Shown here piece by piece: positions 1 through 44,596 of a stretch of DNA of 44,596 nt. The DNA is taken from IMG/VR virus record IMGVR_UViG_3300028920_000120, positions 1 to 44,596 of that record; one strand, given 5' to 3'. The notes under the pieces were generated by a model, which worked only from the letters and a program-made list of their open reading frames with translations, did not search any database and had not been told where the DNA came from. The DNA comes from a virus. Both the position numbers and the translations under genes were made by a program. Numbering within the stretch: the first letter of the stretch is position 1; every line of letters starts with the position of its first letter.

Positions 1-130
1 TTAGCCTCTAACTCCTGCTGTGTCCGTTCCCCGGCCTCCGCCGCCCGCATCTGCTCGAACTTTGTCTTAGCCTCTATTGACTTCGCTTCCTGCTCTTTTA
101 CCGCTGCATTATATTTGGCAAGTTTAGCCT
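1..130. repeat. Terminal direct repeat, left copy
   Basis: Positions 1-126 are identical to 44467-44592. Position 127 (g) differs from 44593 (t), and 128-130 match again. The most economical reading is a circular or circularly permuted genome whose contig ends overlap. The length, about 127 bases, is also what a k-mer assembler leaves at the ends of a circular contig. A true short terminal repeat cannot be excluded. Confidence 0.9.
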
Positions 131-206
131 CGTCTTTGCCTTCTTCGTAAGCGGAATAACCACCATACAACTGACCGCCTGCCATTGCTAAAGCTCCAAG
201 TCCCAT
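1..206 (-). CDS. Internal virion protein, gp14-like (N-terminal part, continues across the circular join)
   Basis: The ATG at 206 follows a good ribosome site (GAGGT, 6 bases upstream). The frame is open to position 1 and continues at 44466 once the genome is closed, giving a protein of about 190 residues that ends at 44100. It starts MGLGALAMAGGQLYGGYSAY, followed by an Ala/Glu/Lys-rich helical stretch and then a Gly/Ala-rich segment. This composition and the position directly after a gp13-like protein and before two large virion proteins match the small internal core / ejection protein (T7 gp14 type) of podoviruses. These act by entering the host envelope during DNA injection. Function is inferred from composition and synteny. 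Confidence 0.75.
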   Translation of the reverse strand, partial: MGLGALAMAGGQLYGGYSAYEEGKDEAKLAKYNAAVKEQEAKSIEAKTKFEQMRAAEAGERTQQELEA

Positions 207-208
207 AA

Positions 209-622
209 TTACCTCACGATACTATATAAATAAGCCGTTTTGCCGTTTTGTGTATATTTTTCCATCCCTTCGGGCGTTTCGCATTTGAAACCCAGATATT
301 CGTTAAGTTTCCTTGCCTCGTCGAAGGTCGCCGTAGATTCCATTCTATGAAGTTCCAGTTCCTTAAAAGCAAGAGCCATCATTATTCTTAAACATCTTAT
401 AAGGGCAATTTTATGCTTTTCTGCGTTCTTAGTCAGTTGCAGCCATGCCTCGCCAACTCCCGGCCAAAAGACCACAACGCCGCCCACTGCGATAATCTCA
501 TTATCTATCATAAGGGTCTTCGTCCAGCCCGTAATCTCGAACTGCGGGTATTCCTTGACGTTATCGTACAAGGCGTTTTCCCTTGCATAGTCCAAATCTT
601 TCTGTTCAGCGTTTACTATCAT
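209..622 (-). CDS. GNAT-fold-like virion-associated protein (T7 gp13-like)
   Basis: The protein is 137 residues. Visible features are a VGGVVVFWPGVGEAW strand-loop, a central helix with RCLRIMMALAFKEL, LHRMESTA, and a C-terminal LGFKCETPEGMEKY element. Together these follow the acetyltransferase-like (GNAT) fold that many podoviruses carry at the place of T7 internal protein A (gp13). It lies after the nozzle gene, whose last bases overlap its start (619-622), and before the gp14-like gene. It may be a virion assembly factor rather than an active enzyme, because the acetyl-CoA loop is not clearly canonical. Family placement is fairly sure, role is inferred. Confidence 0.65.
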   Translation of the reverse strand: MIVNAEQKDLDYARENALYDNVKEYPQFEITGWTKTLMIDNEIIAVGGVVVFWPGVGEAWLQLTKNAEKHKIALIRCLRIMMALAFKELELHRMESTATFDEARKLNEYLGFKCETPEGMEKYTQNGKTAYLYSIVR

Positions 623-3354
623 CGTCCTGTCACATTAACTCTTGGTATTAAAGCCCTTATAGTCGCCGGTAAAGGAGCATCGGTCGATATTATCAAAGGC
701 GCCTCCAGTGAAAACCCACCGCCCGTACTCACAGCCACAGTTCCGGTGAAAAGACCACTTATTAAAGTAGTATCGTCATCGGCAAGATTCTTCCACCTTT
801 CATCGTCGAAGTTCACTTCCTGCAAATTACTATCCGATGTCCCTGATTCTATACCATCGGTATTGAGAACGCTTATTCCCATCTCCTTGGCCTCTATAAT
901 AGAAGCGGCTGAACTGCCCATTCTGGCTTCGAGAACAGGCTTCAAGGGTTCGAGCCTGCTCCTGAATGAAAGCCCTATCTGGACTACCAATGCGGCGGTA
1001 TCGAGAGTAACCTCTCCGTCGGCGTCAACAACCTTATCGGCCTGAACAACGCCATCGGCGAGAATACTCACCGTCTCTCCGATAAGATGTGTAAGTCCCG
1101 TTACCGTCGTCGTCGCAGTCTCAGATGTAAAAGTAATACCACAATCAACAAAATAAGCATCTTCCAAATCTGTGCCATAATTTCGCGGGGCCATCTGCTC
1201 GACAAACACACTGTACTCCGTCAGATAAACCGTTTCGCCCTCGTATGTTACAGTTTCTTCGTCTGCGTCAGTTTCGTCAACGGTTGCTATATATGTAACA
1301 GTATCACCGATAATTTCCCTGAAAACCACTAAAGTAACGACATCTTCCGCAGTCGAAGGCGTGACACAAACGCTCCATACATCGCCGTCTATCGGATGTT
1401 TGTGCCATGCTATCACTTTCTGCTCTCTCTCGTAAGTCATTGCGATTAAAGAACCGTCGGTGAGAACGCACCATAAAATACTGTCGGGATTCTTCTGGTA
1501 AGCCCAATCGGTTATACCCGTCAAAGTTATATGCTCCGCCAGTTCGGTAAGGTCCAAAGCAATGTATTTATCACCGTTATAGACCAGCTCTCTTACCTTT
1601 CTTCCAACCGAGTCCACGAAAAGAATTTTGTCCCCTACCCTGATAGCCTGAATCCTCTTGGCTCCGTAGGTAGTCTGTTGTCTTACCGAGTAGTTTGTTG
1701 GAGTAATAGGTTGTTCCATTCTGTTCGAGCCTATCCGCCATTCGTCCGAAGCAGTCCCAACCAAAAGAGACTCAAGGGATTCAGTCCACATCAGGTCGTT
1801 TGTCGATGGTATGGTAACGGCGAAAGATTCGGCGTCCTTAACTCCTTCATCGAAGTTCTCATAATCACCCACCGCAGACAGCCATTCGGTAAGTAATTTA
1901 GCTTCCGCAGGCAAGATAGTTTGCATACCTCCATAAATACACCTGTCCTCGAAGAATGTCACCGTCGAAGGAAATCCCCTGAGCGTACTCCATGCCCCCT
2001 CCGCCCATCTCAGGGTAGCATCCGTATTCTCAAGTTCGGCTATGACTTCTATTGTGCATTCGGTCGCACTTTCGACCGTACTTATTCTTACAATTCCTTC
2101 CCTGTAAACATCGTCGAGAGTTATTTCGGAACTGAACGACCCTATTATTCCTGTGGCGTAGATTCTGTACTGGACATTATCGCCGCCTTCGTAAAATGCT
2201 ATATCTATCTGCCTGTCGTTCTTGGACTTATAGGTTCTGTAAGTGTCCCATCCCGCTCCGTTGTCGTTTCTCTGAAGCTCTACCGTTCCCGTCCATGCCC
2301 CGTGAGTATTGAATCTGAAACTGCCCTTGATATAAATTGGGGCACTGTGACCTATCGTACCTACCTCTACGTAATTCGTATCTCTTTTATGAATTAACTT
2401 AAATAAAGTACCTTCCATGCCATCTTCAAAATAGTCATCGGAAGCGGTAAGAGTACCTTCGACATAATCCTCCGCTCCGGCGTTTATATTCATAATTGCA
2501 ACGGCATTTGCAGTAATTGAAGGCTGAGAACGTGCCCATAAATAAACTTCTATCTTGGTAACATTCGTCCACGTTCCCGTAATATGAGCCTGCTCGTCAA
2601 GACCTGTAAGATTCAACGTAGGAACGGTATAAGTCGTTGCGGGAAAATCGGCGTCTATAACATCAGGGTCGATAACTTCCGTCCATGCCCCGTTTTCATA
2701 GACCCTTAAGCCTCTTTTAGTTACTCCATTTTCGGTAAGGTCAGCCCCCTGAATACCAGACATACAGACATAATCTATATAAATATCGGTCAAAGCCGAA
2801 ATCGCCGTCTCGTATGTCACCGTATAGGTTATATAAGAATATCCTTTGTAATTACTTCCACCCCCGCAATAGTCGTTCTGAGAACCATTTATTCCGTTTG
2901 CTGCAATTCCCATAAACCAACTAAATGTAATCCGGTTCGGGTCGTCGCCCGAAAGACTGTATTCAGCCGTAGCACCTTCGGTCGTAGCGCCGCCGGTAAC
3001 GCTTGCCGTCATAGTAATCGAGGAAGGATTGTCCGGGTTAATAAGGTCGTTCCGGGTCATAAAAGGGCCGTTCTTAAAGTCTACCTGCTGCAATCTGAAA
3101 GAAGTCGCCGTAGGTCTTGTGAGTTTTCTCGGAGCGTAATCCTCGTGGACTATCCACATCACATCGCCGACCTGATGATATTGAAGCTCGAATATATCCG
3201 TTCCCTCGTAAGGCGTCTCTATCCAGACTTCATCGTCACTGTCGTCCGTCAGGACAGCACCGTTATAGAAGAACCTCATGTAATTGTCACCAAGCTCGAC
3301 ATCATAAGCGACTGTTTTACTATATATAAATGGAATAATTCTTACGTTAGCCAT
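619..3354 (-). CDS. Tail nozzle protein, gp12-like (main part, 911 aa)
   Basis: This is the body of the podovirus tail tubular protein B / nozzle. Signatures of the family are visible: VRIIPFIYS near the start, GFPSTVTFFEDRCIYGG in the middle and AIRVGDKILFVDSVGRKVREL further on. An insertion of about 180 residues (roughly 105-290), rich in Thr, Ser and Gly, is not part of the usual core. The first about 60 residues normal for the family, with the NF...RRPGT motif, are missing here. They are encoded by the separate upstream reading frame at 3347-3541, whose stop overlaps this start (ATGGCTAA). It therefore appears to be a split gene translated by re-initiation. The product would form the distal tail tube and hold fibres. 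Confidence 0.8.
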   Translation of the reverse strand: MANVRIIPFIYSKTVAYDVELGDNYMRFFYNGAVLTDDSDDEVWIETPYEGTDIFELQYHQVGDVMWIVHEDYAPRKLTRPTATSFRLQQVDFKNGPFMTRNDLINPDNPSSITMTASVTGGATTEGATAEYSLSGDDPNRITFSWFMGIAANGINGSQNDYCGGGSNYKGYSYITYTVTYETAISALTDIYIDYVCMSGIQGADLTENGVTKRGLRVYENGAWTEVIDPDVIDADFPATTYTVPTLNLTGLDEQAHITGTWTNVTKIEVYLWARSQPSITANAVAIMNINAGAEDYVEGTLTASDDYFEDGMEGTLFKLIHKRDTNYVEVGTIGHSAPIYIKGSFRFNTHGAWTGTVELQRNDNGAGWDTYRTYKSKNDRQIDIAFYEGGDNVQYRIYATGIIGSFSSEITLDDVYREGIVRISTVESATECTIEVIAELENTDATLRWAEGAWSTLRGFPSTVTFFEDRCIYGGMQTILPAEAKLLTEWLSAVGDYENFDEGVKDAESFAVTIPSTNDLMWTESLESLLVGTASDEWRIGSNRMEQPITPTNYSVRQQTTYGAKRIQAIRVGDKILFVDSVGRKVRELVYNGDKYIALDLTELAEHITLTGITDWAYQKNPDSILWCVLTDGSLIAMTYEREQKVIAWHKHPIDGDVWSVCVTPSTAEDVVTLVVFREIIGDTVTYIATVDETDADEETVTYEGETVYLTEYSVFVEQMAPRNYGTDLEDAYFVDCGITFTSETATTTVTGLTHLIGETVSILADGVVQADKVVDADGEVTLDTAALVVQIGLSFRSRLEPLKPVLEARMGSSAASIIEAKEMGISVLNTDGIESGTSDSNLQEVNFDDERWKNLADDDTTLISGLFTGTVAVSTGGGFSLEAPLIISTDAPLPATIRALIPRVNVTGR

Positions 3355-3541
3355 CGTCCACCGGAGGCCTTTCCGATTGATATATCATTTTAGTTCCCGG
3401 TCGTCTCTCTATTACTCCGTATATCCTCGAAATGAAGTTCTCCAAGTGCCGACAGCCCGCTTCGTAAGCCTCGATGTCCGTTCGGGCGTCTATCTTCATT
3501 GAAACTTCGCCGGATATATATTTTATTATGGGTATATTCAT
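3347..3541 (-). CDS. Detached N-terminal docking segment of the gp12-like nozzle protein (64 aa)
   Basis: The start ATG at 3541 overlaps the stop of the upstream GLUG gene (ATGA). The 64 residues contain CRHLENFISRIYG and ERRPGTKMIY, which is the conserved N terminus of podovirus nozzle proteins (consensus NF...GG..RRPGT). The frame stops eight bases into the 911-residue continuation, so what is normally one polypeptide is two cistrons. Either a frameshift split the gene and re-initiation keeps it working, or the two pieces are programmed to be made separately. The neighbour at 3538-4962 begins with a close relative of the same segment. Confidence 0.65.
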   Translation of the reverse strand: MNIPIIKYISGEVSMKIDARTDIEAYEAGCRHLENFISRIYGVIERRPGTKMIYQSERPPVDDG

Positions 3542-4962
3542 ACTTCTTCCCAAGGCATATACCAAATTGTATCGAAGTCCCATCCCGCACCCGTGTAATT
3601 TGGTTTGGTTTTCATCCATAAAGTCATATGGCCGACACCAGCATCAGATGTGGCATTACCCGAAGCCTCGTTATCCCAAAAACAGGCAGTTATATTAGGT
3701 GCGTTATGGCCTACGAATCCACCTACCAAAGTTGTAGCCGTTGCCGTCCCTATCGAATAGCAATTTGTAACTATAGAGCCGCCGCCCGAAGATTCGAGAC
3801 CGATAAAACCACCGGCACAATCATCACCGCCGTCACCGTTATCGGTCGCATCTCCCCATGCATAACAGTTATTTATTTCCCCACCTGAATTTTCACCGAT
3901 AAAACCACCTGTGCCGTTATCTGCGGAAGAAGTCTCACCTATAACATTGCCCGTTGCATAACATTTCGATATTGTCGTTCCCTCGTTACGCCTGCCGCAA
4001 AAACCACCAGCGTTGTTTTCGCCATAAACATTTCCCGTAGCATAACAGTAAGTTATCGAACCTGATTGACCTTCCGTCGCCACCGCTATCGCACCGACGA
4101 AACCAGCAGCCTCATTTCCGCAGTAATTCGTGTTTACATCGCCTGTAGCATAACAATTAGAAATTGTGCAGTTTGAGGTAATCGCACCAACAAAACCACC
4201 TACATTCTGATTGCCCGGGTCAGTCGATGTCTGCGTTACTGTACAAGATGAGCTACAATCGTAAATCTCGATTGTCCGGTCGGCGGTTCCACAGTAAGCT
4301 TGCCCTATTAAACCACCGTAATTATAGCTTCCACCACCGTCATCGCGATTAACATAACCGGAAGCATGACAATTCTGGACTAAAACAGAGCCTGTTTCCG
4401 AAACCCTAATCATTCCAATCAAAGAGCCTGTTACATCATCACCCGTTACATTACAATCTTCCAGAGTAACATTGGCAATCTTGGCAGGTGCGGCAACACA
4501 TCCGAAAAGACCGACGTAACTTCTGGTCGTATCTATTTTCAGGTCTGAAATTGTATAACCACAGCCATCGAAAGTTCCTGTAAACCTGCCTCCGTTTACA
4601 TTAGTTCCAATCTTATCGAAAGTTTCGCCCGAAGCGTCAATATCTCCCGTTAAATAATAATTACCCGCAAGGTCGTTTTCCATCGCCTGAAGCTCTGCAA
4701 AATTGGAAATCGCCGTCGTATGAGTAAGGCCGGGGTCTGCCTGATTAGTAGTTGCCCTTAAAGTCGGATATTCACCGACAAAAATCGCCTGATGGTCGTA
4801 AGGTAAGGTCGAGACGTACATTAACTTCGTGCCCGGCCGTCTTTCGACATTACCATAAATCTGAGGTATGAAATTCTCCAAATGACGGCAGGCGTGTCTT
4901 GTCCTGTCGCCCATCTGTGGGCCAATCTCACCGCCCGTAAAATGTTTTATCGGAATTCTCAT
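3538..4962 (-). CDS. Virion protein with nozzle-type N terminus and GLUG beta-solenoid
   Basis: The 474 residues divide in two. Residues 1-50 (CRHLENFIPQIYG, ERRPGTKLMY) copy the N-terminal docking segment of gp12-like nozzle proteins. From about residue 75 onward the protein is made of GLUG-type repeats, with many cycles of GGFVG or GGFIG followed by a CYATGNV-like strand, ending in GWDFDTIWYMPWEEV. GLUG repeats are known from surface and adhesin proteins and predict a right-handed beta-solenoid. The simplest model is a tail-attached receptor-binding spike that docks with the same element as the nozzle. The frame overlaps both neighbours by four bases, so it is co-translated with the neck genes. 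Confidence 0.7.
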   Translation of the reverse strand: MRIPIKHFTGGEIGPQMGDRTRHACRHLENFIPQIYGNVERRPGTKLMYVSTLPYDHQAIFVGEYPTLRATTNQADPGLTHTTAISNFAELQAMENDLAGNYYLTGDIDASGETFDKIGTNVNGGRFTGTFDGCGYTISDLKIDTTRSYVGLFGCVAAPAKIANVTLEDCNVTGDDVTGSLIGMIRVSETGSVLVQNCHASGYVNRDDGGGSYNYGGLIGQAYCGTADRTIEIYDCSSSCTVTQTSTDPGNQNVGGFVGAITSNCTISNCYATGDVNTNYCGNEAAGFVGAIAVATEGQSGSITYCYATGNVYGENNAGGFCGRRNEGTTISKCYATGNVIGETSSADNGTGGFIGENSGGEINNCYAWGDATDNGDGGDDCAGGFIGLESSGGGSIVTNCYSIGTATATTLVGGFVGHNAPNITACFWDNEASGNATSDAGVGHMTLWMKTKPNYTGAGWDFDTIWYMPWEEV

Positions 4963-5465
4963 GGCCTTAGCTCATAATACCCTATATTTTTATTCTCCAA
5001 AGCTCTCGCCAGCGCATCTCTTACCGCAAGAAAAGATGTATCAACGTCTGAAGTCGTCGTTGTCTGTCCGGTCGAAATCGAAATCAAATAAGCGATAATA
5101 TCGCTCTGAGAGACATATTCGCCCGAACCTACCGGGTCGCCCGTCCACGTCACTATATCCACCGATGCACTGTCGTACCAGAATACCTCGTAACCTTCGT
5201 AAAAGACCAAATCACCCTCATAGTAAACTCTCTCATAGGTCGATATGGTCGTACCTTCATCTTCGTAGGTAACAAGCTCAAGCTCGTAAGCGAGAATAAT
5301 GTCACCTGTCGTCAGGTCAACCGGAGAAGTCCCCGTGTAGTACCCCGTGTCTTTGAGTTCGTATAGCGGTATATGCTCGATAGTCCTGAAATTGCCATTC
5401 TTATCAAATACGGTAAAACACAGGGACAAGCCGGATGTGTAACCGAATTTAATTTCATTAGCCAC
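4959..5465 (-). CDS. Neck/tail structural protein of unknown family
   Basis: This is a 168-residue protein between the gp11-like and gp12-like genes. It begins MANEIKFGYTSGLSLCF and contains a Tyr/Glu-rich stretch (VTYEDEG, VYYEGDLVFYEG) resembling short insertions in two neighbours. The C terminus is helical (FLAVRDALARALENKNIGYYELRP) and Arg-Asp-Ala-Leu-like, as in head-closure or collar proteins. It overlaps the GLUG gene by four bases, and its start abuts the stop of the 5465-5851 gene. I do not recognise a named family. A role in the neck or as a fibre adaptor is inferred from position only. Confidence 0.5.
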   Translation of the reverse strand: MANEIKFGYTSGLSLCFTVFDKNGNFRTIEHIPLYELKDTGYYTGTSPVDLTTGDIILAYELELVTYEDEGTTISTYERVYYEGDLVFYEGYEVFWYDSASVDIVTWTGDPVGSGEYVSQSDIIAYLISISTGQTTTTSDVDTSFLAVRDALARALENKNIGYYELRP

Positions 5466-5851
5466 TAATATATATATCCGAAAAGGTACACGGTTCCATC
5501 AGTCATTCCATCGACATCCGCCGTTGTAACATCCACCTGTATCACCGTAGAGGCCGCGTAACTCTTTGTCTTTACGGGAGTTGCGTTCGGTATCGGCATA
5601 CACGTCACCGCATCGTACTGGGCCGCGAGATTGGTCATTGTCTGAGTATCTAAAAAGTCGGTCAATGTTCCAACCTGTCCAAACGTCAGCGTAGCCGTTG
5701 TCGAAGCCGCACTACCACATACCACTACCGCACAATGCAGAACACATCTCTTGCCCGTTGGCACTGTATAAAGAGTTGTCTGTCCCGTACTGGTGACATC
5801 GAGCGTAGTTTCACTCAATAAACTTAATGAACATTCTTTCAAATCCGCCAT
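5465..5851 (-). CDS. Small Thr-rich virion protein, unknown family
   Basis: The product is 128 residues. The start of the mature sequence (SLLSETTLDVTSTGQTTLYTV, split across a turn) and PTGKRCVLHCAVVVCGSA look like a compact beta-sandwich of the kind found in phage head or tail decoration proteins. Four cysteines are present. It is placed between the gp11-like adaptor and the neck protein and has its own upstream gap of 30 bases that includes a ribosome-binding AAAGG. Function is unknown, and a structural role is inferred from the block it sits in. Confidence 0.5.
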   Translation of the reverse strand: MADLKECSLSLLSETTLDVTSTGQTTLYTVPTGKRCVLHCAVVVCGSAASTTATLTFGQVGTLTDFLDTQTMTNLAAQYDAVTCMPIPNATPVKTKSYAASTVIQVDVTTADVDGMTDGTVYLFGYIY

Positions 5852-5881
5852 TTATAAACCTTTCATTATGATATTCATAAT

Positions 5882-6568
5882 CTAAACCTTACCGCTTGAG
5901 AATCTTGCATTATTCCACGTGGAATACCCGGTAGTATCGGGCTGTTTCTTGTATCTTGATTTTGCCTTTCTTATGAGGTACTCAAGTCTGTTTTCCATTC
6001 TTTCCTGCAAGGCATCGTTTTTAGTACCGGCGAGAGAATTAAGAAGTTTAATACCGAGCGACAGTAAGAGAATCTCCTTAAAGAGAGAATCAAAATCGTC
6101 CGGGTCGGTAACGGCCTTGATATATCTCAGGTGAACTTCGTCAAGATTGGTATAAAGTAAGTCACCGGCCACATCGTACCTGTCAGAAGGTTCGTAAACC
6201 TGACCGTCAAGCTCGTAAATCGGGTCTTCACTTCTCAGAGCAAGAAAGTCGCTCGGCAGGTCATAAATATAGTCCCACTCGAAATCGTCGTCGTAGTGAA
6301 TCACTCCGAAATAGACCGAAGCACTCTCGTAAGTCACCGGAGAACCTTCCCAATAGACCAGTTCCCCGATTCCGTAAATCGTAAGCTCAACACGCCTCCT
6401 TGCGAATACAGGCTCAAGGTCTTCTAAAAGAACATCTCTCGTCTGGGCATAATGACGATTGCAGGACAAAGCCTCGTTCGTCGTCTGTGTGGCATAAGTA
6501 AAAACAGCCGCTCCGATTTGGTCGAGTACCTGATTGCACAAGGTCACTTCATCTGCTGATAGAGTCAT
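5882..6568 (-). CDS. Head-to-tail adaptor, gp11-like tail tubular protein A
   Basis: The 228-residue protein starts with the family signature LCNQVLDQIG, followed by ALSCNRHYAQTRDVLL and FARRRVEL, all typical of podovirus tail tubular protein A. YDLPSDFLAL and a long C-terminal helix (LFKEILLLSLGIKLL) also fit. An extra segment of about 30 residues (YWEGSPVTYESASVYFGV, with HYDDD) sits between FARRR and the DLPSDF element, where homologues usually have a short loop. The protein forms the ring between portal and nozzle. It is separated by two bases from the Fn3-containing gene upstream. Confidence 0.8.
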   Translation of the reverse strand: MTLSADEVTLCNQVLDQIGAAVFTYATQTTNEALSCNRHYAQTRDVLLEDLEPVFARRRVELTIYGIGELVYWEGSPVTYESASVYFGVIHYDDDFEWDYIYDLPSDFLALRSEDPIYELDGQVYEPSDRYDVAGDLLYTNLDEVHLRYIKAVTDPDDFDSLFKEILLLSLGIKLLNSLAGTKNDALQERMENRLEYLIRKAKSRYKKQPDTTGYSTWNNARFSSGKV

Positions 6569-6570
6569 GG

Positions 6571-7179
6571 TTATTCTCCCGTAGTAAACGTCCAGAGTTC
6601 ACCTTTTGCCTTATTACCATCCAGAAACTCGTCGATTCGCCAATAGTATTTAGTGGAACTTTCAAGAGACGGTATGTAACTGTTTTCCACCTGCGTCGAT
6701 ACGAGTTCCATATTCATATCTGTCCCGAAATAGACATTGTAATTCATGGATTGGAACTCGCTTTCCCACGACAATTCCGCAGACGTACTCACTCCCGTAG
6801 CATTGTTAGCGGGAAATGGATTAAGAGGCGTCGATGGTATCGGAAAACAGGTCTTGCCATGAATCAGAACGTACAATTCAAATTCATCTTCGGTTTGAAT
6901 TGACAAGGAATTACCTGTATCGCAATAAACCGTAGTCTTAAAATCCAGAGTAATGGGATTGTACTTGCCAAGCTCCAGTGGTCCGATGAAATCGTCATTG
7001 CCATTCTTGAACTTTATCCACTTTTTATCTTTGGTCGTGGTAATCGTTATTTGAGAGATACCGTATCTATAGTCGGGTACGGCATCTTTAATCACAATGC
7101 CGGACGAAGCGTCAGTAACGGGAAGGTTTATTATCCAGTCTTCCTCCCTGCGTCCCGGTTTCAAATCAAACTTATTCAT
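6571..7179 (-). CDS. Virion protein with C-terminal Fn3-like module
   Basis: The 202-residue protein has two parts. Residues 1-115 are a beta-rich domain with no recognised family (KFDLKPGRREEDWIINLPVT near the start). Residues about 118-202 form a fibronectin-III/Ig-like module: LNPFPANNATGVS, YNVYFGTD, TKYYWRIDE and ELWTFTTGE. Such PANG...VYFGT...YYWRIDE...WTFTT modules are abundant in secreted proteins of Planctomycetota and related bacteria, so the module could be host-derived. It has a strong ribosome site (GGAGTTACC) and lies between decoration-like genes and the adaptor. A surface-exposed capsid or collar role is inferred. Confidence 0.55.
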   Translation of the reverse strand: MNKFDLKPGRREEDWIINLPVTDASSGIVIKDAVPDYRYGISQITITTTKDKKWIKFKNGNDDFIGPLELGKYNPITLDFKTTVYCDTGNSLSIQTEDEFELYVLIHGKTCFPIPSTPLNPFPANNATGVSTSAELSWESEFQSMNYNVYFGTDMNMELVSTQVENSYIPSLESSTKYYWRIDEFLDGNKAKGELWTFTTGE

Positions 7180-7188
7180 GGTAACTCC

Positions 7189-7563
7189 TTATCCGACAGC
7201 TATAGCGCCTTCAACGTGAACGAATACATTTCCACCGGCAGCAGCCTTCAGTTCCAACGCCTTATTACTGACGAGTTTAAGAGGATGCTTAAAATCGTGA
7301 TGAAGAACAGGGCCTTCGACGGCACTCATTAGAGGACCGATTAAGACATTATCATCTTCGTCCTGCAAATGAGGGTGGGCGTCGGCATCGTCACTTCCGA
7401 GAATAATAGAAGTAATGTAAATTGCTTTACCAGCGCCCGGAGCAGCCTTTATTTCTATCGCCGTTGAAGCGTCGGTATCGTAGCCGGTAATACAAAACAG
7501 GGTCTTACCCTGAAAAGGTATTTCTTCTACTAATGTTGGTGTAGCTATTGCATCAAGTGCCAT
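7189..7563 (-). CDS. Decoration-like virion protein, paralog 3 of 3
   Basis: The 124 residues carry APGAGKAIYITSI, LQDEDDNVLIGP, HPLKLVSNKALEL and FVHVEGA. Equivalent blocks occur in the proteins at 7573-8010 and 8597-8968 in the same order, so the three arose by tandem duplication. The predicted fold is a compact beta-sandwich, as expected of a capsid decoration or fibre-like subunit. A good ribosome site (AGGAGAAATT) precedes the ATG. This copy is the most diverged in the middle block, with GPLMSAVEG where the others have GPIQ. A structural role is inferred. Confidence 0.6.
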   Translation of the reverse strand: MALDAIATPTLVEEIPFQGKTLFCITGYDTDASTAIEIKAAPGAGKAIYITSIILGSDDADAHPHLQDEDDNVLIGPLMSAVEGPVLHHDFKHPLKLVSNKALELKAAAGGNVFVHVEGAIAVG

Positions 7564-7572
7564 AATTTCTCC

Positions 7573-8010
7573 TTATCCTAAAGGACTATCGCCGGTAAAA
7601 CCTTCGACATAAACAAAACAAGCACCCTGATACGCACCTGCACCGCCACTGGTAGCAGAACAATCCAAAGCCTTGCCATCCGTAAGTTTTATCGGCGGAT
7701 TCAAATCCCTGCTTATAACAGTCTGGCCCTGAGACTGGAACTGGATAGGCCCGAAAACAGTAACTCCGGCACCATCGGCAAGAGAAACCTTCGTATCCAT
7801 TACATAACCGGCGGTCGCATTGGCGGATACGCCCATAGTCACATGAGTAAGATAGTGCGCGCTATTGCTCCTTGTCGGTGCGGCTTTTAATTCCTCGTTC
7901 AGTCCACCACCGGCAAAATCGTCGGATGGGAAATTAATCGCCCACCTGTTATGGTCTTTCTCAATCGGGTACTTTCTATTGCCCGCCAATATTGGAGTTG
8001 AAATAGCCAT
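7573..8010 (-). CDS. Decoration-like virion protein, paralog 2 of 3
   Basis: This 145-residue member of the three-gene family shares AHYLTHVTMG, VFGPIQFQSQG, PPIKLTDGKALD and CFVYVEGF with its relatives. It has longer N-terminal and central loops, with an extra NRWAINFPSDDFAGGG segment. It is preceded by GGAGATAACT and follows the glycosyltransferase gene by two bases. The conserved core, with variable loops placed at the presumed surface, fits a decoration protein or spike base. No enzymatic motif is visible. Confidence 0.6.
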   Translation of the reverse strand: MAISTPILAGNRKYPIEKDHNRWAINFPSDDFAGGGLNEELKAAPTRSNSAHYLTHVTMGVSANATAGYVMDTKVSLADGAGVTVFGPIQFQSQGQTVISRDLNPPIKLTDGKALDCSATSGGAGAYQGACFVYVEGFTGDSPLG

Positions 8011-8012
8011 AG

Positions 8013-8600
8013 TTATCTCCTTAGATTCTTGTAGTTGTAATGGTCACATATTATTTTAGGGTCAACCATTATGTCATAACCGGCCTTTATCGCTTCTCTG
8101 CTGAAATACTCATCTTCACCAAAATCGTAACATCTCCCATTTTCATCAATGGGCTTGTATGTAATCTTGAACCATGGCCGTTCCATCTTCTCAAAGACTT
8201 CACGCTTAACAAGTAAAGTAGAGCCGCCTATCGCAGTAGCTTTAATCAATCCGTCGGGCAATGGCTCTTTCGCAGAAACCCATTCACCACCAGCTTTGAA
8301 TGACCATACAAGCTCGTCTGTAAGCATCGGATAAATACCGGCAACGATAGGTAAATCATAATCGTAAAGTTTCTGCAAAGTGCCGTCGGGCGGAACTACG
8401 TCTGAGTCCATGAAATACAAATGAGTAACTTCCGGGTCTTTGAGCGCCAGATAAGCGAAACTGCTCCTTCCAACGCCCGCTTCCCTCGAAGCTATATAGC
8501 CCCATTTAACGCCCGGACGCATAGCCTCCGCCGAACAATAAGCCGCCGTTCGGACATCTATTGTGAAATCTTTATTTACCGGAACACCTATAACAATCAT
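8013..8600 (-). CDS. GT2-like glycosyltransferase
   Basis: The 195-residue protein is short and compact. HLYFMDSDVVPP is the DxD-type nucleotide-sugar site of GT-A glycosyltransferases. IGGSTLLVKREVFE and FGEDEYFSREAIKAGYDI, followed by DHY, correspond to the acceptor loop and the catalytic ED region seen in many phage GT2-like enzymes. It is inserted between two decoration paralogs, with its ends overlapping one by four bases and lying two bases from the other. A cytoplasmic enzyme glycosylating a virion surface protein is therefore plausible. Donor sugar and acceptor are unknown. Confidence 0.75.
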   Translation of the reverse strand: MIVIGVPVNKDFTIDVRTAAYCSAEAMRPGVKWGYIASREAGVGRSSFAYLALKDPEVTHLYFMDSDVVPPDGTLQKLYDYDLPIVAGIYPMLTDELVWSFKAGGEWVSAKEPLPDGLIKATAIGGSTLLVKREVFEKMERPWFKITYKPIDENGRCYDFGEDEYFSREAIKAGYDIMVDPKIICDHYNYKNLRR

Positions 8601-8968
8601 GCTGTCTGACCTATAAAGTATTCGCCATATACCGTAAATGCCACGCCGTTAGTGGCAAGAACATCCAAGGCTTTGTTGTCCGTCAATTTAAGGGGATATT
8701 TCCAGTCCTTAACGAGAATACTTCCGCCGTCGGCCTGACATTGAATAGGCCCGAAAAGAACCGTACCGTCCTCGTCCTGTAACGTGACCGCAACATCGGA
8801 AGTTCTACCGGCAATAGTTACATGAGTCAGATACAACGCTTTTCCAGCCCCCGGAGTAGCAACACACTCGACGGCGGGAGTGGCATCGTCCTCGTCGTTA
8901 TTGAAACTAAAAGGCCCAGACCTCGCTGTCGGAAGCTCATTAACTAAAGTTGGTGTCGTTATTGCCAT
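8597..8968 (-). CDS. Decoration-like virion protein, paralog 1 of 3
   Basis: The 123-residue protein has GAGKALYLTHVTIAG, LQDEDGTVLFGPIQCQ, YPLKLTDNKALD and YGEYFIG. These match the two paralogs downstream in the same linear order. It starts MAITTPTL, close to MAISTPIL of paralog 2. Its last four bases overlap the glycosyltransferase gene, so the enzyme gene entered between members of one tandem family. A structural, capsid-surface role is inferred. Confidence 0.6.
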   Translation of the reverse strand: MAITTPTLVNELPTARSGPFSFNNDEDDATPAVECVATPGAGKALYLTHVTIAGRTSDVAVTLQDEDGTVLFGPIQCQADGGSILVKDWKYPLKLTDNKALDVLATNGVAFTVYGEYFIGQTA

Positions 8969-8970
8969 GA

Positions 8971-9288
8971 TTAACCTCCGGCAAAATGTCTCTGTGGATA
9001 ATATGCACCTGCATACAAATTAACCGATGGAGTTGTTCCCGATATTCCCGATTCGTCAACTAACTGCGAACCGTCGGTAGCGGGACCGGGAACATCCTGC
9101 TCAGTTCCGTAACTAAGCGGGTCGGTTGTAGTTGCGGTATCGTTGCTCTCATCCAAATTCACAGTAGCCCATAACTTCATCATCGCGTCTATCTCGTCCC
9201 AATGTACACTGTTTAGATGACTATAGGGATTGCTTCTTGCATAATGCAAAAATCCCCACAAGAATTGATTCTGTGTCGAATCTGCCAT
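8971..9288 (-). CDS. Small virion-block protein of unknown function (105 aa)
   Basis: The start is the ATG at 9288, because GGAGATTAATT precedes it at ideal distance. A longer reading frame to 9330 lacks a site. The product begins MADSTQNQFLWGFLHYARSN and ends in a Gly/Ser/Thr/Pro-rich tail (GISGTTPSVNLYAGAYYPQ). It has no cysteine, membrane segment or recognised motif. It lies between a 74-residue small protein and the first decoration paralog. It may be a minor structural protein, but I do not recognise it. Confidence 0.5.
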   Translation of the reverse strand: MADSTQNQFLWGFLHYARSNPYSHLNSVHWDEIDAMMKLWATVNLDESNDTATTTDPLSYGTEQDVPGPATDGSQLVDESGISGTTPSVNLYAGAYYPQRHFAGG

Positions 9289-9290
9289 AA

Positions 9291-9515
9291 TTAATCTCCT
9301 ATCAAATTGCCCTGCTCGTCGCGGGACCATACATTCAATTTGCTTTCACCGAACCCGTTATTCATAATCTTCGTTCGGTAAATAGGCTCTCCATAGCGAG
9401 TGGTATATCCCGCCTTGGACGTTCGTCTGTTAAGTTCGTCCTGTAAACCTTCCGGGGGTCTGCCCCATGAAGCTATTTCACCACTATTGCCTTTTGCTCT
9501 TTTTAAGATTTCCAA
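9291..9515 (-). CDS. Small hypothetical protein with TTG start (74 aa)
   Basis: A TTG at 9515 is used, with a strong AGGAG at 9529-9525 nine bases upstream. The product starts MEILKRAKGNSGEIASWG and contains RRTSKAGYTTRYGEPIYRT, a basic segment. The first 13 bases overlap the end of the upstream zinc-ribbon gene. No family is recognised. It belongs to the late operon between the capsid gene and the decoration-like genes. Confidence 0.45.
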   Translation of the reverse strand: MEILKRAKGNSGEIASWGRPPEGLQDELNRRTSKAGYTTRYGEPIYRTKIMNNGFGESKLNVWSRDEQGNLIGD

Positions 9516-9667
9516 AACAGTAATCTCCTAAAAGTCCACTTCGGCCTTACTTCTTTTTTGCAACTAGAGCATCGCATAATCATCTTCCCTTTGTTTTCTT
9601 CGGGAAAAACCATAAATGATTTACATTTTCTGCATTGAGGATTTACAGATACTATATTTCCTTTCAT
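9503..9667 (-). CDS. Zinc-ribbon miniprotein (54 aa)
   Basis: Translation from the ATG at 9667 gives 54 residues with two CxxC pairs (QCRKC at 12-15 and RCSSC at 33-36), a classic zinc ribbon, followed by a basic tail (VRPKWTFRRLLFWKS). The ATG overlaps the stop of the 27-residue frame before it (ATGA), and its end overlaps the next gene in another frame. Small zinc ribbons recur throughout this genome, and a nucleic-acid or protein-binding role is likely but unspecified. Confidence 0.55.
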   Translation of the reverse strand: MKGNIVSVNPQCRKCKSFMVFPEENKGKMIMRCSSCKKEVRPKWTFRRLLFWKS

Positions 9668-9747
9668 TTCTTTTTCTCTTTAGGCTGTTTCATTTTTTTA
9701 TATTCTTCAGGTGAAACCCTTTTCAATGTGACTGGGTCACGTTTCAT
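9664..9747 (-). CDS. Very small basic protein (27 aa)
   Basis: The ATG at 9747 has a good ribosome site (AAAGGAAATAGTT) and the stop overlaps the next ATG as ATGA. The 27 residues (MKRDPVTLKRVSPEEYKKM at the start, lysine-rich end) have no recognised motif. Being the first frame after a terminator-like hairpin, it may serve mainly to load ribosomes on the downstream genes. Confidence 0.4.
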   Translation of the reverse strand: MKRDPVTLKRVSPEEYKKMKQPKEKKK

Positions 9748-9760
9748 AACTATTTCCTTT

Positions 9761-9798
9761 CAAAAAGGAAGGTAGGGGACATAAGTCCCCACACCTTC
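9761..9798 (-). terminator. Intrinsic terminator or attenuator after the 9806-10600 gene
   Basis: On the minus strand GAAGGT pairs with ACCTTC and GGGGAC with GTCCCC around a TTAT loop, with only small bulges. CTTTTT follows directly. The position, eight bases after a stop codon and before a fresh ribosome site, fits a partial terminator that lowers expression of downstream late genes relative to capsid. Confidence 0.65.
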
Positions 9799-9805
9799 GT
9801 TAAAA

Positions 9806-10600
9806 TTAAATACTGATTTGCAACATAATCAACGGCCCGGCAATACCACCACCAGAGGCAGTATCACAGTTCAGTATAAAACCCGCTGGCTGCGCTTCGA
9901 CCTTTGAAGTAATTGCATACTCAACCAAACCACCAGTCGTCCCTTCGTAGGAAAAATAAGTCATCATTTCCCCGGCAGCAGGGTCATCAATGGTTGAATT
10001 GGTAGGACTGATATAAGCAGGGCCGTATGTCTGGCCCCAATACTTATGTCCCGCAGCCGCCGAATTTGCTGGAACGCAAATGACAGGACAAATACCCGTT
10101 CCGTGAGCCTTCGTTTCTCTGTAAGGATTTTCAAAGACTTCACAGTGGTCAGAAGTAGTCGTCGTAACAGGCAATGGACTGTCAATATAAACAGTAGTCA
10201 CTGTTGCTGTGTCATTATTTCCAACAATACCGAAAAGATAGGTCGTTGTTGTCGCACTGTTATCTTCTATCATAAGATAACCACCGGCAAGGTCATTCGT
10301 TGTACGACTTCCTAATGTAATAACCTGCTTTAGTTCACCGGCATTGTTAGCCGATGGAAGTGCTGTCCATGAAACAGCCGCGTTTTCGTAAGCATGTGCT
10401 CCCCAGTAACTATATACCTGAGCTACGGCATTGCAATATTTATAAACACGCCCGTCCCATGTAATGAAACGAGTGCCATAAACAAATCTCTGAGTAGTAT
10501 CATCCGTATAGATACCGAGATTATAGTCTCCCGTCTTATCTAAAGGACTGCTAATCCATTTCAGAGGCCCATTTGGTAATGTAAAATTATTTGTACTCAT
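9806..10600 (-). CDS. Abundant-type virion protein next to capsid (264 aa)
   Basis: The 264-residue protein follows the capsid gene with its own strong ribosome site (AAGGAGTTACAA) and is followed by a terminator hairpin. This arrangement often marks highly expressed head proteins. The sequence is beta-rich: GDYNLGIYTDDTTQRFVYGTR appears near the start (split by turns), WDGRVYKYCNA follows, and the central part is rich in Thr and Asn. The C terminus GGGIAGPLIMLQISI looks like an assembly strand. It probably stabilises or decorates the head. No named family is recognised. Confidence 0.55.
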   Translation of the reverse strand: MSTNNFTLPNGPLKWISSPLDKTGDYNLGIYTDDTTQRFVYGTRFITWDGRVYKYCNAVAQVYSYWGAHAYENAAVSWTALPSANNAGELKQVITLGSRTTNDLAGGYLMIEDNSATTTTYLFGIVGNNDTATVTTVYIDSPLPVTTTTSDHCEVFENPYRETKAHGTGICPVICVPANSAAAGHKYWGQTYGPAYISPTNSTIDDPAAGEMMTYFSYEGTTGGLVEYAITSKVEAQPAGFILNCDTASGGGIAGPLIMLQISI

Positions 10601-10659
10601 TTGTAACTCCTTAGGTTGTCAGATTACAAGTCTTAACAAACCTGAAAATTACCCTGCGG

Positions 10660-11583
10660 TTATACCGTATCCAGAAGAATCTGAACTACAGCAGGCCCTT
10701 CGACTCTGGTCGCTCCAATACTAAGTGTCGAGAATACTTGAATGGAGTCACATAAATCGTTTCTGACACTGACACTCACAGATGGTTCCTCGGCCACAGC
10801 CAGAACGATAGCGTCCTGAGCGAAAGCGAAACATCTCGTCGCTCCGGTATCGGTATCGTCCGCAGGCAGTCGGGTACTCTTAATGAACTTAAAGCCCATG
10901 TAAGTATCGACGTTGCCCTGAGCCAAAGCCTTTACCGTGTTGTAGTCGGAACTCTTGACTTCGGTAGTGTTCATCAACTGATTGAGATTGAAAGGGTTAC
11001 AGAGAAAATATCTCTGCCTGTCCTCGTCAATCTCGGCGTCGTCGAGAAGCTGCTTGCACGTCAGGAGTTTCGCAATCGTCAAAGGTGTTTCAGTATCATC
11101 ATCAAAGTCACTTCCGGCAGCTTCAATCGTACCGTCCGAGTTCACAAGACGGCACTCACCTACGTCATAGGAGTTGATTGTAGTTCCGCCCGCGTGACCG
11201 CCATAAGCAGCCCCATACAGAGCGGCGATAACTACATCGTCTATCTGACGGTTGAGCGAAAAGACCTGATTCTGTGTGTATGACGATTGCGGGTCTATCA
11301 GAAGTTTTAATTTGTCCGGCTTGTCTATCAAGTCGGCTGGAACGATGTAATCGACCATCGAGAGTTTGCGTCTTGAGTGCTGGGCGTCGGAGACAGGGGT
11401 CTCACCGTGCCTTGCACCTCTCGGCTGCGCATCTTTCGGGCCGAGCCGTTCCACAAACATTGTATCACCCGTTACCGATTCGGGGCGGCAACATCCACGT
11501 AGCTTCGACTGCTTCTGCTGGCTGAGCATGAGGATATTGGCCTTGAACTGGTCAACGAATGAGACAGGAATTTGAAGGCTCAT
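10660..11583 (-). CDS. Major capsid protein
   Basis: The product is 307 residues. It lies directly after the scaffold gene, and its N-terminal arm contains FVDQFKANILMLSQQKQSKLRG. SRRKLSMVDYIVPADLIDK, LNRQIDDVVIAALYGAAYGG and FLCNPFNLNQLM follow the plan of the HK97-fold capsid family found in BPP-1-like podoviruses (Phage_capsid_2 type). A strong ribosome site (GGAAAGG) precedes the ATG, but it can be buried in a perfect 8-bp hairpin. Flanking head genes make the assignment strong although the family name is from memory. Confidence 0.8.
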   Translation of the reverse strand: MSLQIPVSFVDQFKANILMLSQQKQSKLRGCCRPESVTGDTMFVERLGPKDAQPRGARHGETPVSDAQHSRRKLSMVDYIVPADLIDKPDKLKLLIDPQSSYTQNQVFSLNRQIDDVVIAALYGAAYGGHAGGTTINSYDVGECRLVNSDGTIEAAGSDFDDDTETPLTIAKLLTCKQLLDDAEIDEDRQRYFLCNPFNLNQLMNTTEVKSSDYNTVKALAQGNVDTYMGFKFIKSTRLPADDTDTGATRCFAFAQDAIVLAVAEEPSVSVSVRNDLCDSIQVFSTLSIGATRVEGPAVVQILLDTV

Positions 11584-11730
11584 ATTCGTTACCTTTCCAA
11601 AAAAATTAAGTTTTAATCGGAAAGGTTATCCGAAACCGGGCCTTATCCTGCCGAAACGCCGGTTGGCGGGTGGGCTACCACCATCTTTCGGGTCGTCGTG
11701 TGACGATTGTCCAGAATAATTTTTCGGGGC
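11584..11730 (-). promoter_or_regulatory. Structured capsid leader with ribosome-site hairpin
   Basis: This is the only long gap in the head operon. On the minus strand the 147 nt contain small hairpins (GGTGG/CCACC, CGCC/GGCG) and a repeated GGATAA. Just before the capsid ATG, ACCTTTCC (11626-11619) pairs perfectly with GGAAAGGT (11598-11591). The second arm includes the Shine-Dalgarno sequence, so the hairpin would control capsid translation. I saw no convincing promoter in this gap. Confidence 0.55.
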
Positions 11731-12597
11731 CTACTTGGTTGTCCCTGTTTTTCTATTGGCTTCTTCTCTCATAAGAGCCTGAACGAGTTCCACCGTCTTC
11801 TTATGGTCAACATGAGTCCTGTCCCAATAAGGCATGGCCTTTTGCTGTGCCGTCGGGAGTCCCTTGCCCATAAGCTCGTCAATTCTCTTATTAGTAGAAG
11901 CACTTGGAGTTTCAATGTCCGTTATTATTCTATGTTCTGTAAATTTCTTCCCTACGGTTGCCAGAATTTCGGCAATCATAGGATTGTTACCGTATTTACC
12001 GAGAAATTCCTCTATTTTATCACCGGGTATGTTCTCGGTGATAACCCTGCTGACAATGTGCATATTCTCATCGTAAGCGTTGCCCCACTTGTTCCTTAAA
12101 GCGGTCTCGGCTTCGAGCTTTTCCCGCTCTGCGTTATCCTTTAACGCCTTGTCTATAAAGGCGTTGCGGTTCTTCTCGAACTCCCATAGGGCATTAGCCT
12201 GTTTCTGAGTCAGTCCTATCTTGTGAAAGATGTCTTTTGCCGACTTTATCATATCATCGTCGTAATAGTCTTTAAGTTCTTCGGGAACGGGAAGGGAATA
12301 GTCATCGACGGTCTCAGGCCGTCCGAGAGTCTTGTAAAATTCATCCCATTCTTCCGGCTTCGATAGTTCGGTGGGTAGAATCACTCCCTTTTTGCCCACG
12401 AGTTTGGCCTGATTGCCTATAATACTCAATGCACCTTTAACGTCTTTGACCTGATTATAAATAGGCTGTGACCTTAAATCTTCGGGCAGTAAGGCATCCT
12501 GCCATCCTTCCTTCAGGATTAGGTCGTCACCGATAAAACTTTCGGTCGGTGCGGGAGGCGCTGCCGGAGGTGTCTCTGTAATTATTTCTTCGCTCAT
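11731..12597 (-). CDS. Head scaffolding protein
   Basis: The 288-residue protein is acidic and mostly helical. It has a Pro/Ala-rich N terminus (TETPPAAPPAPTESF), a GWQDALLPEDLRS segment, the YKTLGRPETVDDYSLPVPEE motif common in phage scaffold proteins, and a long charged helix (NAEREKLEAETALRNKWG). It lies directly upstream of the capsid gene and its start overlaps the previous stop (ATGA). It guides procapsid assembly and is expelled or cleaved. No protease domain is visible. Confidence 0.8.
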   Translation of the reverse strand: MSEEIITETPPAAPPAPTESFIGDDLILKEGWQDALLPEDLRSQPIYNQVKDVKGALSIIGNQAKLVGKKGVILPTELSKPEEWDEFYKTLGRPETVDDYSLPVPEELKDYYDDDMIKSAKDIFHKIGLTQKQANALWEFEKNRNAFIDKALKDNAEREKLEAETALRNKWGNAYDENMHIVSRVITENIPGDKIEEFLGKYGNNPMIAEILATVGKKFTEHRIITDIETPSASTNKRIDELMGKGLPTAQQKAMPYWDRTHVDHKKTVELVQALMREEANRKTGTTK

Positions 12598-12941
12598 TGT
12601 GTCCTCCCGAATCTTTTCATGTTCTCAGGATTGTTAATGTACTTCATCGCCGTCGATTTCAAAAGCTGGACGGTAAACTGCTCCGTCTCAAGTTTCGGAT
12701 TCAACTTCATAAATACATTCACATCTTCCGGGTCTTGACAGAAAAAACTTCCCCGGCCTTCCTTGTCGGGAATTTTCTCACCGTATTCGTTCTCCTTCAT
12801 TCCCACCACTTCGTAAACAATAAGCTGTATTACCTCTACGTGGCCTTTCGCAATATGTTCACCTCTTTCCTCTGGTGGTATTTCCTTATACATCGGGGCT
12901 GGTGTTTTCTTTTCAGTCACGGCAGTTGTCCCGTCTTTCAT
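12594..12941 (-). CDS. Hypothetical head-operon protein (115 aa)
   Basis: The product is 115 residues, charged and without cysteines in pairs, with VEVIQLIVYEVVGMKENEYG in the middle and MKYINNPENMKRFGR near the end. It lies between the Bbp19-like gene and scaffold and overlaps both by four bases. Many podoviruses have an unassigned gene here. A role in head assembly is inferred from position only. Confidence 0.5.
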   Translation of the reverse strand: MKDGTTAVTEKKTPAPMYKEIPPEERGEHIAKGHVEVIQLIVYEVVGMKENEYGEKIPDKEGRGSFFCQDPEDVNVFMKLNPKLETEQFTVQLLKSTAMKYINNPENMKRFGRTQ

Positions 12942-13186
12942 AATTTAACTCCTTCGTTAATAACTTCTTCTTTCTGTTCGTCCATGAGATTCTTGTCTAT
13001 CATGGAATGTATGTACCTTATTATCCAGTTGGCCCCCAAATTATAGTCGGTTTTCCTCGAAGATTCTTCGACGTATATCTCCCTTCGGTAAAGACCTCTT
13101 ACGTCCAAGTCCTCAAGAACTTTCTTGCCGTTCTCGGAACCGAAAACGTCTTTGTACCTTACCGACATTTGCTCGACTTCGGTCAT
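12938..13186 (-). CDS. Bbp19-like head-region protein
   Basis: The 82 residues include YKDVFGSENGKKVLEDL, followed by a variable loop and TDYNLGANWIIRYIHSMI. This is the pattern of the small Bbp19 family of BPP-1-like podoviruses (FxSExGxxVLxDL...xGxRxxxxxIxxxI). The gene lies between portal and scaffold as in that group. Function is unknown. ATGA overlaps link it to both neighbours. Confidence 0.6.
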   Translation of the reverse strand: MTEVEQMSVRYKDVFGSENGKKVLEDLDVRGLYRREIYVEESSRKTDYNLGANWIIRYIHSMIDKNLMDEQKEEVINEGVKL

Positions 13187-13311
13187 CTTTCTCTCTTGGG
13201 TTTCCAGCCCATTTTTCTTAAAGTCCCGTAAACATAAGCCCTGAACCTGTCACCTTTAAGTCCCTTTCTTCTGGCCTGAGCTTTTAGTTTTCTTTCTTCT
13301 TCGACAGGCAT
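13183..13311 (-). CDS. Small basic phage protein (42 aa)
   Basis: The 42 residues, from the ATG at 13311, contain RRKGLKGDRFRAYVYGTLRK, followed by MGWKPKRER. A very similar short basic frame (AYVYGTLRKxGWKPKRE) is, from memory, recurrent in tailed phages upstream of head genes. Its stop overlaps the next ATG. It may bind nucleic acid. The function is unknown. Confidence 0.55.
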   Translation of the reverse strand: MPVEEERKLKAQARRKGLKGDRFRAYVYGTLRKMGWKPKRER

Positions 13312-13314
13312 TAA

Positions 13315-13512
13315 TCAACCCTTTTCTATATAAATAGCATCATGTTTAACAAGAGGACATCTATCAGGAAATATACAACCTGATGGACAATCTAATCCGT
13401 CCAATAAGCATTTTTCAGACAAAGACAAAGGACATTTGTCAGTTTCATAAACTACAAAATTTTTACATTCTAATTCTATTAATGAACCATCACATTCTGG
13501 ACAATTTTCCAT
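13315..13512 (-). CDS. Cysteine-rich zinc-binding miniprotein (65 aa)
   Basis: The ATG at 13512 overlaps the previous stop (TAATG) and is preferred over an upstream in-frame start. The 65 residues contain nine or more cysteines (CPECDG, ELECKNF, DKCPLS, EKCLL, LDCPSGC, DRCP), suggesting at least two zinc sites. It is coupled to the secreted protein gene upstream. No specific family is recognised. Confidence 0.5.
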   Translation of the reverse strand: MENCPECDGSLIELECKNFVVYETDKCPLSLSEKCLLDGLDCPSGCIFPDRCPLVKHDAIYIEKG

Positions 13513-13928
13513 TAATCCACCTCGATTCCACGCCTGCATCCCGTAATAACAGGCGGCTGATTCTTCTTAATTACCCCGAAGACTATCGTTCGATTGTCCT
13601 CGTTACCCGAAGGGTCTAAAACCTTAACATTCACACCGTAAATTCCAGCCACCGAATTTACATATGTCCACTTATAGACGTAATCGTTTGCATCATGAGA
13701 ATACTCAGATAATATCAATCCACCGTCCGAAGTTACCGTAATCGACTCGCCTTCAGGCTCGTAAATATCTATATAACCTGTTGTAGGAGTATCTATATAA
13801 ACCTCGTAAACACCCATCACAGGATAAGGCATATCGTTAGGGTCGAACGTCACACCGTCAGGTGGAACCACCGGGGCAGGATTGACCATTAAAAATGCTA
13901 TAAATAATCCAAGTATCAATTTCTTCAT
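13512..13928 (-). CDS. Secreted Ig-like protein with signal peptide
   Basis: The 138 residues start with a clear signal peptide (MKKLILGLFIAFLMVNPAP). An Ig/cadherin-like beta domain follows, with residues VYEVYIDTPTTGYIDIYEP, then SVAGIYGVNVKVLDPSGNE. It ends in NQPPVITGCRRGIEVD. A secreted or periplasmic protein inside the head operon is unusual. It could be a host-surface modulator. The start codon directly follows the previous TAA. Confidence 0.5.
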   Translation of the reverse strand: MKKLILGLFIAFLMVNPAPVVPPDGVTFDPNDMPYPVMGVYEVYIDTPTTGYIDIYEPEGESITVTSDGGLILSEYSHDANDYVYKWTYVNSVAGIYGVNVKVLDPSGNEDNRTIVFGVIKKNQPPVITGCRRGIEVD

Positions 13929-14156
13929 TTAATCGCACTTTCTAATGTATTTTCCGAGCAAATTTTTGGTGCATTCACTACATAAATCGCATTGATAATG
14001 AACATCATCGCCTATCATCGAATAGTAACCACCAACTTCGTCAATATGTAAAAATTCCTGAATGTCCATAACATCGGTATATTCTTTGTGACAACAATCA
14101 CAGATAACAGACTCGACAACCTGAGTTTGAACATGATTTATTTTCGTCTTTATCAT
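13929..14156 (-). CDS. Zinc-binding small phage protein (75 aa)
   Basis: The 75 residues carry VICDCCHKEYTD, IQEFLHIDEVGGYYSMIGDD and CDLCSECTKNLLGKY. This combination, two CxxC pairs flanking a QEF...GGY...GDD core, is a recurring uncharacterised phage zinc protein. It overlaps its upstream neighbour as ATGA. A regulatory or DNA-binding role is possible but not shown. Confidence 0.55.
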   Translation of the reverse strand: MIKTKINHVQTQVVESVICDCCHKEYTDVMDIQEFLHIDEVGGYYSMIGDDVHYQCDLCSECTKNLLGKYIRKCD

Positions 14157-14317
14157 TGTAAAATACCATCTCTGAATATATTTTTACATTTTACACAACG
14201 CCATATACTACGTTTACGCAAAAATTCCTTAAGTTCATTAACTGATTCCCAGCCATGACACCAGTTTTCGCCACATTCAGGACATGGATAATATTTATCT
14301 TTGGATTCGAGTCTCAT
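14153..14317 (-). CDS. Zinc-ribbon miniprotein (54 aa)
   Basis: From the ATG at 14317 the frame gives 54 residues with PCPECGENWCHGW and RCVKCKNIF, a two-knuckle zinc ribbon. ATGA overlaps at both ends place it firmly in the translated chain. The function is unknown. Confidence 0.55.
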   Translation of the reverse strand: MRLESKDKYYPCPECGENWCHGWESVNELKEFLRKRSIWRCVKCKNIFRDGILQ

Positions 14318-14529
14318 TTTAAGTATTCCTCAAATCTCTCCTTCAAATACCAAGGTGGCTTGTCCTCCCATCCTTTTTCGTATCTCTTTAGCCACCATCT
14401 CCAGTTGTTGTCCTCACGACTTATCTTCTGACTGTTCCAATGCTCGAACAGCTTGCCCATAGTGACATTGGTTCGACAGCCCGTTATAACGGGATTACCC
14501 ATCAAAAATAATGTTAATATTAAACTCAT
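14314..14529 (-). CDS. Small putative lipoprotein (71 aa)
   Basis: The first 18 residues are hydrophobic (MSLILTLFLMGNPVITGC) and end in a lipobox-like ITGC. A charged Trp-rich tail follows (NNWRWWLKRYEKGWEDKPPW). The same PVITGCR string closes the neighbouring secreted protein at 13512-13928. A membrane-anchored phage lipoprotein (for exclusion or envelope modification) is possible. The start overlaps the portal stop as ATGA. Confidence 0.45.
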   Translation of the reverse strand: MSLILTLFLMGNPVITGCRTNVTMGKLFEHWNSQKISREDNNWRWWLKRYEKGWEDKPPWYLKERFEEYLK

Positions 14530-16151
14530 ACACCCACCATTTCCGCCGGACTACCGGACTCCGGTGCCTTCGATGTGTTCTTATAAGCCTCGGAACCGAC
14601 CTGAGCGGCCATTGCAAGTTTCTGTTCGAGTTCGTCCTGAGCACGTTTCGCCCTCTTTTCGGCTATCTCTTCGGGAGTATTCAAGTCGTCAACTCTTACG
14701 CCCATAGTAAGACCGATATTCGGCAAAGCCCTGTCAAGATTGAGAACGTCTGTGGCCTCCGGGAAAACAGGGGCCATATCCGCAACGAGAGAAGTAAACT
14801 GCGTAAAGGCCCTCGCCTGATAGTTCCTCATCGCAAGGGCAAGCTCGCCCATATACTCGATACCGAACTCCGCCCCGGACAACTCAGGGGGTGGAGGGGG
14901 GATTCGACCGTTCCTTATTAAAAGGAGAATACTTCTCGTAATCAAAGGAGTAAAAAGCTCGCTTTCCATTCTCGCCACAGGAGATACCAACCGTCTCAAG
15001 CCCTCCTTCAGTCGGGCCTCAATCTCAACCGTCGTTCTTCGGTCGCCTTTCAAGTCGGCAAGCTGAACGAAAATGTCCTTATAAAAACCCCTGTTCACAA
15101 GCTCCTGCTGAAATCCTATCACCTTTTCTGTTATGGGAAAATTGCCGTTCAACTGAGAATCCAAAGCCCCGGCTGCGCCCGCTTTCATAAAATGGTTCAA
15201 AGCACCGGGAGAATTATTGAGAGTGCCTTCGATGTCGTCGTCTACCTGCCAGCGGGACGGATTGTTCCAGCGGTTGCCGCATTCCACAAAGTCCTTGTGC
15301 ATCTGCTGAAGCTCCTTGACAGCACTCAGCATTACAGTACCCCTGCCTCTGCCGTATTTCTCTATGGACGACTTCTCCCATCTCGGAACGGCAAATGGAA
15401 ACTCGTCGAACCCGCTTTCCTCTACGACTATCTTTTCGTCTTTATTGATATAAAGACTCTCGAAAGGCATATTAAGACTGTCGGTAAGATGATAACATCT
15501 TTCGTTTCTCGGACGGACTACGTGAATGAATGTATGCCTCTTGCTCTCGTTTTTAATATCGTTGGCGTTTTGAAGAACTTTCTCACCGGGATTGGTGAAT
15601 TCCTCCGCAGCCTGACGAGCGGTAAGATTGTAAGTGAGAATCATCGTATCCACCATGCCGCGAGAGTTCTGTTTTATGGTATAGGTCGATATGTGCCAGT
15701 CCTTGTAATTCAGGCCGAGAGATTTATTGTCCCATTCACTATACATATTCCCCGTCCCGAAACCGGCAAGAGCCTTAACAGTATCGTGCAACTGGAGCAT
15801 GAAATTGCTCTCGAACATTTCTTCGTGGGCTATCTCAGTGGTAAGTGCCATGTATCTCATTGCCCTGTCGGTGTTCCTTCGGCGGTCTTTTGCTTTCACA
15901 CCGAAAAAACTCTGACCGGCGGGTATCCACGTCCCTATCAGACCGGCTACCATATCGTCGAGAGCAAAGATACCAGTAGGGTCTCTAATGTCACGGCTCT
16001 TGTCGGAACCGGGAGTGGTCTGACCGGTTATCTGGTTCTCGCAGGGGTACATTAAGTCTGCGACTTCCTGATAGAGACTCTTGAAATTAGCGGCCTTAGT
16101 CTCTTCCTCGGCGGCCATCTGAATTATCTTTTGCGCTCTTTCGTCTTCCAT
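14526..16151 (-). CDS. Portal protein (head-tail connector, podovirus type)
   Basis: The 541-residue protein has the podovirus connector layout: N-terminal helix with ANFKSLYQEVADLMYPCEN, RDPTGIFALDDMVAGLIGTWIP, GFGTGNMYSEWD, TARQAAEEF, then WEKSSIEKYGRGRG. The C-terminal half includes TTVEIEARLKEGLRRLVSPVARMESELFTPL (in two helices). Twelve copies form the DNA channel at one vertex and dock the terminase and gp11-like ring. Its start overlaps the 54-residue frame upstream (TAATG). Confidence 0.85.
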   Translation of the reverse strand: MEDERAQKIIQMAAEEETKAANFKSLYQEVADLMYPCENQITGQTTPGSDKSRDIRDPTGIFALDDMVAGLIGTWIPAGQSFFGVKAKDRRRNTDRAMRYMALTTEIAHEEMFESNFMLQLHDTVKALAGFGTGNMYSEWDNKSLGLNYKDWHISTYTIKQNSRGMVDTMILTYNLTARQAAEEFTNPGEKVLQNANDIKNESKRHTFIHVVRPRNERCYHLTDSLNMPFESLYINKDEKIVVEESGFDEFPFAVPRWEKSSIEKYGRGRGTVMLSAVKELQQMHKDFVECGNRWNNPSRWQVDDDIEGTLNNSPGALNHFMKAGAAGALDSQLNGNFPITEKVIGFQQELVNRGFYKDIFVQLADLKGDRRTTVEIEARLKEGLRRLVSPVARMESELFTPLITRSILLLIRNGRIPPPPPELSGAEFGIEYMGELALAMRNYQARAFTQFTSLVADMAPVFPEATDVLNLDRALPNIGLTMGVRVDDLNTPEEIAEKRAKRAQDELEQKLAMAAQVGSEAYKNTSKAPESGSPAEMVGV

Positions 16152-16315
16152 TATATCTTCGGGACTAAAGCACCCGCCAATAGAGTGCTTTCGTAACCTT
16201 TTCTCCTGCGAATTTTCTTCATCTCCGAAGTCTTAATTTCTTCGGGATTGTAGTCCTCGGTGACTTTCATTAACGTCGGCTGTACTTTAGGTGTCTTAAT
16301 TTTAGGCCGTCCCAT
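16151..16315 (-). CDS. Small conserved protein between terminase and portal (54 aa)
   Basis: From the ATG at 16315 the frame gives MGRPKIKTPKVQPTL, then an acidic stretch and KKIRRRKGYESTLLAGAL. The RRRKGYESTLL ending resembles a short phage protein with an RGxxSTILTG motif often found beside TerL. TAATG overlaps join it to TerL and to portal. Function is unknown. The length is right for that group. Confidence 0.55.
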   Translation of the reverse strand: MGRPKIKTPKVQPTLMKVTEDYNPEEIKTSEMKKIRRRKGYESTLLAGALVPKI

Positions 16316-17952
16316 TATAACCTCACAGTTTCATGTATGCACTGGCTCGCCTGCTTCGGGCCGTAACCTTCGGGACGTATGACCCTCGAACCCATAGCAG
16401 AGAGATAAAAATAGTTCATGGCGTTCCGGTAATGGTCGTTACCGTTGCCCTTCTCGTATATGTAAATTATCGAATTACTCCTTAAATCTTCTTTCTTTAC
16501 CTTGTAAGGCTCGCAATACTGCTCTGCAAAGTCTCTTATTACCTGATTACGATAGGGAAGTCTTACCCTCTTGTCAACTACCAAACGGTGAGTTATATCG
16601 AAAATGCCCGTCCGGAAACATTTAACGACTTTTAACTCATCGTCCCAGACGACATCCTGAATGGGATTCGTCCCGTACTGGCACAGCCATACCCGGAAAG
16701 TCATTTCCTTCTGAAACCTCCGGGCCTCGGCCTCGTAAGGACGTATATCGACCACGCAGTTCCTTACGCCCATCCTTATAGCAACGGCGCCGAGGTTCTC
16801 GAACGAACTCTCACAACCGACTTTAAGAATCTCGAACTTTTCCTTGCCCGTCCTTATCCCCACGATGTAGTGGTAACTGTCCTTTCCCACATCAACGCCC
16901 ATACAAGTCCTGTCCTTGCAGGTCTCACTCATGGCGTAATTACCGCAACAGTCAAAGACCTCCGTCTTGGTGAGACGATTCTCCTTGGGGGTAAAGGCAC
17001 GACCCATCCTCAGCTTCCAGAAGTCCTCGATATTGGTCGTGGTCTTAAATTCGTTCAAAATCACCCAAGGTGAGTTTGTCTTCGAGTTCAACTGACTTAT
17101 CTGGTAACCTTCCCAGTCCTGAGCGTCCGGGCCGAAAAAGTCCCTTAACTCCGTATTGGCGGCCACCCACTCACCGGCGTAACCCAAGACCTTTCCACAC
17201 TTGCGGCAATGACATCCGGCCCTGCTAATCAAATCGGGAAACTCCTCGTCCGGACAAGTCCATTCGCCACAAGTACACTTCCTGAACCATCGAAACTGAT
17301 TACTGCCCCGGTACAAACGGTCTATGCGGTGATTCTCCACCGTCGGATTGCTTATGACGGTCATGGCCTTTATGAGCGAAGCAGCCATTCGGCCCTCGAC
17401 CTTCTCTAATATCTCCTCTTCCATAAGGTCGAACTCGTCCAATACGCACTTATCGAAACTCTTGCCCCTCAAGGCAGCACTCTCCTTCTGCTGACCTTCC
17501 ACCATCTGATTCATCCGGCCACCGTCGAAAAATAAGTTCTTACCTCCTACTTGCTTTAAATATGTCGTGTCCGTGTTCTTTATGAACTTGCCTATCACTT
17601 CGGGATTGTCCCGTATCAAAGGATTAAACCTGCTCTGAACAAATGTCTTCATCTCCGTATCGTTCGGAAATATGTAAGCAACCCCCTGACGATACTTACC
17701 TACTATACATCCCCATAAACTCTCCTGTATAAAAGTCTCGCTAAACCCCAACTGAGTGGCCTTGATTACACACTTTAACCTCGCCTGACTGCCCATAGGC
17801 CTTATGAGATAAGGACGGTCCCTGAACGAATATATGTCGCCGTTTGCTAACTTTATATCCCGACTCTCAACCCACGCCGCAGGCGACTCCTGTATGGCAT
17901 CCTTCAAGTCAGGTGCACCCTTAAGACCTATCATTAAAGTATTATCTATCAT
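16315..17952 (-). CDS. terL: Terminase large subunit
   Basis: The 545 residues contain a Walker A-like KATQLGFSE (64-72), Walker B CVLDEFD (169-175), and a coupling segment AMTVISNPT. A zinc cluster CTCGEWTC...CHCRKC (about 228-258) is as in gpA-type terminases. An RNase H-like nuclease begins GVDVGKDSYHYIVG near 351. It pumps DNA into the prohead and cuts it. No clear ribosome site precedes the ATG. Instead a 14-codon frame (17993-17949) ends in ATGA at the start, so expression probably depends on coupling. The gene order TerS-TerL-portal supports the call. Confidence 0.9.
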   Translation of the reverse strand: MIDNTLMIGLKGAPDLKDAIQESPAAWVESRDIKLANGDIYSFRDRPYLIRPMGSQARLKCVIKATQLGFSETFIQESLWGCIVGKYRQGVAYIFPNDTEMKTFVQSRFNPLIRDNPEVIGKFIKNTDTTYLKQVGGKNLFFDGGRMNQMVEGQQKESAALRGKSFDKCVLDEFDLMEEEILEKVEGRMAASLIKAMTVISNPTVENHRIDRLYRGSNQFRWFRKCTCGEWTCPDEEFPDLISRAGCHCRKCGKVLGYAGEWVAANTELRDFFGPDAQDWEGYQISQLNSKTNSPWVILNEFKTTTNIEDFWKLRMGRAFTPKENRLTKTEVFDCCGNYAMSETCKDRTCMGVDVGKDSYHYIVGIRTGKEKFEILKVGCESSFENLGAVAIRMGVRNCVVDIRPYEAEARRFQKEMTFRVWLCQYGTNPIQDVVWDDELKVVKCFRTGIFDITHRLVVDKRVRLPYRNQVIRDFAEQYCEPYKVKKEDLRSNSIIYIYEKGNGNDHYRNAMNYFYLSAMGSRVIRPEGYGPKQASQCIHETVRL

Positions 17953-17993
17953 GTGGCGTCAATCAAATCAGGCTCTTTAGTCAAGATTTCCAT
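17949..17993 (-). CDS. Bridging micro-ORF before terL (14 codons)
   Basis: The frame MEILTKEPDLIDAT starts four bases after the previous TAA and its TGA overlaps the terL ATG. It contains no recognisable motif. Because the terL start lacks a ribosome site, the micro-ORF may carry ribosomes to it. Confidence 0.35.
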   Translation of the reverse strand: MEILTKEPDLIDAT

Positions 17994-17996
17994 CGA

Positions 17997-18209
17997 TTAC
18001 CTATCTTCAAACAAATTTCCAGATGCTGTGATTCGCTTACTGACAACGTGCCACCCAGATTCTTTCTTGTCCTTTTCAATGTTCAGGCCAAACCTGATAC
18101 CATCAGTAAATATCCACTCAACTATTATTGAATCATCCTCTTCCTTATAAGCATGGATTTGAGGCAAAATTCCATCTGATACTAAATCATTAAATTCTAA
18201 CTTTTCCAT
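17997..18209 (-). CDS. Hypothetical small protein (70 aa)
   Basis: The 70 residues (MEKLEFNDLVSDGILPQIHA at the start) look like a single alpha/beta domain with IIVEWIFTDGIRFGLNIEKD and a basic end. The ATG at 18209 overlaps the preceding stop (TAATG). No family is recognised. It lies between the zinc-finger protein and TerL. Confidence 0.5.
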   Translation of the reverse strand: MEKLEFNDLVSDGILPQIHAYKEEDDSIIVEWIFTDGIRFGLNIEKDKKESGWHVVSKRITASGNLFEDR

Positions 18210-18574
18210 TAATCAACCTCAGCATGTAACCGCCAACATGGTACCCAAACACCCAAAGCCTTGAGTTCGTCCAATGTATGATTAATCAGCCTGCCTATTA
18301 CTGCCCTGTACTCGTGTTCGTCCGGGCGTTCGTACCTATTAACAACCGGGAACGGAACGTAGTCCGGCAAATCACTCTCGAACTCCGGAATATTAGCGTC
18401 AAGCTTACCGTTCTTAAGTGTGACATTAATCGGCTGTTCTTCCAGAACGCTAAGGCTTTTACCGTTCTCTTCTGGAACGCTAAGGAACGCTAACTTCCGG
18501 CATTTGGCACTACAATACTTGGCTGTTGACCTCTTAGCCTCGAATTCCTTGCCACAATTTGTGCAAATCGCCAT
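18209..18574 (-). CDS. Zinc-finger protein with N-terminal CxxC...CxxxC knuckle (121 aa)
   Basis: The ATG at 18574 is chosen over an upstream TTG. The N terminus MAICTNCGKEFEAKR, followed by KYCSAKCRKLAF, is a compact zinc finger seen in many phage proteins near terminase. The remaining about 90 residues end in LGVWVPCWRLHAEVD and contain a helix (AVIGRLINHTLDELKALG). DNA or RNA binding during packaging or regulation is likely. A GC-rich 137-base gap of G/C runs separates it from TerS, with no clear promoter. Confidence 0.6.
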   Translation of the reverse strand: MAICTNCGKEFEAKRSTAKYCSAKCRKLAFLSVPEENGKSLSVLEEQPINVTLKNGKLDANIPEFESDLPDYVPFPVVNRYERPDEHEYRAVIGRLINHTLDELKALGVWVPCWRLHAEVD

Positions 18575-18711
18575 TTTTCTATCCAAAAACCCAAAAATAC
18601 CCCGTGTAGGAAAGGGGGTCTATACATACATCGAACCCCGGCCCCTGGGGGGTCAAGGGGGTCTCTTGCCTAAAATAAACGCTTGTTTCGCCTGAATCCT
18701 CAGTTTTGGTG

Positions 18712-19260
18712 TTATTCTCCATTGTTCCCCTCAGCTATAGCCTCAGAAGCCCCAGAATCGCCCACAATCGACAATCTCCCTTCCTCCGGTACTTCCTTGC
18801 TTTCTACTTGCTTTACGGCGTTATACTTAGAATTAAGCCATATCTGGACTAACTCCTGCATCGCTTTAGACTCCTTTTCGTCCCTCTTAGCTCGCTCTTC
18901 CTGAGCCGCAGGATTAGGCTTGTTATCAGTGAATGCCCCTACTATTTTGCACATTATCTCCACATACCGAGCAGCAGCATTCAAATTGTCCTTCTCTTTG
19001 GCTTTCTTCAATAATTCCATCGACTCATTTAATAAATATACTGCATTGATATCGGTTTTCTTACTGATAGCTGCTTTTCTTTTATCAATAGCTTTCTTTA
19101 TACTACTCTTAACTATATTGTTTGGCCCTATTACATTTGCGCAGCTTTTAGCATACCCGGCCATTATAGCGGCTTTAGTAGCGTTCCAGTTAGCTTCACC
19201 GCAGTAGTATTCAACGAAAGCTTGTTGTTTATCTGTTAGTTTTCTTGTTTGTTTCTTCAT
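18712..19260 (-). CDS. terS: Terminase small subunit
   Basis: The ATG at 19260 overlaps the previous stop (ATGA), and upstream in-frame codons belong to the overlapping zinc-ribbon gene. The 182 residues start KKQTRKLTDKQQAFVEYYCG, then NATKAAIMAGYAKSCANVIG, the helix-turn-helix of the Terminase_2 family. A helical oligomerisation region with KKTDINAVYLLNESMELLKK follows. It recognises viral DNA for packaging and hands it to TerL, encoded 760 bases downstream. Confidence 0.85.
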   Translation of the reverse strand: MKKQTRKLTDKQQAFVEYYCGEANWNATKAAIMAGYAKSCANVIGPNNIVKSSIKKAIDKRKAAISKKTDINAVYLLNESMELLKKAKEKDNLNAAARYVEIMCKIVGAFTDNKPNPAAQEERAKRDEKESKAMQELVQIWLNSKYNAVKQVESKEVPEEGRLSIVGDSGASEAIAEGNNGE

Positions 19261-19427
19261 TGCCCCTGTTTCTCTGGAATTGGTGACCATTGCATCCATC
19301 GACCACAATTACAGCGCATTCTTACAGCTCGTAGTGTTTCTTCTCTGTACTCATAACCACATTTACAGCGCCAGATGCTGTGCTTTGTTTTGTGAGCTTC
19401 TATAGGTCTTATAAAGTCTTTAATCAT
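19257..19427 (-). CDS. Zinc-ribbon miniprotein before terS (56 aa)
   Basis: From the ATG at 19427, overlapping the preceding TGA, 56 residues include WRCKCGYEY and MRCNCGRWMQW, a zinc ribbon of CxC type. The stop overlaps the terS start. The function is unknown. Confidence 0.5.
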   Translation of the reverse strand: MIKDFIRPIEAHKTKHSIWRCKCGYEYREETLRAVRMRCNCGRWMQWSPIPEKQGQ

Positions 19428-19528
19428 CTTCCACGACCTTTACTCCTGGTAGTCTTACAGCCGCCACGACCTCTGTTGGCTCTTATTCCCCGGCCTGAAC
19501 CGTCTTTTTTTGGTGTTCCTTTACTCAT
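19424..19528 (-). CDS. Gly/Arg-rich miniprotein with DGSGRG motif (34 aa)
   Basis: The 34 residues are MSKGTPKKDGSGRGIRANRG followed by RGGC and a basic tail. This KGTPxxDGSGxG...NRGRGGC pattern is a short conserved phage/archaeal miniprotein from memory. It overlaps the previous gene's end by eight bases (ATGAGTAA). A nucleic-acid-binding role is plausible from its charge. Confidence 0.5.
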   Translation of the reverse strand: MSKGTPKKDGSGRGIRANRGRGGCKTTRSKGRGR

Positions 19529-19721
19529 GCTGCCGCCTGCGTTTTTGTGCTGTTCTACGATTATCACGAGTTATAAATATTGTTGCCTTTGTCTTAGTAA
19601 CTTCTGCTTCTATTTTGTGCGTCAAATTACAATCACAACACGTGAGATAAAATGTCTGCCCATTCTTGAAACTTATGCCCTCTCCATCATTTATATTTAT
19701 TATTTTAGTTCTTTTACTCAT
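19521..19721 (-). CDS. Small CxxC protein (66 aa)
   Basis: The 66 residues start MSKRTKIININDGEGISFKN and contain FYLTCCDCNLTHK. A very basic C terminus (RDNRRTAQKRRRQHE) follows. It has the look of small phage proteins with a CCDC...H site, perhaps metal- or RNA-binding. The start overlaps the stop of a 13-codon frame. Confidence 0.5.
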   Translation of the reverse strand: MSKRTKIININDGEGISFKNGQTFYLTCCDCNLTHKIEAEVTKTKATIFITRDNRRTAQKRRRQHE

Positions 19722-19759
19722 GCCTTTTTCCCAATATCAGGAATATGGTCTTTAGTCAT
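19718..19759 (-). CDS. Bridging micro-ORF (13 codons)
   Basis: MTKDHIPDIGKKA begins in the stop of the upstream gene (ATGA) and ends in the start of the downstream one (ATGA). Both ends are exactly coupled, as for the micro-ORF before terL. Confidence 0.35.
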   Translation of the reverse strand: MTKDHIPDIGKKA

Positions 19760-20160
19760 GCTGTGGCCTGCTCAAATAGTGGTAAACTCTGTTCTTTCAA
19801 AGACTTACGATATTTTATGCCTTGTATTTCGCTGTTCGGATTGTACCAGTATCCGCATAACATTCCAGCCTTAAAACTTTCACAATTATTATCCAAGCCG
19901 TGAAAACAAGTCTCACAACAGTATTTGTCTGTTCCAAGAAAATAACCGTCTTCATCCTTCTGAGGTTTCAAATGAGCATCACGTAAGCCTAAAAACTTCT
20001 CGTATTGCCTGTCTGTTACTTGTTTGCCGATTAATCGGACCTTCCAGCCTTTATTTAAATTAAATCCCTGTTCAACCCCTAATGCTCTTAATTGAGCATT
20101 GCTCCAAGCTCCTCTTGAGCTTTTACCAAGTTCTATGTCTTCTATCGTTAGTGTTTTCAT
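19756..20160 (-). CDS. Cysteine-rich hypothetical protein (134 aa)
   Basis: The ATG at 20160 (MKTLTIEDIELGKSSRGAW) is preferred. A GTG at 20232 would also be in frame but lies within two DnaA boxes. Residues 60-134 contain TDKYCCETCFHGLDNNCESF and LCGYWYNP, with regularly spaced cysteines suggesting metal binding. NAQLRALGVEQGFNLNKGWK resembles a small helix-turn-helix. It is second in the late operon. The function is unknown. Confidence 0.5.
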   Translation of the reverse strand: MKTLTIEDIELGKSSRGAWSNAQLRALGVEQGFNLNKGWKVRLIGKQVTDRQYEKFLGLRDAHLKPQKDEDGYFLGTDKYCCETCFHGLDNNCESFKAGMLCGYWYNPNSEIQGIKYRKSLKEQSLPLFEQATA

Positions 20161-20223
20161 AAAGCACTTCTGAAAGACAAGGAAACGGCTGGAAACGCGG
20201 TTTTTTACAGTCACTTTCGCGCT

Positions 20224-20244
20224 GTTTTCCACAAGTTATCCACA
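20224..20244. other. Two tandem DnaA-box sequences
   Basis: TTTTCCACA (20224-20232) and TTATCCACA (20236-20244) both fit the bacterial DnaA consensus TTWTNCACA and are three bases apart in the same orientation. The AT-rich control region lies 250 bases away. They may mark a replication origin that uses host DnaA, since no phage replicase gene was found. Confidence 0.4.
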
Positions 20245-20295
20245 AAGTCGCGTTTAGGAGCGAATAAACGCCTATAATCACCGTTTTGATAAGAA

Positions 20296-20487
20296 CTATA
20301 CAAACTTCTGACGAGACTGAGGTATCCGTGTGTTTTCTCGCGCATAGACAAATGGATATTTCGCTAAGGCTGCCGTGTTTAGCTTATCCACTATTTCATT
20401 AAACAGCGCACCGGATAAAACCTGTCTATCAGCATTATCCGTTCCAGAGTCTTTAAACCGGTAAAAAGTTGCTCTCGTTCTTATCAT
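20296..20487 (-). CDS. First small protein of the late operon (63 aa)
   Basis: The 63 residues start MIRTRATFYRFKDSGTDNAD and contain LFNEIVDKLNTAALAKYPFVY. There is no recognised family. The ribosome site is weak (AGAAAGCAG) and falls in the arm of a hairpin, so translation may be controlled by the leader. Confidence 0.45.
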   Translation of the reverse strand: MIRTRATFYRFKDSGTDNADRQVLSGALFNEIVDKLNTAALAKYPFVYARENTRIPQSRQKFV

Positions 20488-20490
20488 AAT

Positions 20491-20553
20491 AAGCTGCTTT
20501 CTAAAAAGCAGGGCGCCGTCTTCTTATCGGTTTAAAGAAGAACAAGCGCCCTG
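20491..20553 (-). promoter_or_regulatory. Structured late-operon leader
   Basis: On the minus strand GCAGGGCGC-side bases 20553-20546 (CAGGGCGC) pair with 20516-20509 (GCGCCCTG). An inner CTTCTT/AAGAAG hairpin lies in the loop. The following CTGCTTT pairs with AAAGCAG around TTAG. The two outer helices share CTG, so they compete. The second covers the weak ribosome site of the first late gene. Confidence 0.5.
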
Positions 20554-20589
20554 TTACATTTATTATAATTGAATCCGTTCATTTCCCGG

Positions 20590-20618
20590 ATTATACCAGT
20601 CTGTTTTTGGTTTGTCCA
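20590..20618 (-). promoter_or_regulatory. Late-operon promoter (sigma70-like, extended -10)
   Basis: TGGACA (20618-20613), a 17-base spacer, and TATAAT (20595-20590) preceded by TG at the extended -10 position. The predicted start is near 20583. This is among the strongest promoter-like sequences in the window and faces the late genes. Confidence 0.75.
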
Positions 20619-20737
20619 GAAAATTCCAAAAAAGTTTCTATTATTTTTACTTATATTAGTATTAGCAATTAAATGCACTTATAATTCCTTTATTCACAAT
20701 GACTTATAAAATAGTGAGTGTCATTTAGAAAATAAAC

Positions 20738-20766
20738 TTGACAAAAAGAAAAATATAACCGATAAT
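20738..20766 (+). promoter_or_regulatory. Rightward promoter (sigma70-like)
   Basis: TTGACA (20738-20743), a 17-base spacer, and GATAAT (20761-20766). The predicted start is near 20773, within a base or two of the first arm of a long pseudoknot. It drives 20886-23438. Confidence 0.75.
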
Positions 20767-20771
20767 ATGTT

Positions 20772-20863
20772 TGTTATGATTATCGAACTTCACAACTCAA
20801 TTCAACAAACAATCGGCCGGGCGGCGACTATCCCCTACGATAATCATAACATCCGTCCGGCTG
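20772..20863 (+). ncRNA. 5'-terminal H-type pseudoknot of the rightward transcript
   Basis: Stem 1 is TGTTATGATTATCG (20772-20785) with its perfect complement at 20838-20851, 14 bp. In its loop CGGCCGGGCGG (20814-20824) pairs with CCGTCCGGCTG (20853-20863), 11 bp with two G-U. Only one base separates the two 3' arms. The RNA would begin inside stem 1. The first ribosome site follows 20 bases later. Confidence 0.7.
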
Positions 20864-20885
20864 GTTTTATTAATGAGGTGAAAAA

Positions 20886-21083
20886 ATGATTGCTTACGTG
20901 GCACAACAAACAAAGGACAAAAAAGGATATACAGTTTACAGAATGGTTGACGCTGGACGCCCGATTCCGTTAGCTTTTCATCCTACGGATTGTAGAGTAT
21001 TTAAGACTTTTGATGAAGCAAACAAGGCTGCGGAATTTATGGCAAGTGAATCAAAGACAATAAAATATGTTAATATGAGATAA
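20886..21083 (+). CDS. Small hypothetical protein, first of the rightward operon (65 aa)
   Basis: The ATG at 20886 follows GAGGTGAAAAA. The 65 residues start MIAYVAQQTKDKKGYTVYRM and end in FDEANKAAEFMASESKTIKY, an alpha/beta layout of the small early proteins that bind host factors. No family is recognised. The base composition is more AT-rich than the late genes. Confidence 0.55.
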   Translation: MIAYVAQQTKDKKGYTVYRMVDAGRPIPLAFHPTDCRVFKTFDEANKAAEFMASESKTIKYVNMR

Positions 21084-21084
21084 G

Positions 21085-21138
21085 AATCATCAGGGCCGGG
21101 CTGGCTTGATTGCAATAATAACTTTTATTTGAAAGGAT
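21085..21138 (+). promoter_or_regulatory. Repeated leader element L1
   Basis: ATCA plus GGCC pairs with GGCT plus TGAT around GGGCT. The core CAGGGCCGGGCT recurs at 21630 and 22070. A 3' segment (CTGGCTTGATTGCAATAATA, then an AU-rich stretch and AAAGG) is shared with the leader at 21381-21410. Confidence 0.5.
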
Positions 21139-21143
21139 ACGGC

Positions 21144-21314
21144 ATGTTTTACGATATAGTTTATTCCCCAGATGACGGCGGATATTATTGTGTTTGCTAC
21201 GATGAACACGCTGTCGAGCATTTTGTTACTGATGTTTATCCGACCAAACAACAAGCTGAAAATGCTGTTGTGGAACTTTACAAAAACCCTATCAAAGTAA
21301 ATAATATAGACTAA
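21144..21314 (+). CDS. Small hypothetical protein (56 aa)
   Basis: The ATG at 21144 is chosen because AAAGGATACGGC lies at the correct distance. The 56 residues start MFYDIVYSPDDGGYYCVCYD and continue with EHAVEHFVTDVYPTKQQAE, an alpha/beta minidomain with an Asp/Tyr-rich start. No family is recognised. It resembles the first gene in size and in the KxAExA helix near the end. Confidence 0.5.
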   Translation: MFYDIVYSPDDGGYYCVCYDEHAVEHFVTDVYPTKQQAENAVVELYKNPIKVNNID

Positions 21315-21322
21315 TCTATTCC

Positions 21323-21390
21323 CGGATACGGTAAATTCAAGCCAGTCTGGTCACCTCTGATAGCCGTATCCGATAGCTGGGCTGGCTTGA
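21323..21390 (+). ncRNA. H-type pseudoknot in leader L2
   Basis: CGGATACGG (21323-21331) pairs with CCGTATCCG (21364-21372), 9 bp. From the loop TCAAGCCAG (21337-21345) pairs with CTGGCTTGA (21382-21390), 9 bp. Both helices are perfect. The ribosome site of the next gene follows at about 21414. Confidence 0.65.
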
Positions 21391-21424
21391 TTGCAATAAT
21401 AACTTTTATTTGTGAGGTGAAAAA

Positions 21425-21619
21425 ATGAAAACATTAACAATCCAAATTACAACAGACAATGCCGCCTTTGACGGCGAAAACGAATCGCTTGAAGTAGGCC
21501 GAATATTGGTGAATCTGGCTCATTACTTTGAATTGCCAGAGAGCTTGCCTGACGATGGCCTTAATCGGGTTATCCGTGATATTAACGGCAATACTTGCGG
21601 TTATTACGAATGTCACTAA
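21425..21619 (+). CDS. Small conserved MGE-type protein (64 aa)
   Basis: The 64 residues contain ITTDNAAFDGENESLEVGRI, LVNLAHYFE and IRDINGNTCGYYE. The TTDNAAF...EVxRIL...L...RDxNGNxxG pattern is a common small protein in phages and integrative elements with unknown function. It starts after GAGGTGAAAAA, identical to the site of the first gene of the operon. Confidence 0.6.
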   Translation: MKTLTIQITTDNAAFDGENESLEVGRILVNLAHYFELPESLPDDGLNRVIRDINGNTCGYYECH

Positions 21620-21626
21620 CTAAAAC

Positions 21627-21690
21627 CCTCACGGCCGGGCTATACGTAGCCTGTGCCTTGTAGGCTTTATTAACTTTTATTTGAAAGGCG
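21627..21690 (+). promoter_or_regulatory. Repeated leader element L3
   Basis: GGCTA-TACG-TAGCC forms a hairpin with a UNCG-type loop. TAGCCT can instead pair with AGGCT further on, so two hairpins are mutually exclusive. About 50 bases are nearly identical to L4. An AU-rich tract and AAAGG follow. Confidence 0.55.
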
Positions 21691-21695
21691 ATAAA

Positions 21696-22061
21696 ATGAA
21701 TATGGGATATAAATATAAATCGGGCGACAAACAAGTCAAAATAGATATAGAGAATGGTACGGCCTGCCATAAGAACAAAATGAGTTTGCGTAGCTATTTC
21801 TTTCGTGCCGAACTTACCAGCGGAATGATTTTAGCTTTTTACTCTGATTCACCGTGGGGCCGTTGTCACGATATGGAAAAAGGATGGGTTATTATCGACC
21901 CAAAACGCAAATGTATTCTTGAAGAAGTAGCAACGCGCTCGATGGGTGAGGCTACCGGCGACTATAAAGACTGGATAGCCGATATTCACAAGCAATATGG
22001 CAAGACCAAAAAAGTTTTCCGTGATGAATCTGGGAAATGTTTATGGAAAATGGAAGAGTAA
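21696..22061 (+). CDS. Hypothetical early protein (121 aa)
   Basis: The ATG at 21696 has AAAGGCGATAA upstream. The 121 residues have MGYKYKSGDKQVKIDIENG, SYFFRAELTSGMILAFYSD and KGWVIIDPKRKCILEEV. This suggests a beta-rich single domain, perhaps a host-takeover inhibitor, but no family is recognised. It is the largest gene of the rightward operon and lies between the two near-identical leaders L3 and L4. Confidence 0.55.
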   Translation: MNMGYKYKSGDKQVKIDIENGTACHKNKMSLRSYFFRAELTSGMILAFYSDSPWGRCHDMEKGWVIIDPKRKCILEEVATRSMGEATGDYKDWIADIHKQYGKTKKVFRDESGKCLWKMEE

Positions 22062-22063
22062 AA

Positions 22064-22125
22064 CCCTCAGGGCCGGGCTATACGTAGCCTGTGCCTTGTA
22101 GGTTTTATTAACTTTTTATGAAAGG
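22064..22125 (+). promoter_or_regulatory. Repeated leader element L4
   Basis: Nearly identical to L3, including GGCTA-TACG-TAGCC. The base change C to T in AGGTT keeps pairing with AGCCT through a G-U pair. AAAACC at the start can also pair with GGTTTT at the end. Confidence 0.55.
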
Positions 22126-22133
22126 GTAGAAAA

Positions 22134-22355
22134 ATGAAAACACGTAATCAAATTTCTCGGAAAAAAACAAAACTTAAACGCCGTCTTATATCAATGGCAC
22201 GCCAAAAAGGTATATGGGAAAACTTCGGCAACAAAGAAATGCAAGAGTTGGACGAATTTATTGGTGATAAGTATCAATATCCGTATGAATTAAGACTATG
22301 GATTGAAACTCTTGTTTCAGATTTTTTTAATTGGTGCATAAACTATCATATTTAG
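22134..22355 (+). CDS. Small basic helical protein (73 aa)
   Basis: The 73 residues start MKTRNQISRKKTKLKRRLIS, strongly basic, followed by an acidic helix (NKEMQELDEFIGDKY) and an aromatic end (DFFNWCINYHI). No recognised motif. It could bind nucleic acid or the host transcription or ribosome machinery. Confidence 0.45.
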   Translation: MKTRNQISRKKTKLKRRLISMARQKGIWENFGNKEMQELDEFIGDKYQYPYELRLWIETLVSDFFNWCINYHI

Positions 22356-22369
22356 TCATTTTTCACCCT

Positions 22370-22396
22370 GCCCCCTGTGCGTAATCCGGGGGGCTT
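22370..22396 (+). terminator. Terminator-like attenuator
   Basis: GCCCCC and GGGGGC pair around about 13 bases and TTTTT follows. The next ribosome site (GGAGG) starts right after the T run, so it would act as a partial terminator between the fifth and sixth genes. Confidence 0.65.
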
Positions 22397-22412
22397 TTTG
22401 GAGGTAAGGATT

Positions 22413-22640
22413 ATGAGGTTATTAGATAATTTGCAATACGGCTGGGCTTATCCACGCAAAGCCAAAAAAGCACACTATTTTAATAAAACAGAAAACGGTC
22501 GAGATGTTTCTGCTTGTGGAAAATATTCTATTGGTTGGACAAACGGCAAAGCATATATACCAATTTCTGTATTTGGCCATGAAAAGGAAATGTGTAAAAA
22601 ATGTCTTGAAACATATAATTTAACTAAACTCACGGCCTGA
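22413..22640 (+). CDS. Zinc-binding small protein (75 aa)
   Basis: The ATG at 22413 is preceded by GGAGGTAAGGATT. The 75 residues contain KAHYFNKTENGRDVSACGKY and KEMCKKCLETYN. The HxF...SxCG...CxxC set is a recurring small zinc domain in phage and actinobacterial proteins. It follows an attenuator, so its level may differ from the upstream genes. Confidence 0.55.
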   Translation: MRLLDNLQYGWAYPRKAKKAHYFNKTENGRDVSACGKYSIGWTNGKAYIPISVFGHEKEMCKKCLETYNLTKLTA

Positions 22641-22691
22641 TTGTGCCGAAAGGAGGGATAAACATTACTGTTTAATAGAAAGGAAAAAGCG

Positions 22692-22868
22692 ATGGAAAAG
22701 AAAATTGATGTAAACAGTAACTTTTGGGTGTGCCTGATTGTGGCAATGGCGATTCTCACAATAATTGCCTTGTTTTGTAACGGGTGCGGAACTGTCAACG
22801 GTATCGCGCATGATATGCGTTATATATCGGGTGTTGTCGAAGACAATACGGCTTCGGCAAGGAAATAA
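22692..22868 (+). CDS. Entericidin-like small lipoprotein (58 aa)
   Basis: From the ATG at 22692 (site AAAGGAAAAAGC), 58 residues have a hydrophobic stretch VCLIVAMAILTIIALFC ending at GCGTVNGIAHDMRYISG. The C-G-T...GI..D pattern after a lipobox-like cysteine matches entericidin A/B-type peptides. In bacteria those are membrane toxin/antidote lipoproteins. Here it may disturb or protect the envelope. Assignment is by pattern only. Confidence 0.5.
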   Translation: MEKKIDVNSNFWVCLIVAMAILTIIALFCNGCGTVNGIAHDMRYISGVVEDNTASARK

Positions 22869-22987
22869 GGATTAACCGGGCATGGAGGCCTATATTTTGA
22901 AAAATAGGTAGTCTGATACCAACCGACCCGAGTTCGTGGCTTAGAACGAACGTACGGGACTGGAATGATAACGAAAAGAGGTGAATT
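22869..22987 (+). promoter_or_regulatory. Structured intergenic leader
   Basis: The 119 bases contain CCTAT/ATAGG and a nested CCCG-GTTCG / CGAAC-CGGG helix, followed by AAAGAGGTG at the ribosome site. No promoter is convincing. It is unlike the L1-L4 leaders. Confidence 0.4.
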
Positions 22988-23266
22988 ATGGTAAAAGTTA
23001 AAGAAATAACAAATACGTGTGGAGCTTGTCCCGCACAATGGGAAGGATTAACTGTAAACAATGAACCTATTTATGTACGTTATCGTTGGGGATATTTGTC
23101 TATTAGGATAGGCCCACAAAATAGTGATATTATGGAAGCAGTTGGAGGAAAGAAAATCTTTGGAAAACAAATAGATAAAAATGGTTGGGATGGACAATTA
23201 TCTTATTCACAATTAAAATATTATACTAAAAAAGTTATTGTATTTCCAAGAAAAGAAAATAATTAA
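22988..23266 (+). CDS. Small conserved phage protein (92 aa)
   Basis: The ATG at 22988 follows AGAGGTGAATT. The 92 residues have TCGACPAQWEGLT, PIYVRYRWGYLSIRIG and YSQLKYYTKKVIVFPR. The CGxCPxxxEG...YxRYR.GxLSxRxG pattern is a known uncharacterised small phage/plasmid protein. It ends 10 bases before the next gene. Confidence 0.55.
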   Translation: MVKVKEITNTCGACPAQWEGLTVNNEPIYVRYRWGYLSIRIGPQNSDIMEAVGGKKIFGKQIDKNGWDGQLSYSQLKYYTKKVIVFPRKENN

Positions 23267-23276
23267 AAGGCCAATC

Positions 23277-23438
23277 ATGATGGAAGAATACAAATCAGGT
23301 ATATATTACAACGAACAGGAAAGAGACGCCTGGAAATTAGTCGAACTCTACGTCAAAATTGTTATCCCGTTTTGTGGGATTATCGCCGGACTCATTATCA
23401 TTATTCAACAGTTCCGTAATCTCATTAATGCTGTCTAA
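23277..23438 (+). CDS. Single-pass membrane protein (53 aa)
   Basis: Starts at ATGATG (23277) with AAAAGG upstream. After a charged N terminus (MMEEYKSGIYYNEQERDAWK) comes one transmembrane helix (VIPFCGIIAGLIIIIQQF). Its last 102 bases overlap a zinc-finger gene on the opposite strand. It could be a small holin or antiholin, but size alone does not decide. Confidence 0.5.
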   Translation: MMEEYKSGIYYNEQERDAWKLVELYVKIVIPFCGIIAGLIIIIQQFRNLINAV

Positions 23439-23582
23439 CTGATACTGCTTGACCCGGCAGGTATGACAAACAAGACTTTGTGAAATGAAACACCACTTGC
23501 AACGATAGTTTCCGCACTCTGGGCAATATTCGACTTCATTCTTATCAACTACAAATCCGCAATCACAATGGAATTTAGTCAT
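23337..23582 (-). CDS. Zinc-finger protein, last of the early minus operon (81 aa)
   Basis: The 81 residues show FHCDCGFVVDKNEVEYCPEC, then CKWCFIS and VCHTC, eight cysteines in four pairs, i.e. two zinc sites. An acidic C terminus follows. The ATG overlaps the stop of the lipoprotein gene (ATGA). Its 3' half is antisense to the membrane protein at 23277-23438. Confidence 0.6.
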   Translation of the reverse strand: MTKFHCDCGFVVDKNEVEYCPECGNYRCKWCFISQSLVCHTCRVKQYQLDSINEITELLNNDNESGDNPTKRDNNFDVEFD

Positions 23583-23854
23583 TTTTCAGCCATCCTGAAA
23601 TATTCCGGCGCGCTTACAACCATGCCATCGTAAGGTATGGTAAATCTCAATTCCCCGTTCGGGTCTGTAACTCTATCGTCCTGATATACAAAGAAAACCC
23701 GCTCACTTTCCGGCACGTAGCTTATCTCTTTGGGTTTCAAGGTCTCGCAACTCTGCATTAATGCGATTAAAACTATCGTTGTCGTGATACTTATGAGCAA
23801 TGCGCCTCTTACGATATAACTTTTGTATTTTACTTTCAAGTTTCCTGATTTCAC
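23579..23854 (-). CDS. Outer-spanin-like lipoprotein (up to 91 aa)
   Basis: The frame has basic residues, a hydrophobic stretch GALLISITTTIVLIALMQSC with a lipobox-like cysteine, and then about 57 periplasmic residues (EISYVPESERVFFVYQDDRV). The start is a GTG at 23854, or a TTG at 23839 with AGGAAAC upstream. The gene begins inside the coiled-coil membrane gene in another frame and runs beyond it, as Rz1 genes do relative to Rz. Predicted role: fusion of inner and outer membranes at lysis. Confidence 0.5.
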   Translation of the reverse strand: MKSGNLKVKYKSYIVRGALLISITTTIVLIALMQSCETLKPKEISYVPESERVFFVYQDDRVTDPNGELRFTIPYDGMVVSAPEYFRMAEK

Positions 23855-23936
23855 GGTCTCTTTTTTCCTTTTCAGAAGGTTCTTTGAAAATCTTACTGAT
23901 TATCCACATTATGATTTTAAGGATTAGTGTTTTCAT
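23703..23936 (-). CDS. Inner-spanin-like membrane protein (77 aa)
   Basis: The ATG at 23936 is preceded by GAGGAAGCC. The N-terminal helix (MKTLILKIIMWIISKIF) anchors it. The rest is a coiled coil of charged heptads (EIRKLESKIQKLYRKRRIAH and NAELRDLETQRDKLRAGK). Together with the overlapping lipoprotein gene it fits an Rz/Rz1-type pair, though the length is short for an inner spanin. Confidence 0.5.
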   Translation of the reverse strand: MKTLILKIIMWIISKIFKEPSEKEKRDREIRKLESKIQKLYRKRRIAHKYHDNDSFNRINAELRDLETQRDKLRAGK

Positions 23937-23943
23937 GGCTTCC

Positions 23944-25353
23944 TCATTCAAACAAAGCCTTCTGGCCTGCTATTAATTCCTGTTTCGGTATTCCCGTCTC
24001 ACCTTCGGCGATTCTATATTTCGCCTGATTCTCGATGTAGTCGGGATTAATCTCAATACCCATATAATTGCGTCCGAGCTTCGCTGATACCATCCCAACC
24101 GTTCCCGAACCCATGAACGGGTCGAGGACCAACGCAGGCTCAGTTTCTTCAATCCCACAGTCACACGTAGCCTTCCAGCCGAGAGTTTGATTAGGATGTT
24201 CATTAAGCCATATTTGTAAATCACCGCCTCTTATTTTGCCATTACCTACTTTTGTATGTTTGCCAGATGTTCTTGAATCCTTAAAAGGCACTTCTGTCTT
24301 TTTCACTATCCTTGACCACTGCGCCCCGCACTTGGGGCATACGCCCTTCTGTGAGGTCGATACCTTTATGCAAGGCTCAACTAAAGACTCAGGGAACGTG
24401 GCGTAATGGGCATCAGGATATGCCTGCGGATTGATTACCCAGACATCGCGTAAGTTGCGGCCGGAAAGTTCTCCATTTTTCATTTTCTCAAACGCATTAG
24501 CGAAACCCGTATTTCCACCGCCTGCTCCATGAGTAGTTTTTGTGTTTGTGTAATTTGTTCCCGGCAAATTCTGCGTCATACTATCTTCTCTCACCGCCTC
24601 CATATCGCAGAAGTAATTCCCGGATTTAACAAGCTGGAATATGTACTCATGGCCTTTCGTGCATCGCCACGAACCTTTTCGCAGGACTAATCCGCCGTTC
24701 TTTTCGCACTTCTCGCAGCCGGGACAGTCTTTGTACTCGGCGTTTTTTGCAAGTCCTGTATTTGTCCGATGTTTTTGTTTTCCTGTCCTACTATGGTCTT
24801 TTCCGTAATTTCCTGCGTGTCCAACTTTCACCCTGTGCCGTTCCCATCGCCAGCCGTTGACGCTCTCCGGCATTGTCGAGCCGGAATACTCATCGCAAAA
24901 TGACAGAGCCTTCGCCCAGATAACATCAGAGCGTAATATCCAGCCGTCCGCCTGCAAAGCCAGAGCTACCCGGGCAGGGAGCATTAGAAGATTGCCTTGT
25001 TCTAAATCTTTATATTTACTTGTTGGTGTTGCTCCAAATGAGCCAGGGTTTGTTTTTTGCTTGGGACTATTTCCATAATCTCCGCCACAACCACTACCAG
25101 CATACTTATCCCCGTAATTCAGCCAGAGAACACCGTCCGGCCTAAGTACCCGCCGAATCTCCCGAAAGCCCTCGACGAGTTTTTCAATATGCTCTTCCGG
25201 CGTCTTTTCAAGTCCCAACTGGCCATCGACACCGTAGTTCCGCTGGCCCCAGTAGGGCGGGCTGGTAATACAGCAATGAAAGATATTGTCCGGCAGGGTC
25301 TTTAAGACCTTAATCCAATCACCACACAGAATTTTATTTATCGGTAGTTTCAT
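23944..25353 (-). CDS. DNA methyltransferase (TSPPY type, N4-cytosine or N6-adenine)
   Basis: The 469 residues carry catalytic motif IV TSPPYWGQRNYG at about 29-40. The AdoMet motif DPFMGSGTVGMVSAKLGRNY is near residue 410, giving the beta-type order. The middle holds an unusual zinc cluster (CPGCEKCEKNG, then RCTKGHEYIF) and a second CPKCGAQW. Such enzymes modify phage DNA against host restriction. The start has no ribosome site. A GC-rich helix ends just before it. It is more GC-rich than its neighbours, consistent with recent acquisition. Confidence 0.8.
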   Translation of the reverse strand: MKLPINKILCGDWIKVLKTLPDNIFHCCITSPPYWGQRNYGVDGQLGLEKTPEEHIEKLVEGFREIRRVLRPDGVLWLNYGDKYAGSGCGGDYGNSPKQKTNPGSFGATPTSKYKDLEQGNLLMLPARVALALQADGWILRSDVIWAKALSFCDEYSGSTMPESVNGWRWERHRVKVGHAGNYGKDHSRTGKQKHRTNTGLAKNAEYKDCPGCEKCEKNGGLVLRKGSWRCTKGHEYIFQLVKSGNYFCDMEAVREDSMTQNLPGTNYTNTKTTHGAGGGNTGFANAFEKMKNGELSGRNLRDVWVINPQAYPDAHYATFPESLVEPCIKVSTSQKGVCPKCGAQWSRIVKKTEVPFKDSRTSGKHTKVGNGKIRGGDLQIWLNEHPNQTLGWKATCDCGIEETEPALVLDPFMGSGTVGMVSAKLGRNYMGIEINPDYIENQAKYRIAEGETGIPKQELIAGQKALFE

Positions 25354-25457
25354 AATAAAGTCGGGCGGCCCGATTACAACGGAGAATTTGAGAAACAGCG
25401 TCCTATAATGAGAAAGTTAATCATTTTTGCGAACCGCCCGCCACGTTCTTAGATTAA
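25354..25457 (-). promoter_or_regulatory. Structured leader of the methyltransferase
   Basis: CGGGCGG (25440-25434) pairs with CCGCCCG (25370-25364) around about 63 bases that hold a GATTA/TAATC helix. The second arm lies 11 bases before the ATG, where a ribosome site is expected but absent. No clear promoter is seen. Confidence 0.45.
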
Positions 25458-25970
25458 TTAGAACCGCCATTTAATGCCTACGAAGAAAGCTGTTTCGGTA
25501 ATGTTATAGTTGTCAAGTTCGCTTTTGCCGCCGATGTCGTTCATGTGTACTTCGCCCACGATTTCGAATTTCGAGCTTGGCTTGTCTTTCAATGATATAC
25601 CGATAATCGAGCCGAAATAAGAGCCTTTGTTATTAATGTTGATTGTCGAATGAAAGCCCGTATAGCCCTTTAGTACCATATCGGAATTGAATATCTTGGT
25701 TAATAAAGGACTTATCAAGGCAACTGCGTTCGGCTCGACAACATCTTTACTGTGAATAAGACAGCCAACGTCAAAAACTTCCGGGTCACTATCCAGCCTG
25801 ATTTCCGAACCCATAAACGGCTCGAACATTCCCGTAACATAAGATATTCGGGCATTGAAAGCAGATTCGTTCTGCTGGCTCATAAAAGTAAGTGCAAGAC
25901 CGTCGTTCGGGTCTGCCTTCACCCCACTGCAAAAGGCCAGAATAATTAGTGCAATAATCCATTTCTTCAT
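25458..25970 (-). CDS. Outer-membrane beta-barrel-like protein
   Basis: The 170 residues begin with a signal peptide (MKKWIIALIILAFCSGVKA). Alternating strands follow (FNARISYVTGMFEPFMGSEI, YFGSIIGISLKD), and it ends FFVGIKWRF, the terminal aromatic signature of outer-membrane barrels. With only 150 mature residues an 8-strand barrel is likely. Phage-encoded barrels (Lom/OmpX-like) alter adhesion or block superinfection. It has its own ribosome site (AAAGGAAACAAAA). Confidence 0.6.
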   Translation of the reverse strand: MKKWIIALIILAFCSGVKADPNDGLALTFMSQQNESAFNARISYVTGMFEPFMGSEIRLDSDPEVFDVGCLIHSKDVVEPNAVALISPLLTKIFNSDMVLKGYTGFHSTININNKGSYFGSIIGISLKDKPSSKFEIVGEVHMNDIGGKSELDNYNITETAFFVGIKWRF

Positions 25971-25991
25971 TTTTGTTTCCTTTCAAAAAAG

Positions 25992-26231
25992 TTATTTATC
26001 TATTCCACTTGCTATTTTCCATGAACTTGAATATTCATCTGCATTATCTAATGGTGATGGAGGACTCGAACAACCAATATGTTTTCTTTCTCCACATTCG
26101 GTACAATAAAATGTTATAGGCCTCCCTTCATTATCAAATGGATGTAATACTCTCATAGGTTCCAGACAACGAGCACAATAAGCCCTAAAATACTTACTTC
26201 CCTTAATAGGCTGCCCATGTAATTCTTTCAT
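25992..26231 (-). CDS. Zinc-binding small protein (79 aa)
   Basis: The 79 residues contain AYCARCLEPMRVLHPFDNEG and FYCTECGERKHIGC, a two-knuckle zinc ribbon. The start overlaps the upstream membrane gene (ATGA). The function is unknown. Confidence 0.5.
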   Translation of the reverse strand: MKELHGQPIKGSKYFRAYCARCLEPMRVLHPFDNEGRPITFYCTECGERKHIGCSSPPSPLDNADEYSSSWKIASGIDK

Positions 26232-26434
26232 TTCGCACCGTTAGTCGGATGTTTGTACTCAAGCCAGAAGTGAGTCCCGATAGCCGCAATACCGATTATC
26301 GTCATTGAACCTAACGCCCAGAGAGGATTTACTTCTTTGGCCTTGGAATAGTCGGCAATCATCCAGATTACAAAGATTCCTATTACCATCTTACGAGGTA
26401 CTGCCGCAATTACTTTGTCGATTAAGTTATCCAT
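26228..26434 (-). CDS. Small two-helix membrane protein, holin candidate (68 aa)
   Basis: The 68 residues have two predicted membrane helices (KMVIGIFVIWMIADYSKA and ALGSMTIIGIAAIGTHFWL) and a basic tail (EYKHPTNGAK). This matches class II holins in size and shape. Spanin-like genes are 2.3 kb downstream in the same operon. Without an endolysin nearby the call stays tentative. Confidence 0.45.
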   Translation of the reverse strand: MDNLIDKVIAAVPRKMVIGIFVIWMIADYSKAKEVNPLWALGSMTIIGIAAIGTHFWLEYKHPTNGAK

Positions 26435-26642
26435 TTTGGTTCTCCTTTATATCTTTATAGGTCATTGCACCTTCACATAGTAACTCCATAGCTTTCTCAA
26501 AACCCGCCGAACTTATTTGTGCAGTTTTGAATAAAAGGTATTCTGCAGCCATCATCCAATCAATAAATTCTGTTTCATCCTCGTTGTTTTCAATAAATAC
26601 TTGTTTGGCCGGATAATTAGTTGTTATTCGGAACTCTGCCAT
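26427..26642 (-). CDS. Hypothetical small protein (71 aa)
   Basis: The start MAEFRITTNYPAKQVFIENN at 26642 is preferred to an upstream start. The rest is helical (MMAAEYLLFKTAQ, GFEKAMELLCEGAMTYKDI). No family is recognised. It overlaps both neighbours. Confidence 0.45.
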   Translation of the reverse strand: MAEFRITTNYPAKQVFIENNEDETEFIDWMMAAEYLLFKTAQISSAGFEKAMELLCEGAMTYKDIKENQNG

Positions 26643-26847
26643 TTTTATTCCGTTCCTTTTCAAGTTCTTCGATTTCTTGTTCTATTCTTTTAGCAGAATA
26701 TCCACCACATAAATTACTATTAAATACCCACTTCAAAGCCTCAAGCCAGCCTATTTTATTCTGAGTATGGCAAATTCTTATAATTTTATCTATATCTTTT
26801 ATGCCTGTTGGTCCTATTGGCTCAAATCTTTTCTCAAATTCGCTCAT
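26617..26847 (-). CDS. Hypothetical small helical protein (76 aa)
   Basis: The 76 residues start MSEFEKRFEPIGPTGIKDID and end in a charged helix (AKRIEQEIEELEKERNKNG). It lies directly after the DnaD-like protein (ATGA overlap). It may be a helicase-loader partner, by position only. Confidence 0.45.
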   Translation of the reverse strand: MSEFEKRFEPIGPTGIKDIDKIIRICHTQNKIGWLEALKWVFNSNLCGGYSAKRIEQEIEELEKERNKNGRVPNNN

Positions 26848-27209
26848 TTCAGTAACCTCATCTGTCTGTTGCGCTCATTGTTAACGTTTATTTTACCATC
26901 TGGGACGGTTTTTAGCAAGTTTTCTATCGCTATTTTAGGCAGTCCCATCGGCATTTTTTTAAGCTCCTGCTGGTCGAAATCGTCCCACCCTTCCTGATTC
27001 AGCCACGTTACACAATCTCTTACAGCCGAACCTTCCATCTTGGCTATCAAGTGTACTCTTGCAAGACATTTAGCCCTTATATCTTTGGGTAGTTTCTGCC
27101 ATTTGAGAAACGCAGGGGCTTTCTTCCTCTTGACATAAATCCCTAAATCTCTCTGCCAGCGCCGGGGAAAACGCTTCCAGAATTCTTCAAAGTCGTGTGT
27201 GTAGTTCAT
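26844..27209 (-). CDS. Replication-initiation-like protein (121 aa)
   Basis: The ATG at 27209 overlaps the previous stop (ATGA). Residues include FEEFWKRFPRRWQRDLGIYV and LPKDIRAKCLARVHLIAKM. The C-terminal CVTWLNQEGWDDF fits the FW..FPRR...WLN...WDD pattern common to phage replication or helicase-loading proteins (DnaT/DnaD-type). It is encoded with a nuclease and an OB-fold protein, supporting a replication role. The exact family was not confirmed. Confidence 0.5.
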   Translation of the reverse strand: MNYTHDFEEFWKRFPRRWQRDLGIYVKRKKAPAFLKWQKLPKDIRAKCLARVHLIAKMEGSAVRDCVTWLNQEGWDDFDQQELKKMPMGLPKIAIENLLKTVPDGKINVNNERNRQMRLLK

Positions 27210-27685
27210 TTTATCCCATGCCTTTTGAAAAGTGCCCTGCAATAAGCGATTCTTTCAACATATTTCTTTGCGTGCATCATGTGAACGTTCTCTCGTTTTG
27301 GAGCATTCGGCAAGATAAGTACAATCAGTTCTTCAGGATATGCTTTTTTGAACCATCGCAATCGAGATACCGCTTTCTGGAAATCCTTGCCCGAAGCGGA
27401 TGATTTTACCTCGTGCCAAACAACGTATTTGTGAAGCCCTTCTTTTTCAATTACCCGGAAATCAGGCGTATAGAATCTTTTCTTGTTGTAAATCAAGCCG
27501 CAATTAAATCGTTTCGGCTCATATTCCCACGATTCTATCACGCCGAGATTCTTTATGGCTTCAAGATACCTCGCCCATCTTGCTTCGAGCTTACTCTTGA
27601 ACTCTATGCCCATGAACATCGTAGGGACATTGTGCCATTCATAATGTACCGTTCTGTTCTTCTCGAAACCCATCTTCTCAGTCAT
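27206..27685 (-). CDS. DUF1064-type PD-(D/E)XK nuclease
   Basis: The 159 residues show FMGIEFKSKLEARWARYLEA, a core NKKRFYTPDFRV (catalytic Asp of PDF), and WHEVKSSASGKDFQKA (the ExK). KAYPEELIVLIL near the end also fits. This is the layout of the DUF1064/phage endonuclease family, which processes branched DNA. It lies between HTH/replication genes in the operon. Confidence 0.7.
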   Translation of the reverse strand: MTEKMGFEKNRTVHYEWHNVPTMFMGIEFKSKLEARWARYLEAIKNLGVIESWEYEPKRFNCGLIYNKKRFYTPDFRVIEKEGLHKYVVWHEVKSSASGKDFQKAVSRLRWFKKAYPEELIVLILPNAPKRENVHMMHAKKYVERIAYCRALFKRHGIK

Positions 27686-27866
27686 TTTCTACTTCTTCAA
27701 ACTTATCAATATAATATTTACCATTTACAATACGAAATTTTATTTTTATACTTTTATCTCCATTTTTATCCCCTATATCCCAAAAAGTTTTTAACGGAAA
27801 TAACCATAACCACAATTTATGATACCATCTGATATATTTTATTTTTTTGAAATATTCTGATTTCAT
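27678..27866 (-). CDS. Small basic Trp-rich protein (62 aa)
   Basis: The ATG at 27866 overlaps the previous stop (ATGA). MKSEYFKKIKYIRWYHKLWL and FPLKTFWDIGDKNGDKSIK show a basic, aromatic N-terminal helix. No family is recognised. It may be membrane-associated. Confidence 0.45.
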   Translation of the reverse strand: MKSEYFKKIKYIRWYHKLWLWLFPLKTFWDIGDKNGDKSIKIKFRIVNGKYYIDKFEEVEND

Positions 27867-28081
27867 TTTTCCATCCAGTATTTCTTTACCCATTTGCCGC
27901 TTTTGGTCTTGAACATTTTGTCTTTGATTTTACCTAAATAACCATCTTTGTGTTTGAGTGTCCATATTACCGAACCAAGTCTCGTACACTTGAAGTAGTG
28001 TATCGCCGTCCATGTAGTAATAGTTCGGCCAAGCTGTAAACGTCTAAGTATCTGGGCTTTCTGTGATTCTTTCTTTTTCAT
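27863..28081 (-). CDS. Small helix-turn-helix protein (72 aa)
   Basis: Residues QKAQILRRLQLGRTITTWTA, then IHYFKCTRLGSVIWTLKHKD, form a winged-helix type HTH of the phage HTH_39-like group, ending in a basic strand. It is a likely DNA-binding regulator of the early operon. The first ten residues (MKKKESQKAQ) are identical to the next gene upstream. Confidence 0.6.
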   Translation of the reverse strand: MKKKESQKAQILRRLQLGRTITTWTAIHYFKCTRLGSVIWTLKHKDGYLGKIKDKMFKTKSGKWVKKYWMEK

Positions 28082-28304
28082 GTAATTGTCTTTCTGTTTT
28101 ATGGTATTCTTTCCAATATTTATCCAAATCCCGTTTTAGACTTTTTGTTAATTTGCTTGATGGCCTTATAAATCCCAAAAATCTTGATTGGTCATTCGCT
28201 TGAGCATGAAATAATAATGTTCTTGTTATATCTAAGGAAATAGACGCTATTCCATATTTTAGTTCCAATTCACTCTGGGCTTTTTGAGATTCCTTCTTTT
28301 TCAT
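28044..28304 (-). CDS. Hypothetical protein sharing its first ten residues with the HTH gene (86 aa)
   Basis: Starts MKKKESQKAQSELELKYGIA, then a different sequence ending in KSLKRDLDKYWKEYHKTERQ, a charged helix. It has a good ribosome site (GGAAAGAATCGAC). Identity of the N terminus with the downstream HTH protein suggests partial gene duplication or local recombination. Confidence 0.5.
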   Translation of the reverse strand: MKKKESQKAQSELELKYGIASISLDITRTLLFHAQANDQSRFLGFIRPSSKLTKSLKRDLDKYWKEYHKTERQLHEKERITESPDT

Positions 28305-28762
28305 GTCGATTCTTTCCAGTTAGGGTCAGGGTCTCTTATGTAAATATCCCATTGAGAAGCTGTGAAATTTCTTATCGAATCGAATAGCTCGCAAGAGTTC
28401 TTTCTTGACCAATCCTCATGGGACATTGTTATCAATTCTCCGGTATCGTTATAAACAGGGTACAGGACATAAAAAAACTGATGTAACATATCTCTCGTTA
28501 TCGGCACACCCGTAGGTTTCGGCAGATTATAGATTATGCTTGAATCCCATCCTCTCGAATCCATTTCTTCGACTATCTGCTGCAAAGCAAATCCGAAATG
28601 AGTCTTAACCTGTTCCCAAGTCTTTTCTTTTCTCTGGACTTTGAATATTTCGGTAATTCTCGTATCGTCTTTCAAACTCTTTAGATAGCTCTCTCTTTGC
28701 TGTAATTGCGTAAGCGACAGCTCGAAGTTCCCATCCCTGATTATGCCGTGATATTCTTTCAT
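28301..28762 (-). CDS. Phage recombination/replication-type protein of uncertain family (153 aa)
   Basis: The 153 residues contain KTWEQVKTHFGFALQQIVEE, GVPITRDMLHQFFYVLYPVY and ELFDSIRNFTASQWDIYI. The layout resembles uncharacterised phage proteins encoded beside single-strand-binding and recombination genes. Similarity to NinB was considered but not established. It follows the OB-fold gene directly. Confidence 0.5.
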   Translation of the reverse strand: MKEYHGIIRDGNFELSLTQLQQRESYLKSLKDDTRITEIFKVQRKEKTWEQVKTHFGFALQQIVEEMDSRGWDSSIIYNLPKPTGVPITRDMLHQFFYVLYPVYNDTGELITMSHEDWSRKNSCELFDSIRNFTASQWDIYIRDPDPNWKEST

Positions 28763-29359
28763 TTATGCCTCTGGGGGTATATCGTACTGCTGCTCGAAGG
28801 TCTCTGGTTTCGGAGCGGCAAACATAGGGAGTTGACCATTCTCCAGCCAAGGTAATAACAGACTCGCAACGTCAATTATCTTCGTTGCAACTTCCGGGGC
28901 TTCATCCACTCCCGTTCCTCCCAAGGCTGTAGCAGCGATTCTGGCGGCCTCTATCCGTATTTCGGGGGATTTTACAGGTTGCGGGGAGTTTATAGCCTGT
29001 GGGGGCTGCTGTGGCGCAGGGGCAGGTGTCTGTGGTACGTTCTGGCTAACATTACCGCTCTTTAGAAAAGCCTGATAAGTCTCTACTATTCGACCGTCCG
29101 GTAATCGGTAATCTTCACAGGATACGCTCATAACAAATCTCTGGCCTATCATATTCACCGCTGGCTGTGTATCACCGAAGAATGTAACTGTATGAGTTTC
29201 GTTGTTCTGGTCGGTCACTTCACACTTTGTTAAAGGCTTTCCGGTCGATGTCATCTTCGATTCTTTAATCTTGGTAATGACGCCGTACATATCCAGCTTT
29301 ATGCCATAACCATTACCGTCTTTCTGATTCTTGTTCTGTTTTATTGTTTGTAAGTTCAT
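28763..29359 (-). CDS. OB-fold single-strand DNA-binding-like protein
   Basis: The 198 residues include YGVITKIKESKMTSTGKPLT, KCEVTDQNNETHTVTFFGDT and GQRFVMSVSCEDYRLPDGRI, a five-strand OB fold. A Pro/Gln linker (TPAPAPQQPPQ) and an acidic tail rich in Pro/Glu follow, which often recruits partners. It probably coats single-stranded DNA in phage replication or repair. The neighbours, a Cas4-like nuclease and a possible recombination protein, agree. Confidence 0.6.
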   Translation of the reverse strand: MNLQTIKQNKNQKDGNGYGIKLDMYGVITKIKESKMTSTGKPLTKCEVTDQNNETHTVTFFGDTQPAVNMIGQRFVMSVSCEDYRLPDGRIVETYQAFLKSGNVSQNVPQTPAPAPQQPPQAINSPQPVKSPEIRIEAARIAATALGGTGVDEAPEVATKIIDVASLLLPWLENGQLPMFAAPKPETFEQQYDIPPEA

Positions 29360-29579
29360 TTTGCTCCTTTAGCTTATTCCTGAAATATTCGACTTTGTTC
29401 ATTGCTTCACTGCATACTAAATCCCAGAAAGTTATCGCTTCGTAATAATTGCCGATTTCTTCCTGAATTATCGCTATCTTCCTCTTGGCAGATTCGTACT
29501 CGAACTCCACCATCCCCAGATAACATCGGGGACATAACTTATCTTCACTACATTCTTCGCATCCGTTGTTTTTGTACAT
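29313..29579 (-). CDS. Zinc plus coiled-coil small protein (88 aa)
   Basis: The 88 residues start with GCEECSEDKLCPRCYLG, two CxxC pairs. A long charged helix follows (YESAKRKIAIIQEEIGNYYE and NKVEYFRNKLKEQNELTNNK). It is directly coupled to the Cas4-like nuclease gene at its start. Possibly a nuclease cofactor. The function is unknown. Confidence 0.5.
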   Translation of the reverse strand: MYKNNGCEECSEDKLCPRCYLGMVEFEYESAKRKIAIIQEEIGNYYEAITFWDLVCSEAMNKVEYFRNKLKEQNELTNNKTEQESERR

Positions 29580-30268
29580 TATTCACCTGTTGACATTGGA
29601 TGGTTTCTTCCTGCTTTTATTTCAGTTTCTATACATTTGTCAAGATAATCACAATAGGTACAGTCCCAATATTCACCCTTTTTGTTCGGATTGCAACGTG
29701 GGCAGGCGGGCGGGAGTTTCTGGCTCGCCCATATTATCCGAAGACTGGAAAGTTCTTCGTCAAGCTGTTCCGCCCAATACCCCTCAAAAGGCTCGACATA
29801 TTCCTGAATACACAGGTCGTCTTTCGATATAAAGCACAATCGCCCGAATTTCTTATCCAACTGCCATACGTAGAACATCACCTGCAACCAGTTGTGATAC
29901 TTGTCCTTTTTAATATCTTTGGATTTTGTCATCCACCAGAAACTTTTGGAATGTACACTTTTAACATCACAGACCTCGTTCTCCGAAACGATGTCGGCGT
30001 AGCCCAGAACATCAGGCGTTTCGACCTCAACCTGTAACTTATATCCTTTTTCCGGCAAAAGTCCGACAACGAAATCCTCAAATAATTGACCGGCCTTGAA
30101 TACTCGCAATGTCCGTTCGTCGGGAGGATTAGACTTTGGTTCTTTCTTGCGCCGCCAGTACTGAGCGCGGTAACATCTACCAAAAGACGATGGTACGTAC
30201 TTACCGGAGCCTTCGTGTTCGTCCCTTACAAGGGATTCATTGATTAGTTGTTGGAATGTCTTTACCAT
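29579..30268 (-). CDS. Cas4-like Fe-S PD-(D/E)XK exonuclease
   Basis: The 229 residues contain the RecB/Cas4 core: GYADIV (catalytic Asp) followed by EVCDVKSVHSKSF (ExK-like DVK) and WLQVMFYVWQ (the QhxxY-type helix). PACPRCNPNKKGEYWDCTYC, then C in YLDKC, are the cysteines of an iron-sulphur cluster. Phage enzymes of this kind act in recombination or against host DNA. There is no CRISPR array or cas1 in the window. Confidence 0.7.
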   Translation of the reverse strand: MVKTFQQLINESLVRDEHEGSGKYVPSSFGRCYRAQYWRRKKEPKSNPPDERTLRVFKAGQLFEDFVVGLLPEKGYKLQVEVETPDVLGYADIVSENEVCDVKSVHSKSFWWMTKSKDIKKDKYHNWLQVMFYVWQLDKKFGRLCFISKDDLCIQEYVEPFEGYWAEQLDEELSSLRIIWASQKLPPACPRCNPNKKGEYWDCTYCDYLDKCIETEIKAGRNHPMSTGE

Positions 30269-30449
30269 TGTATTTTCTTTCTATTTCTTCGGCTTTTTCA
30301 AGAACTTCCTGCTCCGTATCACCGGTTATCATATTGGTATCTATTCTCGTACCATCTTGGGTGAGGCAGGCATATTGCATATACCATCGCCACTTTTCAA
30401 GACAATCCGACCAACTTCTTACTGGTTTCGAGTAAATTATATCTTTCAT
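30237..30449 (-). CDS. Hypothetical small protein (70 aa)
   Basis: The ATG at 30449 has AAAGGTG at the correct distance and is preferred to a GTG at 30458. The 70 residues start MKDIIYSKPVRSWSDCLEKW and have NMITGDTEQEVLEKAEEIER. No family is recognised. It overlaps the Cas4-like gene. Confidence 0.45.
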   Translation of the reverse strand: MKDIIYSKPVRSWSDCLEKWRWYMQYACLTQDGTRIDTNMITGDTEQEVLEKAEEIERKYNGKDIPTTNQ

Positions 30450-30450
30450 A

Positions 30451-30642
30451 TCATTCACCTTTGAATAACCTCATATCTTCTTTATAATCGTCTTGGTCGT
30501 TATTAAATCGGTAGCCTTCGTATTCCTCGATTGTCACAAAGTTGCAGTTCCCACCCATTGAGCATTGCCGCAGGCGCGGGTAGCCCCGGTAATCATATTC
30601 ATCTGCCCCCAAGCCACATTCAGTACAGACATAATCGTTCAT
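30451..30642 (-). CDS. Small cysteine-containing protein (63 aa)
   Basis: MNDYVCTECGLGADEYDYRG begins with a CxxC and continues with RLRQCSMGGNCNFV, so four cysteines may bind zinc. It is acidic at the end. ATGA overlap with the upstream gene. The function is unknown. Confidence 0.5.
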   Translation of the reverse strand: MNDYVCTECGLGADEYDYRGYPRLRQCSMGGNCNFVTIEEYEGYRFNNDQDDYKEDMRLFKGE

Positions 30643-30854
30643 TTTATTCTCCCTACTTGTGTTATGGGATTTTTCTTCTTTCCGATAACAATAGATGCCT
30701 CAAGTGTTTTATTATTATAAGCATCAACATAAATCCCTCGCAATTCTTTTGTTTTGTTGATACCCAACCTAACTAATTGGATTGTTTCTTCTTTATTTTC
30801 AGGTTCTAAATTAATATTAAAACAACCATTGTATTCGGCGAATTGAACTTTCAT
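30639..30854 (-). CDS. Hypothetical small protein after the structured RNA (71 aa)
   Basis: AGGAGAATGAA precedes the ATG at 30854. The 71 residues start MKVQFAEYNGCFNINLEPEN, then SIVIGKKKNPITQVGRIK. No family is recognised. It is the first ordinary gene downstream of the large structured tract. Confidence 0.5.
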   Translation of the reverse strand: MKVQFAEYNGCFNINLEPENKEETIQLVRLGINKTKELRGIYVDAYNNKTLEASIVIGKKKNPITQVGRIK

Positions 30855-30931
30855 TTCATTCTCCTATAAAAGTGGCGGCAGTCCGTTGAAAAAAAGGTAA
30901 ATTCCCAGAAGTTTTCTAAATCAAAATTCAT
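30851..30931 (-). CDS. Short leader ORF 2 (26 aa)
   Basis: Starts MNFDLENFWEFTFFSTDCRH and ends in ATGA at the next gene start. The ribosome site GAAAGAGACTACA is moderate. It lies inside a region closed by an inverted repeat. Confidence 0.35.
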   Translation of the reverse strand: MNFDLENFWEFTFFSTDCRHFYRRMK

Positions 30932-30999
30932 TGTAGTCTCTTTCGCATACAAGAAATAAATCTTTTCGGCCCTGTTCCATAGCCAACGCTCCGCCACTT
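30870..30999. repeat. Inverted repeat closing a domain over two short ORFs
   Basis: AAGTGGCGG (30870-30878) and CCGCCACTT (30991-30999) are perfect complements 112 bases apart. The enclosed stretch carries two overlapping short frames. Confidence 0.6.
30921..30980 (-). CDS. Short leader ORF 1 (19 aa)
   Basis: MEQGRKDLFLVCERDYNEF follows GGCGGAG at a suitable distance and ends by overlapping the 26-residue frame (ATGAATTTTGA). It contains no known motif. Confidence 0.3.
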   Translation of the reverse strand: MEQGRKDLFLVCERDYNEF

Positions 31000-31013
31000 A
31001 TTCACTTGTCAAA
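30999..31013. repeat. Direct repeat, copy 1 (15 bases)
   Basis: TATTCACTTGTCAAA, identical to 31118-31132. Both copies are linkers between helical domains of the structured tract. Confidence 0.8.
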
Positions 31014-31014
31014 T

Positions 31015-31120
31015 ATATGCGGGGCAGGGTTGTAATCCCTGAAACCTTAACGGATTTAGTGTAGCCTATAGCTACGACCGCAAGGGTGCGGTAACGACTC
31101 CGCTCGTCAACCCCGCATAT
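31015..31120. ncRNA. Domain A of the structured RNA (multi-helix junction)
   Basis: ATATGCGGGG (31015-31024) pairs with CCCCGCATAT (31111-31120). Inside are hairpins CAGGG/CCCTG with a 7-base loop (31025-31041), GTAGC/GCTAC (31061-31075), ACCGCA/TGCGGT (31077-31092) and ACGA/TCGT (31094-31107): a five-helix junction. Confidence 0.6.
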
Positions 31121-31132
31121 TCACTTGTCAAA
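31118..31132. repeat. Direct repeat, copy 2 (15 bases)
   Basis: TATTCACTTGTCAAA, identical to 30999-31013, linking domain A to domain B. Confidence 0.8.
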
Positions 31133-31171
31133 CAGAATGGGGCTACAGGGTTATCCGTAACCCCGATTCTG
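31133..31171. ncRNA. Domain B of the structured RNA (hairpin)
   Basis: CAGAAT (31133-31138) pairs with ATTCTG (31166-31171). Inside, GGGTTA-TCCG-TAACCC is a 6-bp hairpin with a UNCG-type loop. GGGG/CCCC pairing is a competing alternative. Confidence 0.55.
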
Positions 31172-31179
31172 CGGAGGAA

Positions 31180-31249
31180 GAGTGATGATTTGCTGTGCCC
31201 GGTTCAATCATTCTAATATGTGCTACCGGCAAGCGAATCCTTCGCACTC
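31180..31249. ncRNA. Domain C of the structured RNA (pseudoknot)
   Basis: Closed by GAGTG/CACTC (31180-31184, 31245-31249). ATGATT (31185-31190) pairs with AATCAT (31206-31211), and CCGGT (31199-31203) in its loop pairs with ACCGG (31225-31229). A GCGAA/TTCGC hairpin (31233-31245) competes for the last base of the closing helix. Confidence 0.5.
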
Positions 31250-31262
31250 CTTTAGTTTTCAA

Positions 31263-31384
31263 AAGGCCGAGCCTGTGCAGGATTTCAACCTGATTTGATA
31301 GCCTGCTCTACTGGTCGCGCTATCAGGAAACCCAGTAGTTTGCAACGTTCCCGCGTGTTCGCACCACGCCGACAGGCTCGCCTT
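31263..31384. ncRNA. Domain D of the structured RNA (pseudoknot)
   Basis: AAGGC plus GAGCCTG (31263-31275, one bulged base) pairs with CAGGCTC plus GCCTT (31373-31384). TGATAGC (31296-31302) pairs with GCTATCA (31319-31325), and CTACTGG (31308-31314) pairs with CCAGTAG (31332-31338): a tight H-type pseudoknot with 4-6-base loops. Hairpins CAGG/CCTG (31278-31292) and GCGTG/CACGC (31353-31369) flank it. Confidence 0.6.
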
Positions 31385-31387
31385 AAA

Positions 31388-31470
31388 ATGCCAGCAGGCA
31401 GGATAAGCACGTATGCTGTTATCTAAAATGCTTATCCCTCGACCACAGCATAATAAGCCGCTGCTGGCAT
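31388..31470. ncRNA. Domain E of the structured RNA (pseudoknot)
   Basis: ATGCCAGCAG (31388-31397) pairs with CTGCTGGCAT (31461-31470). GGATAAGCA (31401-31409) pairs with TGCTTATCC (31429-31437), and TATGCTGT (31412-31419) with ACAGCATA (31445-31452). All three helices are perfect. Confidence 0.65.
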
Positions 31471-31477
31471 ATTTTAT

Positions 31478-31576
31478 AAAGCTCCGGGCAGTTCGGGGGA
31501 TTCCCTTCGAGTAGCCCTGCGGTAACTGCAAACCTTCTCCGATTTGTAACGGTGGCTACAACGCCGCCGGAGCTTT
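31478..31576. ncRNA. Domain F of the structured RNA (pseudoknot)
   Basis: AAAGCTCCGG (31478-31487) pairs with CCGGAGCTTT (31567-31576). GCAGTT (31488-31493) pairs with AACTGC (31524-31529), and GTAGCC (31511-31516) with GGCTAC (31554-31559). Confidence 0.6.
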
Positions 31577-31582
31577 TGTTTC

Positions 31583-31654
31583 AATGAAGGCGGGATTGGA
31601 GAAAACTATGCGTCTGCTATTGGAGGTTAGGGCTGTTGATGTCCCGCCTTCGTT
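31583..31654. ncRNA. Domain G of the structured RNA
   Basis: AATGAAGGCGGGA (31583-31595) pairs with TCCCGCCTTCGTT (31642-31654), 13 bp with one T-G on the plus strand. The 46-base interior repeats TTGGAG, with no clear inner helix. Confidence 0.55.
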
Positions 31655-31668
31655 GGAGGCTGTATTAA

Positions 31669-31714
31669 GTTTTCAAGAGAGCTACTTCTTAGCCAGTTCT
31701 TTGGCCTTGAAAAC
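31669..31714. ncRNA. Domain H of the structured RNA, overlapping a 12-codon ORF
   Basis: GTTTTCAAG (31669-31677) pairs with CTTGAAAAC (31706-31714). On the minus strand one arm is the start of a 12-codon reading frame and the other lies just after its stop, the arrangement of a translation-dependent switch. Confidence 0.5.
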
Positions 31715-31720
31715 GACCAT
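31682..31720 (-). CDS. Leader peptide candidate (12 aa)
   Basis: AGGTGAGATT precedes the ATG at 31720, the same site used by the two ordinary genes upstream. The frame reads MVVFKAKELAKK and stops before the structured tract. Ribosome movement over it would disrupt domain H. Confidence 0.45.
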   Translation of the reverse strand: MVVFKAKELAKK

Positions 31721-31735
31721 AATCTCACCTAAAAA

Positions 31736-31957
31736 TCAGGGGTTAGAACTATCATTCAACTCTTTTAGCTTTGTAGGTTTATCACTCCATAATTTGATAA
31801 TAGCCACTAACCATATAATCGCCAGAAATGTCACCAAAATTCCAAGTCCAAAACCGTTTAATGTTAATTTATCAGCTAACAAATATAATGATATTGTCAA
31901 ACTTAATGGCAATCGCGTAGGCAAATCTAATCTATCTACAACTTTTTTCTCTTTCAT
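31736..31957 (-). CDS. Small membrane protein (73 aa)
   Basis: The 73 residues start MKEKKVVDRLDLPTRLPLSL and contain hydrophobic helices (TISLYLLADKL and FGLGILVTFLAIIWLVAIIK). AGGTGAGATT precedes the ATG. No family is recognised. It may affect the host membrane. Confidence 0.5.
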   Translation of the reverse strand: MKEKKVVDRLDLPTRLPLSLTISLYLLADKLTLNGFGLGILVTFLAIIWLVAIIKLWSDKPTKLKELNDSSNP

Positions 31958-31978
31958 AATCTCACCTTGTATCAGGAG

Positions 31979-32320
31979 TTAGCTTTCAATTAAAACCCAT
32001 TTTTTTGAACTCAATACTTTTTCTTTGTTGCTATTATCTCCAAAAATATACCATCCTTCTGTATTTGTAGGTGGATTTGATTCTAATCTAAGAATCAAAG
32101 GTGTGCAGTGTATTAAATTATCTATGTTATTTATTAAGGTATTCCAAGTACCTTTACCTATGATTCTCATCCCACCCAAATAACCATAAGGGTTTATGAC
32201 TATAGTTAAAGGCATATTTTCAATTTCGGTCTCTCCGCAATCTAAACCTATTTCTCCAAAAAATAGAGCTGGGCCGTAACCAATTTTTTTAACACCATTA
32301 ATAAATTCTTTTATTCGCAT
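31979..32320 (-). CDS. Hypothetical protein (113 aa)
   Basis: The 113 residues start MRIKEFINGVKKIGYGPALF, with IENMPLTIVINPYGYLGGMR and GWYIFGDNSNKEKVLSSKKW. It is a beta-rich single domain of unknown family. AAGGTGATATT precedes the ATG and the upstream 36-codon frame stops inside this ribosome site, so its translation may depend on the leader pseudoknot. Confidence 0.5.
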   Translation of the reverse strand: MRIKEFINGVKKIGYGPALFFGEIGLDCGETEIENMPLTIVINPYGYLGGMRIIGKGTWNTLINNIDNLIHCTPLILRLESNPPTNTEGWYIFGDNSNKEKVLSSKKWVLIES

Positions 32321-32324
32321 AATA

Positions 32325-32435
32325 TCACCTTAAAAAAACACGACTTGCCCCTGTGGGTGTATCCTTGCTGAGAACAACTTGAGAGAGAGCAAGCCGTGAA
32401 TTGATTAAAGTTTGTGATTTCGTTGTTCTCAGCAT
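32325..32435 (-). CDS. Short ORF overlapping a pseudoknot (36 aa)
   Basis: AAAGGAATCAATA precedes the ATG at 32435. The frame MLRTTKSQTLINSRLALSQV continues to 36 residues, stopping in the next gene's ribosome site. Its codons form both arms of a long pseudoknot. It may be a leader peptide or a real small protein. Confidence 0.4.
   Translation of the reverse strand: MLRTTKSQTLINSRLALSQVVLSKDTPTGASRVFLR
32339..32433 (-). ncRNA. H-type pseudoknot in the second early leader
   Basis: On the minus strand GCTGAGAACAAC (32433-32422) pairs with GTTGTTCTCAGC (32378-32367), 12 bp. CACGGCTTGC (32398-32389) in the loop pairs with GCAAGTCGTG (32348-32339), 10 bp with one G-U that would be A-C on the other strand. 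Seven T follow. Confidence 0.65.
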
Positions 32436-32468
32436 TATTGATTCCTTTCTATTTACTTTTCATCGACA

Positions 32469-32496
32469 ATACTACCACAAAACTTAAATTTTTCAA
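32469..32496 (-). promoter_or_regulatory. Second early promoter (weaker)
   Basis: TTGAAA (32496-32491), a 16-base spacer, and TAGTAT (32474-32469). The predicted start is near 32462, upstream of the 36-codon frame and the pseudoknot. Confidence 0.5.
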
Positions 32497-32589
32497 GATA
32501 ATTTTTTGAACTATTTTCTAATTCCTTGAGAAATAAACAGTTATACCTCACTAATAAATGTATTAGTAAAACTTATAGATATTAATTTA

Positions 32590-33087
32590 TTAAAATTCTT
32601 TATAATCCAGACATATCTTTTTAGAATTTTCCAATGGTATGCAAAAACCAATGCTTGTATCAGTTTTTACCCTATACAAAAACGGCGGGTCAAGATTATC
32701 CAACCAAACAAGATACTTTTTTGAAAATATGAACCATATCGTATAATCTCCGATAAGATATAATTTTGTATTGTCTTGACGATATATTCCACTTCTGACA
32801 TAAACAGAGTTTTCCTTGAATTTTTTTTCGTCTGTTTCTATGTATATCCGTCCCGAAAAGCAGTAAGTATATATCTTGTCATCAAATTTTATTTCTATTC
32901 CTTCTTGTGTTTCCCCAGTAAATTGGTCTTTTTCTGTTACAAAAAAATTCAATTCCCTTTTGCGCAGCCCACCATTATATACTTGTGGATATTTGAACTT
33001 TACCCATTCTTCGTATTCTTTACCTTTTTGCCATCCTTCATTATTATCACCGTACTGCGGGGTCGTTTCCATAAATAATCCATCCAT
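32590..33087 (-). CDS. Putative nuclease paired with the MT-A70 methyltransferase (165 aa)
   Basis: The ATG at 33087 has GGAAGGG eight bases upstream. An earlier TTG is not needed. Residues include EGWQKGKEYEEWVKFKYPQV, then GIEIKFDDKIYTY, an ExK signature with a following strand as in PD-(D/E)XK folds, and GDYTIWFIFSKKYLVWL. Overlap with the methyltransferase gene by 41 bases suggests a functional pair, for instance restriction-modification. The catalytic Asp is not obvious, so this is tentative. Confidence 0.4.
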   Translation of the reverse strand: MDGLFMETTPQYGDNNEGWQKGKEYEEWVKFKYPQVYNGGLRKRELNFFVTEKDQFTGETQEGIEIKFDDKIYTYCFSGRIYIETDEKKFKENSVYVRSGIYRQDNTKLYLIGDYTIWFIFSKKYLVWLDNLDPPFLYRVKTDTSIGFCIPLENSKKICLDYKEF

Positions 33088-34018
33088 CGACTTTTTCCCT
33101 TCCAAATAATTCCAATTTCTTGCTATTTGGGTACATCTTTTCTATTAACTTTCTAAAGTACTCTGGTTTTTCACTATGCTTAGAACTACGTTCTATTGAT
33201 ACAACACTATCGTGTAATGTCTTATCTTGAGGTAAGAAAGAACCTCTTGTGCATACCAATAAAAATTCATGCCGAACAGAATTGTAATGTCCATAATTAT
33301 GCTGAATTTTATCCCATACAAAAGATGTTTTATATTCAAATCCCCAAGCCTTAATAACATCCCAACACTCTGCCAGTAAAGGACTTGTAACCCACAAAAA
33401 AAGAACAGAATTAACATATGTTAACTGAGATACAGGAAGGTTACACAACTCATTTATAGACATAGAAGGATAATGGTGTTTAACTGCTCCATAACCTTCA
33501 ATAAGGTCATCTCCGTATTTCCAAGGCGGGTCGGCATAAATAACATTAAACTTGCCCTTAGGTAATTCAGGTGTTTCAGGCTTAGGTTTTGCTTTTTGTA
33601 TCGCTTTTAATACTTGTTGTCGGACTGGCACTTCTCCTTTCTCTCTGGCTTTGGAAATAACCTGAGCAATAACCTTCTCGTTGCGGTGTAGCTCCTGTGC
33701 GTAGTGGCTCTGCTTCTTGTCGATACCTTCGGGCAAAGTTTCTTGACCGTGGACTTTTCCGTCCGGGGTTCTTCTGCGGGAACTCCGGTCTTGCTTTTCC
33801 AGCATTTCTCCCAGGCGTGCCTCGGCATACAAAAGATATTCGGCAGTATCTTGTGTGTTTTCAAGTGCAGCTTGATAACCTGCCATACTTTCATTAATAC
33901 GCTTAGCTGCTTTTAATGCTGATATACGGGAATGTAGTTTTTCTTTATTAAATAATAACCACTTATTCAATTCTTCTGGCTTGGCAGGTAGATTTGAAGG
34001 TCTTTTAACTATACTCAT
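33047..34018 (-). CDS. MT-A70 family DNA N6-adenine methyltransferase
   Basis: The ATG at 34018 is chosen for AAAGGG seven bases upstream. The N-terminal half (about 150 residues) is helical (AEYLLYAEARLGEMLEKQDR, SHYAQELHRNEKVIAQV) like ParB-related linkers fused to this family. The catalytic half has VIYADPPWKYG (DPPW about 163-166), LFLWVTSPLLAECWDVIKAW and KPEYFRKLIEKMYPNSKKLE with LFGR. It would methylate adenine in phage DNA. First gene after the early promoter. Confidence 0.8.
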   Translation of the reverse strand: MSIVKRPSNLPAKPEELNKWLLFNKEKLHSRISALKAAKRINESMAGYQAALENTQDTAEYLLYAEARLGEMLEKQDRSSRRRTPDGKVHGQETLPEGIDKKQSHYAQELHRNEKVIAQVISKAREKGEVPVRQQVLKAIQKAKPKPETPELPKGKFNVIYADPPWKYGDDLIEGYGAVKHHYPSMSINELCNLPVSQLTYVNSVLFLWVTSPLLAECWDVIKAWGFEYKTSFVWDKIQHNYGHYNSVRHEFLLVCTRGSFLPQDKTLHDSVVSIERSSKHSEKPEYFRKLIEKMYPNSKKLELFGREKVDGWIIYGNDPAVR

Positions 34019-34038
34019 ATCCAATCCCTTTCAATAAG

Positions 34039-34101
34039 GCCCCAAAGAAGCGTGTTGGTATAAGAAATGGTGCTTCTCTGGGGCATAATGACTATACCAA
34101 C
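34039..34101 (-). ncRNA. 5'-terminal H-type pseudoknot of the early minus transcript
   Basis: On the minus strand GTTGGTATA (34101-34093) pairs with TATACCAAC (34062-34054). GCCCCAGAGAAGC (34084-34072) from the loop pairs with GCTTCTTTGGGGC (34051-34039), 13 bp with one G-U (A-C on the plus strand). Two bases separate the 3' arms. The predicted transcript starts at about 34102, i.e. at the first base of stem 1. Confidence 0.7.
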
Positions 34102-34108
34102 AAATATA

Positions 34109-34136
34109 AATATATCAATATTGAAAAGATTGTCAA
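34109..34136 (-). promoter_or_regulatory. Early minus-strand promoter
   Basis: TTGACA (34136-34131), a 16-base spacer, and TATATT (34114-34109). Its -35 box directly follows the T run of the late terminator. Confidence 0.7.
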
Positions 34137-34172
34137 TAAAAAAATGCCAAGCCCCGGATTGAGACTTGGCAT
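34137..34172 (-). terminator. Terminator of the late operon
   Basis: On the minus strand ATGCCAAG (34172-34165) pairs perfectly with CTTGGCAT (34151-34144), followed by seven T. It ends the long transcript that starts at about 20583 and passes through the circular join. Confidence 0.85.
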
Positions 34173-34203
34173 CGGAGGAGGAAATCCCTCGGTGAGAGGG
34201 AGA

Positions 34204-34383
34204 TTATGATGTCGATTCCAGAATGTAAGTTCTTAGTTCGTGCATGTCAAGTTCGATATCATTAAGAAGCTCCCATGACTTGTTATAGCCTGATAAATGG
34301 CCGTCATTATTTATATAGTGAAGTTCTTCCGTCAATAGTTGCATAATCTTATTCAAGCGAATTATATGCTCGGACGGTTTCAT
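34204..34383 (-). CDS. Last small gene of the late operon (59 aa)
   Basis: From the ATG at 34383, overlapping the previous TAA, 59 residues start MKPSEHIIRLNKIMQLLTEE and continue as an acidic helix (SWELLNDIELDMHELRTYIL). No family is recognised. A terminator follows 30 bases on. Confidence 0.5.
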   Translation of the reverse strand: MKPSEHIIRLNKIMQLLTEELHYINNDGHLSGYNKSWELLNDIELDMHELRTYILESTS

Positions 34384-34604
34384 TATAATTTCTTTTCGAT
34401 TCGGTCTATGCCTTCCTTAATATAAGAGATGTCTTTTTGCATGCCGATAATATCTCGTTCGTTTTTCTCCGCACGTATTTCCACTTTTGTAATTCTGTCA
34501 CAATTACTTTCAATAACAGTTTTGTAAACTCCTACAGCTATAAGAACTGCTGAAATCCAGATTAGATATTTCCATAAACTGCCATTAAATATTGTTTTTT
34601 CCAT
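34383..34604 (-). CDS. Membrane-anchored coiled-coil protein (73 aa)
   Basis: One hydrophobic helix (YLIWISAVLIAVGVY) is followed by a coiled coil (IRAEKNERDIIGMQKDISYI and EGIDRIEKKL). It resembles XhlA-type membrane-associated lysis proteins in the reverse order of segments, or an inner-spanin-like protein. It lies 11 bases after the fibre gene. Function is uncertain. Confidence 0.45.
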   Translation of the reverse strand: MEKTIFNGSLWKYLIWISAVLIAVGVYKTVIESNCDRITKVEIRAEKNERDIIGMQKDISYIKEGIDRIEKKL

Positions 34605-34615
34605 TTTCCCTTTCC

Positions 34616-35857
34616 CTATCCTGCAAAAACCCGGTTTATTATTTTTTTATTCAATCTTATAACTTCAGCTTCAAGAGCTTCTACTCTATCTTCTAAAAAC
34701 GCCCATGCCAGAGTTGTAGTGGTAGTGGTGGTAGTGGTAGTGGTGGACGTAGTTGTTGTCGTGGTCGTCGTTGCAACCGTAGTAGTCGTAGTTGTAGTCG
34801 CAACCGTTGTTGTGGTGGTTGCTACTGTCGTGGTGGTCGTAGTAGCCACTGTCGTTGTAGTCGTGGTGGCAATGGTAGTCGTCGTGGTTGTCGCTATTGT
34901 GGTAGTTGTAGTCGTGGCAATAGTCGTTGTAGTAGTCGTAGCTACAGTGGTCGTGGTCGTTGTTGCGATGGTGGTAGTTGTAGTCGTTGCTATCGTTGTT
35001 GTTGTGGTCGTCGCCACCGTAGTCGTGGTTGTAGTAGCGACTGTTGTAGTCGTAGTGGTTGCTACTGTCGTAGTGGTTGCTATTGTCGTAGTGGTTGCTA
35101 CTGTCGTAGTGGTTGCTATTGTTGTAGTGGTTGCTATTGTCGTAGTGGTTGCTATTGTCGTAGTGGTTGCTATTGTCGTAGTGGTTGCTATTGTCGTAGT
35201 GGTTGCTACTGTTGTAGTGGTTGCTACTGTTGTAGTGGTGGTAGTTGTAACCGCTTCCTGCAAATCAAGATTCTCAATATCGACAGATTCGTTTTGGTAA
35301 TTTTGCCCGTCTCCCTGACTCTGACCGGCATATACATGCCTGTAGCTCGGTGCACTGTTTCCCGTCGCCGAAATTGTATCATGTGTAGAACCGGAATGAC
35401 TGCCTGTTCTGATAGTAACGGTTATTGTGTTTGTACTTCTCGCTATGGTGACATAATATTTAGTATCTTCCGAAAGGCCGATTGAAGTGTCCGAATCAAT
35501 TAAAGAGCCGCCCTCGTATATGTATATCTCGAATATATAATACTCGCTGCTGGAGTAGCGCTGCTTTAACAGTATAAAATCATCGGAAGCACTTATACAG
35601 GCGGCTACATCGTTACCTCCGGTTGTTTTTACCAATGAGTAGCATGAGAAATGCCCCCAGTTAGATAAATGGCCTCTCGGCGTCAGTTCGATTCGATGCG
35701 AAAAATTACCGCTAAAGTGATTTGCACCTTTGTCATCATACAACCACGCTTCATCCAGTTCATCGCAGGCATCTACGTCATTCTTGTTGGCGGTAATTGT
35801 GAAAACGCCAACGTCACCGCCACCGGAAGTATAAGTTGTAAAATCTTCGTAGGCCAT
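34616..35857 (-). CDS. Fibre-like protein with LamG-like head, Thr-repeat stalk and coiled-coil end
   Basis: The 413 residues have three parts. Residues 1-200 form a beta-sandwich resembling concanavalin/LamG domains common in phage proteins (NHFSGNFSHRIELT, SIGLSEDTKYYVTIARS, HVYAGQSQGDG, IENLDLQ). Residues about 204-375 are nearly pure Thr with Ala-Val or Ala-Ile every 6 or 8 positions, mucin-like. The end LAWAFLEDRVEALEAEVIRL is a coiled-coil that would trimerise. The start is coupled to the glycosyltransferase-methyltransferase gene. The stalk is an obvious target for O-glycosylation. Confidence 0.65.
   Translation of the reverse strand: MAYEDFTTYTSGGGDVGVFTITANKNDVDACDELDEAWLYDDKGANHFSGNFSHRIELTPRGHLSNWGHFSCYSLVKTTGGNDVAACISASDDFILLKQRYSSSEYYIFEIYIYEGGSLIDSDTSIGLSEDTKYYVTIARSTNTITVTIRTGSHSGSTHDTISATGNSAPSYRHVYAGQSQGDGQNYQNESVDIENLDLQEAVTTTTTTTVATTTTVATTTTIATTTTIATTTTIATTTTIATTTTIATTTTVATTTTIATTTTVATTTTTTVATTTTTTVATTTTTTIATTTTTTIATTTTTTVATTTTTTIATTTTTTIATTTTTTIATTTTTTVATTTTTTVATTTTTVATTTTTTTVATTTTTTTTSTTTTTTTTTTTLAWAFLEDRVEALEAEVIRLNKKIINRVFAG
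34717..35250. repeat. Coding minisatellite (18- and 24-base units)
   Basis: Tandem units encode ATTTTI/V (18 bases) near the N-terminal side and ATTTTTTI/V (24 bases) nearer the C terminus, with a 21-base unit in between. Base changes between units are mostly at third positions. Confidence 0.85.
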
Positions 35858-36861
35858 TAGGTTATCTTATACATTGTAAAATTATTGTTTTCGTTATGCC
35901 CCAAAATCTCAACTTCGCCCATATATCCGAGCCTTTCTTCCCACCATTCGGGACTTTGAATCGTAAGATGGGCGTTCCTGCCGTCGGGGAGAATTTGAGA
36001 GGCCTTGCGGTTACTTATCGAATGGAACTGCACTTTGGGATTCATCGACTTTATATGTTCGCATACCTCGTCGATATTCTCGATATGCTCGAAAAAGTCG
36101 GTCGATACTACCATATCAATATCAGTAAACGAATTTTGGGAATATTCGGGAATATAAGGGTCGTAACCATAAGCATCAAAGTCTTTTTCGAGAAGTTTTA
36201 CCAAAGAACCTTTACCACAACCGTAATCTAAAATCGTTTTTACTCCATTTTCTTTCGCAATTTTAATTATAATGTCACGATACCAGTTCCCGCCGACTCC
36301 GTAAGATGGATAAATTTTGTGAAGTATTTTGTAATTCAAATCTTTAAGATAATTATGGAACGATATTATCTTTCCGCCGGTTATTAGTTTTCTAAAGTAT
36401 TCCATCTCATATTTGGCGTTATGATGGCAGGCTTCTATCTTATCTCCGTAATGATGCCTGTCACCTGCGAAGAAATCAAAACCATAGATATAAACATTCT
36501 TAAAATATACCGCAGCGACAGCGCCTGACGAAGGAGCGGAAAAACCCATGAGCTTAATCGTTTCCTGCCACGACCATTCGGGAAAATTATGAGCTTGAGG
36601 ATAATATTCTTTCATCTTCAAAACTGTCCTGTTATCCTCTCTGCGATTATACGAACATAAAATGACTTCTTTATAGTCTTTATGCCATGCGGGAAATATA
36701 TCGGTAGTTACCCAGATGTCGGTTTTCGTCCCGACGTATTCCTCGAATCCTTCAATACGATAGGTATTGAAACGCACAACGGTATCGAACTCGTCAATCT
36801 CTTTCCCGAGCTTCTTACTTAAAGCCGATGGGCCATTTCCTATTAAAATCGTTTTTTGCAT
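35857..36861 (-). CDS. Bifunctional GT29 (sialyltransferase-like)-SAM methyltransferase
   Basis: Residues 1-175 have IGNGPSALSKKLGKEIDEFD (5-26) followed by TVVRFN and YVGTKTDIW, as in sialylmotif L. APSSGAVAA (109-117) matches motif S, and HNAKYE (147-152) matches the H-x4-E of motif VS. Residues about 200-334 hold a class I methyltransferase with TILDYGCGKGSLVKLL (209-224), YDPY and VVSTDFFEHI. It may add and O-methylate a terminal sugar. Fusion of these two domains in a phage protein is unusual. Both ends are coupled to neighbours. Confidence 0.7.
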   Translation of the reverse strand: MQKTILIGNGPSALSKKLGKEIDEFDTVVRFNTYRIEGFEEYVGTKTDIWVTTDIFPAWHKDYKEVILCSYNRREDNRTVLKMKEYYPQAHNFPEWSWQETIKLMGFSAPSSGAVAAVYFKNVYIYGFDFFAGDRHHYGDKIEACHHNAKYEMEYFRKLITGGKIISFHNYLKDLNYKILHKIYPSYGVGGNWYRDIIIKIAKENGVKTILDYGCGKGSLVKLLEKDFDAYGYDPYIPEYSQNSFTDIDMVVSTDFFEHIENIDEVCEHIKSMNPKVQFHSISNRKASQILPDGRNAHLTIQSPEWWEERLGYMGEVEILGHNENNNFTMYKIT

Positions 36862-37508
36862 CTTAATACCAACTGCCTTACTTTATTAACAGTTCCGTCT
36901 CCGTGAGCAATATTCTGTCCCTCGATAATATCAAAATACGGCTCAGTCCACGCCAAGACATCTTCTTCCGTAATCGCAAGTTTGTGATAAGCGTCAAGTT
37001 TGTCCTGTGGTCTCAGGTCTATAATAAGAAGTAATTCTCCGCCCGTAACCAAATGTCTCACTATATTCTTAATCGCAGCTTGCGGGTCTTTCATGTGGTC
37101 GAGAGCGTTAAGACAGACTATATATTCAGCTTCATAGACTTCAAAGTCCTCACCGGGCGAGCATAGACATTCCACATTATCGGATTCGACATCATATCCC
37201 TGTTCACGAAATACATCCATTAACGGGTCTATCGCAAGTTTGGACTCCGCTTCGAGAACATGAAGGATTCCATAAGGCCCGCTGCCTACGTCAAGAACAG
37301 CTTTTCCCGTAAAGTCCTGAGCGAAGAAATCTCTCGCAATCGTACAGTCATCTTCCAAGATATTTCTGTAGTAGTGGTTGCGATGGTACTGTTCGGGATT
37401 TCCTTCCTCTTTCTGGACTTTCCAGAACCATGCCTCGTTCTTTTGAGAATCGTTCCACTGCTCGTCCGTCAGGCAACTTTCTGTAATTGTCCGTCCTTCA
37501 GTTCCCAT
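36843..37508 (-). CDS. SAM-dependent methyltransferase
   Basis: The 221 residues start with a charged stretch and hold KAVLDVGSGPYGILHVLE (AdoMet motif I), LAIDPLMD (motif II), EYIVCLNALDHMKDPQAAIK and GGELLLIIDLRPQDKLDA. It is a class I methyltransferase of the small-molecule or sugar type. It overlaps the glycosyltransferase gene upstream by 40 bases and the fusion enzyme downstream by 19, so the three are made together. Confidence 0.75.
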   Translation of the reverse strand: MGTEGRTITESCLTDEQWNDSQKNEAWFWKVQKEEGNPEQYHRNHYYRNILEDDCTIARDFFAQDFTGKAVLDVGSGPYGILHVLEAESKLAIDPLMDVFREQGYDVESDNVECLCSPGEDFEVYEAEYIVCLNALDHMKDPQAAIKNIVRHLVTGGELLLIIDLRPQDKLDAYHKLAITEEDVLAWTEPYFDIIEGQNIAHGDGTVNKVRQLVLRCKKRF

Positions 37509-38482
37509 GTTTCCGTCTTTACAAGCTCCTGTTTGTCTCTGTATTTTTCCTTGATTTCTTCTTCCGTAGGGCCGTTGCCGTCGTCCCTATAGATATACTC
37601 GTAATACTCGACTACTCTTTTAACAACTTCGCCCTTCTCATTTTTGGTGTCTCTGGTTTTCTGAGTTTCTAACTTGACCTCTCGACCGGTATCGTCTCTG
37701 AAGTGCATTTTCTTTTCCTCGCTATGCCAACCGGGGACAGGCTTGAAATACTCGACGAGAGCATCTATCCTGTCACCCCATTTATTCTTCATGTAATCTA
37801 TGTATTTCCCTTTCGGTATCATGCGGCAAGGATACAAAGCAGCTTTATTATTCGTACCGAAAATATGACCGCAGATTACATCTGTTCTCAAGATAACCTT
37901 GCCGGGGTCGTCCGAAAGCTGTATCTTGCAACTCCATTCCGGACCGTCCCAGCCGTAAGCTCCGAGACTTTCATCGTAACCACCTAACTGCCAGTACCTT
38001 TTTTTAGTTACCATCCACGAACAGCCTGTAATGCACATAGATTCTTCTTCCACCGAACACTGAGCCAGAGTCTTTTTGGGCCACCATTTTTCAGTGAAGT
38101 CTTTATTCATATAGACGTGCATATAATCGCCGGGGACGTGCTGCCACGTTTCTTTGTTCATATCTCTTATTACACAATAGACAAGGTTCTTTTCCTTTAC
38201 GGATTCCATCATTTTTACGTCCCAATCCTTACTCATGGAACAGTGAGAATCAATAATAAATAAATATTCACCCTCGGCGATTCTTGCCGCATCGTTAATG
38301 GAAATTCGCCTTCCTTTTTGGACAGGATTAGTAATAACCTTTACATCATCTTCCAGTTCAAAAGGCTCTCCTCCGTCGTTTATCACAATGAATTCCACTT
38401 CCCCGGAAGCACTACGGCGAATATTGTCTATAGTCCTTTTAAGATACGGGTCGTTAATTGTCGGTATGATTACGCTAATCAT
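37469..38482 (-). CDS. GT2/GT27-like glycosyltransferase
   Basis: The 337 residues begin MISVIIPTINDPYLKRTIDN, with VINDGGEP and YLFIIDSHCSMSKDW (78-87), a DxH-type metal and sugar-nucleotide site like that of polypeptide GalNAc-transferases. GGYDESLGAYGWDGPEWSCK and ICGHIFGTNNK (203-213) match their acceptor and G-H-x-F region. The last 80 residues are a charged, probably helical tail. A role in starting O-glycans on Thr is inferred from these motifs and the Thr-repeat gene downstream. Confidence 0.65.
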   Translation of the reverse strand: MISVIIPTINDPYLKRTIDNIRRSASGEVEFIVINDGGEPFELEDDVKVITNPVQKGRRISINDAARIAEGEYLFIIDSHCSMSKDWDVKMMESVKEKNLVYCVIRDMNKETWQHVPGDYMHVYMNKDFTEKWWPKKTLAQCSVEEESMCITGCSWMVTKKRYWQLGGYDESLGAYGWDGPEWSCKIQLSDDPGKVILRTDVICGHIFGTNNKAALYPCRMIPKGKYIDYMKNKWGDRIDALVEYFKPVPGWHSEEKKMHFRDDTGREVKLETQKTRDTKNEKGEVVKRVVEYYEYIYRDDGNGPTEEEIKEKYRDKQELVKTETWELKDGQLQKVA

Positions 38483-38504
38483 TCTAATATCCTTTTTTCT
38501 CAGG

Positions 38505-41500
38505 CTATTTTACCTTTTTCTCTTTTATCTCTTTTTTCTTAACTACTTTGCGCCTTTTCCCACTTTTTGCTTTTCCGCCCAATATAACAGATGGTTGTTT
38601 TTCCTTTGCTGCCCTGTAAATTCTTTCGGGCTGAACATAAGGTGTGCCAGTTACTACAGCTATAGCTTCAAGTATTTGTTTAAATTCATATTCTGAAATG
38701 TCCATATCTTCAAAAACTTTTATTGGCAATCCAAGAATATTGCTTATTGCCTCAATAACAGGTATGTCACTATCCCATCCTTGTCGCGTAGCTTGTATAT
38801 ATTTACCAAATAAAGGAATTGAATTAATAGCTTGTTCTCCGAATATCTCGATAATTTCTTCCGGTTCTTCAGGAAATTTGCGATGAGCAATCATCCATAT
38901 AGTCGCTGCTACAATACTTAATCCTAATCCTCCCAATGCTGCATCTGCATATTGTTGATTCTTTATGAGAGAAGGCATATCATAAGTTGCTATATTGAAT
39001 ATCTGATTTAACTGATTAGTGAACATTGTTAATATGTTAAGATATTCATTAGTCCTGTAAAGTTGTGGTAAATCTTCCGCCGCCGCAGCAGGTTGCGTTC
39101 TTAAAGTAGCATTTCTTGCTTCCTTTATCGCTTCCTGTTCGCTCATGTTTTGAAGTTTTGCTTTATTATAAACTGCGTTCCATCCAATAGTTCGGGCAAC
39201 CATATCAAATAGATATATACCCTCCATACCATATATACCGACCTGCTGATGTAACAATCCTATTGTCCCTGTTCTTATGTTGTGTAATTCTGCAAGTTCT
39301 CTTTCTATCATTCTATGTTTAACAAAGGGGTCAAGTCCTCTTACTTTACTAATCATATCCATCGGATTCTGAACAAACTCTATTGCTGATTGCATTAAAT
39401 TCTGAACACCTGCTTCGTGCATATATAAAAATACGGAAGGCAACTGTTTCATCATTGTAACTATATTAAATCCGAGATATGCAATCGCTGAATTTTGCCG
39501 GAATGTTCTCGATATTCTTTCAATGTCATCAAACGTCTTATAGAAATTTGGATTCGCAACGGCATTAACATAATTTCTGAACCACTTTGGCAAGGCAGCT
39601 CCACCGCGTTTTGTGATAACTTCATTAAATCTTTTGTTGTTAAGTATTTTATTAAGCTCTCGAACAACAGGCCCGATATTCATATAGTGTTCCTGTTTGG
39701 ATACTTGCTCAAGCCACATACTTGTAGCTTCAAGACGTATAGGCTTTTGAAATTCAGGCGGTATATTTTTTCTTTCCAGAGTAAATCCATGTTCGGCATA
39801 AGCCTTTTTTAGTCCTGCCCTGTGAAGCATTTCGCCAATAAGTTCTTTCTCGAAAACCGTATAATCAACTTCCATTCTACGTATCGGAACGTAAAACTCC
39901 TGACTGCCGGGGTCACGATTTTCCTGTTCTATTGTAGAAGCTCTTAATCGTGGATATTGTCTCTTGTAATCCTCAAGTATATAATCTCCCCAAGCTTTTT
40001 CTTCGCTTGACAGATTATTTATAATATCTGCTATTTCCTCGCCTGTAAACTTATTGCCATATATCATAGCTAAGTGAGATAAATTATTTTTGCTTAAAAT
40101 ATAAACACCTATCATTTTATCGAGAGTCAGATGTTCTCCCCTGATATTTATTCTGTTCTTTGCAAGCGTCCAAGGAGAAAGTCCAAGCTCTTTCATTCTG
40201 GCCTTGCCGGGATTAATTCTGCTGTCTGTCCATCGCCACGCTTTATCTTTACTGTCCTTCACCCAATCATAAAATGTATGATGAAATTCCCCCTTGAATT
40301 GTTTGCGGTTATCAAGCCAATCTAAAATACGTGATGGTCGCCATGTCCATATAAAAGGCTTTCTTATCTTTTCGCCCGTTCTGGTTTTGGAACTGACAAT
40401 AACTTCTTTTTCTTTGATTGTTCCGCCCTTTTCAGCAATTTCAATCATATCGTTAATTTCAGATTCTCTAAACTCAGTTTGTTTTTTCAGTGTGAGTTTG
40501 CGTTTTAATTTGCCCTGTTCAACAAGTTTATCTATTTCAGAAGCTATTTGCTCAAGTTCTTCAATCGTGTAATCAATCAAAGGTTTCTTATAAAGACGCT
40601 TCATTAACTCCGTAGGCATTTTTTCGGCATGTTCCGGCGCTCGTTCGAGAAATTCTCTTGTGCGCTCAATGGACGCTTTTGCTTTTTCTGTCTTTACTTT
40701 TAAATCAATTCCCTCTCTTAAAGTTTCAATAGCTTCCCGATAATAATAATCTACGGATTCCGGTATCTCTTTTTTAATGGATTTTAATGCGCTTTCCATT
40801 CGTTTTTTAGCTTTAGCTTTTGCCCTGATTTGTGTCCTGAGTTCCCTGCGTCCCGCTGCCCATGCCATCTTTGCTTCTCTGGCTTTTCCTTTAACTACCG
40901 CCCTGAGAACCTCTCCAACAGTCATTTTGGATTCCTGTAAAGTCCCCGGCTGTACCGCAGCCCAGATACGAGATTTTGCATTTTTAATGACTTTCATAGG
41001 CTGGCCTTTGGCTCGTATTACCTTGAACGGAGCCTGACCTTTTTCCATATCCAATGCCTTTCTCATTTCAGCTATATTACCCCACATGGCATTGGCAAAA
41101 GCCAAATCGTTTTCAGTTCTTATTTTGTTATTATCAAGGCGACTTTGTAAATCATCGGTCAAATCTTCAAGAGCAATCTCAGCTTCGTCTCTCGTCAAAG
41201 GAACTTCCGTTCTCTTGGTCGGCCAGCCTTTTTCCTCGAACCCCCTGACATCTTCCGCACTCCAGCCCATAGTATCGGCAATTCTTTTCTTCATGCCCTC
41301 AGTAACATTACCAATATAAAGATTCGGTCTGACAACTTCAGCAGCTTCAGCCTCAAGAATCTTTGTTTCTTCAGAGGTAATTTCGACCTGCCCGGCTTCT
41401 ACGGCCTCCGCTTGTGCCTGTGGGGCTGGCTTGGCCAAAGTCGGCTTAGTGGGTGCTTGGACGCCTTCTTTAGCTTCGGCCTTTACAGGGGCAACTGAGG

Positions 41501-42683
41501 GTTTCTGAGTGGCTTCCTGAACAACTGGTTTTTCTACTTCAATGGGAGCATCAGAAAGCGTGGCATCAAGTATCATCTTAGTCCCAAGTGGAAAAGACAG
41601 AACTCCAAGTTCGGTAAGCTGGTTCTCCAATTTCATATCAGCCATAAGACCGGCAGCCATTCGGTCGGCTATATTGCTATTTGGCCCTGCTCCAAAATCT
41701 TCTACGTCAAATATCGCTCTTAAAAATGTAGCAAGTCTTTCTTCTCCCCATTCGCCTAAAAGGCCATTCCATCCAGCCTTCGTAGAAATTCTACTTACAA
41801 ATTCACTTTTGGGCATACCTATTTTGGCAGCGTATTTCTCCATCTGAGTTATCAACTTGCCACCAAAAGGCATCTTTTTTAATAAAGGAAATGCGTGTTC
41901 ACCGGCGGCCTCGGTAATATTCTCGATATAAACATCTCCATAGGCTTTAAGCAAGGCAGTTGCACCTTCTTCACCCTTGATTTTCTGGTCAATCAATGAC
42001 GAAGCAACTCTTGACGGCTGTAATGCTGTTCTTACTCCAGAAGCAGCAACAATGCCCTTGACGCCCGTAGTCGCAAGCCCTAAAGATTCTGCGGCAGAAC
42101 CACCAACGCCAAACTCTATCATATAAGCAGGCAAAGCAGTAACTCCATCAAATATAGAGGCAGGAATTGATTGCGGCCTTGCAGCTTCTTCTTCATAATC
42201 CTTGACTATCTGCTTTAATTCTTTCTGGGTAAAAGGCAGTTCAGTCATAGTATATCCGCCCATAGGTGTCATTCCCCATTTACCTTGAGCATACTTGCCA
42301 CTTTTCAGTTTTTTCTTTGCATAATCATATCCCTTCTTGGCATAATCATGCCAAGGGCTGAACGGCATTTTCGCCATAAAATCTACAGCCGTGAAGTTTT
42401 TGAGTTTCTCAGTTAATGTTCTGGTAGTGCCTTTAATTAAGACATCGTTCTTGCCCCATGCACTTAAATCTGATATGCCTTCTCCGTAAATTTCTTTATT
42501 TATCTGAGGTTCATAATCAAAAAGTTCATTTGGGTCATTTCCAGTCAGCGACGAGTAGAACATTGTATTATCAACTCTTGCCTTTGTGTTATTGTCAAAA
42601 TTGTTATATTCGTCAACTGGTGACGATTTAATAATTTCATCATTCTGACCAAAACTCACTACTGTATCTTTTTCACCAAACAT
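38505..42683 (-). CDS. Large internal virion / ejection protein (1392 aa)
   Basis: This is the largest gene. It has long helical regions with charged repeats (AKAKKRMESALKSIKKEIPE), an Ala/Pro/Lys hinge (residues about 385-430) and a hydrophobic segment near the end (AALGGLGLSIVAATIWMIAH). Size, late position after a gp15-like gene and the helical content fit the T7 gp16-type core protein that forms a conduit at injection. The start of the C-terminal third (DSRINPGKARMKELGLSPW) resembles large polyvalent phage proteins. No transglycosylase motif was recognised. Its start overlaps the previous stop by one base. Confidence 0.7.
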   Translation of the reverse strand: MFGEKDTVVSFGQNDEIIKSSPVDEYNNFDNNTKARVDNTMFYSSLTGNDPNELFDYEPQINKEIYGEGISDLSAWGKNDVLIKGTTRTLTEKLKNFTAVDFMAKMPFSPWHDYAKKGYDYAKKKLKSGKYAQGKWGMTPMGGYTMTELPFTQKELKQIVKDYEEEAARPQSIPASIFDGVTALPAYMIEFGVGGSAAESLGLATTGVKGIVAASGVRTALQPSRVASSLIDQKIKGEEGATALLKAYGDVYIENITEAAGEHAFPLLKKMPFGGKLITQMEKYAAKIGMPKSEFVSRISTKAGWNGLLGEWGEERLATFLRAIFDVEDFGAGPNSNIADRMAAGLMADMKLENQLTELGVLSFPLGTKMILDATLSDAPIEVEKPVVQEATQKPSVAPVKAEAKEGVQAPTKPTLAKPAPQAQAEAVEAGQVEITSEETKILEAEAAEVVRPNLYIGNVTEGMKKRIADTMGWSAEDVRGFEEKGWPTKRTEVPLTRDEAEIALEDLTDDLQSRLDNNKIRTENDLAFANAMWGNIAEMRKALDMEKGQAPFKVIRAKGQPMKVIKNAKSRIWAAVQPGTLQESKMTVGEVLRAVVKGKAREAKMAWAAGRRELRTQIRAKAKAKKRMESALKSIKKEIPESVDYYYREAIETLREGIDLKVKTEKAKASIERTREFLERAPEHAEKMPTELMKRLYKKPLIDYTIEELEQIASEIDKLVEQGKLKRKLTLKKQTEFRESEINDMIEIAEKGGTIKEKEVIVSSKTRTGEKIRKPFIWTWRPSRILDWLDNRKQFKGEFHHTFYDWVKDSKDKAWRWTDSRINPGKARMKELGLSPWTLAKNRINIRGEHLTLDKMIGVYILSKNNLSHLAMIYGNKFTGEEIADIINNLSSEEKAWGDYILEDYKRQYPRLRASTIEQENRDPGSQEFYVPIRRMEVDYTVFEKELIGEMLHRAGLKKAYAEHGFTLERKNIPPEFQKPIRLEATSMWLEQVSKQEHYMNIGPVVRELNKILNNKRFNEVITKRGGAALPKWFRNYVNAVANPNFYKTFDDIERISRTFRQNSAIAYLGFNIVTMMKQLPSVFLYMHEAGVQNLMQSAIEFVQNPMDMISKVRGLDPFVKHRMIERELAELHNIRTGTIGLLHQQVGIYGMEGIYLFDMVARTIGWNAVYNKAKLQNMSEQEAIKEARNATLRTQPAAAAEDLPQLYRTNEYLNILTMFTNQLNQIFNIATYDMPSLIKNQQYADAALGGLGLSIVAATIWMIAHRKFPEEPEEIIEIFGEQAINSIPLFGKYIQATRQGWDSDIPVIEAISNILGLPIKVFEDMDISEYEFKQILEAIAVVTGTPYVQPERIYRAAKEKQPSVILGGKAKSGKRRKVVKKKEIKEKKVK

Positions 42684-44098
42684 TATTTTCTCTTAATAGT
42701 ACCATCTGGATGTTTGTATAAAGTACCTTTAGGTAAAGCATCATATTCCGCTTGAGTATTCGGCTCAGGATAAGTCTTTCCCTTAATTGTTCTTATTGCC
42801 AATTTTGCCAGTCCCTTACTGGGAACAAGAATGTCAGTCCACGTTAATTTGAGCCAATCTCTTGCCTTTTGCTCTTTAATTGTACCTATCCGTCTTTCAA
42901 ATTCCGTGTGGAACTTTGATATATTATCCCCGTTTCGTTCAAAAGCATTTTCCATCCATTTTATATCAGATGCCCACTGCTCCATATTCTCAGGTGGAAC
43001 TTTATAAGAACCATCTGTGTATTCTTCAACATTATATAATTGATTTATCTGGTCTAAATATGTCTTATAAATCGGATGTGAACGAGAAAGATTTTCGCCT
43101 TCCGTTCCATAGATTTTCTTTATGAAATTATCCACTTCGTTTTCTTCGAGCTTGGGTTTTAATTTCATAAGAATATCAAATTTCTGCTGCTCATTCAATT
43201 CCGAACGCATAACTGCATACATCTGGGCAAGAGCAATATCATCATTCTTTTCGCCACTTGGGTCTCCAATAGTTTTTTCCAAATTATTCTTTTGGGTTTC
43301 GTCTATTTCTCCGTTAAGCCACGCCTGCCGAACTTCGTTAATACTATCCAGTTCCCCATTCCAAATTTTCGACATAAATTCTTTGTACTTGTATTCCCGC
43401 TCCGCTTTTAATTTATTTAATGATTTCTGTTTCTCAAATATATAATCATCCATCAATCTTTGTTTTTCATCAGTCGGCAAATTAGAATCTCGAATCACTT
43501 TTTCGCCATCTTCCGAGGCTATAGCCTGTTTGAATACTATCCGACTATCTATTTTCTGCTTGGCGTTTCTCAGATGTTCCTCGGCGAGTGCCGGATTACC
43601 AACACTTTTAACACCGTTCTTATGGGCATTGGCAACGAGAATCTCGATTCCCTTATAGTCGTTCTGTTCGATAAGTTTTTCGTAATTAAGATTGAATTCG
43701 TCGTCTAAGGTCTGTGCCTGAAAACTCGCTGTCTGGTTGGCAAACGCCTGACCTAAACTCGGAAGGATATTATTCTTATACATTGAAAATTCTTTATTAT
43801 CGTTCCCGAAAGAATCGGCATATCGTGACCAGTCTTCCTCTATCTCTTTCATCTTTTCAGGGTCGTTAGATTGCTTATGAGCGTTAAGGGCCTTATAAGT
43901 GACTTCATGGAACTGCCTGCGATAAGTGGAATAGTCCATTATCTCTTTAGCCTGTCCCATCTTCTCGAAAGACCTGCCGAGATTAGCAAGACCTCTCGCT
44001 ATCGCTTCACCGCCGGAACTTACGTTCACATTCAAAGGGACATTAGGCCCCCTGCCGCTCGGTGTCGCTTCTGTGTACTGGATTGGAAAATTAGCCAT
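42683..44098 (-). CDS. Internal virion protein, gp15-like (471 aa)
   Basis: Starts MANFPIQYTEATPSGRGPNV, a Gly/Pro-rich end, followed by long coiled helices (IARGLANLGRSFEKMGQAKE, KAEREYKYKEFMSKIWNGEL). The length and place between the gp14-like and 1392-residue genes suggest the middle ejection protein. Helical content is typical. There are no enzymatic motifs. Confidence 0.65.
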   Translation of the reverse strand: MANFPIQYTEATPSGRGPNVPLNVNVSSGGEAIARGLANLGRSFEKMGQAKEIMDYSTYRRQFHEVTYKALNAHKQSNDPEKMKEIEEDWSRYADSFGNDNKEFSMYKNNILPSLGQAFANQTASFQAQTLDDEFNLNYEKLIEQNDYKGIEILVANAHKNGVKSVGNPALAEEHLRNAKQKIDSRIVFKQAIASEDGEKVIRDSNLPTDEKQRLMDDYIFEKQKSLNKLKAEREYKYKEFMSKIWNGELDSINEVRQAWLNGEIDETQKNNLEKTIGDPSGEKNDDIALAQMYAVMRSELNEQQKFDILMKLKPKLEENEVDNFIKKIYGTEGENLSRSHPIYKTYLDQINQLYNVEEYTDGSYKVPPENMEQWASDIKWMENAFERNGDNISKFHTEFERRIGTIKEQKARDWLKLTWTDILVPSKGLAKLAIRTIKGKTYPEPNTQAEYDALPKGTLYKHPDGTIKRK

Positions 44099-44099
44099 T

Positions 44100-44596
44100 T
44101 TATTTCTTCTTAACTGCCTCTGTTAATTTGGATTTGAAACCATTCTTCTTAAAGAATCCCGCCTTTTCCAGTTGCTTACCGAGCTTGCCACTGGTCTTGG
44201 GAGTTAGTGAAGATGAAGTAGGTTCATACAGACCTGAAAGTAAAGTTCCTCCTGCTCCTATTAGAGAGCCTGTAAAGGCACTTCTACCCCTTGCCCTGGC
44301 CATTCGGCCTTCCATTCGATAGCCTTCGGCCTCGCTTCTCGCCCTCGCAGCTTCCGTCTGGCCCTCCTGACCTATCAAAAGGTTCTTTAGCTCAAGTTCA
44401 GACGCTTGCACAGCGGCAGCAAGTAAAGGACTTCCCAAGGTCGATACGCCACCGGAAGCTCCTATATTAGCCTCTAACTCCTGCTGTGTCCGTTCCCCGG
44501 CCTCCGCCGCCCGCATCTGCTCGAACTTTGTCTTAGCCTCTATTGACTTCGCTTCCTGCTCTTTTACCGCTGCATTATATTTGGCAAGTTTATCCT
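44100..44596 (-). CDS. Internal virion protein, gp14-like (main part, continues from position 206 across the join)
   Basis: The frame is open from the window end and matches the frame at 1-206. The overlap 44467-44596 has one change (Ala to Asp codon at 44592-44594). Residues include GERTQQELEANIGASGGVST, SPLLAAAVQASELELKNLLI and ARGRSAFTGSLIGAGGTLLS, a membrane-active type segment with Gly/Ala, and a basic end (KSKLTEAVKKK). An internal ATG at 44516 is not the true start. See the entry at 1-206. Confidence 0.75.
   Translation of the reverse strand, partial: DKLAKYNAAVKEQEAKSIEAKTKFEQMRAAEAGERTQQELEANIGASGGVSTLGSPLLAAAVQASELELKNLLIGQEGQTEAARARSEAEGYRMEGRMARARGRSAFTGSLIGAGGTLLSGLYEPTSSSLTPKTSGKLGKQLEKAGFFKKNGFKSKLTEAVKKK
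44467..44596. repeat. Terminal direct repeat, right copy
   Basis: Identical to positions 1-130 except for one base (44593). See the left copy. Confidence 0.9.

Follow-up and report, generated by a model that had tools for sequence, protein, structure and literature searches.

To our knowledge, few tRNA-like RNAs act outside translation, namely tmRNA, the bacterial Y RNA YrlA and the 3' ends of plant viruses. The pseudoknots of tmRNA are located between its D- and T-arm. A G-U pair at position 3-70 is the identity element for alanine. A tag-less tmRNA form from phage DS6A inhibits the tmRNA of the host (PMC11915505), and YrlA is a tRNA mimic that has D-, T- and acceptor-like arms without a decoding anticodon arm (PMC8394870). 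Phage tRNAs counter host defences that rely on tRNA-targeting nucleases (PMC10264068, PMC11555353), and the phage RNAs GOLLD and ROOL are often found near tRNA islands (PMC12286853).

The phage RNA family described here resembles tmRNA in its acceptor, D-arm and T-arm, in ending at the acceptor and in having a pseudoknotted insert in place of the anticodon arm. However, the family gives no tmRNA match with Rfam or ARAGORN, no conserved tag frame was noticed, its acceptor sequence varies freely (G3-U70 is rare) and its inserts are unrelated between members. It shares with the DS6A form that it is a phage-coded, tRNA-like RNA. Like YrlA, it has tRNA-like arms and lacks a decoding anticodon arm, but the ends of YrlA form a basal Ro60-binding stem whereas the family ends at the acceptor, and a TROVE/Ro60 gene was found in none of 50 carrier contigs. 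Acceptor, T-arm and elbow pair are shared with phage tRNAs, beside or within arrays of which some members lie, yet the family has no anticodon arm. Finally, the tract analysed below is phage-borne and pseudoknot-rich as are GOLLD and ROOL, which in contrast are single RNAs of several hundred nucleotides with conserved folds of their own.

The tract occupies positions 31000-31714 of the window, by which we mean the whole stretch of DNA analysed, a 44.6-kb virus record of a podovirus-like phage that encodes a major head protein, a terminase and a head-tail adaptor. Nearly all likely genes of the window are on the minus strand, and the tract is flanked by two small minus-strand genes (30639-30854 and 31736-31957). 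Two mechanically called open reading frames overlap it, one of 90 aa (31259-31531, minus strand) and one of 132 aa (31584-31982, plus strand); we found no evidence that either is a gene, and agree with an earlier note on this DNA that the tract is non-coding.

Elsewhere in the window, a strong H-type pseudoknot with helices of 8, 6 and 10 bp lies at 34029-34126 (minus strand), directly upstream of the start of a DNA methyltransferase gene (33047-34024, minus strand; we take the protein to be MT-A70-like), and stops just short of the ribosome-binding site of that gene. It looks like a 5' UTR regulatory element and has no match in Rfam. The stretch 34616-35857 (minus strand), adjoining methyltransferase- and glycosyltransferase-like genes, encodes a 413-aa protein with a long repeat tract that is rich in threonine and of low complexity. 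A short run of small plus-strand genes at 20886-22640, against the orientation of the remaining genome, has repeats resembling GGGCTATACGTAGCC between its genes; L002, a related contig, has a block of small genes that looks similar.

We resolved the tract and its immediate border into the following features, where domain numbers count the helices of the earlier note.

30870-30999, minus strand: unit I, a weak unit, AT-rich inside, closed by the helix AAGTGGCGG/CCGCCACTT (30870-30878/30991-30999)
31000-31013, minus strand: leader repeat TTTGACAAGTGAAT, second copy, preceding unit I
31015-31120, minus strand: unit H (domain 1), cloverleaf-like in minus-strand folding, with a 10-bp acceptor (31015-31024/31111-31120)
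31119-31132, minus strand: leader repeat TTTGACAAGTGAAT, directly before unit H
31133-31171, minus strand: unit G (domain 2), a long hairpin (31133-31138/31166-31171), terminator-like on the minus strand
31177-31252, minus strand: unit F (domain 3), a short acceptor-like helix (31180-31184/31245-31249), GU-extended on the minus strand only
31263-31384, minus strand: unit E (domain 4), a full tRNA-like RNA of about 109-122 nt by its match to model R1
31372-31380/31268-31276, minus strand: acceptor of unit E, 9 bp, extendable beyond a bulge
31353-31371, minus strand: D-arm of unit E, CGGCGTGGTGCGAACACGC
31294-31352, minus strand: insert of unit E, containing an H-type pseudoknot (31308-31314/31332-31338 with 31296-31302/31319-31325)
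31277-31293, minus strand: T-arm of unit E, TCAGG-TTGAAAT-CCTGC, with 4 of 5 T-stem pairs
31388-31470, minus strand: unit D (domain 5), a 10-bp outer helix (31388-31397/31461-31470) followed by CGGC
31478-31576, minus strand: unit C (domain 6), a 10-bp outer helix (31478-31487/31567-31576) followed by CGGCG
31582-31655, no strand assigned: unit B, a 13-14 bp hairpin (31582-31595/31642-31655, 13 of 14 paired) whose wobble pairs favour the plus strand
31669-31714, no strand assigned: unit A, the last helix of the earlier note, a 9-bp hairpin (31669-31677/31706-31714)

The earlier note had read the tract, taking the plus strand, as one large ornate RNA built of eight chained helical domains, four of them with H-type pseudoknots; it pointed to GOLLD and ROOL and left membership open. 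All eight helices are present in the sequence, with some coordinates adjusted, and that of unit I is a ninth beyond the coordinates given there. The crossing helices within 31296-31338 (7+7 bp), 31401-31452 (9+8 bp) and 31488-31559 (6+6 bp) were confirmed, as was a shorter one at 31185-31229 (5-6 bp). That so many helices exceed chance also proved right: the tract contains 32 perfect stems of at least 6 bp, where 500 dinucleotide shuffles have 15 on average, and the best nested-pseudoknot scores, from three separate domains, were 67, 59 and 57, the highest score among 500 dinucleotide-shuffled versions of the tract being 58. Folding z-scores were -5.4 for the plus strand and -4.6 for the minus strand (20 shuffles each). 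Since both strands fold stably, folding by itself cannot decide between them. A 14-nt direct repeat, ATTCACTTGTCAAA, is present at 31000 and 31119. TTGACA within this repeat was considered as a promoter and dropped, there being no matching -10 box downstream.

The strand was instead indicated by covariance models from other phages. Model R1 was built from 36 other loci with the window left out, and in a cmsearch of the 44.6 kb it gave a single match, at 31270-31378 on the minus strand (38.3 bits, E=9e-8; the tool itself describes E-values from such models as rough), while ordinary tRNAs scored about 15-23 bits in comparable model searches. A wider model, R2, was run unfiltered on 30800-31800, so that its E-values refer to a 1-kb search. 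It matched unit D (31391-31467, minus strand, 15.0 bits, E=0.0047) and unit C (31481-31573, minus strand, 13.7 bits, E=0.0086), whereas all plus-strand matches scored at most 3.2 bits. Units besides E, D and C scored at most 4.7 bits, the value of unit I (E=0.75). Thus the central domain, and the next best domains too, are placed on the strand opposite to that assumed in the earlier note; its structured, non-coding phage RNA of chained, pseudoknotted domains stands, but the single large plus-strand RNA is not supported. Nor is kinship with GOLLD and ROOL: Rfam release 15 yielded no match, whether gathering thresholds or permissive filters were applied, the GOLLD, ROOL, OLE, HEARO and raiA models finding nothing in the window at gathering thresholds and nothing relevant in 30800-31900 with permissive filters. 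Neither the Rfam tRNA and tmRNA models nor ARAGORN, run for tRNA and tmRNA, matched the window.

Unit E very likely belongs to the tRNA-like family and is encoded on the minus strand. There, domain 4 reads CGAGCCTGT-CGGCGTGGTGCGAACACGC-...-TCAGGTTGAAATCCTGC-ACAGGCTCG, a plan that matches the RNA of the related contig L096 described below, and its D-arm is identical in six other phage members. A stretch of unit E that could be read as a tag frame (GCA AAC TAC TGG ...) was dismissed, as inspection by eye found none in other members. In unit D, a 9-bp arm abuts the 3' acceptor strand and its loop ACAGCAT pairs with ATGCTGT after the CGGC; in unit C, the arm GCAGTT/AACTGC abuts the 3' acceptor strand and its loop GGCTAC pairs with GTAGCC after the CGGCG. 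In topology, we read these crossing helices as a predicted contact between D-loop and T-loop that is lengthened to 6-7 bp. Unit H folds with a D-arm-like element, a 6-bp/4-nt arm, a variable-like arm and a 5-bp/7-nt arm of sequence CAGGG-ATTACAA-CCCTG that directly adjoins the 3' acceptor strand; the T-loop of the unit is non-canonical. This folding, rather than a model score of its own, is suggestive of a tRNA-like RNA. The helix of unit F encloses two crossing helices, CCGGT/ACCGG and AATGATT/AATCATC. The leader repeat also directly precedes tRNA-like members of other phages (L196/L096, L137 and L185). Taken unit by unit, the analysis suggests a graded tRNA-like identity, shown for E, supported for D and C and suggested for H, and membership is clear for E and weak for D and C, with six of the nine units unclassified. 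The tract as a whole is probably a series of short tRNA-like RNAs arrayed in tandem on the minus strand, within a run of genes.

Proteins of the window retrieved 50-odd related virus contigs, and in one of these, L096 (G042), an RNA was found by following a small blastn match. On its coding strand, a leader, TTGACAAGTGAATA, is followed by GGGACGG-CGGCGTGTGTGAAACGC-...-GCAGGTTAGACTCCTGT-CCGTCCC, which we read as an acceptor stem with a motif resembling a D-arm and, next to the 3' acceptor strand, a T-arm. Neither INPHARED phages nor PLSDB plasmids nor 50 related virus records gave a convincing blastn match to the tract itself. When the relatives were scanned for gaps and pseudoknots, the top matches were coding repeats or unrelated hairpins, and a leader-pair pattern scan of IMG/VR returned unrelated repeats only. 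A scan of IMG/VR for CGGCGTGTGNGAAACGC yielded 71 stretches, and strict acceptor and T-arm criteria left 50 distinct sequences, one of them from a single GTDB genome match. When the D-stem was left open (CGGCNNGGACGGTGACNNGC, NN/NN), 15 members were recovered, all 15 with a complementary D-stem, while none of 51 non-complementary matches had an acceptor and T-arm. With the D-arm type of the window, 105 stretches were found, and 68 of the 82 readable matches were full members. In total the family comprises 133 copies, 124 of them distinct, from uncultivated phages, all family counts being inflated by kinship among the sequences. Members elsewhere are about 70-245 nt long, and 49/49 carrier contigs that were re-searched with the model gave a match. 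Apart from two ARAGORN calls (L161 and L199), ARAGORN and the Rfam tRNA model miss the family, and the Rfam tmRNA models do not match it either. Thus this phage tRNA-like family is absent from Rfam, and we found no description of it in open PMC texts.

Some variants deserve separate mention. A member in L180 (1450-1589, minus strand) has a further acceptor-like helix with its T-arm, ATTTAGT...GCCGGTTCAAATCCGGT-ACTAAAT, inside its insert, one tRNA-like RNA being nested within another. A subtype with an insertion in the T-loop and the conserved sequence GCAGG-TAGCGGGT...GCCAAT-CCTGC, carried by L139, L141, L142 (8931-9121), L156, L164 (8636-8776), L172 and L179, is possibly a second class of the family. 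In L096, a 14-bp outer helix that encloses a pseudoknot (9790-9910) lies beside the tRNA-like member at 10008-10197.

The carriers are uncultivated IMG/VR phage contigs, together with one contig from a Planctomycetota genome bin; as 2 of 392 Planctomycetota genomes gave a match, some hosts may be Planctomycetota, although the indication from these sequences is weak. At the sensitivity reached with full-member and short D-arm queries, no members were found in cultured phages, and candidates from Halorubrum HSTV-2, a faecal scaffold and Aurantimonas AmM-1 failed the family model. Canonical tRNAs are found near members in L153, L171, L141, L152 and L201, and some members are part of phage tRNA arrays. 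No conserved partner gene was found beside members; the neighbours are generic phage genes, by sequence ATPase, helicase, portal-like and methyltransferase-like proteins, each at no more than 7 of 66 loci.

The acceptor and T-stems of the family covary strongly. The selection criteria favour paired acceptor and T-stems, and the fraction of paired positions is therefore no evidence, whereas compensatory changes are. Among 36 members, changes on both sides were compensatory in 7/7 acceptor pairs and 4/5 T-stem pairs, and the covariation score was 0.59, whereas shuffles gave 0.14 and slid partners no more than 0.09; covariation was also computed on 73 members. T54 and A58 of the T-loop were present in all of the first 50 members. 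Furthermore, one variable D-loop position tracks T-loop position 56, a pairing that played no part in member selection. The two positions are Watson-Crick in 98/118 members, with all four pair types represented (73 G-C, 14 T-A, 8 A-T and 3 C-G), against a shuffled mean of 60 and a maximum of 76 in 20,000 shuffles; in a dereplicated set the count was 51/67, against a shuffled mean of 28 and a maximum of 41. We take this pair to be the tRNA tertiary pair G19-C56. Unit E has it in its rarest form, a D-loop C with a T-loop G56, and its acceptor, D- and T-arms should form a tRNA elbow.

The region between D- and T-arm behaves differently from this scaffold. Inserts range from 20 to about 200 nt and have no common motif. 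Among 124 inserts, 4 have a 5-bp/7-nt anticodon arm following the D-arm and 4 have one preceding the T-arm, with shuffled means of 2.6 and 3.5. Helices tend to stop 2-3 nt short of the T-arm, as in 51 and 47 of 121 inserts compared to about 19 expected, and inserts fold just slightly more stably than shuffles (mean z -0.64). Judged from its members' sequences, the family replaces the anticodon arm with ever-changing inserts. The contigs L135 and L199 have a common scaffold and flanks that are 89% identical over 1.4 kb per side, yet the inserts, of 57 and 39 nt, resemble each other no more than shuffles do. Conversely, L357/L396 and L325 have a 48-nt insert that is 98% alike on different acceptors and T-arms, and L195, L329, L382 and L397 have one insert in common on two D-arm types. 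At the level of sequence, these cases show that inserts are exchanged among members.

We consider the best explanation of the locus to be an array of tRNA-like RNAs that act as non-decoding mimics of tRNA or tmRNA, with a probability of roughly one half. Because the ends lie at the predicted sites of RNase P cleavage and 3' maturation and the RNAs retain the elbow but have no arm for decoding, they would be seen as tRNA and could not decode. The units would be transcribed as part of a phage transcript and excised by host tRNA-maturation enzymes that read the acceptor and T-arm. The excised units would then mimic tRNA or tmRNA without decoding, and would occupy or divert host factors that recognise the elbow and acceptor; candidate targets are tRNA-targeting defence nucleases or the tmRNA/SmpB rescue pathway, and the exchangeable insert would determine which factor is caught. 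The precedents of the tag-less DS6A RNA and of phage tRNAs in counter-defence favour a decoy of factors that handle tRNA or tmRNA. A decoy mechanism with the insert setting specificity is proposed tentatively. Several observations weigh against the explanation as a whole: a single clear member among nine units, the plus-strand preference of hairpin B, the lack of a recurrent partner gene beside members, the slight stability of the inserts and the unpaired fifth position in the T-stem of unit E. Among possible functions, decoys of tRNA- or tmRNA-binding host factors rank as likeliest, and trans-acting RNA cassettes are ranked close behind.

The latter correspond to a reading in which the tRNA-like part is a handle for maturation and stability and the insert is the effector, acting in trans as an antisense RNA, aptamer or protein ligand. 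A scaffold that is constant across 124 distinct members, inserts that differ wholly between contigs whose flanks are 89% identical and near-identical inserts on scaffolds with other acceptors, D- and T-arms would all be in line with it; the wide range of insert lengths and the absence of a common motif argue against it, and we regard it as somewhat unlikely. Far less probable are divergent tmRNAs that still perform trans-translation. The common plan of acceptor, D- and T-arm, a helix beside the T-arm and a pseudoknotted insert would suit them, and both tmRNAs lacking a tag and a short form from a phage are known (PMC11915505), but Rfam and ARAGORN detect no tmRNA, an SmpB gene was found in 0/50 carrier contigs (a host copy could serve) and G-U occupies position 3-70 in only 6/133 copies. 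A single plus-strand RNA of the GOLLD/ROOL type would account for a tract of about 700 nt that is pseudoknot-rich and strongly folded; given the lack of any Rfam match, the placement of unit E on the minus strand by an independent model and the short members found elsewhere, it is highly improbable. Equally so are decaying or intron-bearing phage tRNAs, which would fit members within phage tRNA arrays, since acceptor, T-stem and D-loop/T-loop pairs are maintained by compensatory change and anticodon arms that follow the D-arm or precede the T-arm are no commoner than by chance.

If the reading as non-decoding mimics is true, a widespread phage family with the elbow kept, the anticodon lost and the insert exchanged would represent a novel type of RNA in counter-defence or regulation. 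Since tRNA finders and Rfam overlook the family, it has gone without annotation in phage genomes. We would cautiously envisage a modular system, in which a constant, non-decoding tRNA-like chassis bears RNA cassettes that are swapped between phages, several of them arrayed in this phage as a repertoire against tRNA-based defences or ribosome rescue. L135 and L199 and the pairs with shared inserts make this modular idea directly testable, and as cargo of a natural chassis the inserts may report how the host handles tRNA during infection.
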